In this document: one piece after another, positions 1-64,000 of the stretch | How the letters are laid out: every line of letters starts with the position of its first letter | Numbering within the stretch: position 1 is the first letter of the stretch | Source: Allocoleopsis franciscana PCC 7113 | GTDB lineage: Bacteria > Cyanobacteriota > Cyanobacteriia > Cyanobacteriales > Coleofasciculaceae | NCBI RefSeq assembly: GCF_000317515.1 | Contig: NC_019738.1 | Location: 5,110,001 to 5,174,000, forward strand | Length of the DNA stretch: 64,000 nt | Direction: 5' to 3' | Notes under the pieces: generated by a model | What the model was told of the DNA's origin: nothing | Databases searched by the model: none | What the model saw: the letters and a program-made list of their open reading frames with translations, nothing else | Made by a program: the position numbers and the translations under genes

Positions 1-39
1 CTGTTTAGACTGTTTACCAGCTTCAAAATTGGAGGTCAT
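1..39 (-). CDS. 5' end of a possible anti-sigma factor gene (partial)
   Basis: Reading leftwards from an ATG at 39 gives MTSNFEAGKQSKQ before the window ends. A purine-rich GGTGG lies upstream of the ATG. The frame lies 112 bases downstream of the sigG stop codon on the same strand. In cyanobacteria a small membrane-associated anti-sigma gene commonly follows sigG, and such proteins often begin with a similar polar N-terminus, so this is the natural guess. Only 13 codons are visible, so the product is inferred from position alone. Confidence 0.4.
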   Translation of the reverse strand, partial: MTSNFEAGKQSKQ

Positions 40-151
40 TTTCGTATCACCACCGAGTCATAGCAAGCGCCTATTGTACTGATATTTTATAGATTCCGTC
101 ATAAACCAACAACCCCCTAGGGGTAAGCGCTATTAGGAATCAGATGGATGC

Positions 152-832
152 TCAGGCTTCCAAATAGGTTTGGAGCTGAGATTGTAGTCTCGATCTGGCT
201 CTGGCAATTCTCGACTTTACAGTCCCCAAAGAGACACCCGTGATTTCGGCAATCTCTTCATAAGCCATGCCTTCAATTTCTCTTAGGACGATGGTGGTGC
301 GGAACACTTCTGGCAAGTCTGAGATTGCCTCGCGGAGCTGTTCATAAAACTCCCGTGTCGTCATGTCTTCTTCTGGATTGGGTGTTTCCGAGGCAATTTC
401 CCAATCCATTTCACCGTCATCTAGGCGACGTGGAGCATCTAACGACAGAGGATTCGCCACTCGTTTGCGTTTACGCAGTTCATCGTAGAAGAGATTGGTG
501 GCAATTCGACTCAACCATCCCCGGAACTTCACAGGCTCATTTAACCGCTTGATGTTCCGGTAAACTCGAATCCAGACTTCTTGCGCCAAGTCAGCTCTGT
601 CCTGCCAGTCTGGAGCCAGATGGTACAAAATCTTATCAACATGAGATTGGTACCGTCGTAAAAGCTCAGCAAAGGCAGTCCGATCAGGGCTTAGTCCGTC
701 CTGACAGCGCAAAATTAAGTCATAGTTAGAGAGTTTGTCAGGTTGCACCGATACTTGAGGAGGTGTGACTTCACCTAATTGAGGAAGCGTTACCTCACCG
801 GTTGACCAGGATAAAGAAATCGATTGGCTCAT
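152..832 (-). CDS. sigG: ECF-like group 3 RNA polymerase sigma factor, SigG type
   Basis: A 226-residue extracytoplasmic-function-type sigma factor that would direct core RNA polymerase to stress promoters. The region 2 helix (AELLRRYQSHVDKILYHL, then DLAQEVWIRVYRNIKRL) and the promoter-melting segment (FRGWLSRIATNLFYDELRKR) are followed by a region 4 helix-turn-helix (YEEIAEITGVSLGTVKSRIARAR). The FRGWLSRIATN and LREIEGMAYEEIAEI segments match what I recall of cyanobacterial SigG. I chose the ATG at 832 (MSQSISLSW); an in-frame TTG at 871 would add 13 residues with no better ribosome site. A possible anti-sigma gene follows 112 bases downstream, suggesting membrane-linked control. Confidence 0.88.
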   Translation of the reverse strand: MSQSISLSWSTGEVTLPQLGEVTPPQVSVQPDKLSNYDLILRCQDGLSPDRTAFAELLRRYQSHVDKILYHLAPDWQDRADLAQEVWIRVYRNIKRLNEPVKFRGWLSRIATNLFYDELRKRKRVANPLSLDAPRRLDDGEMDWEIASETPNPEEDMTTREFYEQLREAISDLPEVFRTTIVLREIEGMAYEEIAEITGVSLGTVKSRIARARSRLQSQLQTYLEA

Positions 833-1265
833 GGATGGAATGGGTGCTAGAACATCCTTCTTCTTCCCCAAGACGCCCGACTTTCAGCAAGAGTTCCCGC
901 ATCAACAAGTAAATCTTTTATTTTACAAGGAATTGCTCAAAGTGTAACTAGTAAACTACTCATTATGACTTTTAGAGAAGTTAGCCGCATCCCCCAAAAG
1001 GATAGTATTAGAAATTTTTGAGGTCGGTTTCGGAAAAAACAGTGAGTGCCGACTTTCTACATCCCCCATATATGGCAGAAGGCAGAAGGCAGAAGGCAGA
1101 AGGCAGGAGGCAGGAGGCAGGAGGCAGGAGGCAGGAGGCAGGAGTAGGCAGAAGGTTTTTTACTGGTACGTGGTCATTTACAGCCGTTCAATCTGTCCTA
1201 AGCTTTATGGCGACAGCTATAGGTCGTTGAGGCAGAGGAGTATTGTTGAGTATCGTTGAGAAAGT
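833..1265. other. Intergenic region with heptamer repeat array
   Basis: No convincing gene. The left part is the sigG promoter region on the minus strand. The centre holds a 10-unit heptamer array (listed separately). The right part leads into the response regulator gene. A frame of about 70 codons across the repeat encodes only a low-complexity arginine/glycine/glutamate stretch and is rejected. Confidence 0.7.
1074..1143. repeat. Short tandemly repeated repetitive sequence, 10 x 7 bp
   Basis: Ten uninterrupted heptamers: four copies of GGCAGAA (1074-1101) followed by six copies of GGCAGGA (1102-1143), then a degenerate half-copy near 1147-1153. The clean switch from one variant to the other within the array indicates expansion of two neighbouring founder units. 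Heptameric arrays of this kind (STRR) are well known between genes of filamentous cyanobacteria; no function is established. Confidence 0.95.
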
Positions 1266-1763
1266 ATGCCGACCAAATATCCCTGTGGAGTTAGGGCGAA
1301 AGTGACTAATCCCAGAAAGCGAATCACAATTCTCTTAGCAGAAGATACGATTGCAGACCAAAGCTTGATGAAACAAGCCCTAAAAATAAGTCGAATACTC
1401 AACAATTTGTATATTGTCAATGATGGGGAGGAACTGCTGGACTATCTACACCGTCGGCACCAGTACAGCGACATAGCCAGTTCTCCCCGGCCCGATTTAA
1501 TCTTGCTGGATTGGCACCTCCCGAAAATAGACGGGCCAGAGGTGTTACAAGCGATTAAGGCTGACTCAAACTTACGGCGTATCCCGATTGTGGTGCTGAC
1601 TTCCTCAAGTTCTGAGCAAGATATCCGTCGTAGCTATGAACTAGGAGCCAGTTCTTATTTCATCAAACCCATGACCTTTGACGCACTCGTTGAAGCCGTT
1701 AATACATTAGGAGAATACTGGTTTCATATCGTAGAACTGCCGCCTGCTAACGGTAATGCGTAA
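1266..1763 (+). CDS. Receiver-only response regulator, Rcp1-like
   Basis: A single REC domain of 165 residues. Acidic residues are in ILLAED, the phosphoacceptor is Asp82 in LILLDWHLPKIDG, the conserved Ser/Thr is in VVLTSSSS and the Lys in YFIKP. The loop DYLHRRHQYSD after VNDGEELL is typical of Rcp1-type partners of cyanobacterial phytochromes, which take phosphate from a separate histidine kinase. There is no output domain and no kinase next to it. The first 18 residues (MPTKYPCGVRAKVTNPRK) are unusual and the start could be further in. The next gene begins 2 bases after the stop, so the two are probably co-transcribed. Confidence 0.85.
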   Translation: MPTKYPCGVRAKVTNPRKRITILLAEDTIADQSLMKQALKISRILNNLYIVNDGEELLDYLHRRHQYSDIASSPRPDLILLDWHLPKIDGPEVLQAIKADSNLRRIPIVVLTSSSSEQDIRRSYELGASSYFIKPMTFDALVEAVNTLGEYWFHIVELPPANGNA

Positions 1764-1765
1764 CA

Positions 1766-2338
1766 ATGGCTATCAATTACTCCCTTAAGACAAGCTGGAT
1801 GGTAGTGTGCTTCGGATCAGCGATCCTCTGGTTTTCAGCGGTACAACCTAGGCTGAAACCCTTGTCCGTCATTCCTAAAGTCAAACCTAAACCCAAAATG
1901 GCGCAGGTTTTACCTGCCACCGATTCTCTAAAAATGGCGATCGCAGGGATGAGTTCTCGAATTGTGGTGGATTTGAGTGAAGCCCGCGTTTACAGTTACT
2001 GGGGAAAACAACGGATTGCTACTTATCCCGTTGCCGTCGGTCAACCCGGGTGGGAAACCCCCACGGGCACCTTTAAAGTGTTACACAAGCAACTCAACCC
2101 CGTTTGGAAGCAACCGATTACGGGTGAGATTATCCCCGCCGGCCCTGACAATCCATTAGGCGATCGGTGGATTGGTTTTTGGGTTGACGAACGCCATCAC
2201 ATCGGGTTTCATGGCACCGATGACGAGAAACTGGTGGGAAAAGCAATTTCTCACGGCTGCTTGCGGATGCGAAACAAGGATATTCGGGCGTTGTATAACC
2301 AAGTCAGCCTAGGGACACCCGTGATTGTTCGCCCATAA
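1766..2338 (+). CDS. L,D-transpeptidase (YkuD domain), membrane-anchored
   Basis: A 190-residue exported protein. Residues about 11-28 (WMVVCFGSAILWFSAVQP) form a signal anchor, followed by a basic linker and a YkuD domain from about residue 65. The catalytic motif is ISHGCLRMRNKDI with nucleophile Cys165 and the preceding His; an upstream conserved His lies in HHIGFHGTDD. Such enzymes form 3-3 cross-links in peptidoglycan or attach proteins to it. It starts 2 bases after the response-regulator stop, so translational coupling is likely, but a functional link to that regulator is only inference. Confidence 0.9.
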   Translation: MAINYSLKTSWMVVCFGSAILWFSAVQPRLKPLSVIPKVKPKPKMAQVLPATDSLKMAIAGMSSRIVVDLSEARVYSYWGKQRIATYPVAVGQPGWETPTGTFKVLHKQLNPVWKQPITGEIIPAGPDNPLGDRWIGFWVDERHHIGFHGTDDEKLVGKAISHGCLRMRNKDIRALYNQVSLGTPVIVRP

Positions 2339-2365
2339 CGGGTCAACATTCAATCGTTGTTTGGC

Positions 2366-2956
2366 TCAAAACTCCTGACTGATGACTTCTGACTCCTCCA
2401 CCTCAAAATAATTGCTAGAGGGTTTGGCTTCAAAGTCAGGGGCGTAAACCTGCAACAAGCTATTCACCTGTCTGAGAACATCATTTCCGCCAGTTTTGCC
2501 CAATGCTTGACGTTCACAGCCAAAATCCGGTCGATCTAGGTTGCGGGTGAGGGCGGCACTCACTTGCTGGGTGATCAAGTCGTGAAGTTCCTCCTTGGCA
2601 CGCTGCCGCTGGTATCTTGCACCTTCTTCGGTGGTGGCATATAAAGGAGGGAGTCGATTCAGGGCGTAGGCGGCAATATCTCCGACATCGAGGATGCGAT
2701 CGCTTTTCGCTTCGATTTCGGCAATTTGAGCCACCGCCTCCGTGAGTACCAACTCCTCCATCACATTGATGAACTGCTTACGCGGAACGGCAACCACTTC
2801 GCCGGTCAACAGCGCCCCCATTAGGCGATCCAAGGCCATATATTCTTCGATCGAAAGCTCCGAGGCTGTATCACAGATACGACCCACCTCGGTTTCCATG
2901 ACTGGGGTCAAGTAGCCATCTTGCAGAGCTTGTTCTACGATTTTTTCAATACTCAT
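2366..2956 (-). CDS. ComFB-domain protein, possible cyclic dinucleotide receptor
   Basis: A 196-residue protein. The N-terminal half is an all-helical segment (IVEQALQDGYLTPVMETEVGRI, then LSIEEYMALDRLMGAL). The core from about residue 65 to 145 matches ComFB: VMEELVLTEAV followed by DVGDIAAYALNRLPPLYATTEEG, the family's hallmark stretch. From published work I recall that cyanobacterial ComFB proteins (CdgR) bind c-di-GMP or c-di-AMP and affect cell size and motility. The tail is acidic (EVEESEV). It converges with the transpeptidase gene and does not belong to a clear operon. Confidence 0.75.
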   Translation of the reverse strand: MSIEKIVEQALQDGYLTPVMETEVGRICDTASELSIEEYMALDRLMGALLTGEVVAVPRKQFINVMEELVLTEAVAQIAEIEAKSDRILDVGDIAAYALNRLPPLYATTEEGARYQRQRAKEELHDLITQQVSAALTRNLDRPDFGCERQALGKTGGNDVLRQVNSLLQVYAPDFEAKPSSNYFEVEESEVISQEF

Positions 2957-3073
2957 GACGTTGGAGTGTTTCCCGGTAGCTGCGTTTGAAGTGGAAAACT
3001 TGCCACAATTTTTAATTTAAACAATACAAAATCCAACTAACTGGAGAAAACTTCGGCAAAACTTGAGAAAGCT

Positions 3074-4015
3074 TTACTCAAAGCCTCGCTCTCGCCAAGG
3101 CACTGGGTCAACAGAAATACCGTGGACGTAGAGGCCCCAATGTAGATGTGGCCCGGTAGAGGCACCCGTTGAACCTACCGCACCAATTCTTTGACCGGGT
3201 TTCACAAGCTGTCCTTCCCGAACATCAATGCGCGAGAGGTGCATCATGATACTGGTGACGCCTTGACCGTGGTCAATTCCCACTACGTTACCATGTACCC
3301 GGAATCCTTCCGATACTCTTCCAACTAAAGCGACTCGGCCGGCAGCCGGTGCCACAACTGGCGAACCCATGCCACCTGCATAGTCAACACCGCGATGGTA
3401 GTAATCTTTAGCAAAGACACCATTGTAATAGCGGCGAATTCCATAACCCGCTGAAATTCGACCACTATTAGGCTTGACGAACGGCCCATTCCAATATTTT
3501 TCTGGCGTTTCTAAATTTTTGAAAGCGGCAACGCGATCCAATTCATGCTGCGTCGCTTTCGCCCCAGCTGCGCCTGAAAGCCGAATCCGTTGGGTGGGAA
3601 ACGAACGACTTCGCAACGGCACACTTAAGGTTTTGCTCTCACTCCCTCCTTGAACCTGAATCTGTACAGTTCCAGGCTGATCCAGAGGCGATGTTGGCAA
3701 CAATGCTCGAAACGCTCCTGAACTCGTGACAAAAGTTGGGTAGGTCTTTTGCCCCATCTTAACCGTTGGCGTTCGGCTTAGGGTAGGGTCTTGCTGGACT
3801 ATTACAGATAAGGTATCGCCTAATTGAGGATTGGACGGTGACAAGCGGACTTGCACCGCTCGTACTGGAACAGCTAGGGTAACTAAAGCGGCAACTATGC
3901 CCAGAGCGAGACTGATTCGTACCCAGTTAGCGCGTTGACGTTGTACCCACAAAACAGCAACAGCCAACCAGTTGCGGCGGGGGCGCGATTGAGACAAAGT
4001 AGTCTTCGACGGCAC
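3074..4015 (-). CDS. M23 family metallopeptidase (LytM-like), membrane-anchored
   Basis: A 313-residue cell-wall hydrolase or activator. A basic N-terminus precedes a membrane helix (about 33-52, IRISLALGIVAALVTLAVPV-like), then a beta-rich region and a C-terminal M23 domain from about residue 200. Zinc ligands are visible in YYHRGVDYA and in GPHLHWGLYVHG (HxH). Together with MMHLSRIDV this is a complete M23 site, so the enzyme is probably active. The start is a GTG at 4015; no in-frame ATG gives a better N-terminus. It would cleave peptide cross-links in periplasmic peptidoglycan. Confidence 0.88.
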   Translation of the reverse strand: MPSKTTLSQSRPRRNWLAVAVLWVQRQRANWVRISLALGIVAALVTLAVPVRAVQVRLSPSNPQLGDTLSVIVQQDPTLSRTPTVKMGQKTYPTFVTSSGAFRALLPTSPLDQPGTVQIQVQGGSESKTLSVPLRSRSFPTQRIRLSGAAGAKATQHELDRVAAFKNLETPEKYWNGPFVKPNSGRISAGYGIRRYYNGVFAKDYYHRGVDYAGGMGSPVVAPAAGRVALVGRVSEGFRVHGNVVGIDHGQGVTSIMMHLSRIDVREGQLVKPGQRIGAVGSTGASTGPHLHWGLYVHGISVDPVPWRERGFE

Positions 4016-4352
4016 AGGTCATTCTTCCCTATCGAGTTGTTGACAATAGTTTAGCGGCTCAATATATCGATAGCCACTCATAGCCGATAGACTAGCACCT
4101 GCAAGGAAGAGTTTCCAACCGCTTGACTCAAAACCACTTGATTCCAACCAGACTGATACTCCCGCTAACTCCCTGTAGAAGAGGAGAGTGAGGTGAAGGT
4201 AGCTCTTGTTCGAGGCCAATTTCTACAATTGCACTAAGGGGACTTTAGTAAAACCCAAGACTTGCCCTTTCGTGTACCAAAAGTAACAGGAGCTGGAAAA
4301 ATTTGTATTCTAAAGTTTATATAGCTTAATAATTTTCTCAGAAAAGGAACCG
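4016..4352. other. Divergent intergenic region, peptidase / antiporter
   Basis: Holds the promoters of the leftward peptidase and the rightward antiporter. A 66-codon frame at 4019-4219 reads toward the peptidase gene but has no recognisable domain or conserved-looking composition and is not called. The last 90 bases before the antiporter are AT-rich. Confidence 0.5.
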
Positions 4353-6701
4353 GTGCAAGAAGACTTCAGACTAATCCTTGACTTCGTGTCCGTCCTCGCC
4401 GCCGCAGCGGCTGGTGGTCTATTTGCAGCGCTTTTGCGTCAACCTGCTCTACTGGGCTATATTCTGGGGGGAATCATTGTTGGTCCAGCGGGTTTGGGTC
4501 TGATTAAAGAATTAGTTCAGATCGAGACATTGGCTCAGTTTGGAGTGGCATTTTTGTTGTTTGCCCTGGGCGTTGAGTTTTCCCTGGCAGAACTGAAAAA
4601 AGTCCAGGCGATCGCCTTAGGCGGGGGCGGGCTACAAATTACCTTAACAATTCTCGTCACCACGTTATTATCCCTGGGTATGGGCTGGGTGAGTACTCCC
4701 GCTAAAGGGGTCTTCCTGGGAGCAATTTTGTCCTTGTCGTCCACCGCTGTCGTCCTCAAATGTTTGATGGAGCGCAACGAAACAGAGACGCCCCACGGAC
4801 AGATTATGCTGGGGATTTTGGTAGTACAAGACTTGGCATTGGGCTTGATGCTAGCCGTATTACCCGCCCTCGATCAACCACCAGAAGCGATTGGTGTAGC
4901 CATCGGCTTAGCGCTGTTAAAAATTGGTTTATTTGCCGCTGGAGCCGTAGCCGCCGGCATTTGGCTCATCCCCTATCTGTTGCGACTCCTCGCTAAAACA
5001 GAAAGCCGAGAACTGTTTTTGCTGGGGGTGGTTGCCCTGTGTTTGGGCATTGCCCTGCTGACGGAGCATTTAGGTCTTTCGATTGAAATGGGGGCGTTTG
5101 TTGCCGGTTTAATGATTAGTGAGGTGGAATATTCCGATCAAACACTGACTTATGTAGAGCCGCTCCGGGATGTGTTTGCGGCTTTATTCTTTGCCGCGAT
5201 CGGGATGCTGATCGACCCCCTTTTCCTCTGGAACAATCTAGAGTTGATTTTGGGATTAGTCTGTCTGGTGTTAGTGGGTAAGTTTTTGATTATCACGCCA
5301 TTGGTGAAGGCGTTTGGTTATCCGTTAAAGACGGCAATCATTGTCGGTTTGGGGCTAACTCAGATTGGGGAATTCTCCTTTGTCCTCGCAAGTGAGGGAC
5401 AGTTCTTAGGATTAGTATCCCGTCGCGTTTACTTGTTGATTTTAGGTACAACGGCAGTGACACTGGTCGTTACCCCCTTTGTCCTACGTGTAGTCCCTCT
5501 GGCATTTAACTGGCTCGAATCACTCCCGTCCCTGAAGCGGTTTTTTGAACCCATGGAGGCTCCGAAAGAAGTGTCTCCTGAAGTCGCGCAGCTTTTAGAA
5601 CCTGTGGTGATTTGTGGTTACGGACGGGGCGGGCGTAATTTGGTGCGCTTGATGCAAGAGCATAATTATCCTGTATTGGTGATCGATCAATCAGAGCGGG
5701 CGATTCAGCAATTGCGAGAGGCGAAAATCCCCTATGTGTATGGCAATGCCGCCAGTTTGCATGTGTTAGAAAAAGCAGGAGTTGAGAAGGCGCAGTCGCT
5801 GGTGATTGCGGTATCCGATCCGATGAGTACGCGCCTATGTCTCAAGCGAGCGCTAGAACTTAATCCCGACCTGGATATTGTGGTTCGAGCCAACACGGAG
5901 CGGGATATTGAACTTTTGTATCAACTGGGGGCGAAAGAGGTGGTGCAGCCAGAGTTTGAAGCCAGTTTGGAATTGGCTACCCACTTACTCACGGGGATAG
6001 GTTTACCGGCTTCGGTGATTGAACGAGAAATGGAGCAAATTCGTAGTTCCCATTATCTCGATTTGCGCCCGGAGCAAGGGCCGGCTCAGATTGCACGGGA
6101 TTTACGTACAGCAACCGAGGCGATGAACAGCAAGTGGTATGCTCTACCGGAGAGTTCGCCGCTTAAGGGTATGACATTGGAAGAAGCCAACATTCGCCGC
6201 TTGACCGGTGTGAGCTTAGTGGCGATTCGTCGTGCCGAAGGGGAGGAAATTGACTATCCTGGAGCTCAAGCGCAACTGCAAGAAGGCGATCGCATCTTGG
6301 CTGTCGGCGAACCCGATGAACTTGCCGCTTTTAATGAACTGGCGAAGGGTGAAGTGGCGATTCCTGGCATTAATACCCCCTGTCAATGGTTGCTGGTGCC
6401 TGAAGACAGCCCAGCACACGGGAAAACGCTTGCAGAGCTGCATTTACGCCGTCAGTACGGAGTACAGGTGCAAGCCATTCGCCGTGAAGGAAAGTTTATC
6501 CGCTTTCCCGATGGTCGTGCTGAAATTCGAGTGGGCGATCACCTGCTGCTGTGCGGTGGTAGCTATCCTCTGCGTCAATTACAACAGTGGCTAGCACCCG
6601 AACCTCAGCAATCTGTCGTGGCGATTCCTATTATCAAGGCTCCCGTGAGTGAAGCCTTGCAAGAGTATCTACCCCTCGATAGTCAGCGTAACGGAGATTA
6701 A
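4353..6701 (+). CDS. KefB-type cation:proton antiporter with TrkA regulatory domains
   Basis: A 782-residue CPA2-family transporter. Residues about 1-390 hold about twelve membrane helices, including the exchanger motifs GYILGGIIVGPAGLGLI and GVEFSLAEL, and GLTQIGEFSFVLASEG late in the membrane domain. Residues about 417-535 form a TrkA-N/RCK domain with the nucleotide-binding loop VVICGYGRGGRNLVRLM and terminal acidic VIDQSE. Two TrkA-C domains follow (about 596-670 and 680-755). The product should exchange K+ or Na+ for protons under nucleotide control in the plasma or thylakoid membrane. The start is GTG with AAAAGGA just upstream. It is longer than KefB (about 600) because of the second TrkA-C. 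Confidence 0.92.
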   Translation: MQEDFRLILDFVSVLAAAAAGGLFAALLRQPALLGYILGGIIVGPAGLGLIKELVQIETLAQFGVAFLLFALGVEFSLAELKKVQAIALGGGGLQITLTILVTTLLSLGMGWVSTPAKGVFLGAILSLSSTAVVLKCLMERNETETPHGQIMLGILVVQDLALGLMLAVLPALDQPPEAIGVAIGLALLKIGLFAAGAVAAGIWLIPYLLRLLAKTESRELFLLGVVALCLGIALLTEHLGLSIEMGAFVAGLMISEVEYSDQTLTYVEPLRDVFAALFFAAIGMLIDPLFLWNNLELILGLVCLVLVGKFLIITPLVKAFGYPLKTAIIVGLGLTQIGEFSFVLASEGQFLGLVSRRVYLLILGTTAVTLVVTPFVLRVVPLAFNWLESLPSLKRFFEPMEAPKEVSPEVAQLLEPVVICGYGRGGRNLVRLMQEHNYPVLVIDQSERAIQQLREAKIPYVYGNAASLHVLEKAGVEKAQSLVIAVSDPMSTRLCLKRALELNPDLDIVVRANTERDIELLYQLGAKEVVQPEFEASLELATHLLTGIGLPASVIEREMEQIRSSHYLDLRPEQGPAQIARDLRTATEAMNSKWYALPESSPLKGMTLEEANIRRLTGVSLVAIRRAEGEEIDYPGAQAQLQEGDRILAVGEPDELAAFNELAKGEVAIPGINTPCQWLLVPEDSPAHGKTLAELHLRRQYGVQVQAIRREGKFIRFPDGRAEIRVGDHLLLCGGSYPLRQLQQWLAPEPQQSVVAIPIIKAPVSEALQEYLPLDSQRNGD

Positions 6702-6758
6702 ACTGAAATCCGTTGAAAGTTAGAACGTTAAAGATTGAAGGTTAACCTGCAACTGCTT

Positions 6759-7007
6759 TCATTGCCGCACTTGAAGAGAACGACTCCCCATTTCTACCTC
6801 TTGGGGCTTGATGTAAGCCATGGCATGACGCCAAATAATCGTGCGTATTCCTTCCTGAGTAGCCAGACAGAAGCAATCTGAATCTTGCCAAAGCAGTTGA
6901 CCAACTAGTACATCTTGGGTCAAAAGTTTTACTTCAACTTCTTTTCCCTCTTTAATCAATCCTTGAATTTGACGAACGCTTGGTAGACCTGTATCGAATT
7001 CAGCCAT
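6759..7007 (-). CDS. hfq: Cyanobacterial Hfq-like RNA chaperone
   Basis: An 82-residue Sm-fold protein of the divergent cyanobacterial Hfq group. The Sm1-like segment [30 protein letters not shown] and the Sm2 region [16 protein letters not shown] are visible. Known work on Synechocystis shows that this Hfq does not bind RNA like the E. coli protein but acts at the type IV pilus base through the PilB motor, and is needed for motility. The true start is the ATG at 7007 (MAEFDTG); a TTG two codons upstream is less likely. It is divergent from dapF with 27 bases between start codons, a recurrent arrangement in cyanobacteria. Confidence 0.85.
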
Positions 7008-7034
7008 AATCAATTTTTAAAGCCGGAGCTCAAT

Positions 7035-7880
7035 ATGGAAATCGAATTTACAAAGTATCACGGTCTGGGGAATGACTTCATCTTGATTGATAATCGCGCT
7101 GACACGCAACCGATTATTACATCAGAGCAAGCGGTGCAGCTATGCGATCGCCATTTTGGGATTGGTGCGGATGGTGTGATCTTCGCTTTGCCCGGAGAAG
7201 AGGCAGGTGACTATACCATGCGAATTTTTAACTCCGATGGCTCTGAGCCAGAGATGTGTGGCAATGGGATTCGCTGCTTCGCCCAGTTTATCGCCGATCT
7301 GGAAGGGGCAGATGCTAAATCAGAGTATCGGATACATACCTTAGCCGGTGTGATTATCCCCAAAATAGAAGGTGAGGGCAAAGTCAAGGTAGATATGGGA
7401 ATGCCTCAGCTTTTGGCAGCTCAAATTCCCACTACGTTAGCGGATGCGGAGCAAAAAGCGATCGCTGTACCCCTGCAAGTGGCTGGGCAATCCTGGGAGG
7501 TTACCTGTGTGAGTATGGGTAATCCTCACTGCATCACGTTTGTTGAGGATGTCGCCGCTATCCCCCTAGAAGCCATCGGCCCCCAATTCGAGCATCACCC
7601 AGCGTTTCCCCAGCGAACCAATACGGAATTTATTCAAGTCGTGCGTCCCGATTATCTGAAGATGCGGGTGTGGGAACGTGGTGCCGGAGTAACACTAGCT
7701 TGTGGCACAGGTGCCTGTGCTGCGGTAGTGGCAGGTGTGTTAACCGGCAAGAGCGATCGCAAGGCGACGGTAGAACTCCCCGGTGGCTGTTTGGAAATTG
7801 AATGGGCACAGCAAGACCAACGAGTTTACATGACTGGGCCAGCCGAGCGCGTATTTAGAGGCAAGGTATCACAACTTTGA
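7035..7880 (+). CDS. dapF: Diaminopimelate epimerase
   Basis: A 281-residue cofactor-independent epimerase that converts L,L- to meso-diaminopimelate for lysine and peptidoglycan. The two catalytic cysteines are present: Cys75 in [11 protein letters not shown] and Cys223 in [10 protein letters not shown]. The N-terminal [14 protein letters not shown] and GNPHCITFV motifs complete the signature. Length is typical. GGAG sits six bases before the ATG. It is divergent from hfq and is followed by a palindromic repeat likely to act as its terminator. Confidence 0.97.
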
Positions 7881-7906
7881 TGTTCTAGTGTGTCGGTTCA
7901 TTCATG

Positions 7907-7933
7907 GTAGGGGCAATCCCCCGTGGTTGCCCC
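7907..7933. repeat. Palindromic intergenic repeat, possible dapF terminator
   Basis: Arms GGGGCAA (7910-7916) and TTGCCCC (7927-7933) around a C-rich loop, 30 bases after the dapF stop. The GTAGGGGCAA...TTGCCCC form resembles a dispersed cyanobacterial palindromic repeat I recall from many genomes. There is no T-run, so termination is only likely. Confidence 0.6.
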
Positions 7934-8399
7934 ATAAGTGAGGCGGGGAATTGGAGAAATTTTTGTCAGTCAATTATTTATTTCTATCTGAGTTTACTAG
8001 TGGTTTCTATTATTAGTTCTGATGGTTTCGTAGTAAGCGCTTCAGCGCTTAAGGTCAACTACACACCAAGTTAACTCCTCAAAATTAAAGACATGAACCA
8101 CTAGACGACTCCCCCCGTTAACGAGAGGTTCTCTTACTTCCGTGGGTTGACGCAAGAGACAGAGTCCTTATACCTGAAGAAAGACGTTATTTGTCAGAAA
8201 AAGTTACATTATTTAATTTAGAAGCCCTTGAAAAAGTGCGCTTCATACCCAGTTACCCACTTTAAAAATATCCTGCCTCACTATGCGATCGCACCGCGTT
8301 CCCAGAGGTAAAACTTAACTTATCTAAAAAGCGAAGTTAAGAACACAATTGGGTATTAGTCATCATTTATTTTGTCTTGTATTGCTCGGAGTGTATACA
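7934..8399. other. Long repeat-bearing intergenic region
   Basis: About 470 bases with no gene. It contains a palindromic element with short terminal inverted repeats (7997-8104), a 60-base stretch with a TCTCTT/AAGAGA hairpin (about 8120-8165) that looks like the end of a decayed IS element, a HIP1 site near 8285, and an 8-bp-arm hairpin CTTAACTT/AAGTTAAG (8314-8321 and 8334-8341) just before the next gene. Confidence 0.6.
7997..8104. repeat. Small palindromic element with terminal inverted repeats
   Basis: Outer arms CTAGTGGTT (7997-8005) and AACCACTAG (8096-8104) are perfect inverted repeats enclosing about 90 bases. Inside is a second palindrome, TAAGCGC-TTCA-GCGCTTA (8034-8051). The nested symmetry and absence of coding capacity suggest a MITE or REP-like element. 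Confidence 0.6.
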
Positions 8400-9143
8400 G
8401 TGCTCGCGGATAAAATACTAAGTACTGATGAACTGAGTCATCAGAGTACAGAAGAACTTAAACAAAAAATTTTGCAGCTTACAGCAAGCCGAGACGCAGA
8501 ACCAATAAAGCAAAAAGTGCTGTTTTATAAGAATGAATTAGCACCAATTGTTGAAGAGTTAAATCGGCGAAATCCTTATCCCAGAGCCGAAGATCAAGTA
8601 CCGCTAGTACAGGGAGTATGGTCATCTGTTTGGTCTACCATACCTTATCAAGACATTGTGCCAGGACGGCTACGAGAGCAGTCTTACCAAATTTTTCATG
8701 ACAATGGTTACTATGCCAATATGGCTCGTTACGCTCCGGGTCACAAAATACCTTTTTTGCAGAAATTATCATCCATTCTCTTCGCTTATGATTTAATGGT
8801 GCTGCAAAGGTATGAAGTCAGAGAAAGTCAGTGGCAAATTCAGAATATTGAGATAGAACAAAGCTTTCGATTCGGAGCCATGCCCCTGAGTATTGAAAAA
8901 GCAGAGGAATGGTTTACGAAAGTCGTCGCATCTAGAAAAAATAAATCATCCCAAACCATAGATTCTCCCCAAGTACCTTCACTGGAAAATCTTGATAAAA
9001 GTACAGCTAAAACATTAAAAACTGCCTTTTTGATGGTTCCCCAGTTTGAGCATCTCTATATTGACCATGACTTTCGTGTGGTTAAAACTCAAAGAGAAGC
9101 TAAACAGCGACCTTCTTATACCATTGCAGTTCGCCTTGAATAA
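8400..9143 (+). CDS. Possible PAP/fibrillin-like protein
   Basis: A 247-residue protein with a helical N-terminus (STDELSHQSTEELKQKILQL), then a beta-rich region beginning LVQGVWSSVWSTIPYQDIVPGR and ending FEHLYIDHDFRVVKTQREA...YTIAVRL. A tryptophan-containing opening strand and a closing 'YID-DFRV' strand pair are what plastid-lipid-associated (fibrillin) proteins show, so a lipid- or isoprenoid-binding role near thylakoids is possible. I prefer the GTG at 8400, which has GGAG eight bases upstream; a TTG at 8349 would add a short hydrophobic leader. A strong hairpin follows the stop. The family call is tentative. Confidence 0.5.
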   Translation: MLADKILSTDELSHQSTEELKQKILQLTASRDAEPIKQKVLFYKNELAPIVEELNRRNPYPRAEDQVPLVQGVWSSVWSTIPYQDIVPGRLREQSYQIFHDNGYYANMARYAPGHKIPFLQKLSSILFAYDLMVLQRYEVRESQWQIQNIEIEQSFRFGAMPLSIEKAEEWFTKVVASRKNKSSQTIDSPQVPSLENLDKSTAKTLKTAFLMVPQFEHLYIDHDFRVVKTQREAKQRPSYTIAVRLE

Positions 9144-9149
9144 AGAAAA

Positions 9150-9177
9150 CCCCACCTGCGCTTTGGCGCGGGTGGGG
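9150..9177 (+). terminator. GC-rich hairpin after the fibrillin-like gene
   Basis: CCCCACC-T-GCGC (9150-9161) pairs with GCGC-G-GGTGGGG (9166-9177) around TTTG, starting seven bases after the stop codon. A T-run is missing, so this may be a dispersed palindrome doing the work of a terminator. Confidence 0.65.
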
Positions 9178-9332
9178 AAGGCTGCAAGTTGTCTGTAGTG
9201 CTGTCTTTTTATATCTCTAGAGGCAATGTCACTTATGCAGTTGCTTGCACGAGGAGGCTCGAAGCCTTCACTGAACCTGATCACGTCCTAAAGGTTAAAA
9301 TCCTGTGGTGGAGTGTTCGGAGAAAACTGCTG

Positions 9333-10169
9333 ATGGCTGATTTAACGCGCCGACAATTTATCATTGCCTCTACGCTGGCGGCAGGGTTTGCACTGGCAGC
9401 ACACCCGATTCTTGCCGAAGTGATCACCACTGATACCAAAGGCTTAGTGGCGGGTGAAGTGAAGATTCCTGTCAAGGATGGGGAGATTCCGGCTTATCGA
9501 GCGATGCCTGCCAAAGGCAACAAGTTTCCGATAGTGCTGGTGATTCAAGAAATCTTTGGCGTGCACGAACATATCCAAGATGTCTGTCGCCGCTTTGCCA
9601 AACTGGGGTATTTGGCGATCGCACCGGAAATGTTTGTCCGTCAAGGCGATGTATCCAAACTCACGGATGTTCAAGAAATTATCTCCAAAGTCGTCTCTAA
9701 AGTTCCTGATGCTCAAGTGATGTCCGATTTGGATGCAACCGTCGCTTGGGCGCAAAAGTCGAGTAAAGGAAACATTAATAAACTCGGAATTACAGGTTTT
9801 TGCTGGGGCGGGCGAGTGACTTGGCTCTATAGTGTTCATAACCCAAAAGTAAAAGCAGGAGTCGCCTGGTACGGACGCTTAGTGGGTGAGTCTAATTCCC
9901 TAACTCCTCAGTACCCTGTTGATATTGCAGCTAAGTTGAAAGTGCCTGTATTAGGACTCTACGGTGGCAGTGATAATGGAATTCCGGTTGCAACTGTGGA
10001 GCAAATGCGCGAGGCGCTCAAAGCAGGAAACAGTGGTTCGGAAATTATCGTTTATCCCGATACACCCCATGCCTTCTTTGCTGACTATCGTCCTTCCTAT
10101 CGCCAAGAACAAGCACAAGATGGTTGGAAACGCCTCAAGGCTTGGTTCAAAGAGCATGGTGTTGCGTAG
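9333..10169 (+). CDS. Dienelactone hydrolase family protein with Tat signal
   Basis: A 278-residue alpha/beta hydrolase. The N-terminus [24 protein letters not shown] is a twin-arginine signal, so the protein is exported folded. The catalytic triad of dienelactone hydrolases is intact: Cys157 in GFCWGG, Asp214 in GGSDNGI and His246 in DTPHAFF. A conserved EIFGVHEHI segment forms the oxyanion side. Family members hydrolyse cyclic enol-lactones and related esters; the natural substrate here is unknown. The ATG at 9333 is preceded by GGAG; an upstream in-frame extension to 9189 has no family resemblance. Confidence 0.88.
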
Positions 10170-10170
10170 C

Positions 10171-10202
10171 GGGGGAGCTGGGGAGCGGGGGAGCGGGGGA
10201 GC
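10171..10202. repeat. Four-unit 8-bp tandem repeat
   Basis: Four octamers, GGGGGAGC-type (10171-10178, 10187-10194, 10195-10202) and one TGGGGAGC (10179-10186), begin one base after the hydrolase stop codon. Similar GGGGAGC strings are common between cyanobacterial genes. Confidence 0.85.
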
Positions 10203-10344
10203 ATTTAGATATAAAGTTTCCTCCTCTTTCTTTAAATTTGTACATTTGGGATACTCCCCCGGAAGCAGCAACCCATCTGCCTGTTACCTTCTAAGAACTG
10301 CTAAACTATCGCCATCTTCATAGAACTAAAATGGTGTGACCCAG

Positions 10345-10728
10345 ATGAGTCAACTGCAATGCCCTAAATGTCAAGGAAGCCTGGAATCCGTAGTGTATTC
10401 CGATATAGAAGTAGACCGCTGCACGAACTGTCAAGGGATTTGGTTTGATTCCCAAGAGGCTCAGGAACTTAAGAAAATGAAAGGCGCTGAAATTATAGAT
10501 GTTGGCGACCCTTCAACAGGTAAAAAATTTGATGCAATTGGGACTATTAATTGCCCAAAATGTAAGACTCAAATGACGAAAATGGTTGACCTCAATCAGT
10601 CTCATATCCGGTACGAAAAGTGTCCTGTTTGCTATGGTGTTTGGTTTGATGCGGGCGAGTTTAAGGATTATAAGGAAGAGAACCTTTCAGATATTTTCAA
10701 GAGCATTTTTAGCAAAGAAAGACGCTAA
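10345..10728 (+). CDS. Double zinc-ribbon protein (TFIIB-type zinc finger)
   Basis: A 127-residue cytoplasmic protein with two copies of the same zinc-ribbon: CPKCQGSL...DRCTNCQGIWFD (about 5-40) and CPKCKTQM...EKCPVCYGVWFD (about 72-106). Each has two CxxC pairs and the terminal GxWFDxxE motif typical of the zf-TFIIB family. The role is unknown; nucleic-acid or protein binding is likely. The ATG at 10345 gives the best start; a GTG three codons earlier is possible. A minus-strand terminator separates it from the convergent kinase gene. Confidence 0.85.
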   Translation: MSQLQCPKCQGSLESVVYSDIEVDRCTNCQGIWFDSQEAQELKKMKGAEIIDVGDPSTGKKFDAIGTINCPKCKTQMTKMVDLNQSHIRYEKCPVCYGVWFDAGEFKDYKEENLSDIFKSIFSKERR

Positions 10729-10743
10729 TTTCAAGCCCTAAAA

Positions 10744-10777
10744 AAGGAGAAAAAATAGAAGAATAACGTTTCTCCTT
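10744..10777 (-). terminator. Rho-independent terminator for the hybrid kinase gene
   Basis: Arms AAGGAGAAA (10744-10752) and TTTCTCCTT (10769-10777). Read on the minus strand the hairpin is followed by a T-run, so it terminates transcription of the kinase; it may also stop the zinc-ribbon transcript arriving from the left. Confidence 0.7.
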
Positions 10778-10817
10778 GAGCGCTTTACTTTCTCTTGCCA
10801 ATACAAGCACAGGCAGC

Positions 10818-13800
10818 TTATCCAATAGAATTCAAATGCCGAATTTTTTCCAACAAAGCTGCCTTCACTTTTTCATATTCTGTTTCTATTTGTGATACTA
10901 GGGCTGTGGCTTCTACCAATTTTCCCATAGGCTTAAGCGCTTCCAGAACCCCACAAATTTGAGCTAGGTAGATCGCACCTAAAGTAGCACTGGTTGACTT
11001 GAGAGTATGAGCGGCTCTCTGTAACACGAGCGCCTCATTTTGATCAGCCTCTACACGGTGAAGGTGAGCTAGTGCTGTTTGCATCGCTTGCAACAGCTTG
11101 GGTGTTTCTTCTATATAGCTATCAATCACGCTTTCTAAAATGCCATCATGGTTGACCATTTCCCGTAATTCTTGAAAAGCGGCGACATCTATTAGTGCCT
11201 CAGAGGAATGGGCAGTTGCAGGTTGAATTAAGTTTGCTCGCGTCGCGTTCTCTGTAGGGATAGATTTCCGGTTAGAAGGTTGAATTTTGCCTTCAGAATG
11301 TTCAACATTCAACGGACTAACCTTCAACTCTTCTTGGCACTTGCTTAAGGCACGAACAAGTTCCTTCATGCGGATCGGTTTACTGATGTAATCATCCATA
11401 CCAGCCTCCAAACACATCTCGCGATCGCCCTGCATGGCATTGGCTGTCATAGCAATAATCCGAGGACGCTTGTTGGATTTTGAATTTGGCTGTCCTGGGA
11501 CTTTCTCCGGTGGGCGGTTTGTGGATGTTGGAGAGTTAGATTGTTGATGAGTTTCTGTTAGGGAAACCCCAGGAAATGCGGTGATTAAATTCTCGCCCGC
11601 CGCCTCTAATTCCCAAGCAAAAGAGGACTCTTGAGAAATACGATGTGCAGCCGTTAATCCATCCATCTCCGGCATCTGGACATCCATTAACACCACATCA
11701 TAAGATTGACGATGCACAGCTTCCAGCACTTCTAAACCATTGCCGACCACATCGGCGCGATACCCCAGTCGTTGCAACAAGTGTAAGGCAACCTGCTGAT
11801 TTACCACATTGTCCTCTGCCAACAGAATCTTGAGAGGCAATTTGTGAGCTAAGTTAGAGTCAATCTCTGGATACAGGGAACACAGAGGACGCACTTTAAT
11901 CGGCTGTCCGAGCAGAACTTGATTCAAACTCTCGTAAAGCTGGGATTGTTTAATCGGCTTATTGAGAAATGCCGCAAAGTGACTCATTTGGCTGGGATCG
12001 CTGCTTTCGGGCTTGCCGATTGAGGTCAGCATTACCAGAGGTAACTCCTGGTAACCGGGCTTCTTGCGAATTTCGGTCGCTAGAGTCAATCCATCCATCC
12101 CCGGCATTTGCATATCCAGAATCGCCAAGTCGAACAACTCTCCCTGAGACAGCCAGTCCAAAGCTTCCCTGCCAGAGTGAGCCGCACGGGTCAACATGCC
12201 CCAAGATTTTCCTTGTAAGGTCAAAATTTTGCGATTCGTGGCATTGTCATCGACAATTAGCAGCCGCTTTCCTTCAAGCTGAGGTTGAGCCACATCCAGA
12301 TCCGTGGGAGTACTGCTATACACGGCATGAGCGATTACAGTGAAGTAAAAAATCGAGCCTTTACCCACTTCGCTTTCCACCCAGATCCGACCCCCCATCA
12401 TTTCGCATAACCGTTTAGAGATTACCAAACCTAGACCTGTGCCCCCATAGTGGCGACTGGTAGAGGAATCGACCTGGCTAAAGGGTTGAAACAGGCGATC
12501 TAAGCGTTCAGTAGGAATACCGATACCGGTATCCTTGACCGCGAATTGAATTTCGTAGTACGGGTATGGGACAGGATGAACGCTAACAGAGCTTAGCGTA
12601 TCCTGGCGCGTCCCAGGATCACAGGGTTTATCGAGCTGAGGCTGCGTGTTTGGGGATGGAGAGATTGAAAATCCTGGGTTGTTGCCAACCGACTCCCTAC
12701 CCACTTCATGCTTTACAGGTACCCCCTTGGCAGTTACTGAAACGGTGACTTCTCCACTTCGAGTGAACTTAACCGCATTACTGAGCAGATTGACCAAAAT
12801 TTGACGCAGTCGAGTCACATCTCCGGCAATAGTGACGGGAGTTTGGGAGTCAATCAGATAAGCCAACTCCAGCTCTTTTTCTGCGGCTTTAGGGGCTAAA
12901 AGGTCGAGGGATTCCTCAATACACATCCGTAGTTTGAAGGGTTGTTCCTCCAGTTCCAGCTTGCCTGACTCAATTTTGGAGAAGTCGAGAATGTCGTTAA
13001 TAATCGTGAGCAGTGCCTCACCACTATTGCGAATAGTTTCTACAAACTGATGCTGTTGGGGTGTGACTTCTGTGTCTAGCAGCAATCCAGTCATGCCAAT
13101 TACGGCATTCATCGGAGTACGGATTTCGTGGCTCATCGTCGCCAAAAATTCACTTTTGGCGCGGTTAGCAGCCTCGGCGGCTTGTTTTGATGTTTCCAAG
13201 GCGATGTTTTGCTCTGCCAGTTGCTCTCGTTGACGCTTTTCTTGCTCTAGGAGTCGAGCTTGAGCCAAGGCAATGCCGACTTGATCGGCAACGGCTTCTA
13301 ACAGTTCAATTTCATCGCTTGTCCAGTCGCGCAAAGAGTCACACTGATGTAAGCAAATGACTCCGTTCGGTTCTCCCTGATATGAGGTGCGAATCGCCAG
13401 CATGGATTTCAGGCCGATTTGCTGGCATAGCGGGATGGCAGCTTGCAGCAAGGGGTCGGTGTAGATGTTAGGGGAAGCGATCGCCGAATCTTGAACGAGC
13501 AGTCTTTGCATGTGAGGATTGCCCCTGACAGGGACGGTCAAATCCAGAATTGACTCATATCCCGGTTCTAAATATTCGGTCACGAAAGGAACTTGGGGCG
13601 TTGGCTTGGCAATGTAAGTATGAATCACACAGCGGTTGACGCGAAAGGCTTGACCAATTTGCGCCACTGTGGTATTAAAAATCCGATGGGTATCTAAGCT
13701 CTGGCGAATTTCTTGGGTAATTTGCTTGAGCAACAAGGCTCGATGCACTTGTCTTTGAAGGGCGGCTTTATGCTCACGCAGTCCCTCTTCTACCCGCTTG

Positions 13801-16667
13801 CGTTCAGCCAGTTCGGCTTGCACCTGTTGATACAGTTCCGATTGCTGAACCGCGATCGCGACTTGAGTTGCCAGTTGCTGCAACAGCTCAACTTCCAGAG
13901 ATTGCCATTTCCGAATGCCATGACAGTGATGAGCAATCAACAATCCCCACAGCCTGTCTCCTTGTAAAATCGGTACCGTCAGAGAAGCTGAAACCTGAAG
14001 CTGAGCTAAGAAATCAACGTAACACGGTGTTAAACCCGCATTGTAAACATCCTCGACAATCCCAATACGGCCTTGCTGGTAGAGATGGGTATAATCTTTG
14101 CTAAAGCAGGGGTCATAAATCGTGCTACCCAAAACCGCTTTCCACCCCTGTCCCACAGACTCCACAGCCACCACACCACTCCAGTCCGGATTAAATCGAT
14201 AAACGATAACCCGATCCGTTTGAAGGAACTGCCGGACTTGTGTCGCGGTGGTATGGAGAATTTCCTCTAATTCCAGAGACTGACGAATCCGCCGTGCAAT
14301 CTCACTGACTAACCGTTCTCGTTCCGCCTGCTGTTGTAGAGCAATTTCCGCTCGCTTGCGTTCGGTAATGTCGGTACTCGTCCCAATCAGACGATAGATG
14401 CGCGAGTGAGTATCCAGCAGTGGGGTGAGGCTGGTGATCCACCACGTCTCTATACCGTTGAAGGGCAGACATTCTTCATAAGAAATCGTCGTTCCCTCCT
14501 CAACACAAGATTGATAGCGATCGCGCACAGCCATAGCAGATTCTAATGGCAACACCTGTTCAGGGGTCTTGCCGCAAAGTTGCTCTGAGGGAATGCCTGT
14601 CAGATATTCGTGAGCTGGGTTCAAGCCGACATAACGAAATTCCCCATTCTCCAAAACATCGACCACAAAAATGGACTTTTCCACCCCATCGTAGATACTA
14701 CGTAAAAACTGTTCGTTCTCGCGCAGTCCCTCCTCTGTTCGCTTGCGATCGGTAATGTCGCGCACGATACAAACGGCTTCATCCGTACCGCTTTTTACAA
14801 TCCGCACCTCATAATTCCTGACCCGATCCGGTTTGTCTAATTCCAGCTCATAGGTCTGTAATTCCCCTGTTGCCACAGCCACTTGCAGCAGTTTGAGATG
14901 ACGCTGTTTGACCGCTTCCGGTATCGCCACATCCCAAAAGTGACATTGGCTCGGCGTTTCGGAGGGAACGAGCAAATTGCCATCTTTTAACTTGAAATCC
15001 AAATAAGTCCCATCCACCCGTTGGCGGAACATCAGATCCGGAATCGCATTCAACAGCGCCCGGAGACGCTCTTCGCCTTGGCGCAGGGCTTCCTGAGCCG
15101 TAATTAGTTCGCTAACATCCGTATGGGTACCTACCATGCGGACAACCCGCCCCTGGTCATCTTTCAGGTGAGTGGCTTGCGACAGAATGTACAGTAAAGA
15201 GCCGTCTTTATGGCGGAAGCGTTGTGTCACAATGAAGCGAGATGCGTGACCACCCTGGAAATCCTTCATCAATTTCAAGCTGCTGATGGGATCTACGTCA
15301 ACGATGACTTGTTCCCAGGCAAGCAAGTCACTGGGCTGCTCATAGTCGAGGTCGCCCAGCATCTCCTTCCAGCGTGGGGAGTAGTAAATTTCTCCGGTTT
15401 GAAGATTCCAGTCCCAAAGACCATCATTGGCAGCGTAAGTGACTAATTCCAGGCGTTCTTGCGTTTTTTTGAGTTCGTCTAAGCTGCCATGACAGCAGGT
15501 TTCCTGATTGGGCGGTGCCTCTGGAGCAGAAGCTTCAGGTGTGGGGGATGAAAGAGGAAGTTCACTGTTGCTTGGGTTCGGATTCCCCTCGAATGGCTTA
15601 GGAGAATGTGTTTGATTGTTGCTACTTTCTGCTTGATTCTGTTCAACCGATGGAGGGTAAAACCTCGGAGCCGATAATCGCTCATGAGCGCGTTGAAGTT
15701 CCTCGGCTTGCTGCTCAACGGTTTGGTGTAAGGTGTCAATCACGCCCAGCATTTGCATTGGATCAAGCGATCGCAATAGCTCTTTTTGGGTAAAAACTCC
15801 CCGCCAGTCTTCTCGTTCTCCATACACCAGTCCGTGTTGGAGCTGCCACTGCTGCATTTGTTGATGAGCCGTCCACAGGGAATCCTCTGGACTCAAGCCC
15901 AACAAAGGCGTCTTCATCACCAGATGCGCCTGAGTTTGGGATAAGTCCAGTCCCATGAGAGATAACTGAACAAGCTGGACAATATCACGTTCTGTAACGA
16001 TCCCAACTGGCAAAGAGCTCACATTTAACCCTTGTTCTGTCAGCACCACATAACTTTCTCGCTCTTGGCTCATCAGGTGAGCGAGGCTGAGAACCGAGGT
16101 ACTCAAGGGTGCCTGAATCACAGTAGAAGTCATGGCAGCTGAGACACGTTGCCATTTCAGGAGATTCAGATCTGGCAGTCCTCGACAAAGGCTGTCAACC
16201 GTAATCATCCCCATCAGTTGACCTTGAGGGTCTAAAACGGGTAGATGACTGATTTGATGTTGATGGAACAGCGAGATCACCGTGAACAAATTGCACGAAT
16301 CGGAAAGCGTTAGGGTGACAACCGACGGAGTCATCACGTCAGCAATCTTGATTTCTCTTAAGTTCACCTGTGAAGCGGTGAGGCGAACCAAGTCCTGTGC
16401 TGTAAGTATCCCCACTAGGCGATTGGCTTTACCGATGGGCTTGCTGCCCAAGGGAGCCACTGAGGTTAAGGTGCGATCGCCTTCTATGACTAAGACACTG
16501 GTAGCGGGTGCGATAGTCGCAATACCGGGCAAAGAATGGGTTCTTCGCCCCTGACCCATTAAAGCAATGATGTTGATTAAGGGTGTCTCAGGAGGCGTGG
16601 TCAGGGGATGAGGGTCTATTAGATGCTCTAGGGTAGGCAAGGTGGTTTGAGCAGTCTCAGTCTGCAT
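10818..16667 (-). CDS. Giant hybrid sensor histidine kinase (CBS-PAS-GAF-HK-REC-REC-HPt)
   Basis: A 1949-residue multi-step phosphorelay kinase without membrane helices. In order: four CBS motifs (about 1-310), a coiled linker and low-complexity stretch (about 315-395), three PAS domains (about 405-775), two GAF domains (about 793-945 and 981-1130), HisKA with phosphoacceptor His1180 in [17 protein letters not shown], HATPase_c ([24 protein letters not shown]), two receivers (Asp1518 in [10 protein letters not shown] and Asp1662 in [10 protein letters not shown]) and an HPt with His1887 in [17 protein letters not shown]1 carries Cys882 at the bilin-attachment position (LTPCYVDFL). Two proline/serine-rich insertions interrupt the ATPase domain before DTGIGIP and receiver 2 before IIAMTANAM. 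All phosphotransfer residues are intact. No cognate regulator lies beside it. Confidence 0.95.
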
Positions 16668-17067
16668 AGAGAGGTTTAATTGTGTGAGATGTGATAGACG
16701 CAGACCTTTCTTTGGTTATAATTCAAAATTTTTTCCTTCCCCCAAAATTACTTTAAAAAACATCACAAAAATTATGATTTCTTAATAAATTTGGGGGAAA
16801 TTAGTCAATCTATCTAAATTATGGACGTAGATAGGCTCAGCGTGCTAATTGGCTGCATAGCGCTTGTTAATGGCTTGTTAATTGATCGTAAAGGGCGATC
16901 GCGCACGGAAACACTAGGAAGCCACTTCCTGGTTCAAACATCACAATCGCGTAAAGATAGAGCCACGAACAAACCAGAAGTTACAATTGATACATTAGAA
17001 ATTTTCGACCCAAAACTGGGCATACTCACTTGACCCAGTCGTGTGCATTCCCATCCTTGGTAAACCG
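16668..17067. other. Divergent intergenic region, kinase / glycosyltransferase
   Basis: AT-rich near the kinase start. It contains one marked inverted repeat (16737-16799, listed separately) and a HIP1 site near 16898. A 70-codon frame at 16821-17033 has no recognisable features and is not called. Confidence 0.5.
16737..16799. repeat. Inverted repeat upstream of the hybrid kinase
   Basis: TTCCCCCAAAATT (16737-16749) and AAATTTGGGGGAA (16787-16799) match at 11 of 13 positions in inverted orientation, with a 37-base AT-rich spacer. It lies 70-130 bases upstream of the kinase start, where a regulator site or an RNA hairpin in the kinase leader could be. No T-run follows on either strand. Confidence 0.6.
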
Positions 17068-18078
17068 ATGGTCGTTGATTTGACTGTCGCCATCCCCACC
17101 TATAACGGGGCTAGGCGTCTACCAGAAGTTTTAGATCGATTGCAACTCGCTTACCAAGACGCGGCGTGCGTCACGCCTGATTCTGGGCAAACGCCCCAAA
17201 CGAATCACAGCCAAACATTCAGTTGGGAAGTCTTGGTTGTGGACAATAATAGTACCGACGACACCGCCCAAGTCGTTCAATCCTATCAAGCCAATTGGCC
17301 TCAATCCTGTCCTTTAAGATATTGCTTTGAGCCGCAACAAGGAGCCGCCTTTGCACGACGCCGCGCCTTTCAAGAAGCAAACGGTGTGCTGGTGGGTTTC
17401 CTGGATGATGACAATATCCCGGCACCGGACTGGGTAGCGGCGGCTTACGCCTTCGCTCAAGAACATCCGGCGGCAGGTGCTTATGGCAGCCGAATTCATG
17501 GGGATTTTGAGGTTACACCCCCAGAAAATTTTCATCGATTGGCTCCTTTTTTAGCGATTACCGAACGGGGTTCACAGGCACAACGATATGAACCGCAAAA
17601 CAAGGTTCTGCCCCCATCAGCAGGGTTGGTGGTACGTAAGCAAGCTTGGTTGGAGAGTGTTCCTCTACAACTGGTTTTGACGGGACGAACTCCAAGCAGT
17701 ATGTTGACCGGCGAGGATTTGGAGATGCTGGCTCATATTCAAGCGAAGGGGTGGGAAATCTGGTACAATCCCGCGATGCAAATTGACCACAAAATTCCCC
17801 ACTGGCGTCTGAAGCGAGAGTATTTAATTCCGTTTTTCCGGGGAATTGGGTTGAGTCGTTATGTGACGCGGATGCTGAGTGTGAAACCTGGGCAGCGACC
17901 TTTCGCCACTTTAGCTTATCTGGCAAACGATCTGCGAAAGATGGCTTTTCATTTGCTGAAATATGGCTTCCGGGTGCGCTCTGATTTGATTGCAGCTTGC
18001 GAAATGCAGTTGTTTGTGAGTAGTTTTATCAGTCCTTTTTACCTTTGGAGTCAGGGGTATTTGAATCAGAAAGATTAA
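17068..18078 (+). CDS. GT2 family glycosyltransferase, HpsE-like (first paralogue)
   Basis: A 336-residue GT-A fold transferase. The opening VDLTVAIPTYNGARRLPEVLDRL, the nucleotide-binding VLVVDNNSTDDTAQVV and the metal-binding DDD of GFLDDDNIPAPDWV are visible, followed by GEDLEMLAHIQAKGWEIWYNPAM. It resembles the HpsE-type enzymes that build hormogonium polysaccharide for gliding. The ATG at 17068 fits the paralogue's start; a GTG at 17041 would add nine residues. Between strand one and VVDNN it carries about 18 extra residues (YQDAACVTPDSGQTPQTNHS) not present in the neighbour, encoded by DNA with a 15-bp palindrome. Probably co-transcribed with the next gene. Confidence 0.85.
   Translation: MVVDLTVAIPTYNGARRLPEVLDRLQLAYQDAACVTPDSGQTPQTNHSQTFSWEVLVVDNNSTDDTAQVVQSYQANWPQSCPLRYCFEPQQGAAFARRRAFQEANGVLVGFLDDDNIPAPDWVAAAYAFAQEHPAAGAYGSRIHGDFEVTPPENFHRLAPFLAITERGSQAQRYEPQNKVLPPSAGLVVRKQAWLESVPLQLVLTGRTPSSMLTGEDLEMLAHIQAKGWEIWYNPAMQIDHKIPHWRLKREYLIPFFRGIGLSRYVTRMLSVKPGQRPFATLAYLANDLRKMAFHLLKYGFRVRSDLIAACEMQLFVSSFISPFYLWSQGYLNQKD
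17163..17177. repeat. 15-bp palindrome inside a glycosyltransferase gene
   Basis: GGCGTG-CGT-CACGCC, perfect 6-bp arms. It sits exactly in the stretch encoding residues absent from the adjacent paralogue, as expected for a small mobile palindrome inserted in frame. Confidence 0.6.
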
Positions 18079-18123
18079 CCCAGATTCCAGCATTCGGTGA
18101 CATCCTACCAGTGGTAACAAATT

Positions 18124-19176
18124 ATGTCAGTTGACTTTACGGTTGCAATACCAACGTATAACGGGGAAAACCGATTACCTAAGATTTTAGAGCGACTGCG
18201 ATCGCAAATGGGTGTCGCTCACCTCAAGTGGGAAATCATCGTCGTTGATAACAATAGTCAAGATGCTACAGCCAAGGTGGTTTCTGACTATCAAGGAATG
18301 TGGTTGGGTTCTGGGCGATTGAGATATTGTCTAGAACCGCGACAAGGAGCCGCTTTTGCTCGCATCCGCGCCGTACAAGAAGCCCGCAGTGAGTGGGTGG
18401 GTTTGCTGGATGATGATAACTTGCCCGCCTTGGATTGGGTGGCTGCGGCTTATGCCTTTGGTCAAACTTACCCTCAGGCGGGTGCCTACGCAAGTCAAAT
18501 TCACGGTGACTTTGAAGTGGAACCGCCCCCCAACTTTGAGCGAATTGCGCCATTTTTGGGGATTACGGAACGGGGGCAACAACCGCATCGGTATGAACCC
18601 AATCAGCTTAAATTACCGCCTGGGGCGGGGTTGGTGGTTCGTAAACTAGCTTGGTGCCAAGCCGTTCCTCCACAACCGATACTTAAGGGTCGATTGGGTC
18701 AGTCGTTGGTTGGGGGTGAAGATTTGGAACCACTACTACACCTGCACAAAGCGGGTTGGGAAATTTGGTATAACCCAGCCATGGAAACCTATCACCAAAT
18801 CCCTCGTTGGCGCTTGGAGAGAGGTTATTTAATTAGCCTGTCGCGGGGTGTAGGTTTGAACAGTTGTTGCCTGCGAATGATGAATACGCCGTTTTGGCAA
18901 CGGCTAAATGTTTTGAGTAGAATATTTTTTGGCAGTCTGCGTCGGTTAGTTGTACACCTGTTACGATATCGGACTACATTGCTGGAAGCGGCAAAGGCAC
19001 AATCGTCGTTCAATAATTTAGTGGAGGCTTGCGAACTGGCCTTCTATTGGGGTTATTTACTCAGCCCATTTTATTTTTTTCAAACTAGCTTAGCCCGAAA
19101 CATCAGCTCGTTATCCTTGGGACAAAATACTGGCGGTGTCAGAAACTCGGCTTTCTCTACTAAGGCTAATTTTTAA
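18124..19176 (+). CDS. GT2 family glycosyltransferase, HpsE-like (second paralogue)
   Basis: A 350-residue paralogue of the preceding gene, 45 bases downstream. Shared landmarks are DFTVAIPTYNGENRLPKILERL, EIIVVDNNSQDATAKVV, QGAAFARIRAVQEA, GLLDDDNLPALDWV, and GEDLEPLLHLHKAGWEIWYNPAME. Two weakly hydrophobic segments near the C-terminus suggest membrane association. The C-terminal 25 residues are serine/asparagine-rich and unlike the first copy. Tandem duplication followed by divergence is clear; the two may add successive sugars of one polysaccharide. Acceptor and donor are unknown. Confidence 0.85.
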   Translation: MSVDFTVAIPTYNGENRLPKILERLRSQMGVAHLKWEIIVVDNNSQDATAKVVSDYQGMWLGSGRLRYCLEPRQGAAFARIRAVQEARSEWVGLLDDDNLPALDWVAAAYAFGQTYPQAGAYASQIHGDFEVEPPPNFERIAPFLGITERGQQPHRYEPNQLKLPPGAGLVVRKLAWCQAVPPQPILKGRLGQSLVGGEDLEPLLHLHKAGWEIWYNPAMETYHQIPRWRLERGYLISLSRGVGLNSCCLRMMNTPFWQRLNVLSRIFFGSLRRLVVHLLRYRTTLLEAAKAQSSFNNLVEACELAFYWGYLLSPFYFFQTSLARNISSLSLGQNTGGVRNSAFSTKANF

Positions 19177-19789
19177 AACGTTTTGGGATTAGGGATACAA
19201 CATTGAATTATAATATTCCATTTTTTTGTGAAAAAGCGATATCCATTGAGGTAGAGTCAGGATGTAATACAGGGGAGTTGGGCCGGAGCTTTAGTGAGGA
19301 CTGGGGAGAAAAATACTAGATTTGGTATGAAGTGTCAAAAAATATGATAAGGCTCTATTTGTGAAGAAATATTCTGTAATTGATGATAGCAATCGATTCA
19401 TCTGGAATTTTTTAAAGACTAGATGAAGCCGGTTTGACTCTGTTGCTCATCGTCAGTGATTGACCTATCATACAAATGACGTATTACAAGTTGTACAGGT
19501 ATCTTACAACTTTGGTGAGTTCTCGGACTGAAAGCATCGAGAGCGCAACGACTCCTCACTGGCTGAGTCTCTCTCATCTCTCAGTTCCTGAGAGTACTTG
19601 TTGCTGGGACACAAGATGGAGCAAAAGGGGATATAAGGATAATTCCACCGTTGCTTCTCGGTACATCTGCAAGTTTGGGACGAGGCTGAAGATGGAAGCC
19701 GTTCACATAGCCAGGTTAGTATACTGCATAACTTGTTGGGATTTTTGTTAGCGAAAACGTTACTAAATTATCTTTGCGAGGAATTATTT
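19177..19789. other. Gene-poor region with promoter and leader A
   Basis: Over 600 bases with no convincing gene. A 91-codon frame at 19476-19751 overlaps leader A but has the composition of non-coding sequence. The second half looks structured: several short hairpin arms (GAGTCTCTCTCATCTCTCAG region) lie between leader A and the small gene at 19790, consistent with a long 5' untranslated region. Confidence 0.5.
19443..19536 (+). promoter_or_regulatory. Promoter plus conserved 5' leader, copy A
   Basis: A -35-like TTGCTC (19443-19448), 17-base spacer and -10-like TATCAT (19466-19471) precede a 56-base block (19481-19536) that aligns without gaps to 20618-20673 at 41 of 56 positions. The block begins about nine bases after the -10, where transcription would start, and opens with the palindrome TACAA-G-TTGTA. 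The most conserved parts are TCTTACAA and the last twelve bases, GGACTGAAAGCA. Confidence 0.55.
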
Positions 19790-20068
19790 GTGGCGTTCAT
19801 TCGACTCGCAGATCTAATCATTAACCTTGACTGTATTGCCGCAGTTAGATTCAGCACATATAACGGATTGGGGGATGGGAAAGATATCCCAATTGTTAAT
19901 ATTTGTTTGACGATTCCTGAGGGTTCATTAGATGGATCATCAGAATGTTCTCTTAAAGATTGTGAAAATTGCCAGTGTGTAGAAAAGCTAGAGTTCGAGA
20001 GCGATTTAGCACTTGCCATCTGGGATTACTTTACCCAATCAACGGATGTCACTGTTCTATTTGAGTAG
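19790..20068 (+). CDS. Small conserved-type cyanobacterial protein of unknown function
   Basis: A 92-residue soluble protein starting at GTG 19790 with GAGG eight bases upstream. It opens FIRLADLIINLDCIAAVRF, has a strand-like IPIVNICLTIP and closes KLEFESDLALAIWDYFTQSTDVTVLFE. That layout (an 'INLD' strand pair, then a helix containing W-x-YF) resembles a group of small cyanobacterial hypothetical proteins. A central CSLKDCENCQC cluster of four cysteines might bind metal or form disulfides. It stands alone, 250 bases downstream of leader A. I do not recognise a function. Confidence 0.6.
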   Translation: MAFIRLADLIINLDCIAAVRFSTYNGLGDGKDIPIVNICLTIPEGSLDGSSECSLKDCENCQCVEKLEFESDLALAIWDYFTQSTDVTVLFE

Positions 20069-20802
20069 ACCGATAGGAGTTGGTGGTTTTGTATACACTT
20101 AACGGTAGGAACACCATCATTTTACCCCCAAAAAAACGCTCATTTTTAATGAAAAAACCGCCTTCATTCGGATGAGATACCACGGTTGATTTTGATGGTT
20201 TAACCTTTAGAGGCTTCACACCTAGCCTTGTAGAGTGTTCATGGTGTTCATTTTCCCAACGTGTTTTTACGATCTGAATATAAGCATTGTGGAATATGCG
20301 GAGTTGCTCGTTTAGGAGTCACAAGTGAGAAGTTCAGAACACGGCTGACAAATGTTCTGATTTTGATGCGATCGCGGCTCAATGAGCAAAGGAACTCAAG
20401 ACTCTAAGGATATAGAGAAACTGGGAATAAATTTTTGATGAAGAATTTTCTGCCTCTTGTCTCACTCACGCTTCCGTTCTAGCCGTCTTGGTGTCTTCTC
20501 CCCCATCACTCATCCCTAATCTATGATCCCCTGAGTAGCTAGTCATTTATGAAGACTCCATAAATCCTAGAGGATGTAGTTGCGAAGCGTCCCGCAAGTG
20601 TCTTATGATGCTATAGTGTAATACATGTTATACGTCTGTCTTACAAATTCGACCATTTCAGGGACTGAAAGCAAGAGACTAGCCATCTCAGCTCTTGGAT
20701 TCAGCTCTGGCCTAGGTTGTACACCACCAGGGTTATCTATCGTTTCCGCTCCAATTTCACTGTTCCTTCCTGAATGTGGTGTTTTTTTTAGGTAGTACTA
20801 CT
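20069..20802. other. Gene-poor region with promoter and leader B
   Basis: More than 700 bases without a convincing gene in either strand. The first 300 bases are AT-rich with short A and T runs. A HIP1-like site is near 20370. The promoter/leader module B starts near 20580 and is listed separately. Confidence 0.5.
20580..20673 (+). promoter_or_regulatory. Promoter plus conserved 5' leader, copy B
   Basis: A -35-like TTGCGA (20580-20585), 18-base spacer and -10-like TATGAT (20604-20609) precede the 56-base block 20618-20673, the partner of leader A. The block starts eight bases after the -10, the same geometry as in copy A. It ends 130 bases before the ATG of the next small gene. Homology begins at the predicted start of transcription, suggesting that the RNA rather than the promoter is conserved. 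Confidence 0.55.
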
Positions 20803-21117
20803 ATGAGTCTCTCCAAGTCAGAACAACAGTCCAGCAACCTGAAGCCTGAGCATTCTAATTACGTAACTCGCGAGGAATTGCGAGAATTCGACCTCAATAA
20901 CCAACTCGCCAAATTGGCACTTCCTCTAGCCCAGGCGTGGAGAGACAATCATCCCAATGCTCAACCCGGTTCCGAAGAAGATTTGGACGAATGTGTATTA
21001 ACTGTAGCGATTGAAATGGCTGTAGCTGGCGAAGCAGTCGGAGGCCCGATGGGTGCTCTGATTGCGGCTGGTGGTGGCGTCGCCGCAGCGAGTGTGGCTT
21101 GTAGGCGAGTGCTCTAA
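20803..21117 (+). CDS. Small protein with acidic leader and Gly/Ala-rich hydrophobic tail
   Basis: A 104-residue protein. Residues about 1-65 are hydrophilic and acidic (LREFDLNNQLAKLALPLAQAWRDN, then PGSEEDLDECV); residues about 70-104 are hydrophobic and rich in Gly and Ala (MAVAGEAVGGPMGALIAAGGGVAAASVACRRVL). A charged leader, Gly-Gly positions and a small hydrophobic cysteine-containing end are what bacteriocin or other ribosomal peptide precursors look like, but a small membrane-inserting protein with a glycine zipper fits too. No maturation enzyme or exporter lies in the window. The ATG at 20803 is preferred over a GTG nine codons upstream. Confidence 0.6.
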   Translation: MSLSKSEQQSSNLKPEHSNYVTREELREFDLNNQLAKLALPLAQAWRDNHPNAQPGSEEDLDECVLTVAIEMAVAGEAVGGPMGALIAAGGGVAAASVACRRVL

Positions 21118-21629
21118 AAGACTTTTTCCAAAAAAAATTCCTGAGGTAACCCAGACTTGACTTCTACAGTGGAGGATGCCCACGTTGACCAAGTTTTTGT
21201 GGGGTTGGCTGTGCAGGTTGTAGAAGGTTTGACACGTTTGATGTCTGCCGGAGACCCAAATTTCTGAAACACAATCTGAAACACAAGTTGTGTCAGGTCT
21301 AGTTCTCGAATTATACCGGGTGTACTCTCTCATCTTCGAGCAATCGGAGCTGGTGCAGGATGAGTCAGCTCACGACAGCAGGGGCTTAAAGCACTACCAA
21401 AGGCAATCGTCGCATCGCGCTCTTGCTCCTGATGGAGCCGCTAGTCTAGTGCATTGCCGCCTAGGGTGATCGACCTGTCGTCGCCCTTGTTTGAAGCACT
21501 CATGCTTCCTGCAACACGATTATGTACTAGCCTGCTTCGTCTATTGATCCGTTGTGCGTGACCAATCGGCTTTTGCGCTGCAATTTTTCAGATCTTACCC
21601 CTTTACTATCCCTTCGAGGAGACTGCTTC
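21118..21629. other. Intergenic region upstream of the chemoreceptor
   Basis: About 500 bases with no clear gene. A 37-codon open stretch (21154-21267, ending VEGLTRLMSAGDPNF) looks protein-like but has no good start and could be a gene remnant. A direct repeat CTGAAACACAA occurs twice (about 21264-21286). The stretch 21340-21520 is GC-richer and may be the receptor mRNA leader. Confidence 0.4.
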
Positions 21630-24600
21630 ATGGCTACTCAATTTGATCCAGATCCAAAAGCTTATAAGCAAGAGTTCAATGGACTAGGGAAAGAGTCCCA
21701 GAAGGCTGTTAATCAAAATAGTTTCAATATGTATGGCAACAACCAACCCGATCTTCAGTTGGTTTCACCCCAGTCCGTACTCAATGCTGTTGAGCATCAA
21801 CAACTTGGTGGGTTTGTTACGGCGGCGAACCCGGCAAAATCTGGCGGTTTCCAGTGGCGGAACCTGCGCTTAACCCAAAAAGCTACAGCTTTAGCGATCG
21901 CTTTAGGCACCCTTCCCGTATTACTGACTGGAGTCACCGCCTATCAATTTGCCAACCGATCCATTACCGAGCAAATTACCCAGTCTAAAATCTCCAGCGT
22001 TGCCAGTATGCAAGACAAGGTCAATCGCTTTATGCGTGACCGTTATGGGGATATTCAAATCCTAGCCAATCTTCCCGTGTTAACGAATCCGTCCCAGAGG
22101 GACACCACACCGTTGGGGGAAAAGCAATCGCAACTGGATCGCTTTATCGCGGCTCACAAAGTCTATGACCTGATTTCCGTGGTCGATCTCAACGGTAATG
22201 TGATTGTCCAAACCAAAGGTCTAGAACCGATTCCCAACCAACGCGAGCGCGAGTATTTTCAGGAAGTCCTCAAAACCAATCAGCCTGTTATCAGTGATGC
22301 TATCATCCCCAAAGTATCCAAGAATCCTGAACGACTGACCCTTCACTTCGCTGCACCCGTTAAAGATAGCGCCACTGGCAAAACCATCGCTGTGATTCGA
22401 GCGCGTATGCCGGTCACCGCCTTAGAAGAGCAGCTTCAAACCTTTGGGGCAAATGGCGATGAATTTCTTTTGATTGATTCCTCAACCAAGAACATTTTTC
22501 TAGCCAAGGACAAGAATCTTGAAACTAAAGAACCTTCGGCTGTCTTTTCCGAATGGGATAAACGACCCGCGACAGAAAAGCCCAATAGTTTGATCGTTCA
22601 CCATAAACCTACCAATGATCGCGAATTGATCGCCTATACCAAATTCGGACAAGTCGAAGGATTACCCACCCTGGATTGGGAAGCCGTTATTGCTATACCG
22701 ACAGACATCGCCTTTGCCTCACAGCGACAATTGCTTCTGATTTTGTCCTTGGGAACAGGCTTGACAGCCTTGTTGGTGAGTGCTCTTGCCGTTTATCTAG
22801 CTAAACTAGCGACCCGTCCTGTACTCGCTGTCAGTGATGCCGTGGAAAAACTGGGGCAAGGGGAACTGTACACCCGTGTTGCCGTGGAAGGGCAGGATGA
22901 ACTGGCTGAACTGGGTTCTAATATTAACCTGATGGCCAGCCGACTGGAGACTTTATTGTGGGCACAAGCCGCTGAAACCGAGCAAGCCGGTTTATTTGGA
23001 GATATTGCTGTCTCCAATGCTCGTACCGAGAAAGATTTAGAAGATGTCTTTGAAAAGGGTGTTCAAGGAGCGCTACGCATCCTAGAAGCGGATCGGGTTG
23101 TGATCTATCGCCTCCATCCGGACGGGCGTGGATACATTTCCGCAGAAGCGGTTGTTCCCGTGTGGCCCAGAGCACTCGGTGCAAAAATAGAAGACCCTTG
23201 CATCGGCAAGGAACTCCTAGAAGAGTACAGACAAGGGCGTGTGGTGCCGACCAATAATGTTTATGAAGCGGGTTTTCACCCTGATCACCTGAGGTTAATG
23301 GATCGGCTGCAAATCAAGGCCAATTTAGTGACTCCTATTCTCAAAGATGGTCACCTGTTTGGCTTGCTGATTGCTCATCATTGCAGTAACCTCCATATCT
23401 GGCAACAATCCGAAATCAATTTCCTCAAAGAGTTAGCCATTCGAGTTGGACTTTGTTTGGATCGGGTGAGTTTCCTGGAGCAGAAAGAAGTCGAAACATT
23501 GCGAGCACAGCAACTCCATGAAATCACCTCGACTATCCGGGATGCCTTTAGCCCTGAAGACATCTATCAAACGGCAATTGCAGGTGTGCGCGAAGCATTG
23601 CAAACGGATCGAGCGGTTGTCTATCTATTTGATGACAAGTGGCAAGGCACCATCGTGGCAGAATCAGTCGGAATGGGCTGGCCAAAAGCCCTGGGAGCCA
23701 ACATTACTGACCCTTGTTTTGCGGATAAATATGTTGAAAAGTATCTACAGGGTCGAGTTAAAGCCGTTGAGGATATTTACGAGGCGGGTTTAAGTAACTG
23801 TTATATGGGTCAACTGGAACCGTTTAAGGTTCGGGCGAATTTAGTCGCTCCCCTTTTGGCTTATAATAAACTGCACGGCTTACTGGTCACCCATCAATGT
23901 TCCAACACACGCGCTTGGCAGGAGTCAGAAATTACCTTCTTTAAGCAGGTGGCGACTCAAGTCGGTCTGGCTTTAGACCGCGTGGATTTCTTAGCACAAA
24001 TTGAACAATCACGCCACAAGGCTGAAACCTTAGCAGACGTACAACGGCAACAAAAAGAAACGCTGCAACAGCAACTTTTAGAACTGCTCAGTGATGTGGA
24101 AGGAGCCGCTCAAGGTGACCTCACGGTGCGTGCAGATGTGACCACTGGGGAAATTGGCACGGTAGCAGACTTTTTCAATGCCGTCATTGAAAGCCTGCGG
24201 GAAATCGTCACCAAAGTGAAAACAGCGGCGGGTCAGGTCAACACTTCATTGGGAGAAAACGAAGGGGCAATCCGTCAGCTTTCGGAGGAAGCCCTGAAAC
24301 AGGCTGAGGAAACGACCCGTACTCTGGACTCGGTTCAAGAAATGACCCTTTCCATTCAACAGGTCGCCAAAAATGCTCGTCAGGCCGCCGTTGTCGCCCG
24401 CACCGCTTCTACGACGGCTGAAGCGGGGGGGATAGCGATTGATCGATCTGTCCGAAATATCTTTACCCTGCGAGAGACAGTAGCAGAAACCGCCAAAAAA
24501 GTCAAGCGACTGGGTGAATCTTCTCAAAAGATTTCTAAGGTTGCTTCACTGATTGACCAAATCGCCCTGCAAACGAACTTACTCGCGATCAACGCCGGGA

Positions 24601-25055
24601 TTGAAGCGGCACGGGCCGGTGAAGAAGGTCAGGGCTTTGCGGTGGTTGCGGAAGAAGTCGGGGAACTGGCAGCGCGAAGTGCGGCAGCAACGCGAGAAAT
24701 TGAAGAGATTGTTCACAACATCCAAAAAGAAACGACGGAAGTGGTCGAAGCGATGGAATTGGGTACCAGTCAGGTGGTAGAAGGAACCAATCTGGTAGAG
24801 GATGCCAAGCAAAGCTTGCATAAGATTCTGGATGTGTCTCGCGAAATTGATGATTTGGTGCAATCGATTTCAACGGCGACGGTGACTCAAGCGGAGACCT
24901 CACAAGCTGTTACTGAGTTGATGAAAGAGATTGCCCTAGTCTCGGAACGTACCTCTAATTCCACACGCAAAGTGTCTGGTTCTCTCAAAGAGACAGTAGA
25001 GATTGCTCAGGAATTGCAGGCATCAGTGGGTGCCTTCAAAGTTGACGGACTCTAG
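21630..25055 (+). CDS. PixJ-like methyl-accepting chemotaxis protein with two GAF domains
   Basis: A 1141-residue membrane chemoreceptor. TM1 at about 86-108, an extracytoplasmic sensor domain (dCache/CHASE-like, about 110-365), TM2 at about 366-390, HAMP, GAF1 (about 457-613), GAF2 (about 629-787), a second HAMP (about 820-870) and an MA signalling domain with the hairpin tip [20 protein letters not shown]. The layout matches cyanobacterial phototaxis receptors such as PixJ. GAF2 has Cys724 at the bilin site ([10 protein letters not shown]); in GAF1 the equivalent position is Asp (FHPDHLRLM). The ATG at 21630 has GAGGAG eight bases upstream. No che or pil genes adjoin it, so its CheA/CheW partners are elsewhere. 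Confidence 0.93.
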
Positions 25056-25065
25056 GAGGTGATAA

Positions 25066-25103
25066 AAAACCCCGCCTAACTCTCAGGAATTAGACGGGGT
25101 TTT
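25066..25103. terminator. Bidirectional rho-independent terminator
   Basis: AAAACCCCGCCTAA (25066-25079) pairs with TTAGACGGGGTTTT (25090-25103), with an A-run on the left and T-run on the right. It therefore terminates the chemoreceptor from the left and the PAS protein gene from the right. Confidence 0.85.
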
Positions 25104-25125
25104 CCGTAGCCCTGTACCTTGAACC

Positions 25126-27114
25126 CTAACTGTTCACTTCGGCCTGTTTACATTTAGTAATGTCGTTGCAGACAACCGAAAGTCCATCCCCAGAAGGATA
25201 GGCGTGGATTTCAAACCATTTGCCTAAAGCTGGATGAAAATCTTCAAACGTCACGGCAACGTCTTGGTTAATGGCTCTGTGAAACTCGCGCTCAAAGGTT
25301 GATCCTACGGTTCCTGGAAACACATCCCACAGATTTTGACCGAGGAGTTCAGCTCGATTTTTCTGTAAAATCTGTTCGGCTTTCTGATTGACATAGGTAA
25401 AATGCCACTGCTCATCTACCGTAAAGAAGCCATCTGTAATGCTTTCCAGAATCTTACTAATCTGCTGCTTAGAAGCGACCAGCGCCGCTTCTGCCTGTTT
25501 ACGCTCTGTAATCTCCCGCTGTAGCGCGACCCAATGGGTGACCTTACCCTCTTTGCTGGCAATGGGCACAATATTGAGTTCGACCCAGAACTCCGAACCG
25601 TCTTTACGGTAGTTGAGCAACTCAACTTGAACGGGTTTCTGTTCTTGAAGCGCTGTGCGAATTTTATCTAACTGAGAGCGATCCGTTTTTGGCCCTTGTA
25701 ACAAGCGCGGTGTCCGACCCAAAACTTCGGTTAGGTCGTAGCCCGTAATACGGGTAAAGGCTTGGTTGACATACAGCAATTCCGGCCCTGGAGCGTCTAT
25801 GTGCTTGGCCTCGGTGATTAAAATCCCGTCTTGGGTATTCTCAACCGCTGACTCCAACAAACGCATCCGCTCCTCTGCCTGTTTCCGTGCTGTGACATCG
25901 CGCACGAAACTTAGAGAGACTAACTGGTCACGGTACTCAATAATCCGAGAGCTAATTTCAACCTGTATTTTTGTGCCGTCTTTACGCCGCAGAGCGTGTT
26001 CAAAGATGAAACTACCCGTTGCCTGGAGCTGCTGGTTAATCGTCTTTTGACGTTCGAGCGGGACTGGGCCATCGATGTCCTTGGTTTTTAACTTCAGGAG
26101 TTCTTTACGGGTATAACCAAGTCGCCTTGCCGCATTTTGGTTGGCGTCCAAAATCCGACTGGTTGATAAGTCAATGATGAAGATTGAGTCGTTGGCGTAT
26201 TCAAATAAGTGACGGTAATTGGATTCTGATTCCCTGAGCGACTCTTCGACGAGGTTTCGCTCCGTAACGTCTCTAGCCGTACAAATTACGGCTTCAACCG
26301 TATTACTATCACCTAAAATGGGGCTGAGAATACATTCGTAATCCCGTACTCCATTGTTCGTCCGGTAGCTAATTTCTTTGGTTAAGGGTCGCCGTGTTGC
26401 GAATACAACTTCCCGTTGCCCGTCGATGGGTTCGCTGTCGATAAACTCGGTCGGTAGCTCAAGCTGCCGCCAAGTCTTACCCAAGATGTGTCCCTGGGGT
26501 AGTCCAAACAATTGAGCCAGTGCCAAGTTGGCATAAGTAAACCGTCCTACTCGGTCTACAACGCAAATGGGGTCAGGAGAGGCTGAAAGGACTAAGTCGA
26601 AGATTCTCGCTTGTTGCTCAATTCTGGCTGCTAATTCTTGCAGCTCAGCTTCGTCTGGCTTGCCCTCGGCAAAACCGAGTTCCTGTTCTTTGCGAGACCC
26701 ACCACCACCACCTCCCTGGTGTCCATTGCGTCCTGAGCCTTCGCCTACACGAAGAGTCTGTGTAGAAACAGCGTCCTCAGCGACGAATGAGTTAGGGATG
26801 GGTATGGAGTTGCCAGAGGCGATAGTTTGCATCAGTCCTGGACTAACCGGACTGATGTTGCTCAGTGCAGGAGATTTCGAGCTAACTTGATTCAGTTGTT
26901 GGGTTAGGGTTAGGAATTTATGTTCTAACTCATTGAGCTGTTGTTGCAGTTCTTCAACTGTCGCTGGACGTGAAGCGCTTGCCGGCATACCAAAGGCTTG
27001 CTTTAAAGCTTCAATCACTACCGCTGTTCGATCACGACCTGTCGCCTCAGCCCGAGACCGAATCTCCTGAATTAGGTTCTCTGGAAGTCTAAAAGTCGCT
27101 ATCTTACTTGCCAT
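25126..27114 (-). CDS. Ribbon-helix-helix protein fused to four PAS domains
   Basis: A 662-residue soluble protein. Residues 1-44 form a CopG/Arc-type ribbon-helix-helix (KIATFRLPENLIQEIRSRAEATGRDRTAVVIEAL). A leucine-heptad coil follows (about 52-78, VEELQQQLNELEHKFLTLTQQL), then a low-complexity linker with a glycine run, and four PAS/PAC units at about 167-290, 295-415, 415-540 and 545-655. The protein stops at the last PAC (CKQAEVNS): there is no histidine kinase, GGDEF, EAL or phosphatase. A DNA-binding dimer controlled by PAS sensing is the simplest reading. PAS3 (GYDLTEVLGRTPRLLQGPKTDRSQL) resembles LOV-like PAS but lacks the flavin-binding NCRFLQ cysteine motif. It converges with the chemoreceptor gene. 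Confidence 0.85.
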   Translation of the reverse strand: MASKIATFRLPENLIQEIRSRAEATGRDRTAVVIEALKQAFGMPASASRPATVEELQQQLNELEHKFLTLTQQLNQVSSKSPALSNISPVSPGLMQTIASGNSIPIPNSFVAEDAVSTQTLRVGEGSGRNGHQGGGGGGSRKEQELGFAEGKPDEAELQELAARIEQQARIFDLVLSASPDPICVVDRVGRFTYANLALAQLFGLPQGHILGKTWRQLELPTEFIDSEPIDGQREVVFATRRPLTKEISYRTNNGVRDYECILSPILGDSNTVEAVICTARDVTERNLVEESLRESESNYRHLFEYANDSIFIIDLSTSRILDANQNAARRLGYTRKELLKLKTKDIDGPVPLERQKTINQQLQATGSFIFEHALRRKDGTKIQVEISSRIIEYRDQLVSLSFVRDVTARKQAEERMRLLESAVENTQDGILITEAKHIDAPGPELLYVNQAFTRITGYDLTEVLGRTPRLLQGPKTDRSQLDKIRTALQEQKPVQVELLNYRKDGSEFWVELNIVPIASKEGKVTHWVALQREITERKQAEAALVASKQQISKILESITDGFFTVDEQWHFTYVNQKAEQILQKNRAELLGQNLWDVFPGTVGSTFEREFHRAINQDVAVTFEDFHPALGKWFEIHAYPSGDGLSVVCNDITKCKQAEVNS

Positions 27115-27799
27115 CGTTTAAGAGTTTGTTTGTAATGTGTTTCTGTTTCAAGCGAAGCGTTCTAACCCTTGGACGCCTAGGTGCATCCCCGCCAAGCGCA
27201 GCTTTCATAATCCTACTCTGGAGAATAGCGATAGTGCTTACCCAGAGGGGTGGTAAAGAGGGTTGATTTTTCAGCGTTTCTTTACAAACACCCCATCACA
27301 TACGTTGCTTTGTTGAGCTGCATTCTCTAGTCCATAGCATTGGGTACTCCTTGAAGGAGACTCTTTGCCATGAGCGAATCATATGTTTTTTGGCGTTAAA
27401 GTCTTAGGGCTACTGACACTGGACTCTCTCACCATTAGGACTGATGAGATCTTATTGTCGCAAATTTAACCGCTCAATGCATCCGTACAATCACAGGTTC
27501 ACTAAGAAATCATTAAGATGCCTTTAATTAACACGTTTTGCGATCGCCAGTTCGGTTAACCACCTTTTGTTCGGGGATTCAGTGAGCTAATACATATTAA
27601 ATTGGGTACACACCTCAATCCTTATCATACTAAAATTCATCCGTCAATTTTAATAAAAATTAATATTTACTGATTTCATAAAAAACGCCCGCAAGAGCCT
27701 TTGAACTGGGTGCATTGACGAAACATCAGTGTATCTCGATGAGGGGTCACACCCCCCATTCCAGTCACAAAACTCAACACATTGATAAATTGACAAAAA
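27115..27799. other. Long intergenic region upstream of the RHH-PAS gene
   Basis: Nearly 700 bases without a convincing gene. A 9-codon frame (ATG at 27370, MSESYVFWR) has an unusually strong GAAGGAGA ribosome site and could be a leader peptide, although it faces away from the PAS gene. A HIP1-like site is near 27540; the last 150 bases are AT-rich. Confidence 0.45.
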
Positions 27800-28672
27800 T
27801 TAAGATTTATCAGGTGGCAATTCTAGGGGAATCGGTCCTAGTACTCCTTTACGAAAATCATGTAATAGTTGCCGTGCGGTACGTTCTATGTCGCCTTGAT
27901 GACGATAGTCGGCTAATGCTCTGAGGTAGTCTTCACCGCTAAAAGGAGTGGGATCGAGTTCGTAGCGAGTCTTTAAGGGAGAGGCAGGGATTAAGCCGCC
28001 ATAAGCCATCGCCTCTAAATCTTGGAGTAACTCTACCAGATCCGCCGCAATTCGTTGATTATCGTAAGAAGCGTCACCGATGTCATCACAAATCGCTAGT
28101 TTGATCGCCTTTTGCTGATTTTTTAAATTGGCTGGGATCACACCGGGAGCATCAAGGAGTTCAAGTTGGTCAGAGATGCGTACCCAACGAAGCTGGCGCG
28201 TTACCCCAGGGCGACGGGCACTGTCTACAACGCGACGCCCTAACAATCGGTTGATTAGGGCTGACTTACCGACATTCGGGAACCCGATCACAACCGCTCG
28301 AACGGGGCGGGGTTGCATTCCGCGATCGCGCCGACGCTGATTCATTTGTACCCCAGCAGACTGAGTAGCCTGTGACACCTCTCGAATGCCTTTACCCTGT
28401 TGGGCATTGGTGAAATAGGCTGTCTCTCCCTGCTGTTGAAACCAGGATATCCAGAGTTGCCGCACAGCAGGAGTAATCATATCAAGTCGGTTCAGCACCA
28501 ATACCTTAGCTTTACTCCCCACCCATTGAGGAATTTGTGGATGATGAGTTGAGAGGGGAATCCGAGCATCCCGAACCTCTAGTACCACATCCACTCGTTT
28601 AAGCTGTTCTTTCAGTTCCCGTTCAGCTTTGGCAATATGACCGGGATACCATTGGATAGAGGGTGTAGTCAT
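27800..28672 (-). CDS. ylqF: Ribosome biogenesis GTPase RbgA/YlqF
   Basis: A 290-residue circularly permuted GTPase. G4 (VLNRLDMI) comes before G1 (GFPNVGKSALINRL), followed by G2 (RPGVTRQ) and G3 (LLDAPGV), the diagnostic order of the YlqF/YawG group. The N-terminal IQWYPGHIAKAERELKEQL is the family signature. The C-terminal helical domain (about 185-285) contacts the 50S subunit. RbgA promotes a late step of large-subunit assembly. Length is typical. It is monocistronic. Confidence 0.93.
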   Translation of the reverse strand: MTTPSIQWYPGHIAKAERELKEQLKRVDVVLEVRDARIPLSTHHPQIPQWVGSKAKVLVLNRLDMITPAVRQLWISWFQQQGETAYFTNAQQGKGIREVSQATQSAGVQMNQRRRDRGMQPRPVRAVVIGFPNVGKSALINRLLGRRVVDSARRPGVTRQLRWVRISDQLELLDAPGVIPANLKNQQKAIKLAICDDIGDASYDNQRIAADLVELLQDLEAMAYGGLIPASPLKTRYELDPTPFSGEDYLRALADYRHQGDIERTARQLLHDFRKGVLGPIPLELPPDKS

Positions 28673-28911
28673 GATTTAGGGACTCGGCGCAATGGGCTGG
28701 AAACAAGAACAAGAAAGGGAAGTTTTGCAGCGAAAGCTCTCCTATCTTTATTGAATGAAATGGCAGACTCTCATGAGCAGACTCAATACAATCTCAGAGA
28801 AACTCCTGGCTCAGAAAAGTTGAGTCAATAAAAGATTAACCCGCCGGATGGCATTGACTGTGTCTAATATGCCTGGGCGGGATGTAATCAATCGTATACT
28901 CGTAAAAGTGC

Positions 28912-29322
28912 TTAAGGAACAACCAAAACCGGGCAAGGAGATAAATTAATCACTCGGTTTGTGACACTCTCCGCAGCACCTTCGTCAGTTAGACCCAACC
29001 CTCGACAACCCATAACAATTAAATCTGCCCCAATTTCGTCAGCGACATCGCAGATCGTGAAAGCGGGCATTCCTGAACGACTCATGGTGTCGGCTGTGAT
29101 TCCTTGCTGGGCAAAGAGAGCCTGAGCACCTTTGAGCAGTTCTGCAATTGCATCAGGGGACATCATCGCCTCTGGATTGGGCGCTTCTTCCGAGTCGGAT
29201 TCTTCAAGTACCGACAGCAGCACTAATCGACTGCTATAGGTTTTCACCACATGGGAAACAACTTCAGCCGCTTCGCGGGCTTCTCGGCTTTGGTCAACGG
29301 GAAATAAAACAGTTTTGAACAT
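28912..29322 (-). CDS. Universal stress protein, UspA family
   Basis: A 136-residue cytoplasmic protein: FKTVLFPVDQSREAREAA at the N-terminus and the ATP-binding loop IVMGCRGLGL followed by VTNRVINLSPCPVLVV. The glycine-rich GxxGx9G-S/T motif is only partly conserved (GCRGLGLTDEGAAESV), so nucleotide binding is uncertain. I chose the ATG at 29322 (MFKTVLF), which matches the family start; a start at 29349 adds nine unrelated residues. Confidence 0.88.
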   Translation of the reverse strand: MFKTVLFPVDQSREAREAAEVVSHVVKTYSSRLVLLSVLEESDSEEAPNPEAMMSPDAIAELLKGAQALFAQQGITADTMSRSGMPAFTICDVADEIGADLIVMGCRGLGLTDEGAAESVTNRVINLSPCPVLVVP

Positions 29323-29684
29323 TACAACGCATCTCCGGGACGCGAACACTGTTCACACTACCACAGGTCGTTAAGGTTGCGAGGTACTACCTAGTGCATA
29401 GAATCTTGCGGTCTAGGGAATAAAACAACTCGCCTTACCCCAATCTTATCACCGAGCTGACCGTGACTCGCATTTGCCTTGGATTAATCGCGCACTCAAA
29501 ACTCCTTAGGTTTTCGTCCTTAATTTTTGTAAAATTGAGAACGGTTTGAGAATAAGCACGTTTTAGCTTGAGATTCAGGTAGTGTCTATCTGAATCCACA
29601 AGGCAGCCCTCAACAGCTCATTCCTAAGACACTGAATAAGAAAGAGCACAGAACATCAGGTAGAGGCAATTTAGGAGATTTACT
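29323..29684. other. Divergent intergenic region, usp / pgk
   Basis: Contains the pgk promoter region. The only distinct structure is a hairpin at 29572-29596 (listed). No small gene was found. Confidence 0.5.
29572..29596 (+). promoter_or_regulatory. Hairpin or operator upstream of pgk
   Basis: GATTCAGGTAG (29572-29582) and CTATCTGAATC (29586-29596) form an 11-bp stem with one G-U pair and a 3-base loop, 89-113 bases upstream of the pgk start. As DNA it is a near-perfect palindrome suited to a dimeric regulator; as RNA it would be a stable leader hairpin. Confidence 0.6.
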
Positions 29685-30890
29685 GTGTCTAAAAAATCCG
29701 TAGCAGTTTTAAGCGAGTCAGATTTAGCCGGAAAACGGGTATTGGTGCGAGCCGATCTGAACGTGCCCCTCGATGAAGGTGGCACCATCACGGATGATAC
29801 TCGTATCCGTGCGGCGTTACCGACGATTCAAGATTTAATCAAAAAGAATGCCAAGGTGATTCTGTGCAGCCACTTAGGGCGTCCCAAAGGACAGGTGAAA
29901 GACAGTTTACGGCTGACGCCTGTTGCTAACCGTCTCTCTGAACTACTGGGTCAGACTGTAGTCAAATGTGACGACTGCATCGGGGATGCGGTTGCCGCTC
30001 AGATTGCTGGCATGGAAAATGGTCAGGTGGCGTTACTGGAAAATCTCCGCTTTCATGTGGGAGAAGAGAAGAATGACCCAGAATTTACCAAACAGTTAGC
30101 CTCGTTGGCTGATGTCTATGTCAATGATGCCTTTGGCACAGCCCACCGTGCTCATGCTTCTACGGAGGGTGTAACTCATTACCTGAAGCCTTCTGTAGCG
30201 GGATATTTGATTGAGAAAGAACTCCAGTATTTGCAAAGCGCGATCGAAAATCCCCAAAAGCCCTTAGCCGCCATTATCGGCGGTTCTAAGGTGTCGAGTA
30301 AGATTGGCGTGATTGAAACCCTGCTGGATAAGGTAGATAAGCTGCTGATTGGTGGCGGTATGATTTTTACCTTCTACAAAGCTCGTGGCTTGAGTGTGGG
30401 TAAGTCACTGGTGGAAGAGGACAAGCTAGAATTGGCAAAATCCTTGGAAGCCAAGGCCAAAGAACGCGGCGTTGCTCTTCTATTGCCCACTGATGTTGTC
30501 GTTGCCGATAATTTTGCGCCGGATGCGAATTCCCAAACCGTCAGCATTGACTCAATCCCCGATGGATGGATGGGATTGGATATTGGTCCTGACTCGGTGA
30601 AAGTGTTCCAGGATGCGTTGTCGGATTGTAAGACAGTGATCTGGAATGGCCCAATGGGTGTGTTTGAGTTTGATAAATTTGCTGTAGGAACGGAAGCGAT
30701 CGCCCATACGATGGCTGACCTCACCAAACAAGGTGCAACCACAATCATTGGCGGTGGCGACTCAGTAGCAGCTGTAGAAAAAGTCGGCGTGGCTGAGCAA
30801 ATGAGCCACATTTCCACAGGCGGCGGCGCTAGCTTAGAGTTGCTCGAAGGTAAGGAACTGCCAGGAATTACTGCACTGGACGACGCTTAA
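29685..30890 (+). CDS. pgk: Phosphoglycerate kinase
   Basis: A 401-residue enzyme that interconverts 1,3-bisphosphoglycerate + ADP and 3-phosphoglycerate + ATP, serving glycolysis and the Calvin cycle. Signatures: [15 protein letters not shown], the substrate-binding [23 protein letters not shown], hinge [14 protein letters not shown], and nucleotide-binding [12 protein letters not shown] with [14 protein letters not shown]. Length is typical. The start is GTG at 29685, preceded by AGGAG nine bases upstream. It is followed by a palindrome that probably terminates it. Confidence 0.97.
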
Positions 30891-30897
30891 GTCAAAA

Positions 30898-30918
30898 GGG
30901 CACGGCAATGCCGTGCCC
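30898..30918 (+). repeat. Perfect palindrome after pgk (repeat and probable terminator)
   Basis: GGGCACGGC (30898-30906), AAT loop, GCCGTGCCC (30910-30918), seven bases after the pgk stop. This matches a widely dispersed cyanobacterial palindrome as I recall it. No T-run, so termination is inferred from stem strength. Confidence 0.75.
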
Positions 30919-30964
30919 CTAACGTTTCCTAAGAAGAGTGCCTTTAGAGTTTTGACCTCAACGT

Positions 30965-31795
30965 TTACTTTTGCAACATTCCCACCAGCTTCTTCAGCGG
31001 TTCCCGGAACTTGGACTTGCGAATGAAGGACTTAATGACGGGAATTGAATACTTGATCTGGTTCTTCGGACTCCACCAGCCTCGATCAAAGCGGGTAAAC
31101 GTTGGTGCTGGTTCTCCGTTTCTAGCGGCGATAAAGTAAGGCGGTTCGATAAACGGATCGTAGTAGTCGAGTGACATATACTCAATTACATAAGCCCAAC
31201 GACTAGCGTTTGAGATATTCGGAAGTGTGCGGTGTAGGGTCATCGAAGAGAACAAAACCACATCCCCTGGCTTTGCCTCAATAAAGACAGGTTCTGAAAT
31301 CTTGGTATCACAAACGAGATGGGCATCAATCATTTCATGAGGTAGGACTCCGTGTTTATGGCTACCGGGTTGTATCCATAACCCGCCATTCTCCTGCGTC
31401 ATGTCTGTGATGGCGACCCAAAACTGGTAGTAAACCTCTTTCGTGGAGCTATATCCATTGTCTTGGTGCCAGGGAAATTCCTCGCCTCCTGCTCTTTTCT
31501 CAACAGCTTGATCCCACCTCACCCAGATGTTAGAGCCAATGAATTCTTTGATGAAATCGACAATCTTTTTTTGAGAAATGAAGGCTTGCAGATAGGGACT
31601 ATCATAAAAGGTATTACTATGAAACTTCATATTAGTTTTACTCAAAGTCCCATCTCCATCATCTGGAGTTTGCCGCAGCACTTCGTAGAGTTCTGCGACC
31701 TCTTCTTTCGAGAAGAAGTTACGGCAAATCGTGTATCCCTGAGTCTCAAACTCTGCTTTTCTGTCAACCCTGGTTATGCTATCAACGCTGTTCAT
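30965..31795 (-). CDS. Phytanoyl-CoA dioxygenase (PhyH) family protein
   Basis: A 276-residue Fe(II)/2-oxoglutarate oxygenase. The double-stranded beta-helix carries the metal ligands in FPWHQDNGYSS (HxD) and the distal His in TLHRTLPNIS, followed by an arginine (RWAYVIEY) suited to hold 2-oxoglutarate. GGLWIQPGSHKHG is the conserved strand between them. Family members hydroxylate lipids or small metabolites; the substrate is unknown. It converges with pgk and seems monocistronic. Confidence 0.88.
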   Translation of the reverse strand: MNSVDSITRVDRKAEFETQGYTICRNFFSKEEVAELYEVLRQTPDDGDGTLSKTNMKFHSNTFYDSPYLQAFISQKKIVDFIKEFIGSNIWVRWDQAVEKRAGGEEFPWHQDNGYSSTKEVYYQFWVAITDMTQENGGLWIQPGSHKHGVLPHEMIDAHLVCDTKISEPVFIEAKPGDVVLFSSMTLHRTLPNISNASRWAYVIEYMSLDYYDPFIEPPYFIAARNGEPAPTFTRFDRGWWSPKNQIKYSIPVIKSFIRKSKFREPLKKLVGMLQK

Positions 31796-32307
31796 GACTT
31801 AGTCTTCTGGCTCGCTACTCAACAAGTTGATCAAGGTACAGCACTCAAAAAGTCTGGTCTTTACGTTTCCCCTATGCCGTCTTGACCGATCATTCTGGAC
31901 TTCAGGGAGTACAATATCAGATTTGCAGAGAAAAAAAGTGGGCGGTTATCAAACTAAACACAAACTTCAATAAAATCAACATGATATTCATAAAGCAACT
32001 AAGGGTTATCAGCTCTGGGATGTAGCGTATTTTATTGCCAACAACCTAACGTTATAGCTTCAAAATGTGTACTTAATTTGAGTTTCACCAAACTCGAATT
32101 ATTAATTTAATGAGATTGCGCCTCGAAGGTGACTTTTCCAATTAATTCTGTTCGTGAAAACTGAGTATTTTTACTTATTACAAGAGCTGAATATCCCCTA
32201 GGCTAGAGGTACAATAATCACGATAATCTTGTACCCCTAGCGTTTCCAGACGCGATCGCAACTAAATCCCTCCAGGGAATTTAGAGCCTGGACATGAGAC
32301 AACTCAT
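31796..32307. other. Intergenic region with hairpin
   Basis: About 500 AT-rich bases without a convincing gene. It holds the promoter of the leftward dioxygenase gene, and near the right end the hairpin listed at 32203-32240. One HIP1 site lies near 32253. Confidence 0.5.
32203..32240 (-). terminator. Hairpin downstream of the glycine-zipper protein gene
   Basis: CTAGAGGTACAA (32203-32214) pairs with TTGTACCCCTAG (32229-32240), 12-bp arms with one wobble. It is 70 bases past the stop codon of the leftward gene at 32308. No T-run, so it could also be a dispersed palindrome. Confidence 0.5.
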
Positions 32308-32997
32308 TTACAGAACTAAATCCGACTGTAAAGTCAGGCTTAAATCTTCTTCTGGGTTAACCACAATCACTTCAGCTTGTCGGTTTCCTCCTAGGAGTAA
32401 TCCGGCGATCGCACCGAGTCCCGCACCGCCTAAAACTTCTGGCACGTTGATGCTACCAAATATTTCTGCCAGTACGGCTGAAGCAGCGGCACCAATGGCT
32501 GCTCCCTTGAGAATTTGACCGACATCAGTTCCTTTCTTAATGATTTCCCTCTCCGTAATCACCTGAGAAGTCGCACCTATAGGTAATCGTCGATTACTAT
32601 TGTTAAGTGTTAGGGCTTTGGCAACAAACTGGGTTCCAGTGCTCACCGGTCGCAACTCTCCCTCGATTTTACTGCCCTCAGGGATAAGGATTGTTCCTGT
32701 ATCCGTGCGAATGTCGGTGGCGACCAGCAGCGTCACTGGCGCTGTTTCATCAGGAGTTACAACGATTTTCTCAGCCTTCTCAAGCTCCACAGGAATTACA
32801 GTCCCAGCGGGAATTGTAACTCGCTCTGAGGGAAAAGTTTGTCCGACAATGTAGGGTTCTACAACAGCCGTTGCAGGAGCCGCAATCAGAGCTGGAATAG
32901 CCGCCAACGAAGTCATGCCAAATGCCATGATTAAGGCCGTTTTAGACTGCCAGCCAGAAGAGATAAACATGGAAACTACACCCCAAAGTATAAGCAT
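32308..32997 (-). CDS. Exported protein with glycine-zipper, unknown function
   Basis: A 229-residue protein with a signal peptide (ALIMAFGMTSLAAIPALIAAPATA), a beta-rich middle (VTIPAGTVIPVELEKAEKIVV, then TGTILIPEGSKIEGELRPV) and a glycine-zipper membrane-like segment (VLGGAGLGAIAGLLLGG). The phrase pattern 'PAGT-IPV ... GTILIPEGSKIEGEL' recalls the VirB10/TrbI-type beta-barrel fold, but no other secretion genes are present. Probably envelope-located. The start could be the ATG at 32997 or at 32970 (MFISSGW). Confidence 0.7.
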   Translation of the reverse strand: MLILWGVVSMFISSGWQSKTALIMAFGMTSLAAIPALIAAPATAVVEPYIVGQTFPSERVTIPAGTVIPVELEKAEKIVVTPDETAPVTLLVATDIRTDTGTILIPEGSKIEGELRPVSTGTQFVAKALTLNNSNRRLPIGATSQVITEREIIKKGTDVGQILKGAAIGAAASAVLAEIFGSINVPEVLGGAGLGAIAGLLLGGNRQAEVIVVNPEEDLSLTLQSDLVL

Positions 32998-33101
32998 TTG
33001 TCAGGCATAGACTCCTAATGGTTCGGAATGTTCCCACCCCCGTTTGTGCTAATCACACTTTTGCTTTTGTCAGAAGCCTTGACTAACGAACAGAGGCGAG
33101 T

Positions 33102-34229
33102 CTACATCACCGAAAGTACATATTCTCCCTCATTCACTCCATAATTAGTAGAAACATCAAAAATCAAACCTTCTGCCTCAGCACAAACATCTATCAAGAG
33201 AGGTAATTCTCCTTTTTTGTTAAAACAAATTAATTGATACAACAATTGCCCCGCTTTAATTGAACTCCCTAAAGAAACTCTGGTTTGAATCATGCCTCCA
33301 GTCGGAGCATAGTACTTTTTAATTTGATTTTTTTTCGTCAGCTTGATGGGATGAGAGTCTCTACCTGCCACGGGTAAATTTGGTAGTTCTAAAACCCCTT
33401 TTTGGGCTAGATAATTTTTGATACCAAGAACACCCTTTTTCACAGATTCCGGATTCATTTGCATTCCAGAACCCAATTCCAATGTCCATGACTCAATATC
33501 AAATTTAATTTTATTGCCTAACGCTGCTAAGTTTTTTTCCAACGCCAGCCAAGGTTTCATAAATGCCTCATCAAAAGCATCTCCATCATACTCATTCATT
33601 AAAATGCCATAATCTAGGAGAAAAGCGTTAGCACTTTCTTCGCGACTGTCGAAGCAATATAGATAATCAATGGCTTGGTTACTGGAACTATGGATATCAA
33701 TTAGATAGTTAGCATCTAAACATAAAGACTGCAACTGATATCGGTAACGTTCACTGAAAGGCAAGCCACTTGGAGCTTGGATTTTTTCCAATTGTTTCTT
33801 GAAACCTAACTGGATTTTTTCTAGGTAATTTTTTCGGATAACATCCGGCTCAAAATCAACTTGAGATTTGGCAAAAGCTTCTAAATCCTCACACTCTTTT
33901 TCATAGTCCCAAAAAATCCGGTTCCAGTCTTTACCATCGTGGACATTAAAACGTCCCGTCGAAAAGACATGAGTGCGCTGATTGGTACTTAATGGATTAC
34001 AGACAGGGACAAGCCAAATTTCTCCGGCAATCTGACTATCATCCAATGTCATCAAGAACTCAATTAACTGATGAATGACAGCATTCCCGACAATTTCAGC
34101 GCCGTGTAAATTGGATTGTAAATATGCCTTTTTCCCAGGTTTAGCACCAATGAACTTATAAACTTGGATATAAAGGCGATCGCCTGAAGCCAATTGCTGA
34201 ATCGGAATTGTAGAGATACTTGGAATCAT
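33102..34229 (-). CDS. Succinylglutamate desuccinylase/aspartoacylase family (M14-type) protein
   Basis: A 375-residue zinc-dependent deacylase. Ligands are in QSNLHGAEIVGNAV (HxxE) and YLIDIHSSS (His), with the substrate arginine region VPVCNPLSTNQRTH. A C-terminal barrel-sandwich domain begins at about residue 290 (PTGGMIQTRVSLGSSIKAGQLLYQL). Members remove acyl groups from amino acids or cleave related amides; the substrate is unknown. Codon use is somewhat more AT-rich than neighbours. Confidence 0.85.
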   Translation of the reverse strand: MIPSISTIPIQQLASGDRLYIQVYKFIGAKPGKKAYLQSNLHGAEIVGNAVIHQLIEFLMTLDDSQIAGEIWLVPVCNPLSTNQRTHVFSTGRFNVHDGKDWNRIFWDYEKECEDLEAFAKSQVDFEPDVIRKNYLEKIQLGFKKQLEKIQAPSGLPFSERYRYQLQSLCLDANYLIDIHSSSNQAIDYLYCFDSREESANAFLLDYGILMNEYDGDAFDEAFMKPWLALEKNLAALGNKIKFDIESWTLELGSGMQMNPESVKKGVLGIKNYLAQKGVLELPNLPVAGRDSHPIKLTKKNQIKKYYAPTGGMIQTRVSLGSSIKAGQLLYQLICFNKKGELPLLIDVCAEAEGLIFDVSTNYGVNEGEYVLSVM

Positions 34230-34318
34230 GAACCAAATAAGCCGTATTGAACTAAAATTTACTGACAGGAAAAATGATAAAGGATTCGCTACTTCCCCAC
34301 TCTAATCTCTCTAATGAT

Positions 34319-34957
34319 TTAAGTTCCCGGTAATGAACGCAAATGTTGCTCCAGATGAATTCGCTCAGCCAAGGCGTGAAGTAAGGGGCCATGAGTACCA
34401 AATTCAACAATGCTAACTGATCCGACTGGACATCCTAAACGAAAGCGGAAACGTCCGACATCAATTCCTAACAGACTACACAGCATAATGCGGATGGTTG
34501 CTTTGTGGGAAACAATTAAAACATTACCCGTTGGGAATCGATGTTTAATTTCCTCAATTACTTGTAACGCACGATGGGCAATTGCCACTGCTAATTCCCC
34601 ACCCGTGGGTGGATACCACGCCGGATCGGCTGTCCAAAGAATGTAGTCATCGTGAAATTCGTGACTCACTGCTTCTGGTGTCTTACCTTCCCATTCACCA
34701 TAGTTAATCTCTTTCAACCCCTCCCGCAATTCGGGTTTTAAACTAATCGCCTCACACAGGGGTTTAGCTGTTGCTTGGGTTCGTCCCATGGGACTACAAA
34801 AAATGGCTTCCCAAGGGGTAGAACGATAGGCATTGGCAAAAGCTTCTGCCATCTTCACTCCTTCTGGTGTAAGTTCGGGATCGCTAGAACCACAGAAGGC
34901 ATTCAATCGGCTACAATCCGTTTGCCCATGACGCAACAAATAAAGCTTTAGGCTCAT
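34319..34957 (-). CDS. Histidine phosphatase family protein (phosphoglycerate mutase-like)
   Basis: A 212-residue enzyme. The phosphoacceptor motif LLRHGQTDCS is at residues 8-17, with R and E of the core in FCSPMGRTQATA and LKEINYGEWEGKT and the second His in VLIVSHKATIRIML. All catalytic residues are present. Possible substrates include phosphosugars, phosphoserine or cobalamin precursors; sequence alone does not decide. It lies 89 bases downstream of the M14-type gene start region, same strand, so co-transcription into that gene is possible. Confidence 0.88.
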   Translation of the reverse strand: MSLKLYLLRHGQTDCSRLNAFCGSSDPELTPEGVKMAEAFANAYRSTPWEAIFCSPMGRTQATAKPLCEAISLKPELREGLKEINYGEWEGKTPEAVSHEFHDDYILWTADPAWYPPTGGELAVAIAHRALQVIEEIKHRFPTGNVLIVSHKATIRIMLCSLLGIDVGRFRFRLGCPVGSVSIVEFGTHGPLLHALAERIHLEQHLRSLPGT

Positions 34958-35123
34958 GGTAATCTGTCTCCAACATCTTATTTAAGGTTACAACGATATG
35001 GATAAATAGGATGTAATTTATCTAACTAAAGAAGATAGAATGAAGAGTATTATTCAAAATTCTATCCTGAGGTGTTAAGTCGCTAAACTTGCATCTTTCA
35101 GGTCTCCTAAGCTGCTAAACAAA

Positions 35124-36647
35124 ATGAGACTTCAAATCTTATTGACTACTGTTGTATTAATTAGTGCGCTGTGTTCAGCTTGTTCCGGAAGTAAAAATTG
35201 TCTTAATAGCACATTTGCTAACATTGCCGTTTCCTATTCAATGGCTGGACAAAATGACCAAGCGTTACAAGCTGCCCAGAGAATCACTCTGTTAACTCGT
35301 AAAGCTGACGTCTTAAGTCTGATAGCTCTCCAGGCGGCGAAAGCAGGGCAGGAAAAACAGTCTGCAAATCTGTTTAATCAAGCCCTTCAAGCTGCGAATA
35401 AAATTGAACCCTCCCCTGATAAGGTGATGGCGTTAGAAGCAATCGCGTCTAGATATGGAAGAATTGGGCAAAAAGACAAAGCGGCTGAGGTTTTAGCTCA
35501 AGCTTTACAGGATACTAAGGCCATTTGGGGTACCTCATTCGTTAAAGATACAGTATTAGAGAAAATTGCCGTTAATTATGCACAATTAGGTGATTATACT
35601 CAAGGGATTCAGGTTACTAATAAAATTGTTGAGGATATCCCTAAAAGCCGAGCATTAGCTCGAATCGTTGCTTACTATGTAGCCGCAGGAGAATACGATC
35701 AAGCACGACAGATAGCTAACACGATAGAAGTTCAAACTTCTCAAGCGAATGCGCTAATAGAAATTGCTGAAAAAACCGGAGAATACCAACAAGCACTCAC
35801 CGTTGCAAAAGAAATTGATGAGGAAGAGAGGGCATTATGGAAAAGTATTATCTTAGGTAAAATTACGCTACTATATTCAAAAGCTGGGCAAAATAAACAA
35901 GCGGATGAAACCTTATCGCAGGCAATTAAAGCTGCCCAAAATATCGAAGGGACTGATGCTCAACTTAATCAATTAACTCGAATCGGTTTCTTATATATAG
36001 AAATGGAAAAACAAGAGCAAGCGATTAAATTAGCATCCCAAACACTGCAAGTAGTTAATCAAATTCAGGATATTTATAAAAAAGCGGTATTGTTAGCTAA
36101 TATTGCTGTTGTGTATGGGAAAGCCGGAAAGAAAGAATTGGCGGATTCGGTGTTTGCTCAAGCAATTAAGGTGGCTCGAACCCTCAACAATGAAGACAAA
36201 AAAACTCAAACTTTAGCTGAAATTTCGATTAATTATGCAAAAGTTAATCCTTACAATCAAGTGCTTCAGCTAACCCAAACTATCGGTAATGCCAAGACTC
36301 AGGCTTACGCACTGAGTAAAATAGCTAGGGATTACGAAAAAGCCGGAGATAAAGAGCAAGGCGTTCAGGCTTTAGATCAAGCGTTTCAGATTGCTCAAAC
36401 GATAGAAACTACTCAAGGTAAATCCCAAAAGTTGGCGGAAATTGCAGTCCAATTGGGCAGACTTGCTCAGTATGATCGCGCGATCGCCATTGCCCAAACT
36501 CTCGATGCAACTGAGAAGGACTCTCCCAAAGCCTCAGCCTTAGCTCAGATCGCCAATTATTGTGCGAAAGCGGGACAACAGGAGAAAGCGATCGCACTTT
36601 TATCCCAAGCACTTCAAGCGGCTAACACAACCCAGTGTTCTGATTGA
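35124..36647 (+). CDS. TPR-repeat lipoprotein
   Basis: A 507-residue exported protein. The signal MRLQILLTTVVLISALCSAC ends in a lipobox with the acylated Cys20. The rest is a run of about a dozen TPR-like helical hairpins, recognisable by recurring 'IA-YAKAGQ-EQA--L--A' segments (e.g. IALQAAKAGQEKQSANLFNQAL, IANYCAKAGQQEKAIALLSQAL). It would be a scaffold on the periplasmic face of a membrane. The C-terminal end (NTTQCSD) has no extra domain. Partners are unknown. Confidence 0.85.
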   Translation: MRLQILLTTVVLISALCSACSGSKNCLNSTFANIAVSYSMAGQNDQALQAAQRITLLTRKADVLSLIALQAAKAGQEKQSANLFNQALQAANKIEPSPDKVMALEAIASRYGRIGQKDKAAEVLAQALQDTKAIWGTSFVKDTVLEKIAVNYAQLGDYTQGIQVTNKIVEDIPKSRALARIVAYYVAAGEYDQARQIANTIEVQTSQANALIEIAEKTGEYQQALTVAKEIDEEERALWKSIILGKITLLYSKAGQNKQADETLSQAIKAAQNIEGTDAQLNQLTRIGFLYIEMEKQEQAIKLASQTLQVVNQIQDIYKKAVLLANIAVVYGKAGKKELADSVFAQAIKVARTLNNEDKKTQTLAEISINYAKVNPYNQVLQLTQTIGNAKTQAYALSKIARDYEKAGDKEQGVQALDQAFQIAQTIETTQGKSQKLAEIAVQLGRLAQYDRAIAIAQTLDATEKDSPKASALAQIANYCAKAGQQEKAIALLSQALQAANTTQCSD

Positions 36648-36675
36648 AGTTATCTATCTTCGCATATCCTAATCA

Positions 36676-37719
36676 CTAATCGCTTACAGCTTGTTGCTCC
36701 AACCAAGCTACTAAATCAGCGACTTCAGAAAAATCCAACAGCGCTATTCCCAACGTTTCCAACTGTTCAGTGGATAACCTGCGAATCTGCTCAATCAGGG
36801 ATGAATCAATCTCGCCTAGTCGTTGAGTAAGCTGGCGTAAAATCAAAGTCGCCTCTCCTTCCCGCCTCTCCTGCTGTACGAACCAAGCCATTAAATCAGC
36901 CACGCTGGAAAAATCCAACAGTGCTACTCCCAACTCTTCCAAGCAATCGAGGGATAACTCTCGAATCCGCTCAATCAGCAATGAATCAACCTCACCCAGC
37001 CGTCGTGTTAGCTGGCGTGTAATCAAATCCGCCTCTCCTTCCTGTTTTCCTTCCCTCCTTCCTTCTTGTCTTCCTTGTTGTAATCCCTGTTGCAAGATGT
37101 CTTGATAAATAACAGACTCGCGCATAATTTCCTCCCGAAAAAACTGGCGAATTAAATCTTTTTCAAACCGCAATCCAGCAAGAATTTCAGCACAACCCGC
37201 AATATTCTGTCGCTGCTCCCTTTCAGAAATTCTATCGACTTGTTCGGCTACCTGTGCCAGCAAGGCTTGAGGGGAGTCGGTTTGGGTTAAAGTAGCGAGG
37301 GGTAATAGCCCTGGATTAGCGAGAAATGGTGCAGAGTCTTGCTCCCACAAACGGACAACTCGATATCGATGGGATGTAGTCCGGTCTTGATATTCCTCAG
37401 TAAAGACTATCTCATCGTTAGTGGCTTGCAAAAATATCACTACCTGCTCTACATCACGCCGATATTGCCGCTTTAATCTTACTGAGTAATCGAGCATCCG
37501 GAAGGGAATGGACGGATTAGATGTAGGTAGAGTTTGAAATTCTATGTGTAAGATTTGGTTAGCTGTTTGTAGGAAGGTAACTGCGTCAGCTCGAATGGGT
37601 TCTAGAGTCAGTTCAGTTTTGAGTACCCGGATGTCTTGTGACTGAACCGAAAGCAACCAACTCACAAACTCGGCTGGATATTGTTCCGCTAAATATTTAC
37701 AAGCGTTGTCGTAATTCAA
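36676..37719 (-). CDS. Rpn-like PD-(D/E)XK nuclease with duplicated DUF4351 tail
   Basis: A 347-residue protein of the recombination-promoting nuclease/putative transposase group. The N-terminus NYDNACKYLAEQYPAEFVSWL is characteristic, and RADAVTFL...LHIEFQT supplies the D...ExQ catalytic pattern. After a coil (QGLQQGRQEGRREGKQEGEAD) come two DUF4351 copies, LITRQLTRRLGEVDSLLIERI... and LILRQLTQRLGEIDSSLIEQI..., exactly 180 bp apart and clearly a tandem duplication. The only good start is TTG at 37719. Such genes are abundant in filamentous cyanobacteria. Confidence 0.85.
   Translation of the reverse strand: MNYDNACKYLAEQYPAEFVSWLLSVQSQDIRVLKTELTLEPIRADAVTFLQTANQILHIEFQTLPTSNPSIPFRMLDYSVRLKRQYRRDVEQVVIFLQATNDEIVFTEEYQDRTTSHRYRVVRLWEQDSAPFLANPGLLPLATLTQTDSPQALLAQVAEQVDRISEREQRQNIAGCAEILAGLRFEKDLIRQFFREEIMRESVIYQDILQQGLQQGRQEGRREGKQEGEADLITRQLTRRLGEVDSLLIERIRELSLDCLEELGVALLDFSSVADLMAWFVQQERREGEATLILRQLTQRLGEIDSSLIEQIRRLSTEQLETLGIALLDFSEVADLVAWLEQQAVSD
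36690..37044. repeat. 180-bp tandem duplication within the Rpn-like gene
   Basis: The block around 36713-36873 is repeated at about 36893-37044 with a period of exactly 180 bp (60 codons) and only scattered substitutions. It encodes the two DUF4351 units. Confidence 0.85.
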
Positions 37720-37948
37720 TCCTGGCGTTTCCTCTCACTCCTCCACAATCCGCACTTTACCTGAATCTTTCCCCTTCGCCAACTCATTATGGGGTATCTC
37801 TTAGAGTTGGTTGTCTGAACAGATGAGAAAGCGATCGTGTCCTCTCAAGATGCTCGAAACAAGCCATCGCCCTCTGTCGGTAACTAGTGCAACATGTAAA
37901 TTTAGCTAATCTGAAGGTAATTAAAACCCATGCTAGGGAGCCAGTGCG

Positions 37949-38665
37949 ATGTCAACTGAGGCGAGAACAGAACAAAAATCCATGATAATCGAGGATTGGT
38001 GGGAACCTCCGATGCCACCCACTGATTTAATTTTCGATGACGGGGAACCGATGGAGAGTAACCGCCACCGCATTGCGATGAATGTCCTGATTCGGTCAAT
38101 CAATCAGGCTTTTGCTAACCGTGATGACTTTTTTACGGGAGGCAATATGTTTATTTATTACAGCAGTACTCAGGCTCGTAACCGGGACTTCAAAGGGCCT
38201 GATTTTTTTGTAGTACTAGATGTGGATGGCACAAGGGAGCGTCAAGGCTGGGTAGTATGGGAAGAAAATGGTCGTTACCCCAATGTAATAGTAGAACTGA
38301 TGTCACCTTCTACAGCAGAGGCAGATATGGGAGTTAAGAAAAATATTTACGAGCAGATTTTCCGCACTCCGGATTACTATGTCTTCAATCCCTTTAACCC
38401 CGATTCTTTGCAGGGGTGGCATTTGGATGCAAATCAACAGTATCAGCCCCTTATACCTAATGAGCAAGGATGGCTGTGGTGTCAGCGATTAGGCTTATGG
38501 TTGGCAACTTGGGAGGGGACGATTGATCGAGAAACGGCGGTGTGGTTGCGGTTTTATGATCAGGCTGGCAATCTGGTTTTGTTACCTGAGGAAGCAGCAA
38601 ATGCGCGAGCGGAGCGTTTAGCGGCTCGATTAAGGGAATTGGGAGAAGACCCAGATAGTATATAA
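37949..38665 (+). CDS. Uma2 family (DUF820) restriction-like endonuclease
   Basis: A 238-residue PD-(D/E)XK-fold protein. Landmarks are the acidic FKGPDFFVVLDVDG and VVWEENGRYPNVIVELMSPSTAEADMGVKKNIYEQI, in which PD, E and the downstream K form the putative active site, followed by the family phrase TPDYYVFNPF. The C-terminus is a basic helix (ANARAERLAARLREL). Uma2 genes occur in tens of copies in cyanobacterial genomes; cellular role unknown. GGGAG eight bases before the ATG supports the start. Confidence 0.88.
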   Translation: MSTEARTEQKSMIIEDWWEPPMPPTDLIFDDGEPMESNRHRIAMNVLIRSINQAFANRDDFFTGGNMFIYYSSTQARNRDFKGPDFFVVLDVDGTRERQGWVVWEENGRYPNVIVELMSPSTAEADMGVKKNIYEQIFRTPDYYVFNPFNPDSLQGWHLDANQQYQPLIPNEQGWLWCQRLGLWLATWEGTIDRETAVWLRFYDQAGNLVLLPEEAANARAERLAARLRELGEDPDSI

Positions 38666-38714
38666 CTGCGGTTACGACACCAATTGGTCTAAAGAACCTA
38701 TTGTCAGCAATCCG

Positions 38715-38999
38715 TTGAAACTACTGTCAGATAGCCTGACATTAAATCCTGATTTTTTAACAAGTGATCGCACCTTAAACCTAGGGGATTATGATGGCTG
38801 TCAAGTCAAAATCTGGGCATCCACCCCGGCTGTGTTATGGACTAGTCCACTACCACAGGTTACAGGCATTCACGTCCACATTTACAAAGGTGAAAAGAAG
38901 GTTTTAGATGATACTTTTGGACAGGTGACAGGGCTTGATGGTTCATCTCTTGACCGAGAAAAACTACTTGCTACTATGCTTGAAAAGGTTGGCTGCTAA
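38715..38999 (+). CDS. Small hypothetical protein
   Basis: A 94-residue frame with protein-like composition: LNLGDYDGCQVKIWASTPAVLWTSPLP, GIHVHIYKGEKKVLDDTFGQVTG and a C-terminal helix. No family recognised. The only available initiator is a TTG at 38715 with no clear ribosome site, and the frame stays open upstream into the end of the Uma2 gene, so it may be a decayed or shortened gene. Confidence 0.4.
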   Translation: MKLLSDSLTLNPDFLTSDRTLNLGDYDGCQVKIWASTPAVLWTSPLPQVTGIHVHIYKGEKKVLDDTFGQVTGLDGSSLDREKLLATMLEKVGC

Positions 39000-39217
39000 C
39001 TGTACCAGTGGGTCGATTTAAAATTCTCGTGAGTAGCCAAGGCAAAACAGGGAAGCGATAACTCCCAGGTGGTTCAAGGAGCGATCGCATTCCAAGAATG
39101 GGAATTCGCTGGAGTGATGCCCGATCTGCCAAGCCGAAAGGTTCGACTCTCGACACAATAGAATCTGCGATCGCACTTCAAAATTCCAAACCAAACGCGA
39201 TGCCCACATCATCAATC

Positions 39218-39475
39218 TCACCACTTCAAGAATGCCGCCTCTATTCCTTGCTCTCGCCGAATTTTCCCATCATTCTCAAACCAGTCAATCACCTGCTGAT
39301 GCGTCAATTCTTCAATAGCAACACCAGTATCTTTAGCAATTTGCTGCAACAACCGCAAAGATGAAATCGTTAATCGAGTTAAAAACTTCTCAGGAGAAGA
39401 CAACAGCGCTTTGTCTACATCCGCTGACTCTTCTGGGGTTAAAAATTGTGTGGTTGGTTGTTGTGATTCCACCAT
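39218..39475 (-). CDS. Small hypothetical protein
   Basis: An 85-residue acidic helical protein (EESADVDKALLSSPEKFLTRLTISSLRLLQQIAKDTG, then IEELTHQQVIDWFENDGKI). It begins at an ATG and ends 120 bases past the 38715 frame, convergent with it. The regular amphipathic helices argue that it is real. I do not recognise a function. Confidence 0.6.
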   Translation of the reverse strand: MVESQQPTTQFLTPEESADVDKALLSSPEKFLTRLTISSLRLLQQIAKDTGVAIEELTHQQVIDWFENDGKIRREQGIEAAFLKW

Positions 39476-39597
39476 GAATACGAATATTAAATAGTCTCAA
39501 CTTTACAGAATTATAAACGCTGGCGTTTTGGCAACAGAAGAAACCCTAAAAGCCAAACTGACAGTTAACCTAAAAAAACGCTCCAGCCCCTTCTTTA

Positions 39598-40263
39598 CTA
39601 CTCCTGACTCCTTGATTTAATTAAATAACCACATTGATGCTCCCCCTGATTGAGCCAGTGCGTTCGCTCTACGGTGCAATCGGGCAACACGGCTGCAAAC
39701 ATTTCCAATTCATGCCCACATACACTGGGAAATGATTCGGCAACGTTGGAAATCGCACAGTTGTGTTCGGTTAAAATAACCTGAGGCTCAGCACTGTTAT
39801 TTAACTTGTTCGGTTCTAGAACATGCCACTCTGCCATGTAGCCTTCACTTTTGCGGATTTCTACAAGCTTGGCAACTCGCTCTTGCACAGAACCCATGCC
39901 CACCTTGTCTCGATATTCCTTGCCTTTGCGCTCCCACTGCTTCCGTAAAATCGAGCTAACTTGGTCATGCCCCACTGTTTCCGTCAGGGTGTCCAGCAAA
40001 GAAACCGCAAATTCATCATAGCGATTGGGGAAGCGATCGCGCCCTTTCCGACTCAAGTGATAGACATGCTGGGGACGCCCCATTCCGACCTGAACCGATT
40101 TATACTCAATTAATCCTTCTGCCTCTAAATCCTTAAGATGACGCCGAATCGCTTGCGGACTAATTTCTAAAGCGTCGGCTAAATCCTGTGCCGTCGTCTG
40201 ATCCTGCTTCAGTAAATACTGCAAGATGTCCTGCTTTGTAGAAGGCTGGTGAGTAGTGGTCAT
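39598..40263 (-). CDS. sufR: Iron-sulfur biogenesis transcriptional repressor SufR
   Basis: A 221-residue DeoR-type regulator. An N-terminal winged helix (TAQDLADALEISPQAIRRHLKDLEAEGLIEY, about 20-55) precedes a C-terminal domain with four cysteines: C169 (EHNCAISN), C182 (SVCGHE), C196 (PDCTVER) and C211 (HQCGYL). In Synechocystis SufR, C-terminal cysteines hold a [4Fe-4S] cluster and the holo-protein represses sufBCDS and itself; loss of the cluster derepresses the operon. The divergent sufB and the two matching operators in the intergenic region confirm the assignment. Confidence 0.96.
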   Translation of the reverse strand: MTTTHQPSTKQDILQYLLKQDQTTAQDLADALEISPQAIRRHLKDLEAEGLIEYKSVQVGMGRPQHVYHLSRKGRDRFPNRYDEFAVSLLDTLTETVGHDQVSSILRKQWERKGKEYRDKVGMGSVQERVAKLVEIRKSEGYMAEWHVLEPNKLNNSAEPQVILTEHNCAISNVAESFPSVCGHELEMFAAVLPDCTVERTHWLNQGEHQCGYLIKSRSQE

Positions 40264-40320
40264 CGGGTTTCAGGGCGATCTGTCTAAGAGGGCTAGGGAA
40301 AAAATACAGCTTGACTTTGA

Positions 40321-40334
40321 CAACATCCTTGTTG
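40321..40334. promoter_or_regulatory. SufR operator 1
   Basis: CAAC-ATCCTT-GTTG, a perfect match to the CAAC-N6-GTTG site described for SufR in Synechocystis. It lies 58 bases upstream of the sufR start codon, suited to autoregulation. Confidence 0.88.
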
Positions 40335-40360
40335 TTAATATATCGTACAATAGACTTAAA

Positions 40361-40374
40361 CAACAAAGGTGTTG
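40361..40374. promoter_or_regulatory. SufR operator 2
   Basis: CAAC-AAAGGT-GTTG, a second perfect CAAC-N6-GTTG site, 40 bp centre to centre from operator 1 and 111 bases upstream of sufB. The 40-bp spacing (about four helical turns) places both sites on one face of the DNA. AT-rich sequence between them should contain the divergent promoters. Confidence 0.88.
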
Positions 40375-40484
40375 TTTTACTGCTCCTGTGTATTAAAACG
40401 GCATCATCAAAAGCTGGGTGCTTGTCGCCACCCACCTCCGATCCTAAGCGATTTATTTAGAACACGAGAGAACACTTAAATCTA

Positions 40485-41924
40485 ATGACTGCCACCGTCA
40501 AAAAATTAGTCAACCAGCCTTATAAGTACGGCTTTGTCACAGATATTGAGGCCGATACGATTCCTCGTGGTCTTAATGAGGACGTAATCCGCCTAATCTC
40601 TGGCAAAAAGAACGAACCAGAGTTCATGCTGGAGTTTCGCCTCAAAGCTTATCGGCAATGGCTGAAGATGACCGAACCAACTTGGCCTCACGTCACCTAT
40701 CCGCCGATTAACTACCAGGACATCATCTATTACTCGGCACCGAAACAGGCCAAGAAAAAGCTCGATAGCCTAGAAGACGTTGACCCCGCATTGCTCGAAA
40801 CCTTCGAGAAGTTAGGGATTCCCTTATCTGAGCAAAAACGGTTGTCTAACGTGGCGGTAGATGCGATTTTTGATAGTGTCTCCATTGGTACTACCTTCAA
40901 AGAAAAACTCGCCAAAGAAGGCGTAATTTTCTGCTCCATCTCGGAAGCGCTGCAAGAACACCCGGAACTCGTCAAGAAGTACCTTGGTAGTGTTGTCCCT
41001 GTAGCAGACAACTACTTCGCCGCACTTAATGCCGCTGTGTTCAGTGATGGTTCCTTTGTCTTTGTTCCCAAAGGCGTCAAATGCCCGATGGAACTATCTA
41101 CCTACTTCCGGATTAATAGCGGTGACACCGGACAGTTTGAGCGTACTCTAATTGTTGCCGAAGAAGGCAGCTCGGTCAGTTACTTAGAAGGCTGCACCGC
41201 GCCGATGTACGACAGCAACCAACTCCACGCCGCTGTCGTCGAACTCGTCGCCCTCGACAACGCGGACATCAAATACTCTACCGTACAGAACTGGTACGCC
41301 GGGGATGAAAACGGCAAAGGTGGCATTTACAACTTTGTCACCAAGCGAGGTTTGTGTAAGGGCGTCAACTCTAAGATTTCCTGGACGCAGGTGGAAACGG
41401 GTTCTGCTATTACTTGGAAGTACCCTAGTTGTGTGTTAGTGGGTGATAATTCCGTTGGTGAGTTTTACTCCGTAGCGCTGACGAATAACAAGCAGCAAGC
41501 TGATACCGGCACTAAGATGGTACATATCGGCAAAAACACCCGTAGCACCATTATTTCTAAGGGAATTTCTGCTGGTAACTCTAAAAATAGTTATCGGGGA
41601 CAGGTGAAAATTGGCCCCAAAGCCCAAGGTGCACGGAATTATTCCCAGTGTGATTCGATGCTGATTGGGAGTACTGCCGAAGCGAATACGTTCCCCTACA
41701 TTCAAGTGGAAAATAATACGGCAAAAGTAGAACATGAAGCCTCTACCGCCAAGATTGGAGAAGACCAATTATTCTACTTTGCTCAACGGGGAATTTCCGA
41801 AGAAGATGCTATTTCCATGATGGTGAGTGGCTTCTGTAAGGATGTTTTCAACAATCTGCCGATGGAGTTTGCCGCTGAAGCGGATAAGTTGTTGAGCCTG
41901 AAGTTAGAAGGTGCGGTGGGTTAA
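40485..41924 (+). CDS. sufB: Fe-S cluster assembly scaffold SufB
   Basis: A 479-residue SufB. Recognisable segments: [74 protein letters not shown] and [37 protein letters not shown]. With SufC and SufD it forms the SufBC2D scaffold on which clusters, notably for photosystem I, are built. First gene of the divergent suf operon under SufR control. Confidence 0.97.
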
Positions 41925-41949
41925 TTGGATGTTGTGTACCTCTGTGTTT

Positions 41950-42000
41950 TTTTAACGCAGAGGAGCGCGAAGTGGAGCGCAGAGGAACGCGGAGGAGTTT
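41950..42000. repeat. Purine-rich repeat between sufB and sufC
   Basis: Imperfect copies of a CGCAGAGGA/GCGCGAAGTGGA-type unit follow each other (CGCAGAGGAGCG, CGCAGAGGAACG, CGGAGGAG). Such 'ACGCAGAGG' strings are common cyanobacterial intergenic repeats. Here they supply several possible ribosome sites ahead of sufC. Confidence 0.6.
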
Positions 42001-42010
42001 TGAGGTAAGG

Positions 42011-42802
42011 ATGATTAAGGAAAATAGTCAGATAATTTTGTCGGTTCGGGATTTAACGGCGACTGTTGATGGGAATTCGATTCTCAAGGGGTTAAATCTG
42101 GAAGTTAAGGCGGGAGAAGTTCACGCGATTATGGGGCCGAATGGCTCTGGCAAGAGTACTTTTTCTAAGGTTTTAGCCGGTCATCCTGCGTATGAGATTA
42201 CGGGGGGTGAGGTGACATTTTTAGGGCAAAGTCTGCTGGAAATGGAACCGGAGGAACGGTCACTGGCTGGGGTTTTTCTCGCGTTTCAATACCCTTTGGA
42301 AATTCCAGGGGTGAGTAATTTAGATTTCTTGCGTGTGGCTTACAACGCCCGCCTCAAACATCAAGGATTAGAGGAAATTGATACTTTTGATTTTGAAGAT
42401 TTAATCCAAGAAAAGCTGGAAGTTGTCAAGATGAATCCCAGCTTCCTAGAACGTAGTCTAAATGAGGGTTTCTCTGGGGGCGAGAAGAAGCGGAATGAGA
42501 TTCTGCAAATGGCACTCTTGGAACCAAAATTAGCCATTTTAGATGAGACGGATTCTGGCTTGGATATCGATGCGTTGAAGATTGTGGCTGATGGGGTTAA
42601 CCAACTCGCCAGTCCAGATAACGCGACTATTTTAATTACTCACTATCAGCGTCTTCTGAATTATATTGAGCCGGATTTTGTGCATGTAATGGCAGCCGGT
42701 CGTATCCTGATGACGGGAGGTAAAGAACTGGCGCTGGAACTGGAAGAGCGAGGTTATGATTGGGTTGTGGAGGAAAACGTAGCTGAGGTGGGAGCGCGAT
42801 GA
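42011..42802 (+). CDS. sufC: Fe-S cluster assembly ATPase SufC
   Basis: A 263-residue ABC-type ATPase: Walker [15 protein letters not shown], signature [12 protein letters not shown], Walker [14 protein letters not shown] and the switch His in LITHYQRLL. It powers conformational change in the SufBCD scaffold. The ATG at 42011 ([15 protein letters not shown]) fits the family length; an upstream start at 41972 would run through the purine-rich repeat. The stop overlaps the sufD start by 4 bases (ATGA), so translation is coupled. Confidence 0.96.
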
Positions 42803-44187
42803 CGGTACAAGTTTCTCCCAGTACGATTCCTAATTTAGAGGATTTGGCGGTAATCTCGACCTTGGAGGGTCAAGATGCCCATCTACTGAGCTTATTAAAT
42901 CAGTGCCAAACCCTAGCAATCCAAGCGATTGAGCCGGATACAACGGCTTTATTGAAGCAATTACGCGATCGCGCGGCGCGTTGGGTGAAGACTCTCAGCC
43001 TCCCTGCTAAGCGGGATGAGGACTGGCGGTTTACGGACTTATCACCTTTATTACAGGTGAATTTTCAGACACCCGAAAGTCAGGCAGAAATAACCGAGTC
43101 TGTGGCGACTGATTTTGCCCTACCTGAAGCCTCTATTCGATTAGTCTTCGTGAATGGGGTTTATGCGCCTCACCTATCAGCGGTGACTGATTTGCCAGAG
43201 GGATTGGTTGTTAGTAATTTGGCTCAGTTACCAGTCGCTTATCGCTCAAAAGTTGGCAACTATCTCGCGCAGCAACCGGGTTCGGCAGAGGTATTTACCG
43301 CTCTGAATACGGCGAGTTTGAAAGATGCGGCAGTTGTTTGGGTAGGGAAGAATCAGCAGGTAGAAACGCCGATTCATCTACTATTTATCTCAACGGTTAG
43401 TAAGACGCCAACGGTTTCTCTCCCCCGGTGTTTGGTGGTGGCAGAGTCGGGCAGTAATTTAACCTTAGTTGAAGAGTATCGCAACTACAAATGCGGTAAC
43501 GACGTACAAAAAGTGTACTTCACTAATGCGGTGACGGAAATCGTGTTAGAGGAGAATGCACAAATTAACCATACGCGGATTGATCAAGAGAGCAAAGGCG
43601 CGTTTCATATTGGGAAAAGTGCGATCGCACAATCTCGGTATAGTCGCTACATCGGCAATGCCATCACCTTCGGCTCAAAACTCTCTCGCCATCATTTAGA
43701 AGTCTTCCAGACTGGAGAGGGGACAGAAACCACCTTAAATGGTTTAGCCTTGATTGGGGGTGAACAGGTGGCGGATACCCATAGTGCGATCGTGCTCAAT
43801 CATCCCAACGGTACCGCTAACCAATTGCACAAATGTATTATCGATGACCGCGCTCAGGCGATATTCAACGGTAAGGTTTTTGTGCCACAAACGGCTCAAT
43901 TTACCAACGCCAGCCAGTTGAACCGCAACTTACTACTATCGTCCAAAGCTCGCGTTGATACTAAACCCCAACTGGAAATCACGGCGGATCAAGTTAAATG
44001 TGCCCACGGTGCTACCGTTAGCCAGTTAGAAGCCGATGATATTTTCTACCTGCAAAGCCGTGGCATCAATGCAGTCAATGCTCGTGAACTGTTGTTAGAT
44101 GCATTTGCGGCTGAGATTATCAAGGGCATTCCTGTGGCTTCAATGCGTCAAAAGCTGACTCGATGTGTTGCCTGTCGAACATTTTAG
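42799..44187 (+). CDS. sufD: Fe-S cluster assembly protein SufD
   Basis: A 462-residue partner of SufB. Visible: [16 protein letters not shown] near the N-terminus, [23 protein letters not shown], the beta-helix core ([17 protein letters not shown]-like), [42 protein letters not shown] and the C-terminal [24 protein letters not shown]. Required for iron acquisition by the scaffold. It starts within the sufC stop codon. Confidence 0.95.
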
Positions 44188-44201
44188 TCGTCCGAAAAAG
44201 T

Positions 44202-44310
44202 GTTTGAAAAGTTGCCCTTATGCTTATTCAATCCTGTTTTAACCTCTCCCCCAACCCCTCTCCTACTCTTGAGAAGGGGGTTAGGACAAATAAGCTTAAC
44301 TTTTCAAATA
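44202..44310. repeat. MITE-like element 1 between sufD and sufS
   Basis: Outer arms read GTTTGAAAAGTT...GCTTATT (44202-44227) and AATAAGC...AACTTTTCAAA (about 44289-44309), an imperfect inverted repeat. The interior CCTCTCCCCCAACCCC / AGAAGGGGGTTAGG is a second palindrome of a kind dispersed in many cyanobacteria. No coding capacity. Confidence 0.65.
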
Positions 44311-44316
44311 CGTTTT

Positions 44317-44471
44317 AATACCAATTTCAGAAAATAATGCAATGCAACACGTATAAGATCCGCCTAAATCCTCCTTGGAAAAGGAGACTTTAAATCCTCA
44401 AGATTTTCCCCCCTTATTAAGGGGGGTTAGGGGGGATCTAATATGTAGCATCATTAAAGAAAATTAGTATA
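44317..44471. repeat. MITE-like element 2 between sufD and sufS
   Basis: Ends ATACCAATTT (about 44318) and AAATTAGTAT (about 44471) are inverted repeats; inside, AGATCCGCCTAAATC pairs with GGTTAGGGGGGATCT, and CCCCCCTTATTAAGGGGGG forms a perfect inner hairpin. Immediately follows element 1. Ends 43 bases before sufS. Confidence 0.65.
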
Positions 44472-44513
44472 AATCATTCGTCGTTTGCCAGACTTACCCA
44501 CTTCCAATCCCCA

Positions 44514-45785
44514 GTGCCCAAAATGACGTTCACCAAACAAAGAACTATTGCCGATGCAGTCCGTTCTGACTTCCCCATTTTGCATCAGGAAGTCAACGAA
44601 AAGCCCCTTGTGTATCTTGATAATGCGGCGACTTCGCAAAAGCCACTCGCCGTATTGGATGCCCTACGCCACTACTACGAACGGGATAATGCAAATGTCC
44701 ATCGAGGTGCTCATAGCCTGAGTGTCAGAGCCACAGAGGCGTATGAGGGCGCTAGGGATAAAGTCGCTAGCTTTGTGAATGCGGCTTCGCGGCAAGAAAT
44801 TGTGTTCACCCGCAATGCCAGTGAAGCGATTAATTTAGTGGCGTATAGCTGGGGATTGAATACCTTGAAACCGGGAGATGAGATTATCCTCTCGGTGATG
44901 GAACACCACAGCAACATCATTCCCTGGCAGTTGATGGCTCAGCGGACGGGTGCGGTAATTAAGTATGTGGGATTGACAAAGACACAAGAGTTTGACTTAG
45001 AGCAGTTCCAGCAGCTAATTTCGGATAAAACCCAACTGGTGAGTGTGGTTCATGTCTCGAATACCTTGGGTTGTATTAACCCAGTGGAAGAGATAATTGC
45101 GATCGCGCATCGTTACGGCGCAAAGGTACTGATCGACGCTTGTCAGAGTGTGCCCCACATGCCAATTGATGTCCAGGCAATGGACTGTGATTGGTTAGTC
45201 GCATCGGGACACAAAATGTGTGCGCCCACAGGCATTGGCTTTTTGTATGGCAAACTAGATTTGCTAGAAGCCATGCCTCCGTTTATGGGTGGCGGCGAGA
45301 TGATTTCGGAAGTTTACCTCGATCACTCGACGTATGCGGAGTTACCCCATAAGTTTGAAGCCGGAACACCCGCGATTGGGGAAGCGATCGCGCTGGGTGC
45401 GGCGGTAGACTATCTCATGGGAATCGGTATGGACAAAATCCATGCTTATGAGGAAGAGTTAACCGCTTATCTCTTCGAGAAATTACGCGGCATTCCCGAT
45501 CTAAAAGTATACGGCCCCCAACCTACTGCCAACGGAAAAGGTAGGGCAGCACTGGCATCATTTACAGTTGAAGGACTCGACTCTAGCGATGTGTCTGCAC
45601 TGTTGGATCAAGAAGGCGTAGCGATTCGTTCCGGACATCATTGTACGCAACCCTTACATCGCATTTTAGGGGTTGCAGGTACAGCACGAGCAAGTTTGTA
45701 TTTCTACAATACTCGTGAGGACATTGACGCTTTTATTAATGGGATGAAGGAGACGATGGACTTTTTCGGTAGCATTTTGGGATAA
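44514..45785 (+). CDS. sufS: Cysteine desulfurase SufS
   Basis: A 423-residue PLP enzyme of the type II (CsdB/SufS) group that releases sulfur from cysteine for the scaffold. Schiff-base lysine K234 in [21 protein letters not shown] for cofactor binding, and persulfide cysteine Cys377 in [11 protein letters not shown]. Length is typical. About 325 bases of repeat DNA separate it from sufD, so it may have its own promoter or depend on read-through. Confidence 0.97.
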
Positions 45786-45813
45786 AAAGAAACTGTAGAA
45801 TCTTGTTATCTTG

Positions 45814-45838
45814 GTAGGGTGGGCATTGCTCACTCTAC
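45814..45838. repeat. Imperfect palindromic repeat upstream of xisH
   Basis: GTAGGGTGGGCA followed by TTGCTCACTCTAC, an imperfect inverted repeat of the GTAGGGTGGGCA type common in cyanobacteria. It lies between the sufS stop and the xisH start. Confidence 0.6.
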
Positions 45839-45863
45839 TCACGCGCTTAGTCTAGCTACCGCA

Positions 45864-46283
45864 ATGGCTGCTAAAGATATTTTTCATGAGGCTGTTAGGA
45901 AAGGTCTTGAAAAAGAGGGTTGGGTAATTACTAATGACCCCTTAAAGCTTCAGGTGGGTGGGGTTGAGATGTATGTTGACTTAGGGGCAGAAAAGATTAT
46001 TGCGGCTGAGAAAGATGGGGAAAAAATAGCCGTTGAAATTAAGAGTTTTATTGGGCCGTCCAACATTTCTGAATTTCATACAGCTATCGGGCAGTTTATC
46101 AATTATCGCGTAGCTTTAGAAGAACAATATCCCGATCGCACTTTATATTTAGCTGTTCCTCTAGGAACTTATCAAACCTTTTTTTCTCTTCAGTTTATCC
46201 AAACTGTGATTCAACGCTTTGAAGTTAAGGTTATTGTTTACGATCCAGCCAATGAGGTGATTTGGCAATGGCAAACAAATTAG
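45864..46283 (+). CDS. xisH: XisH family protein
   Basis: A 139-residue protein matching XisH, known from the Anabaena fdxN excision element where XisH and XisI are needed with the recombinase XisF. Landmarks: AAKDIFHEAVRKGLEKEGWVITNDPL, GAEKIIAAEKDGEKIAVEIKSF (the E-x-K of a PD-(D/E)XK nuclease fold), GPSNISEFHTAIGQFINYR and the terminal VYDPANEVIWQW. Start chosen at ATG 45864. It overlaps xisI. No XisF-type recombinase lies in the window, so this pair is not an obvious excision element. Confidence 0.92.
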   Translation: MAAKDIFHEAVRKGLEKEGWVITNDPLKLQVGGVEMYVDLGAEKIIAAEKDGEKIAVEIKSFIGPSNISEFHTAIGQFINYRVALEEQYPDRTLYLAVPLGTYQTFFSLQFIQTVIQRFEVKVIVYDPANEVIWQWQTN

Positions 46284-46606
46284 AGACTTACAGAGGTTAT
46301 ATTCAGCAAGCGTTAAAAGACTATGCGAGTCTGGGTTCACCGGATGATGAGGTTGAGACTCAACTCATTTTTGATACTGAAGGCGATCATTACCAGTTAG
46401 TTTACGCGGGTTGGAAGAATCGACGCCGGAGGTATGGGTGTGTTTTGCATCTAGATATCAAGGATGGGAAAATCTGGATACAGCATGATGGAACAGAGAT
46501 TGGGATAGCCAATGAGTTAGTTAAGTTGGGTGTTCCGAAAGAAGATATTGTTTTAGCGTTTCATGAACCGTTTGTTAGACCGTATACAGGGTTTGCAGTC
46601 GGTTAA
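46268..46606 (+). CDS. xisI: XisI family protein
   Basis: A 112-residue XisI: LETYRGYIQQALKDYAS, ETQLIFDTEGDHYQLVYAGWKNRRRRYGCVLHLDIKDGKIWIQHDGTE and the conserved end VPKEDIVLAFHEPFVRPYTGFAVG. Starts at ATG 46268 (or 46262), overlapping xisH by about 16 bases, so the two are translated together. A second copy of its last 26 codons lies at 47520-47600. Confidence 0.92.
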   Translation: MANKLETYRGYIQQALKDYASLGSPDDEVETQLIFDTEGDHYQLVYAGWKNRRRRYGCVLHLDIKDGKIWIQHDGTEIGIANELVKLGVPKEDIVLAFHEPFVRPYTGFAVG

Positions 46607-46640
46607 ATTTGCAGAATATAAATATAAAGAGTAGACTCCC

Positions 46641-47054
46641 TTACGGATACCGTCCTTGAGCAATCAATACTTGACGATAGACCAAACGAGTCGGGGCATT
46701 TAGCTTCAGTAAAAAAACTGTAGCCCTACCTGTTGGTGTGATACCAAGAATGAGAGTTCCGTCTAAGCTGAAATGCTCAGACCAAGTTTGACGACGTGGG
46801 TGAAATAAAGGAACAATTTCTTTACTAAGTGGGTCAAAGGTCGCTAAGTCGGAGCCTTTGTGACGGTTACACGATAAGCAAGATAGGGCAAGATTTTCGG
46901 CTACGGTTTGACCGCCGTGTTTTTTGGCAATGATGTGATCCACTTCGTGACTATAAATCGAATCATCTTGGTGGATGAGACAATATTCACATTTTCCCTG
47001 CGATCGCTCAATTACTAACTGACGTAGGGAAGAAGGAATTGAGGGAACACTCAT
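46641..47054 (-). CDS. HNH endonuclease
   Basis: A 137-residue HNH nuclease. Zinc-binding CEYC and CLSC pairs frame the catalytic SHEVDHIIAKKHGGQTVAENLALSCLSCNRHKG, so the beta-beta-alpha metal site is complete. The start codon follows directly on the stop of the upstream gene (TAAATG), showing strict translational coupling. Such pairs are frequent in cyanobacteria; a toxin-antitoxin or defence role is possible but unproven. Confidence 0.9.
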   Translation of the reverse strand: MSVPSIPSSLRQLVIERSQGKCEYCLIHQDDSIYSHEVDHIIAKKHGGQTVAENLALSCLSCNRHKGSDLATFDPLSKEIVPLFHPRRQTWSEHFSLDGTLILGITPTGRATVFLLKLNAPTRLVYRQVLIAQGRYP

Positions 47055-47441
47055 TTATCTGATTAAGGCATGAGCTTTGGCTTTGAGCAAAATCATCATA
47101 TGCTCTAGCTGCTCGTACAGATCGAGTTCTGCTGCTTCAGTTTCCGTCAGCGTTCCTTCTCGGTTTTTATCCAGCAGAGTGTGGATACGTTCTTGAGCTT
47201 CTGCGGAAACTTTGAAGGCAACGATTGCTTGAGGGGTAGGGCCGGTGATGAGAAAGTCTAGCACTTCAGCATAGGCAGCAGGAGCATCTGTGGGGTTAGC
47301 AATAGATGAGAGCAATTCTGCTGAAGAGGTAGTGGGGAGGATGGTTCCTACTGCGTGGGTTAGCAGTTCAGGAAGGCGATCGCGAAATGGTTCTAAACGT
47401 TGAGCCAGTTCATCTGGTACTTGGATGGTAAGTTCAGCCAT
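47055..47441 (-). CDS. Small partner protein of the HNH endonuclease
   Basis: A 128-residue acidic protein. The start ELTIQVPDELAQRLEPFRDRLPELLTHAV resembles the ribbon-helix-helix-like N-terminus of small DNA-binding antitoxins; the rest is helical (VSAEAQERIHTLLDKNREGTLTETEAAELDLYEQLEHMMILLKAKAHALI). The family with this 'IQVPDEL--RL' opening is common next to HNH genes in cyanobacteria. Its stop codon touches the HNH start. Probable role: control or neutralise the nuclease. Confidence 0.75.
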   Translation of the reverse strand: MAELTIQVPDELAQRLEPFRDRLPELLTHAVGTILPTTSSAELLSSIANPTDAPAAYAEVLDFLITGPTPQAIVAFKVSAEAQERIHTLLDKNREGTLTETEAAELDLYEQLEHMMILLKAKAHALIR

Positions 47442-47519
47442 TGTTGTTTGTTCGTTGTCTAGAGAGCTGTAAATTAGTAGTCAGCTTGGATTGGCTATGC
47501 TCCCTCTATACTAAGCGGG

Positions 47520-47600
47520 TTGGGGATGCCGAAAGAGGATATTGTGTTAGCGTTTCATGAGCCTTTTGTTAGGCAGTATACAGGGTTTGCCGTTGGTTAA
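47520..47600 (+). pseudogene. 3' remnant of a second xisI
   Basis: Reads LGMPKEDIVLAFHEPFV then RQYTGFAVG and stop, 24 of 26 residues like the end of the intact XisI at 46529-46606, and similarity continues a few bases past the stop. The rest of the gene is missing. Many synonymous differences show that it is an old paralogue, not a recent duplication of the neighbour. Confidence 0.9.
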
Positions 47601-47702
47601 GTTTGCGGAGGATGCTAGAAGTCATTTTAGTAAATTATACGGATAACACTGAAGCATAAGAAAGGCTATGGTATAGATCTATCTATAGCTTTATTTTTTG
47701 TG

Positions 47703-48497
47703 ATGAGCAATATTCATATATCAGAACGAAGCACACAACAAATCATTGAAGACCTTGATAGCGTTTGGAGAGAACTGCAAGTCTATATATTTTTCAGAGA
47801 ATTAAATAATACCGATGCAAATCTGATACTAAGACAAAGTTTTACTTCTAAGCTTAAACATTTTAACCCTCGACATTCTCCGGACAGTAAAGATATCGAG
47901 TACGTAGCAAGTAGTTTATCAAGAGGTCACGCTCTTATTAAAGCTGCACTGGAATGGGAAAGTCCTTTTGCTGGTAAAGATCCTGAAAACTCAAATAGCA
48001 ATAGTACAGCGCGTGGGCTTCAGTGGAGACTTGTTATGACTTATAGTGGGTTTGAAATAATTGTAAAAACATTAATGATGCATAGTAACGGGTGTGATCA
48101 TGGGTTTTTAGATAATTTTATAAGGTTATGCGACCAAGAAAATAATTCCTATCCTTTTGAAAGATTAAACACGTCAAGAGTAAACATAAAAAAGTGGATT
48201 GAAAATGAAGAAAACCTGTTGCATTTTCTTAAGATTAAACATCAAATAAAAGAAAATGGAGAATATAAATATGATGACGCAAAATCAATCAAAAAATGGA
48301 TAGATAATTCCGAGGAAGAAACTGTATATATAAAATCAGCAGAATCAGTAAAACTTGCAAAAGCTTTAAGAAACTGTACTGCACATGGTTCTCTATCTGC
48401 CAATAAAGTCAAAGAATGGAAAATTGAAAATACAATAAATTATTTAACACAATATCTTGCAGAGATAGGAATAGCAGCGCTAAGAAAACTAATTTAG
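47703..48497 (+). CDS. AT-rich protein with HEPN-type R-x4-H motif
   Basis: A 264-residue mostly helical protein. Near its C-terminus LAKALRNCTAHGSLSA contains R223-x4-H228, the catalytic signature of HEPN ribonucleases found in toxin and abortive-infection systems. The N-terminal part (STQQIIEDLDSVWRELQVYIFFREL) is helical, and FRELNN...LILRQSFTSKLKHFNPRH resembles the MAE_28990/MAE_18760-like HEPN group. It is strikingly A/T-rich compared with its neighbours, suggesting horizontal gain. No MNT-type antitoxin or other partner is adjacent. Start: ATG at 47703. Confidence 0.65.
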   Translation: MSNIHISERSTQQIIEDLDSVWRELQVYIFFRELNNTDANLILRQSFTSKLKHFNPRHSPDSKDIEYVASSLSRGHALIKAALEWESPFAGKDPENSNSNSTARGLQWRLVMTYSGFEIIVKTLMMHSNGCDHGFLDNFIRLCDQENNSYPFERLNTSRVNIKKWIENEENLLHFLKIKHQIKENGEYKYDDAKSIKKWIDNSEEETVYIKSAESVKLAKALRNCTAHGSLSANKVKEWKIENTINYLTQYLAEIGIAALRKLI

Positions 48498-48612
48498 CAA
48501 AAACAACGAAATACCAGAATCAATCTAAGTATTTTTCAGGATCATCTGCTGTGCCTCAAAACCTACCAAACATTTGAGGACGGTAAACAGCTCTAAAATC
48601 ACTCCTCATCCC

Positions 48613-48858
48613 CTACGACTGCGCCTCATCTTCAAACGAATCATCCAGGTATAGCTGAATAAACTCCTCTGCCGCTGCGGGATTAATCTTTTGAAGCCCC
48701 CTCCTAATTTCCAGGATTGCATCACCGGATGGGTCTCTATTTTCATTGACCCAACGGTTAATACTGGAACGCCCAGTTCCCATCGCCACCGCCAATTTAT
48801 TTTGGCTAATGCCGTAGACATCCAAAACCCGCTTTAGTACTGTACCCGCTTTTCCCAT
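48613..48858 (-). CDS. XRE family helix-turn-helix regulator
   Basis: An 81-residue single-domain DNA-binding protein: LKRVLDVYGISQNKLAVAMGTGRSSINRWVNENRDPSGDAILEI is a clear Cro/C1-type HTH. The C-terminus (EEFIQLYLDDSFEDEAQS) is acidic. A 22-bp inverted repeat with overlapping promoter-like hexamers lies immediately upstream, pointing to autoregulation. Similar small regulators control phage, plasmid and toxin genes; here the divergent neighbour is a small unknown gene. Confidence 0.88.
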   Translation of the reverse strand: MGKAGTVLKRVLDVYGISQNKLAVAMGTGRSSINRWVNENRDPSGDAILEIRRGLQKINPAAAEEFIQLYLDDSFEDEAQS

Positions 48859-48892
48859 GCCTCTGATTGTGTCAAAGGCTTATGACCTCGTA

Positions 48893-48950
48893 AATGTTGA
48901 CAAAGATCGACATCTGGATAAAACTAAAGATGTCGCATTTTGTCAACATT
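48893..48950. promoter_or_regulatory. Large inverted repeat in the XRE divergent promoter
   Basis: Arms at 48893-48914 and 48929-48950 match at 19 of 22 positions (AATGTTGACAAA-gat-CGACATC and GATGTCG-cat-TTTGTCAACATT) with a 14-base AT-rich spacer. Each arm contains TTGACA pointing inward, i.e. divergent -35 boxes; on the minus strand TTTTAT lies 17 bases on as a plausible -10. A dimer of XRE dimers binding here would repress both directions. Confidence 0.8.
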
Positions 48951-48979
48951 GCTGTCACTAGAAAAGCAGGTAAATCCCA

Positions 48980-49228
48980 ATGACAGAAGACTTCATTCCC
49001 GACCAAACCCCCGACCCTGGAACACCTCACCCAGCCAACACCCCATCAGAACCCAACCGAGTCCCCCTCAAAATCCTGGTTATTAGTTCTCCCAAAGTCG
49101 TCAACAGCACCATTCACACCTTCTATCGCCTGGGCTACGCCGAAGTCAGCGAATGGAGCAAGCCACAACCTACCCAAAATCCCGGCGAAGTCATGAGCGT
49201 CCTCAGCCGCCGCATCCGTATTGATTAA
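48980..49228 (+). CDS. Small conserved-type cyanobacterial protein
   Basis: An 82-residue protein. The proline-rich N-terminus (DQTPDPGTPHPANTPSEPNR) is disordered; the conserved-looking part is VPLKILVISSPKVVNSTIHTFYRLGYAEVSEWSKPQPTQNPGEVMSVLSRR. Similar 'VISNPKVV--TIH-LH--G-AEV-EWS---P--NPGEVM' proteins occur in many cyanobacteria with unknown function. Divergent from the XRE regulator and likely under the same operator. Confidence 0.7.
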   Translation: MTEDFIPDQTPDPGTPHPANTPSEPNRVPLKILVISSPKVVNSTIHTFYRLGYAEVSEWSKPQPTQNPGEVMSVLSRRIRID

Positions 49229-49231
49229 TTG

Positions 49232-49340
49232 CAGACCTAACCCCCTAACCTCCTCACTAAAGCTCCGGTTCCCTAGTAGGGAAGGGGGAACAATCTTACT
49301 CCCCTCTCCTTGCAGGAGAGGGGCAGGGGGAGAGGTTCTT
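49232..49340. repeat. CCCCTCTCC-type intergenic palindromic repeat
   Basis: Contains TCCCTAGTAGGGA and TCCCCTCTCCTTGCAGGAGAGGGG-type inverted repeats flanked by CTAACCCCCTAACC. Related C-rich palindromes occur in element 1 near 44250. Positioned between two small genes. Confidence 0.6.
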
Positions 49341-49369
49341 CTAAATTCCACCCAAATCCCAAAATTGCC

Positions 49370-49756
49370 ATGCAACCGCTACGCCACCGCATCAACCCCC
49401 AGACCTTTGTGATTACCCTCCGGCAAATCGCCAAACACCTGAAAATCAACCCTGAACGCATCCTCAACTGGGAAAAATGGCATAACGTCCTCTGGGTACA
49501 TATTCAAGGCTTAGGAGGTTACTTCATCAGTTACCGCAAACTCGAACAGTGGATTGCCGCTTGCCGTACCCTAATCCGCTTCTGTCCAAACCTGGAAACT
49601 CTCAACGCCCTTTGGGCACTCATCCTGCAAGAAGCGCAACGATATACAGAAGATGCGATCGCTCGACTCGAAGCCATCTGGCAACAACGACACGCTAATC
49701 TATGCGATCGCGGCAACTCGTACCCAAGTAGCTCAACAGATGAGATGAGAAGATAA
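49370..49756 (+). CDS. Hypothetical protein
   Basis: A 128-residue basic protein starting MQPLRHRINPQTFVITLRQIAKHLKINPERILNWEKWHNVLWVHI. It is tryptophan-rich and helical, and looks like a small nucleic-acid-binding protein (NPERILNWEKW could be a helix-turn-helix-like turn), but no family is recognised. An extension upstream to 49310 would translate the repeat and is rejected. Three HIP1-type sites near its end lie in the coding region. Confidence 0.6.
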   Translation: MQPLRHRINPQTFVITLRQIAKHLKINPERILNWEKWHNVLWVHIQGLGGYFISYRKLEQWIAACRTLIRFCPNLETLNALWALILQEAQRYTEDAIARLEAIWQQRHANLCDRGNSYPSSSTDEMRR

Positions 49757-49861
49757 GACGACACAGCAATATCTAATCGCTCAACAACATAATTAGCCGG
49801 CTAACGTTACCGTTATAGCAGTAGCTTGAAAGTTGTCAGTGAGTTATTTAAAGATAAAGTC

Positions 49862-50266
49862 ATGCCTAGTATCGATATGACTCTCCCGCTTTGGGGGCTA
49901 GTAATTTTCATCCTGTGGACAATTACCGTTGTTATTTTTCTGCTCACGGTCAGAATTCGGCATTTATCCACGGGTGGCTCTCCCAAAGATTTTGGCACCC
50001 CCAATGAAGAAAGCCTGCTTTGGCGACTCTTTCGGACGCAGTCCAACTTAGTAGAAAACCTGCCTTTATATATAGGAGTTGTGTTTCTCCTCACAGTTCG
50101 GGGCGTATCTGGAACAGCCATAGATGGGCTGGTTATTGTATACATCGTATTTCGGCTTGTCCATTCAGTGATTCACATCGCTGGCATCAATCCGCTGTTT
50201 CGACTCTCAAGCTTGGTAATTCAGCTAGCCTGCTTAGTTGCTTTGACTGCCCTGGCAATCTTCTAG
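49862..50266 (+). CDS. MAPEG family membrane protein
   Basis: A 134-residue protein with four membrane helices. RTQSNLVENLPLYIGVVFLL is the conserved MAPEG motif (N/E of the glutathione-binding site), and VYIVFRLVHSVIHIAGINPLFRL the following loop. MAPEG enzymes conjugate or reduce lipophilic substrates with glutathione. Start set at ATG 49862. The next gene follows after seven bases, probably an operon. Confidence 0.82.
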   Translation: MPSIDMTLPLWGLVIFILWTITVVIFLLTVRIRHLSTGGSPKDFGTPNEESLLWRLFRTQSNLVENLPLYIGVVFLLTVRGVSGTAIDGLVIVYIVFRLVHSVIHIAGINPLFRLSSLVIQLACLVALTALAIF

Positions 50267-50273
50267 TTGAGCC

Positions 50274-50792
50274 ATGGAAATGCAGCCGTCTACAGTAGAT
50301 TTTTTGGGAATGACTAACCACTTGCCTTTTGCATTAAAGCTGTTGGCGGTATTGGGCTGTGGACTGATAGCCGGAGTTTTCTTCGCCTTCTCCACCTTCG
50401 TGATGAGCGCCCTGGCTCGGCTTCAGCCAGCGCAAGGTATTGCCGCCATGCAATTAATTAATATTACAGTGATCAATCCGTTGTTCATGACCGCATTCTT
50501 GGGAACGGCTGCGGCTTGTATGTATCTGACTGTCTCCTCATTGTTAAAGTGGCATCAACCCGGTGCCCCCTACTTGCTGATCGGCAGCCTACTCTATCTC
50601 ATCGGTACATTAGGCGTGACAATCGTGTTCAATGTACCACTGAACGATGCGCTGGCGCTCGTCAAGCCAGACAGCACGGAGGGCGCAAGCCTATGGGCTA
50701 ACTACCTCACCAACTGGACGATATGGAACCACATTCGGACAACAGCAGCACTAGCGGCAGCGGCATCGTTCACCATCGCGCTCTGTTATTGA
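50274..50792 (+). CDS. DUF1772 / anthrone-oxygenase-like membrane protein
   Basis: A 172-residue protein with four membrane helices. ALKLLAVLGCGLIAGVFFAFSTFVMSALARL, INITVINPLFMTAFLGTAAACM, FNVPLNDALA and WTIWNHIRTTAALAAAASF match DUF1772, a family that includes fungal anthrone oxygenases. The bacterial role is unknown. It follows the MAPEG gene by seven bases and ends in a strong terminator, so the two form a small operon possibly for redox processing of a lipophilic compound. Confidence 0.8.
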   Translation: MEMQPSTVDFLGMTNHLPFALKLLAVLGCGLIAGVFFAFSTFVMSALARLQPAQGIAAMQLINITVINPLFMTAFLGTAAACMYLTVSSLLKWHQPGAPYLLIGSLLYLIGTLGVTIVFNVPLNDALALVKPDSTEGASLWANYLTNWTIWNHIRTTAALAAAASFTIALCY

Positions 50793-50810
50793 AGCCAAGA
50801 TATAGCAAAA

Positions 50811-50844
50811 AAATGCCCTCTTGCATTCACTCAAGAGAGCATTT
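50811..50844 (+). terminator. Terminator after the MAPEG-DUF1772 operon
   Basis: AAATGCCCTCTTG (50811-50823) pairs with CAAGAGAGCATTT (50832-50844), one mismatch, 18 bases after the stop. A-run on the left, short T-run on the right; likely works in both directions. Confidence 0.8.
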
Positions 50845-50958
50845 GTGCATTCGTAATTTGAACTGCTGAGCGGGCTGATTGCCTGCTTTAGGCCAGCCTA
50901 CCAAGTTGAAGTGACATGAAGGTGACAAAGATATGGCAAATCTGTAACAGAGTTCCGC

Positions 50959-51684
50959 TCATCCAGCACGCAGCTTCTCAATTGGGAAACTCTGTACAAA
51001 CGTTGTCTGCACCACTCCCTGATAAGTCGGTTGCGTCATGTCAATCAAAACCACAGCGTTACGGCGATTGGGCGATAAACGTACTTCTCTAATCGCATAT
51101 TTCTGCACGGCTTCGCGGTAATTGCTTAAGTCTCCAATGGTGAGTTGACGATAATTGTAATTAACCACCAGTCGCATGGAAGCCCGCTCTGTACCAAAGG
51201 TGCCTCCAGCCTCAACGGCAGGAATATACTTTTGCTCTAACGTAATCTGCAATGGCTCTTTTGGGTCTTTAATCAGAAATTTATACGTCTCGCTGCCATC
51301 GGGATTGGGTTGACGAGCAATCATGGGTAGTCTGATTCCGACTTTCAGTAGAGTCAGCTCCAAATCATACCTAAGCTGTGCAGTTCGTTTGAGGATGTCA
51401 TCTCCAGCCGCTTTTGTGGTTAAATTTGAGGCAGACAGATCATACTCCGTTTTCAGGCAACCATTCCTCACGCAGGAGTTGGTTTCCAAATCGACCATTT
51501 GAATTTGTGCCGTTGGCACTTCTGTTACAGTGTTGCTAAAGCTTTCCAGATAAAGATAGTAACGGCTATCTGGAGAGAAGCCAGACATTCGTCTAGAGGC
51601 TCTCAAAGCGCTGGCTAATCCCTCTGAACTAACCAGAAAGGCGATCGCGACAAACGAGAGTGAAGCCAAGGACAAACGTTTCAT
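50959..51684 (-). CDS. Exported DUF2259-like protein
   Basis: A 241-residue protein with a signal peptide (LSLASLSFVAIAFLVSSEGLASA). GFSPDSRYYLYLESF...PTAQIQMVDLETNSCVRNGC matches DUF2259, predicted secreted proteins with a beta-propeller-like start. Two cysteines (CVRNGC) may form a disulfide. Function unknown. The C-terminus (VRLSPNRRNAVVLIDMTQPTYQG) resembles the same repeat pattern. Confidence 0.65.
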   Translation of the reverse strand: MKRLSLASLSFVAIAFLVSSEGLASALRASRRMSGFSPDSRYYLYLESFSNTVTEVPTAQIQMVDLETNSCVRNGCLKTEYDLSASNLTTKAAGDDILKRTAQLRYDLELTLLKVGIRLPMIARQPNPDGSETYKFLIKDPKEPLQITLEQKYIPAVEAGGTFGTERASMRLVVNYNYRQLTIGDLSNYREAVQKYAIREVRLSPNRRNAVVLIDMTQPTYQGVVQTTFVQSFPIEKLRAG

Positions 51685-51753
51685 ATTGGGAATGAAGTCT
51701 TCTAAAGGATGAAAGAATTTTTACACTTCCTCTTCATCCTTCCTAAAAAAATT

Positions 51754-51784
51754 CAAGGCATTCTTTCCTAAAAAGAACGCCTTG
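51754..51784 (-). terminator. Rho-independent terminator of the 66-residue protein gene
   Basis: Minus-strand hairpin: CAAGGC and GCCTTG outer arms with an inner TTCTTT/AAAGAA stem, followed on the minus strand by a seven-T run. About 110 bases after the small gene's stop. Confidence 0.85.
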
Positions 51785-51891
51785 CTTCGTAGTCATAACT
51801 GATTCAAGAAAATAATGTTTCTAATTTTGGGAGTGACAGGCACCTGAAAGTGCCGTGAAACTCGTCGTCCATTCTCCCCTTGTGCATCAGT

Positions 51892-52092
51892 CTAGCTGAG
51901 TGAAGCGCCACTGCGATCGTAGCTAGAGCGGAAGCTAGGATGCGCTTTACCTTGAATATGATTCCAGTACTCTGTCGCATCGATATCCATACCCACTTCA
52001 GCAGCCGCACGACCAAGCATAGATTGCTGACGATTTTTGATGAGGTGATGGTGACGCATCATCAGGGCACGAGCTTGTTCTTGAGTAGACAT
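51892..52092 (-). CDS. Small conserved cyanobacterial protein (66 residues)
   Basis: MSTQEQARALMMRHHHLIKNRQQSMLGRAAAEVGMDIDATEYWNHIQGK is basic and helical with a histidine cluster, followed by a serine-rich tail. I recall very similar short hypothetical proteins throughout filamentous cyanobacteria. A GGAG lies ten bases before the ATG and a good terminator follows. Possibly a small regulatory or protein-binding factor; function unknown. Confidence 0.75.
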   Translation of the reverse strand: MSTQEQARALMMRHHHLIKNRQQSMLGRAAAEVGMDIDATEYWNHIQGKAHPSFRSSYDRSGASLS

Positions 52093-52394
52093 AGTTGGGA
52101 TTCTCCGATTGCTTTAGTAAGGTTTGATTGAATGTTTTTCTCTTGACTCCTCAACTATAACAAAAAATTCTGTAGCAAAATATACGAAACGATGATTTTA
52201 ATAAATTTTTACGCTTTTCCCTTAAATGCATAAATGTCATACGCTGTCAAGGGAGTAAAGCCGACTCAGCCGCGACAACCTTGGACGCAGGCGGGATTTG
52301 CTGAAAACCTTGTAATACCAAGCCGTTGAGCAGCCCTTCTTGCTATTGAGTACGGTGAATCCAATTGATTAAAAAAGTGTTACAACTTGTGTAG
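52093..52394. other. Intergenic region
   Basis: About 300 bases with an AT-rich core (52140-52230) that should hold the promoter of the 66-residue protein gene. No gene or strong repeat seen. Confidence 0.5.
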
Positions 52395-53267
52395 TTACGG
52401 ATCACAAGAGTTGAACGTCGGCAAGTTGTTCGGCAAACCGGTTGATTGTTCTACGGGTTTAAGCTCTAATCGATAGCGGTAGAGAGCCACCGGTTGCTCT
52501 AAAGCTTTGAAATAATTGACATCTTGGGGAGAGAGATAAATGGCAGTGATTTGGTCAGCCTCAACCACTAAATTAGGCGACGGCTTGAGCTGATAGGCGG
52601 TTGTCGTTTCCACCTGATTGAAATAAGGTTGAGGTGTTCCCCGAAAGAATTGGTTGGAAACTTCAGTACTAATAAACTGATCGAGGGCAGGAGTTTCAGA
52701 GGCTCGACCCGTAACCATCGAAATCAGTTGCAAGCCTGTTTTCAGAAATGTAATTTGGCGATTGGGAGAATTGGGATCGACTTTTACCGATTGAATTCTG
52801 GCGTCGCCTAAATAAGCTTTAGCAATATTCAATCCATTAAATGCTCGGTCTGCGACTACTTTAGGAGTTTCTTCAGGGCGGGATAACTGAGATTTTCCTG
52901 AACTTTGCACCGTGAAGCGAGGAAAGCGAGTGGCGATGACAGAGGCTTGAGCCGTAACGGCTTGAAACCGTACCCGAAAATTGACTGGCTGATTAAGATA
53001 GCGGCGATTGCTTTCAAACCCTGGAGTTACGATATCGGGTGCTAGGGGGGCAACCTGCTCAACTAAGGTACTCGTCACGTTCCAGGTACCTTGCATCCAA
53101 TCAGGATAAATCAAATCTTCCTGGGGTGTAGTAACGGGAGGTTTATTCTCCCAATTCGGAAACTGCGCCAAACGGTCAGCTAACTGACCGGCTCGTGCTT
53201 CACCACTCCAGAGCAGTAAGATGAGAGTCAGGCATAATCCTAAAAATCTTCTGATAATAGCTACCAC
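52395..53267 (-). CDS. DUF6816-type exported protein
   Basis: A 290-residue protein with a signal peptide (FLGLCLTLILLLWSGEARA). WMQGTWNVTSTLVEQVAPLAPDIVTPGFESN is a lipocalin-like opening; the remainder is beta-rich (NQPVNFRVRFQAV, YFNQVETTTAYQLKPSPNLVVEADQITAIYL). I believe this corresponds to DUF6816, shared with plant plastids, where homologues are thylakoid-lumen proteins. Function unknown. The HutX-like gene lies just upstream on the same strand (gap of 26 bases), so they are probably co-transcribed. Confidence 0.6.
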   Translation of the reverse strand: MVAIIRRFLGLCLTLILLLWSGEARAGQLADRLAQFPNWENKPPVTTPQEDLIYPDWMQGTWNVTSTLVEQVAPLAPDIVTPGFESNRRYLNQPVNFRVRFQAVTAQASVIATRFPRFTVQSSGKSQLSRPEETPKVVADRAFNGLNIAKAYLGDARIQSVKVDPNSPNRQITFLKTGLQLISMVTGRASETPALDQFISTEVSNQFFRGTPQPYFNQVETTTAYQLKPSPNLVVEADQITAIYLSPQDVNYFKALEQPVALYRYRLELKPVEQSTGLPNNLPTFNSCDP

Positions 53268-53293
53268 AATCGGGTCTATTGTTTAAACTTTTC

Positions 53294-53701
53294 TTACTCT
53301 TCTGTTAAGGGTGCGGGTTGCCAAAATTCTCCGTATTTCTCTCGCAAAGATTGCCATGCTTCTACCTGTCCCGGTTCGTATTCTCCAGGCTTACCCCATT
53401 GCAAAAATGCACTGAGCGCGGGTTCTTGTTTTTCATCCAAAAAGCGAATTGCATAGGTCGTGAAATTGCCGCGTTTGGCTTCACCTGTTTCAAATTTGAC
53501 CTGTTTAATTGCATCCATATTCAGGTGAAACTCCAAGGTTTCTTTATGCATATTGGCATACTTTCCCTTGGGTAAATCGGCATAAAATATCTTTTCAATG
53601 GTCGTCTTGACCTCTAACACGGCTGCACTACTGGTAACAATGAGACGTAATGTTCCGAGGGTTTCACAAGCTTCTAAAAATTCTTTCAGAGTAGTTGTCA
53701 T
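53294..53701 (-). CDS. HutX/ChuX-like protein
   Basis: A 135-residue soluble protein. LRLIVTSSAAVLEVKTTIEKIFYADLPKGKYANMHKETLEFHLNMDAIKQVKFETGE and YAIRFLDEKQEPALSAFLQWGKPGEYEPGQVEAWQSLREKYG follow the strand pattern of the ChuX/HutX haem-carrier fold ('FHLN-DAI--V-FE'). Haem handling is possible. The call rests on pattern memory alone. Confidence 0.45.
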   Translation of the reverse strand: MTTTLKEFLEACETLGTLRLIVTSSAAVLEVKTTIEKIFYADLPKGKYANMHKETLEFHLNMDAIKQVKFETGEAKRGNFTTYAIRFLDEKQEPALSAFLQWGKPGEYEPGQVEAWQSLREKYGEFWQPAPLTEE

Positions 53702-53786
53702 AAAATTAGGTTTAGTTAAAGATTGAAAGAAATATGATTAAAGAGATGGGCAGAAAGTTAAACATCATTCCCCATTCTCCCATTCC

Positions 53787-54743
53787 CTATTGCTCATGCT
53801 GTTCGTAAGCGGCGACGATGCGCTGAACGAGAGGATTCCGGACAACATCTTTAGTCGTCAGTTTGCAAAAGGCGATGCCTTCAATGGAATGAAGGATTTT
53901 TTGAGCCACAGCCAATCCAGACTGTTGATTTGATGGTAAATCCGTCTGAGTAATGTCACCTGTCACCACCATACGAGAGCGAAAACCGAGGCGTGTCAGC
54001 ACCATTTTCATTTGAGCCGGCGTTGTATTTTGTGCCTCATCAACAATCACAAAGGCATTGCTGAGGGTTCGTCCTCGCATATAGGCTAGGGGGGCAACTT
54101 CAATTACACCTCGTTCCATCAAACTCGGAACCTTTTCTGGATCAATTAACTCATAGAGTGCGTCGTAAAGGGGTCGCAGATAAGGATTAATCTTTTGCTG
54201 CAAATCTCCGGGTAAGAAACCCAACTTTTCTCCTGCTTCTACAGCCGGTCGGGTTAAAATTAAGCGCTCGTACTGATTAGCAAGGAGGGCTTGAGCCGCG
54301 AGAACAACAGCAAGATAAGTCTTCCCTGTGCCAGCCGGTCCAACACAAAAGGTCAAGTCGTGGGTTAATACGGATTTGATGTACTTTCGTTGCCCAAAGG
54401 TTTTAGCACGGACAATATCGCCTTTGCGGGTACGGGCAAGAATATCTTGCTGTAAATCCTGTAACTCATCTGAGCGATTAGTATCTAAAGCCTGAAGGGC
54501 GGTTTGGATATCCACCTCCGTGACGGCTTTACCCTCATTCCAGAAGGATTTTAGCGATCGCATCAAGGAGGAAACCCGTTCAACTTGTTTTTGGGTTCCA
54601 GAAATTAAAAGTTCTTGCCCTCGCAGCACCAGATTCGTTCCAGTTAGCCGCGAGAGCGTTTTCAGGTTTTCTTCCCGCTCACCAGCTAGTGCGATCGCGC
54701 TTTCGTTACTTGGTAGCTGAATAGTCTTTTGTACTTCACTCAT
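53787..54743 (-). CDS. PhoH-like ATPase
   Basis: A 318-residue cytoplasmic P-loop ATPase: an N-terminal KH-like region (about 1-100), Walker A FCVGPAGTGKTYLAVVLA, Walker B NAFVIVDEAQNTTPAQMK, and helicase-like KMVLTRLGFRSRMVVTGDITQTDLP. PhoH proteins are implicated in RNA metabolism and phosphate response. The ATG at 54743 (MSEVQKTI) is preferred to a GTG two codons upstream. It is the last gene of the ffh-rpsP-KH-phoH series. Confidence 0.92.
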   Translation of the reverse strand: MSEVQKTIQLPSNESAIALAGEREENLKTLSRLTGTNLVLRGQELLISGTQKQVERVSSLMRSLKSFWNEGKAVTEVDIQTALQALDTNRSDELQDLQQDILARTRKGDIVRAKTFGQRKYIKSVLTHDLTFCVGPAGTGKTYLAVVLAAQALLANQYERLILTRPAVEAGEKLGFLPGDLQQKINPYLRPLYDALYELIDPEKVPSLMERGVIEVAPLAYMRGRTLSNAFVIVDEAQNTTPAQMKMVLTRLGFRSRMVVTGDITQTDLPSNQQSGLAVAQKILHSIEGIAFCKLTTKDVVRNPLVQRIVAAYEQHEQ

Positions 54744-54953
54744 GCCCACAATGGCTCTAAAAGTTGAAAGTTTTTAGGTATTAGGTGTGGAAAGTAGGTC
54801 AGTTGAATGTTGCAAGTTTGGCAGACAACTTGAAATTCTCTAACCAACCTCAGTCTCTTGCTTCATAGAGAGCAGTACGAGAGCGTCTACTCTTGGAAAA
54901 CGGTTCCGCTTGAGCGCATCTTTCGGCAATACCGCCTAGTAAACGACTTTCTA

Positions 54954-54990
54954 ACCTTTAACCTTTTAACCTTCAACCTTCAACTTTTGA
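54954..54990. repeat. AACCTT-type heptamer repeats
   Basis: Degenerate tandem units (TAACCTTT, AACCTTTT, AACCTTC, AACCTTC, AACTTTT) immediately after the KH gene. Reverse-complement relatives (GTTGAAAGTTAGAACGTTAAAG) lie near 6712-6742 and similar strings near 55670-55720. Confidence 0.7.
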
Positions 54991-55401
54991 TTAAGAGCGA
55001 GATCTAGGAGCGGGTTTAGACGTTGGTGGGCGGCGAGGTGTACCTCTTTTGGCAGCCGGTTTACTACTTGAGGAACTTTCTCGCCGGGAACCTTCATTCG
55101 GGCCTTCATAAATATCCAGATGGACAAATTGACCAGCCGCCTGAGCGGCTGATTGAATGACCGTCCGAATCGCTTGAATGTTGCGTCCTCCTCGACCAAA
55201 CACGCGTCCCTTCTCCGACCCGTCGAACGCCAACCGAATCCATACCCGCTCATTGGCATTGGATTTCTCGCAGTCTACCTTTAGCGAAGTCGGTGACTCT
55301 AAAAACGGCTCGATCAAAAATCGCACAAGACCGATATAGTCCGGGCTAGCATTTTGAGAGGAGGCGGGCGGTGTTTCAGGCGTGGACTTGTTCGAGAACA
55401 T
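54991..55401 (-). CDS. KH-domain RNA-binding protein (KhpA-like)
   Basis: A 136-residue protein. The KH core [28 protein letters not shown]...[38 protein letters not shown] contains the RNA-binding GxxG loop (GRGG). The 35-residue tail is serine/lysine/arginine-rich, an RNA-binding extension usual in cyanobacteria. The gene overlaps the end of rpsP by 26 bases, so translation is coupled to ribosomal protein synthesis. It probably assists rRNA or mRNA processing. Confidence 0.88.
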
Positions 55402-55624
55402 TGGCTTTCCTCAGAATATCACGCACTGTATCAGTGGGCTGAGCACCATTTTGGAGCCATTGAACAATCTCTGGAACTTTGAGCCGTGTTTCATCTGTTC
55501 TGGGATTGTAGAAGCCCAATTCTTCTAAGGGGCGTCCATCGCGACGTGCATTACTTTGAATTGCGACAATTCGGTAGCTGACCTCACGCTTTTTGCCGTA
55601 TCGTTTTAATCTCAGTTTGACCAT
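55376..55624 (-). CDS. rpsP: 30S ribosomal protein S16
   Basis: 82 residues: [44 protein letters not shown] and [25 protein letters not shown]. Length and sequence are typical; S16 is needed for early 30S assembly. Downstream of ffh by 98 bases, with the KH gene overlapping its 3' end. Confidence 0.97.
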
Positions 55625-55722
55625 ATTTAGGAATAATTCACCTGTTTGATTTTAAGCGATCTCTGGCTTCAAGGTTGGAACGTTGGAAGTTTGACCGTTC
55701 TAATCAGTTAAAATTCAACTGT

Positions 55723-57168
55723 TCAGAGCTGACCAAATCCCTTTTTCTTCTTCTCCTTTTTCTTTTTCTTGGAAGAAGCACCTCCAGAGTAACCGCGCCA
55801 ACCGGGTTGGGAGGGGGGATTTCCGCCCATGCCGCCAAACATGCCACCCATGCCTGCCATTCCTGGCATTTGACCCCGGCTCATTTGCTGCATGAGATTT
55901 CTCATTTTAGTAAATTCACTCACCAAATTGGTAACATCTCTCTCGGTATAGCCAGCACCCCGTGCAATCCGGCGTCGGCGTGATGGAGAACTCGCTAACA
56001 AATCGGGATTGCGGCGCTCTTCAGCGGTCATGGAGTTAATCAGCGCTTCCGATTGCTTGAGTTTTGTTTCTCCTTGTTGCAGTTGATCCGCACTCAGCTT
56101 GCCCATCCCTGGAATCATCTTCATCAAGCCGCCCAAAGAACCCATATTCTTTAATAGGCGCATTTGCTTTAAGAAATCGCTGAAGTCAAACTTTGCCGTC
56201 AGCATTTTCTCCTGCATCTTCTCGGCGTCCGCGAGGTCGATTTCCTCTTGGGCTTTTTCGACCAGCGTCAGGACATCTCCCATACCGAGAATGCGGGATG
56301 CCATCCGGTCAGGATAAAAGGGTTGCAGCGCTTCTACCTTTTCCCCAACCCCGACAAATTTAATCGGCTGACCCGAAACCCGGCGTACTGAAAGGGCCGC
56401 ACCACCGCGTGTGTCACCATCTAGTTTAGTGAGGATGGCTCCCGTAATCCCGATTTGGTCGTGGAAGGTACGGGTGAGGTTTGCCGCCTCTTGACCCGTC
56501 ATCGAGTCCACCACTAAGAGGGTTTCGTGGGGTTGGACGGTTTGCTTAATCCGGGCGAGTTCCCCCATCATGTCTTGGTCGATTTGCAAGCGTCCCGCCG
56601 TATCGATAATCACGGTATCAACACCCGTTTCCTTCGCCCGCGCTACGCCTTGACGCGCAATCTCAACCGGGTCAGCATCCGCACCCAGTTCAAAGACTGG
56701 GACATTAATTTGTTGTCCTAGGGTAACTAACTGGTCAATGGCGGCAGGTCGATAAACGTCTGTGGCAACCAACAGACAGGTGCGGTTTTGCTTTTGCAGA
56801 TGTAACGCCAGCTTGGCGGTGGCGGTGGTTTTTCCGGTTCCCTGTAACCCTGCCATCAGCACAATTGTCGGTGCTGTATCGACTTGGGCTAAGGGAATAT
56901 TGGTTTCCCCCATCACCTGTACCAGTTCGTCGTAAACGATTTTGATGAACTGCTGATCGGGACGAACACCCGAAAGTACCTCGGCTCCTTGTGCCTTGGT
57001 TTCTACATCTGCAACGAAATCTTTAACGACTTGCAGGTTAACATCTGCCGATAACAGAGCGCGACGGACTTCTTTGAGCGCCTCTTGGATATTGGACTGA
57101 GAAATTTTGTCCTGGCCCCGTAATTTCTTCCAGGCGTCTTCTAAGCGTTCGGCTAGGGCATCAAACAT
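55723..57168 (-). CDS. ffh: Signal recognition particle protein Ffh
   Basis: A 481-residue SRP GTPase. N domain (about 1-90), G domain with LMAGLQGTGKTTATAKLA, VIIDTAGRLQIDQ and LTKLDGDTRGGAALS, and M domain from about residue 325 (RILGMGDVLTLVEKAQEEID...FLKQMRLLKNMGSLGGLMKMIPGM...RRRRIARGAG), which binds 4.5S RNA and signal peptides. The end is methionine/glycine-rich and then poly-lysine (SSKKKKKEKKKKGFGQL). It heads the conserved ffh-rpsP-KH block. Confidence 0.97.
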   Translation of the reverse strand: MFDALAERLEDAWKKLRGQDKISQSNIQEALKEVRRALLSADVNLQVVKDFVADVETKAQGAEVLSGVRPDQQFIKIVYDELVQVMGETNIPLAQVDTAPTIVLMAGLQGTGKTTATAKLALHLQKQNRTCLLVATDVYRPAAIDQLVTLGQQINVPVFELGADADPVEIARQGVARAKETGVDTVIIDTAGRLQIDQDMMGELARIKQTVQPHETLLVVDSMTGQEAANLTRTFHDQIGITGAILTKLDGDTRGGAALSVRRVSGQPIKFVGVGEKVEALQPFYPDRMASRILGMGDVLTLVEKAQEEIDLADAEKMQEKMLTAKFDFSDFLKQMRLLKNMGSLGGLMKMIPGMGKLSADQLQQGETKLKQSEALINSMTAEERRNPDLLASSPSRRRRIARGAGYTERDVTNLVSEFTKMRNLMQQMSRGQMPGMAGMGGMFGGMGGNPPSQPGWRGYSGGASSKKKKKEKKKKGFGQL

Positions 57169-57242
57169 AAATCAATTTTTTTAAGGGTTATCTTTAACTA
57201 AGGGTAGTATTCTTGGCTGCCTTTTGACAGGTTTGGGAGCGG

Positions 57243-57266
57243 GGGTGCTGAGGTGCTGAGGTGCTG
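57243..57266. repeat. Three 8-bp tandem repeats
   Basis: GGTGCTGA repeated three times without interruption, 75 bases upstream of the ffh start. Resembles other octamer repeats found between genes here. Confidence 0.85.
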
Positions 57267-57331
57267 AGGAGTCAGCTTTTACTTTAATCGGGTTGAAGTG
57301 GTGGAAAAGTTTTGCTGCATTGCTTTAGGCG

Positions 57332-57982
57332 CTACACGGCACGGGGAGGAGAAACTTGCCGGATTTTCCGTAGCGGACTAGAGCTCGACTCTAATCCCAG
57401 CAGAATTCCATTGAGTACAAAGGCTAAGAGTGCTACGACAATCGCCCCAGCCAAAATTTTATCGTCGCGACTTTGGGCAATGCCATCAAATAGTAGTACT
57501 CCCAATCCCCCAGCACCGAACTTTGCACCGATAGTTGCGATCGCCACAGCCACAATGGTCGCCAAACGCACACCGGCTAAACAAATCGGTAAAATCAACG
57601 GCACTTGTACCTGCCACCAGCGTTGCCATACATTCATTCCCATACCCCTAGCAGCTTCCAGCATCGTAGGCTCGATCGCTTGCAGTCCTACCGAGAAATG
57701 GCGTACTAAAATCACTTGGGTATAGATAATCATGGCAATCACCACTGACTGACGATTGAGTCCAAAAATCGGGACTAGCAGGATAATCAGCGCCAAACTC
57801 GGTATGGTGTAGAGCGTTCCGAGAAATCCCAACACGGGGACACTCAGCCAGTGGTAGTGAGTCACCAGTAAGGCTAAAGGGAGAGCGATCGCGATCGCAA
57901 TAAGTACGGCGATGCCAGTCATCTGGAGATGTTCTAGGATTAACCCAAACATCATCCCAGGATTTTTTAGGATATAGCTCAT
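57332..57982 (-). CDS. ABC transporter permease, OpuB/ProW (osmoprotectant) type
   Basis: A 216-residue permease with five to six membrane helices (GIAVLIAIAIALPLALLV, GFLGTLYTIPSLALIILLVPIFG, IAMIIYTQVILVRHF...). The EAA loop MLEAARGMGMNVWQRWWQVQVPLILP couples to the ATPase. The family imports glycine betaine, choline or related solutes. The start is placed at ATG 57982 (MSYILKNPG); an ATG at 58051 would add 23 serine-rich residues. The ATPase and binding-protein genes usually beside it are absent. Confidence 0.85.
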   Translation of the reverse strand: MSYILKNPGMMFGLILEHLQMTGIAVLIAIAIALPLALLVTHYHWLSVPVLGFLGTLYTIPSLALIILLVPIFGLNRQSVVIAMIIYTQVILVRHFSVGLQAIEPTMLEAARGMGMNVWQRWWQVQVPLILPICLAGVRLATIVAVAIATIGAKFGAGGLGVLLFDGIAQSRDDKILAGAIVVALLAFVLNGILLGLESSSSPLRKIRQVSPPRAV

Positions 57983-58110
57983 GGGAATGCCAGGATTTTG
58001 AATTAGCGATGTTGACGATATAGATGAGGAGGGATTGAACCCTCCACCCATAAAGTCAATAACCTCATTCTATTCGCCCAGTTCTTGGCACCCTAGCCCA
58101 GTATTCATGA

Positions 58111-58509
58111 TTAGTCTTTGGGCAGCATAGCCCGAATCTGATCTACAAATTCTTGCTGATCGATCACGGGTTTGGGGATGAATCCATCCGCGCCACTCAG
58201 TTTGAGAAAGTTTTCGCGATCGCCTTCCATCACGCTTGCTGTCACCAGAATGACTGGTACTTTTGCTGTTTGAGGATTGGCTTTGAGCATTTGAGTAATT
58301 TTTAGACCATCCATCGCCTTGCCTTTGTAGCGACTGTTACGCAGATCCACATCCATCAGAATAATGTCCACTTCTCCAGAATCGGCAATTTGCATTACTT
58401 CCTCCACATTTTCAGTATGCTTCACCGTTAAGCCGCCTCGCTTGCTCAAAATCTTAGAAAACACGATAACGTTGGACGGCTCATCTTCTACAATCAAAAC
58501 AGTGTTCAT
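58111..58509 (-). CDS. Receiver-only response regulator
   Basis: A 132-residue REC domain. LIVEDEP supplies the acidic pocket, Asp53 in IILMDVDLR is the phosphoacceptor, T in VILVTASV and K in GFIPKPV complete it. No output domain, so it likely relays to or inhibits another protein. ATG at 58509 (MNTVLIVEDE) is the family-like start. The cognate kinase is not adjacent. Confidence 0.9.
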   Translation of the reverse strand: MNTVLIVEDEPSNVIVFSKILSKRGGLTVKHTENVEEVMQIADSGEVDIILMDVDLRNSRYKGKAMDGLKITQMLKANPQTAKVPVILVTASVMEGDRENFLKLSGADGFIPKPVIDQQEFVDQIRAMLPKD

Positions 58510-58692
58510 CAGATTTTTATTCCTATAATTCATTTCAAATTCAGATAATTCCAGCATGACAATCGTACAGTAGCGCTATGTTCGAGTAATGTTTAGGTAA
58601 TGTTTGATTTTGGTTATTTATCAATAAAGTTTACATAATCTTTAAACTTTACAACCTCTTCACACAAGTTCCAAAAGCTTTGTGAGTGAACG

Positions 58693-59720
58693 ATGGCAAG
58701 GCAATCCCTCTCAGCCTCTGAACAAGGAATTAGAAAAGCTAAGCAAGCGTTCAGGCGGATTAAATTAACTCAGGCACTGGTCGTTGATGAAATCGGTCTC
58801 AAGACTCGCTCTTCAATTGGGAAATTTTTCAAGGGACAGTCCATTGAGCTTTTTATCTTTAAGGCTATCTGCTCCCGGCTTGAACTGGACTGGGAAGAGA
58901 TTGCGGCACCTGTGATCATTGATCAAGAAGACACAACCACTTACGATATTGACCCCCTCGTGCAAGCTCTGCGAGAGAAGGTACGCCCTAGCATTCAACA
59001 GCGCTGCGGCACTATCCGGGTACTCGATATGACCCAGCCCATGGGTTTAATAGATATCTACACTAATGTTAATCTCTTAGATCAGCTAACTGGGGATAGA
59101 CGGCTAAAAATTACTCAACTGCTCAAAGATTTCGACCCCGAAGTACACAACTTTGACCGGATTGGACTGAGTAGAATTACTGAGAAACCCATCCTAGGGG
59201 TAGAAGCTGTGAAGCAATACCCTAAACTCATGGTATTAAGAAAACCAGGTTCCGGAAAGACGACGTTTTTGAAGTATCTGGCTATCCGATGCAGCTCTGG
59301 AGATTTGCTGGGGAATTTTGTCCCGATTTTTATTACCATCAGAGATTTATCGGAGTCGAACAATCAACCTAGTTGCTTTGAATTTATCACTCAATTTTTC
59401 TCTGTGCATAGCATTTAATCTCGTCAAATCCATAAGATTCTTAAACAAGGAATGTCATTGATTCTCCTCGATGGATTGGATGAAGTTAGAAAAATTTTTG
59501 CTAATCAAATTATTAATGTAATTTAAATTTTTTAACCCAAATTATACGAATTAGTTTGTCATTACTTGCCGAATTTCCGCTCATGAATATATGTTGGAGA
59601 ATTTCACGGGAGTGGAAGTTGCCGACTTTAATTAAAAGCAAATTAAGACATTTACAACGAAGTGGTTTCAGACAAAAGAGTCAGATTCTGATATAGCTGA
59701 GCGATTTCTGGAACAGATGC
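58693..59720 (+). pseudogene. Decayed NACHT-domain NTPase gene
   Basis: An intact N-terminal 241 codons, then stops and frameshifts. The N-terminus (SASEQGIRKAKQAFRRIKLTQALVVDEIGLKTRSSIGKFFKGQSIELFIFKAIC) is the HTH-like domain typical of cyanobacterial NACHT proteins; LMVLRKPGSGKTTFLKYLAIRC (P185-T191) is the Walker A. After the TAA at 59416-59418 the same frame continues IHKILKQGMSLILLDGLDEVRKIF, the NACHT Walker B, before another stop near 59525. Further fragments (CRISAHEYMLENFTGVEVADFN, then KTFTTKWFQTKESDSDIAERFLEQMQFN) appear in shifted frames to about 59720. The C-terminal sensor repeats are lost. Intact homologues act in phage defence or conflict signalling. Confidence 0.88.
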
Positions 59721-59850
59721 AATTCAATCCCCCACTGAGTTCATTTGCCATCTACCCCATGCTCAAACTGATCTAGAAGCATTGCAACTGGATAGCGAGG
59801 TTGTGATGATTACCCATTCCAAAGGCAGAAGCGATCGCCTTTAGAATGAT

Positions 59851-59864
59851 GTAAAAAAGCGATC
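59851..59864. terminator. Palindrome with HIP1 core after the pseudogene
   Basis: AAAGCGATCGCTTT, a perfect palindrome with a HIP1 octamer at its centre, flanked by an A-run on the left. A second HIP1 site is 25 bases upstream. Could act as a weak terminator. Confidence 0.4.
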
Positions 59865-59973
59865 GCTTTGCTCTTAAATTATTTTCCTATTTTGTAGAGG
59901 TGAGTTTAGGGACTCTATTCGTACACCTAACCCTGAACGCTCCCACAAAATTCGTTCTTGCCGCTCAATGGGT

Positions 59974-60339
59974 CTACTGCTTAGGTTGAGCTTGCTCGAT
60001 CTGCTGAAGTTGCTCCTTGGTTAAGATAGCTCGAATCTCTTTGAGATAAGATTGAAAAATCTCCTCAAGTTGCATTTTCTGCGGGTCTGAGACATTTGTC
60101 AGCCCCTGTGGCCCCTTCTTTTTGAACTCCTCCATTTGCGCGGGTGAGAGCACCTGGGAAATTTTCAAGATAGTTTGCTCTCGTATGTCTTTAAACTTAG
60201 CTTGCTGTTCTTGAGTTAAAACGATTTCGCCACTACTCGACTGTGATTGTCCTTGAGCCATAGCCGCCAGTGGAGTGGCAGCAATAGCCGCTGCGACAAT
60301 CACTCCCATAATCAGCGGCATGATTTTGAGTGTTTTCAT
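59974..60339 (-). CDS. Small exported Spy/CpxP-like protein
   Basis: A 121-residue protein: signal peptide (MKTLKIMPLIMGVIVAAAIAATPLAAMAQG) then an all-helical domain with two LTxxQ-like motifs (VLTQEQQAKFKDI and ILTKEQLQQIEQA) and LSPAQMEEFKKKG. LTxxQ repeats mark the Spy/CpxP periplasmic chaperones; the protein is short but otherwise fits. It may respond to envelope stress or metals. Confidence 0.7.
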   Translation of the reverse strand: MKTLKIMPLIMGVIVAAAIAATPLAAMAQGQSQSSSGEIVLTQEQQAKFKDIREQTILKISQVLSPAQMEEFKKKGPQGLTNVSDPQKMQLEEIFQSYLKEIRAILTKEQLQQIEQAQPKQ

Positions 60340-60593
60340 TCTAATCTTCCTTAGTTTTAATCAGCTCGGATATTCCGATCAACAGTCTTGCAGTTCGCAT
60401 ATCGTAGAGCTTTTCTGCCATGATAGTCGAGATTCAGTTGAGCAACAAAAAGTGATCGTTATAAATCTTTGTTAAACCACTCATACGTCCTTGTAACATC
60501 ATACTGTCTGGTCATCCAATTGGGTGAGTCTCCTCAAGTCTGGCTGTTTCACAATAGTAGGTAATAGGACACAGATACAGGGGCATATGGGTA

Positions 60594-60938
60594 ATGAAAC
60601 TAAATTTTACCCCGATAACACTAGCGATCGCTTTAGGGCTGAATACAGCTTGGTTTGTGCGTGAACCGACGAAAGTAGCCGCGAATGATAGATTTGGTTT
60701 CAGTCCTTCTGATGCTAATCAACTGGGTCGTGACTTAGCTCCCTCTCTTCCACAAAACCCATGGCAACAGAGGATGAACCAAGAAATTTTATGCCTTCTG
60801 GAAAGAAATAGAGTTTCGAGAGAATCGTTCTGCAAAACTGAAGCATCTTTCCAGAATAATGTCGATATACAGGAAGAATTGAAGCGTATACCTCAGCTAC
60901 AGCCACACATTCCTAACCCATCTTCAATAGAGCGTTAG
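60594..60938 (+). CDS. Small exported hypothetical protein
   Basis: A 114-residue protein with a signal-like start (MKLNFTPITLAIALGLNTAWFV) and a polar remainder with two cysteines (ILCLLERNRV, SFCKTEASF) that could pair. No family recognised. AT-rich leader and an ATG with weak ribosome site. Presumed periplasmic. Confidence 0.5.
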   Translation: MKLNFTPITLAIALGLNTAWFVREPTKVAANDRFGFSPSDANQLGRDLAPSLPQNPWQQRMNQEILCLLERNRVSRESFCKTEASFQNNVDIQEELKRIPQLQPHIPNPSSIER

Positions 60939-61011
60939 AGCGATGATTCAGCATCAGAACATGTTAATATTAAACGCCATATTTTAGTCATGAAGTAGAT
61001 TTTCTCGCCAA

Positions 61012-61626
61012 CTAAATGGGCTTACCAAAAATCGTCAGCAGAACTGAACCGAGAAGATAGTAATGCCCCAAACACTCGAAACCTGCCTGTGCACCCAATT
61101 GCTCTCGCCGCTGAGGGCTGTAACAGCGAATACCGCCGGGAGAAAACCCGAATAAGCGATCGCCCATTTCTTCTCTAACAGTATGGTCAGCTAGGTAGAA
61201 ACGTCCACCGGGACGCAGCACCCGATTCACTTCCAAAACAACTTGTTGAGGATTGGGGTAATGCAGAAAGCTGATGGTATTAAACACAGCATCAAATTCA
61301 CCTTCTGCAAAGGGCATTGATTCCGCATTACCCTGTCGATAAGTGAGTCGAGTTCCATACGGGTTGCGCTGTTGGGCTTGACGCAGCATTTCTGTTGATA
61401 AGTCTAACCCCGTACCTTGAAGGCTGGGAAATTGGGTGGCGAGGCGATGCAGCAGACGACCTGTACCACAACCGAGATCGAGGACATGGGGTTGATGGGG
61501 TAATTCAACGTATTCTAACATTCGTTTGTGGACAGCCTGGTAAAATATCGTCGTGAACAGGCAGTCGTAGTTGGGTGCCCAGCGATCAAAGAATTTTTGC
61601 TTGTTGTGGAAAACATGACTAGTCAT
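61012..61626 (-). CDS. Class I SAM-dependent methyltransferase
   Basis: A 204-residue methyltransferase. Motif I VLDLGCGTGRLLHRLA, motif II TGLDLSTEMLRQAQQ, the acidic NAESMPFAEGEFDAVFNTISFLHY and VLRPGGRFYLADH. The opening FHNKQKFFDRWAPNYDCLFTTIFYQAVHKRML resembles quinone/UbiE-type and related small-molecule methyltransferases. Substrate unknown. Its ATG overlaps the stop of the upstream TspO-like gene by 4 bases. Confidence 0.88.
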   Translation of the reverse strand: MTSHVFHNKQKFFDRWAPNYDCLFTTIFYQAVHKRMLEYVELPHQPHVLDLGCGTGRLLHRLATQFPSLQGTGLDLSTEMLRQAQQRNPYGTRLTYRQGNAESMPFAEGEFDAVFNTISFLHYPNPQQVVLEVNRVLRPGGRFYLADHTVREEMGDRLFGFSPGGIRCYSPQRREQLGAQAGFECLGHYYLLGSVLLTIFGKPI

Positions 61627-62420
61627 GGGGATGGTAGGCGGGAATTTTGACGACGGAGTATGCTGAACACCAGAAATAAGATTAGGGCGATCGCTAATCC
61701 TGCGGCTGTTGTGGCAATCAGAAAGATGTTAGCCTGACGCACGGCAATCGCTACGAAAGCCCAAACAAAAACCAAGACAAAAGCGATATCTCTGTGCCCC
61801 ATTGTAACGATAGCGGCGATCGCTCCACCGGCAACTAATGCGATCGCTGTCCACAGTTGCGAGTCAATTCCCCAACCGTTCCACCCTAGGCTGTAGAGTG
61901 TTAATGCCACATTGACGATAGTCGCCACACTAATCCAAGCCAGATAAATACTCAAAGGAATGTGAATCAACCACTTCTCTAATCTTGAAACTCGGTTTGT
62001 GCCAATCCCCAGCCGCCGATAAACCCCAAGCAACGGCAGCAAAATTCCTAGCATCGCCAGCAGTGAGAGAGTGAACCATTGGTACTGGAAGACGAACACC
62101 CAGGCAATTTGAGCCAAGCAAGCCACTACCAAAAGATACCCCATTCGCCGCAGACTAGGGTTTTGTGCTTGGGCAGGCAGTACCTGATAAACACCGAAGC
62201 TGAGCAAACCTAGATAAATCAGTCCCCAAATGGCAAAGGCATAGTTCGCCGGAACAATCAAAACCTCTCTGAAGAAGGTATTGGAAATTGCGCCAATTGT
62301 GAGTCCGTTGAGTGGGGCAATATTTGCCCAAACATTAATGCCAAAGGCGGCAAGGATAGCTGCCAGGTTAAGGAACTGTCTGAGTTTGTCTCGGTCTAAG
62401 GCTTTAGTAGATTGTTTCAT
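61623..62420 (-). CDS. Tryptophan-rich TspO-like membrane protein
   Basis: A 265-residue protein with about seven to eight membrane helices. NYAFAIWGLIYLGLLSFGVYQV, QIAWVFVFQYQWFTLSLLAM, IHIPLSIYLAWISVATIVNVAL show the spaced W/Y residues of the TspO/MBR family, in the longer form that NCBI-type annotation calls tryptophan-rich sensory protein. TspO proteins bind porphyrins and are involved in tetrapyrrole or stress signalling. ATG at 62420 (MKQSTKAL) is preferred to 62465. Overlaps the methyltransferase start by 4 bases; they form an operon. Confidence 0.72.
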   Translation of the reverse strand: MKQSTKALDRDKLRQFLNLAAILAAFGINVWANIAPLNGLTIGAISNTFFREVLIVPANYAFAIWGLIYLGLLSFGVYQVLPAQAQNPSLRRMGYLLVVACLAQIAWVFVFQYQWFTLSLLAMLGILLPLLGVYRRLGIGTNRVSRLEKWLIHIPLSIYLAWISVATIVNVALTLYSLGWNGWGIDSQLWTAIALVAGGAIAAIVTMGHRDIAFVLVFVWAFVAIAVRQANIFLIATTAAGLAIALILFLVFSILRRQNSRLPSP

Positions 62421-63051
62421 AACTTCAAAAAAATTCCTCGAAAGAAGGCAGAATGCTCTCCCCACTCTCTGGTCTGCTTCTCAATCTCTCAAATTTATGA
62501 TACTGTTGGTCAATTAATAAGGGGTCTAACCCTCCATGCCTCAATTGGGCATTTGGGCGTTAACTCTGTGCATAGCGATCGCCTAGCAGTTGCCAGTTAC
62601 GTTAGCGTAGCTAGCGTGTTAGGGCGAACCTCAGATTGACACTCTTGCGATCCGTTAGGCAAGGCAGATGATCGAAAAGTTGGTTTGATGGTCACTGTTT
62701 CGGCAAAGACTCCCCCTAGATGTGAGGGCTGAAAATACCCAGGAATCGCCCCAGTACTTAACAATCTTCTTTGTTTGTGGGGTTGTCTTTAACCTATCAT
62801 CTCTCGCCTCTCAAGTATTGCCCTAGGTATAGGAAAGATAGTCCTAGGTTCCCCAAACTTAGATCAGTACTTTCCTCGATTTTTAACAAATGTTAAAGAT
62901 TTTTCTGGTTTTTGGCAACCTGAAGACTTGTGTTCAACCATAATAGTTATCTAAAGACTTCAAATCTAAGATAGGGAAACAGCGTATTCAGGGTGTGTCA
63001 GGAAGTTGCCACACTGCTCCTGCTACCACAACTAGAAACAGAGCCAACGTT
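62421..63051. other. Long divergent intergenic region
   Basis: About 630 bases, no convincing gene. Contains a HIP1 site near 62575, a GCGTAGCTAGCGT near-palindrome around 62604-62616, and an AT-rich stretch (62880-62970) that probably holds the promoter of the cyclic-nucleotide-binding gene. Confidence 0.5.
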
Positions 63052-63615
63052 ATGAAAAAGGTCTTTTTTTTACTGGGTGAACTAGTGGACGAGGACATCG
63101 ATTGGATGATCTCAACGGGTCGTCGCGAGGAAGTGCCTGCGGGAACCGTTCTCATCCAAGAAGGTCGGCCCATCGATACACTCCTGATTCTGCTAGAGGG
63201 AACGCTGTCTGTGTCTGTTGCCGCCCTAGAAGGCAAGACGATCGCTCGCTTAACCAGTGGTGCGGTTGTGGGCGAAATGTCCTTCGCTGATGCCCGTCCC
63301 CCGTCAGCGACGGTTCAGGCGGTAGAAAACTCCTTGATTTTAGCGATTCCCAGAGCGAGTTTGGTCGAAAAATTGAGAGAGGATGAAGGCTTTGCGTCTC
63401 GTTTTTATCGGGCGATCGCCATTTTCATGTCCACCCGACTACGGGGTACAGTCAGATATTTGGGTTATGCCAAAGGTCAACTGTTGCAAGACGATAACAC
63501 CTCAGCCGATGACCTCTCTCCCGAAATGCTCGATAATGTTCCCCTGGCTAAGGCTCGATTTGACTGGCTGCTCAGGCGCTTGAGAAATACGGATTATGCC
63601 GCCCTCCCGGAATAA
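63052..63615 (+). CDS. Cyclic nucleotide-binding domain protein without HTH
   Basis: A 187-residue protein: KVFFLLGELVDEDIDWMISTGRREEVPAGTVLIQEGRPIDTLLILLEGTLSVSV is a cNMP-binding beta-roll with the phosphate-binding cassette VVGEMSFADARPPSATVQA (E and the adjacent R/P positions). A C-helix region follows (FASRFYRAIAIFMSTRLRG), but there is no DNA-binding helix-turn-helix, so it must act by protein contact. Start at ATG 63052. Similar proteins sit next to ABC or secretion genes in other cyanobacteria; none is seen here before the window ends. Confidence 0.85.
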   Translation: MKKVFFLLGELVDEDIDWMISTGRREEVPAGTVLIQEGRPIDTLLILLEGTLSVSVAALEGKTIARLTSGAVVGEMSFADARPPSATVQAVENSLILAIPRASLVEKLREDEGFASRFYRAIAIFMSTRLRGTVRYLGYAKGQLLQDDNTSADDLSPEMLDNVPLAKARFDWLLRRLRNTDYAALPE

Positions 63616-63784
63616 AATCTAAGCCCGACTATAGACTTGTTTCAGGATGGTTAATTAGTTAACAATTTCCATACCATAGTTTGGCTCTTGTGTCAATAAA
63701 ATGACAATTTTTTGCAGAATAAGTAATTTTGGTCATGACAACGACGAGTGAGTCAAGACCGATTGAAGGTTTTTTAATGAAATA

Positions 63785-63836
63785 CTGCCTCCAATCTGTG
63801 TCAAGAGGCAGGAATTAAGGATGCTAGTTATCCTTA
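63785..63836 (-). terminator. Double hairpin downstream of the Psb35-like gene
   Basis: Two adjacent stems: TAAGGAT / ATCCTTA (63816-63836, 7-base loop) and CTGCCTC / GAGGCAG (63785-63811). On the minus strand the second is followed by a T-rich stretch (TATTTCATTAAAAAACC). Located 37-90 bases past the stop of the leftward gene. Confidence 0.5.
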
Positions 63837-63872
63837 CCAGATTTAGTATGTTAACTAGTCCTAACGGGGTTT

Positions 63873-64000
63873 TTATAAGCCCGGATTATCTTTCTTTTCT
63901 ACCTTGGGCACAATATCAGGACGCTCTTTGTTTTCCCAACCGGGAGGACGCTTCGAGTTGTACCAGGCAATTGAGCCAATGGTTACAGCCGCAATAAAAC
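63873..64000 (-). CDS. Psb35-like small photosystem II protein (partial, 5' end outside)
   Basis: The visible C-terminal 41 residues read FIAAVTIGSIAWYNSKRPP, then GWENKERPDIVPKVEKKDNPGL and stop. A single membrane helix ending in WYNSKRP-GWE-KERPD matches what I recall of Psb35, a one-helix cyanobacterial protein associated with CP47 during photosystem II assembly and repair. The start codon lies beyond the right edge, so length and N-terminus cannot be checked. Confidence 0.6.
   Translation of the reverse strand, partial: FIAAVTIGSIAWYNSKRPPGWENKERPDIVPKVEKKDNPGL

What the first reader, a model, noticed from the sequence alone, without database searches (positions are those of the whole stretch)
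19443..20673. Two related promoter-plus-leader modules, each ahead of a small orphan gene
Seen: 19481-19536 and 20618-20673 align without a gap over 56 bases at 41 identical positions, with near-identical ends (TCTTACAA; GGACTGAAAGCA). Each block starts 8-9 bases after a -10-like hexamer (TATCAT, TATGAT) with a -35-like TTGC hexamer 17-18 bases upstream. So the homology starts where the RNA would start and lies in the leader. The downstream genes are unrelated in sequence. Inference: a shared regulatory RNA element or leader-binding factor controls both; this could be an undescribed cis-regulatory RNA family.
Basis: partly seen in the sequence, partly recalled or inferred. Interest (0 to 1): 0.66.

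Follow-up and report, generated by a model that had tools for sequence, protein, structure and literature searches.

The report
Family-wide promoter and RNA-leader cassette
Two short look-alike stretches ahead of small genes turn out to be copies of a roughly 100-270-base control cassette (promoter, repeated 7-base boxes and an apparently folded RNA leader) that one family of filamentous cyanobacteria uses about ten times per genome ahead of unrelated genes, and that matches no RNA family in Rfam.

Summary
In detail: 19481-19536 and 20618-20673 match at 41/56 positions without gaps; 100 dinucleotide shuffles of the region reach at most 34. It is part of something larger. Each block lies in a cassette: upstream element TTTTTAAAGACTTGATAAAG, -35 TTGCTG, -10 TAnnAT, boxes GTAATAC-N2-GTCATAC-N2..6-GTATGAC at the predicted RNA start, then a long leader. 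A pattern scan of 84,980 species found it only in Coleofasciculaceae-type cyanobacteria. A profile finds about 11 copies in this genome and 65 in the loci studied. The next gene is on the same strand at 56 of 62 sites: chemotaxis receptors, creatininase, TPR, P-domain and orphan proteins. About half the leaders share hairpins P2-P4 and AGGGUUAUCUA. P2 and P4 covary above controls, but a held-out test did not show that structure aids detection. The 56-base block itself shows no RNA covariation and looks like promoter-proximal operator. Most likely: a lineage-specific regulon controlled by an unidentified DNA-binding factor, with a structured leader as a second layer. No Rfam match.

The parts
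19415..19427 (+). copy A: upstream element AAGACTAGATGAA (consensus TTTTTAAAGACTTGATAAAG)
   Evidence: AAGA..T.AT.AA kept across copies; AAGA lies 28 bp before the -35 in 35 of 44 scored sites
19443..19448 (+). copy A: -35 TTGCTC
   Evidence: TTGC invariant in the 16-site alignment; spacer 17-18 in 39 of 42 scored sites
19466..19471 (+). copy A: -10 TATCAT (predicted RNA start about 19478-19480)
   Evidence: TA..AT kept in nearly all sites; start is inferred, not mapped
19481..19507 (+). copy A: boxes GTATTAC, GTTGTAC, ATCTTAC
   Evidence: box logo GTAATAC-N2-GTCATAC near-invariant over 51 sites
19508..19789 (+). copy A: rest of 5' leader, beginning with the shared GGACTGAAAGCA (19525-19536)
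   Evidence: conserved between G000 and G001 up to the gene apart from an insertion in G001; no P3 motif
19790..20068 (+). gene A: 92-aa acidic protein, no Pfam/NCBIfam/PHROG family
   Evidence: close orthologues only in the same taxonomic family among 148 genomes, plus three weak homologues elsewhere
20552..20564 (+). copy B: upstream element AAGACTCCATAAA
20580..20585 (+). copy B: -35 TTGCGA
20604..20609 (+). copy B: -10 TATGAT (predicted RNA start about 20616-20617)
   Evidence: start inferred, not mapped
20618..20644 (+). copy B: boxes GTAATAC, GTTATAC, GTCTTAC
   Evidence: MFE fold; P2 covariation 0.238 against 0.168 +/- 0.016 shuffled
20714..20757 (+). copy B leader: P3 region with the conserved AGGGTTATCTA (20729-20739)
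   Evidence: motif at about +92 to +136 in roughly half of 65 sites; P3 pairs in 80.6% of cells but does not covary beyond shuffles
20720..20789 (+). copy B leader: long-loop hairpin ACACCACCAGG/CCTGAATGTGGTG followed by T8, just before the gene B start
   Evidence: MFE folds; paired sequences kept in B copies of other genera; attenuation is inference
20803..21117 (+). gene B: 104-aa protein, predicted three helices, no known family
21552..25055 (+). ORF for a GAF/methyl-accepting chemotaxis-type protein downstream of gene B
   Evidence: ORF; same gene order in relatives; domain naming by eye, not by family search

Best explanation
The two blocks are two copies of a promoter-operator-leader cassette used by Coleofasciculaceae as the common switch of a dispersed regulon of about ten transcription units. 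RNA polymerase uses the TTGC...TAnnAT promoter. A factor at TTTTTAAAGACTTGATAAAG, about 28 bp upstream of the -35 and resembling a tandem TAAAG repeat, probably assists it. A DNA-binding regulator at the GTAATAC-N2-GTCATAC-GTATGAC boxes at the RNA start switches initiation or early elongation. In a subset of targets, B included, the long leader folds into hairpins P2-P4 around AGGGUUAUCUA and adds a second, RNA-level control. In B a hairpin with a T8 run just before the start codon could act as an attenuator. Shown: the shared architecture, its recurrence, its position ahead of same-strand genes, its restriction to one family, and covariation of P2 and P4 above the controls used. Inferred: the regulator, the sign of regulation, the function of the leader, and the transcription starts.
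For: 41/56 match beyond shuffles. Strict promoter+box pattern scanned in 84,980 species: 11 loci, all Coleofasciculaceae-type genomes. Profile R1: E down to about 1e-25 in the family, none at 1e-4 in the genomes outside the family among 195 searched. 56 of 62 next genes on the same strand. Orthologous targets in several genera: A, B, Y, creatininase, P-domain, TPR, NTF2-like, chemotaxis. Fixed upstream spacings and near-invariant boxes. G000/G001 conservation at copy B rises from 44% at -150 to 82% at -100 and 92-98% from 0 through the gene. Leader model R2 finds only the same family plus one probable chance hit among 243 genomes, and several hits start where a weak R1 match ends. P2 and P4 covary above shuffled and slid controls on alignments not fitted to the structure.
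Against: No transcription data; the regulator is not identified. Many leaders (A, P-domain, TPR, part of Y) lack P3 and P4. Structure does not clearly improve detection of held-out copies: R2 gives more bits but R3 mostly gives lower E-values (the two models are weighted differently). Leader folding z-scores average only -0.86 against -0.14 upstream. Between G000 and G001 the creatininase P2 stem is partly broken. The -10-to-box distance varies by about 6 bp, which is unusual for one fixed operator.
Confidence: 0.65

Rival explanations
1. It is chiefly a cis-regulatory RNA (riboswitch-like or protein-binding leader); the boxes are the 5' part of the RNA and the promoter is carried along with it.
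For: P2 and P4 covary; AGGGUUAUCUA recurs near +110 ahead of unrelated genes; boxes 2 and 3 can pair with a variable loop in many copies; in B, P3 and the hairpin before T8 cross each other.
Against: Boxes show no covariation; A and several target classes lack the leader motifs; the promoter itself is conserved with fixed spacing, which an RNA would not require; held-out test not decisive.
Confidence: 0.15
2. It is a DNA regulon only (promoter plus operator for one transcription factor); leader similarity is residual homology from duplication of the promoter region.
For: Promoter and boxes are the universal part; box logo near-invariant; leaders diverge in A and others.
Against: P2 and P4 covariation and the AGGGUUAUCUA block are kept about 110 nt into the RNA ahead of unrelated genes in different genera.
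Confidence: 0.14
3. The cassettes are multicopy genes for a small non-coding RNA; the downstream genes are incidental.
For: Own promoter; at G000 6396 and its G001 counterpart the module faces an opposite-strand gene and an inverted repeat follows; leaders up to about 1 kb.
Against: 56 of 62 next genes on the same strand with recurrent orthologous targets; conservation runs continuously into the gene.
Confidence: 0.05
4. A mobile repeat or a recent local duplication spread the block.
For: Two copies 1.1 kb apart in the window; dispersed copies.
Against: Copies sit ahead of orthologous genes in several genera and are diverged; no plasmid match; no transposase noted beside the copies examined.
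Confidence: 0.01

Closest known systems
SigJ-dependent J-Box promoter of hormogonium genes (Nostoc punctiforme, PMC6495340)
   Same: Shared promoter motif of a cyanobacterial regulon that includes motility genes
   Different: J-Box is GGGaAtacT as an extended -10 with a weak -35; here the -35 and -10 are of sigma-70 type without GGG and the conserved boxes lie at the RNA start
RpaB HLR1 operator and NtcA site (recalled from general knowledge)
   Same: Short tandem or dyad TAC/GTA-type boxes near the promoter
   Different: Spacing and sequence differ: GTA-N10-TAC here against GTA-N8-TAC for NtcA; third heptamer at variable distance
Riboswitch and other structured leader families in Rfam
   Same: Recurrent, apparently structured leader ahead of unrelated genes in one lineage
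   Different: No Rfam 15 match for window leaders or for the copies in ten other loci; the promoter is part of the conserved unit
7-2-7 heptamer sites of NarL/LuxR-type regulators (recalled)
   Same: Two 7-mers separated by 2 bp with overall dyad symmetry
   Different: Sequence differs; a third heptamer; no regulator found

Membership tests
SigJ J-Box promoters | GGGaAtacT extended -10 | tested here: not met
   -10 logo TAnnAT; no GGG conserved before it
Known Rfam cis-regulatory RNAs | covariance-model match | tested here: not met
   no match at gathering score nor up to E 5 for 19350-20850; only unrelated hits in ten loci
Sigma-70-type promoter | -35 and -10 hexamers 16-18 bp apart | tested here: met
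   spacer 17-18 bp in 39 of 42 scored sites; TTGC and TAnnAT conserved; activity not tested
Cis-regulatory leader | located ahead of a same-strand gene, conserved into it | tested here: met
   56 of 62 sites; continuous conservation; transcription not tested
Structured RNA element | compensatory base changes in helices | tested here: inconclusive
   P2 and P4 exceed shuffled and slid controls, P3 and boxes do not; shared ancestry can inflate the scores; held-out test not decisive
NtcA regulon | GTA-N8-TAC site | tested here: not met
   boxes give GTA-N10-TAC
NarL/LuxR-type operator | binding by a NarL/LuxR-type regulator | not testable with these tools
   no regulator or binding data

The most novel reading that the evidence does not exclude
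An undescribed cis-regulatory RNA family fused to a dedicated promoter-operator: a lineage-specific cassette in which an unknown factor at heptamer boxes controls initiation and the leader senses a signal, jointly controlling chemotaxis receptors and several unknown proteins.
Probability: 0.4. Interest if true: 0.78.

Novelty: new variant of a known kind. Interest (0 to 1): 0.6.

Why it matters
It would define a family-wide regulatory circuit of mat- and soil-forming filamentous cyanobacteria that is absent from Rfam and was not found in the open literature searched. It ties chemotaxis receptors and several proteins of unknown function to one control, and it offers a concrete motif to test in strains such as the window's own organism. 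A cassette that keeps promoter, operator and leader together ahead of unrelated genes is uncommon and would help explain how lineage-specific regulons arise.

Tried and rejected
Looking for copies only with the 56-nt block or with TTACAA-N15-GGACTGAAAGCA: two in the own genome, the two expected in its congener, and scattered weak matches elsewhere, because that end of the block is not the conserved part. SigJ J-Box: rejected by sequence. Known Rfam family: rejected. RNA hairpin formed by the boxes (box 1 or 2 with box 3): 88% paired but no covariation, not accepted as shown. Phage or plasmid origin: no plasmid match; ten viral pattern matches were not examined and are about what I would expect by chance. 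Structure of gene A low confidence; gene B three helices without a significant PDB relative. RNAalifold on the long leader alignment returned no structure, so helices were assigned by eye from individual folds and then counted. Literature searches returned nothing on this element. The R2 hit in G039 has no boxes upstream and no same-strand ORF and is treated as chance.

Full report
What was checked. The two blocks match at 41 of 56 positions without gaps, more than 100 dinucleotide shuffles of the local sequence produce (maximum 34). G000, the window's assembly, has 7,966,510 bases with a main contig of 7,470,429; from my own knowledge this suggests Allocoleopsis (Microcoleus) PCC 7113, which I did not verify.

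Finding further copies. The 56-nt block alone finds only the two copies in the genome. In a congener (G001) and a second genus (G011) both blocks stand ahead of orthologous genes A and B in the same order. Comparing these six copies showed what is kept: TTGC, TAnnAT and GTAnnACnnGTnnTAC-N7-TTAC; GGACTGAAAGCA is not kept in G011. A pattern built from this, scanned over 84,980 bacterial and archaeal species, hit 11 stretches, all from Coleofasciculus, Symplocastrum, Limnofasciculus or cyanobacterial MAGs, at least two of which are genomes of the window's family. The box pattern alone in 389 genomes of the order hit six genomes, all of the window's family. The reversed control pattern also gave scattered single hits there, so the box pattern alone is not fully specific and the profile is the better evidence.

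A regulon. A sequence-only profile of 16 copies found further copies in most genomes of the family. In the window's genome these lie at C1 positions 1041793, 1207526, 1608792, 1627269, 3123173, 4292901, 5072790, 6396110, 6397049 and the two window copies (the 6397049 and 5072790 copies only at E about 1e-4). No genome outside the family reached E 1e-4 among 195 genomes searched. Sixty-five sites were read in detail.

Anatomy. Over non-redundant sites, AAGA of the upstream element lies 28 bp before the -35 in 35 of 44; the -35/-10 spacer is 17-18 bp in 39 of 42; box 1 begins 5-11 bp after the -10; box 2 follows box 1 after exactly 2 bp; box 3 usually 4 bp after box 2, range 2-6. Fixed spacing of the upstream parts is typical of DNA-level promoter architecture. 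Between G000 and G001, conservation at copy B rises from 44% at -150 to 82% at -100 and 92-98% from 0 on, into the gene.

Targets. At 56 of 62 sites with a callable gene, the next gene is on the same strand (ORFs of at least 90 codons, longest first, so a simple gene caller, and orthologous sites are counted separately). Recurrent targets: gene A; gene B followed by a chemotaxis-type receptor; Y, an unknown protein; creatininase (PF02633); TPR proteins; P-domain proteins (PF01483) with leaders of about 0.7-1.1 kb; an NTF2-like protein named by eye; PilJ-like chemotaxis receptors; and a response-regulator protein ahead of a CheW-like gene. The opposite-strand cases include one locus where the module faces a 92-101-aa gene, seen in G000, G001 and G004.

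Leader. About half the copies share a leader with hairpin P2 ahead of +105, P3 around AGGGUUAUCUA near +110, and in part of them P4. On sequence alignments not fitted to structure, P2 has a covariation score of 0.238 against 0.168 +/- 0.016 in shuffles and at most 0.167 when slid; P4 0.324 against 0.201 +/- 0.030 and at most 0.202 slid; P3 does not exceed shuffles; pairing between box 1 and box 3 or box 2 and box 3 does not covary. Helices were chosen after looking at these sequences and the sequences are related, so these numbers overstate the evidence. An alignment-free fold test gives a mean z of -0.86 for +35..+130 in 57 leaders against -0.14 in 51 upstream controls, a modest difference. 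A model of the leader with structure finds the same family and one probable chance hit among 243 genomes; several of its hits begin where a weak promoter match ends, an independent link between promoter and leader. A sequence-only version detects held-out copies equally well, so the structure is not proven.

Mechanism. The parts kept in every class are the promoter and boxes; the leader is kept in a subset. I therefore place the primary switch at transcription initiation, by a DNA-binding factor at the boxes that overlap the predicted RNA start, most simply a repressor or roadblock, with an activator or accessory contact at the upstream element. The leader is a second layer in targets such as B, where P3 and a hairpin followed by T8 cross each other and cannot both form except as a pseudoknot. 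The T run is interrupted in some relatives, so attenuation is only a hypothesis.

Known systems. It is not the SigJ J-Box, not NtcA by spacing, and has no Rfam match. Searches of the open-access literature returned nothing on it; most subscription papers were not searchable.

Verdict.

Noticed in passing
L096 1671-2130 and its L107 counterpart; L118 459-920: A module faces an opposite-strand gene for a 101-aa (92-aa in L118) protein in two genera; in L096 an inverted repeat AAGGACGATTTAGC...GCTAAATCGTCCTT follows at about +250, and its loop reads roughly as the reverse complement in the congener.
   Followed up: partly
L100, L104, L111, L117, L127, L131, L141, L144: P-domain genes have leaders of roughly 0.7-1.1 kb downstream of the module, conserved between G000 and G001; content unexplained.
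   Followed up: partly
L134 2007-2083: CyVA-1 small RNA (RF02965) within about 1.5 kb of a module copy; probably incidental.
   Followed up: no
window 17041-19176: Two adjacent glycosyltransferase-like ORFs about 72% identical in parts, an apparent tandem duplication.
   Followed up: no
L117, about 155-250 bp upstream of its module: A strongly folding segment, z -4.97.
   Followed up: no
L158 (G002) and L113 (G005): Leader-like sequence ahead of chromate-transporter-like genes (named by eye) with weak or no boxes.
   Followed up: partly
window 25066-25103: Inverted repeat with a 4-nt gap between the chemotaxis-type ORF and the convergent next gene, terminator-like.
   Followed up: no
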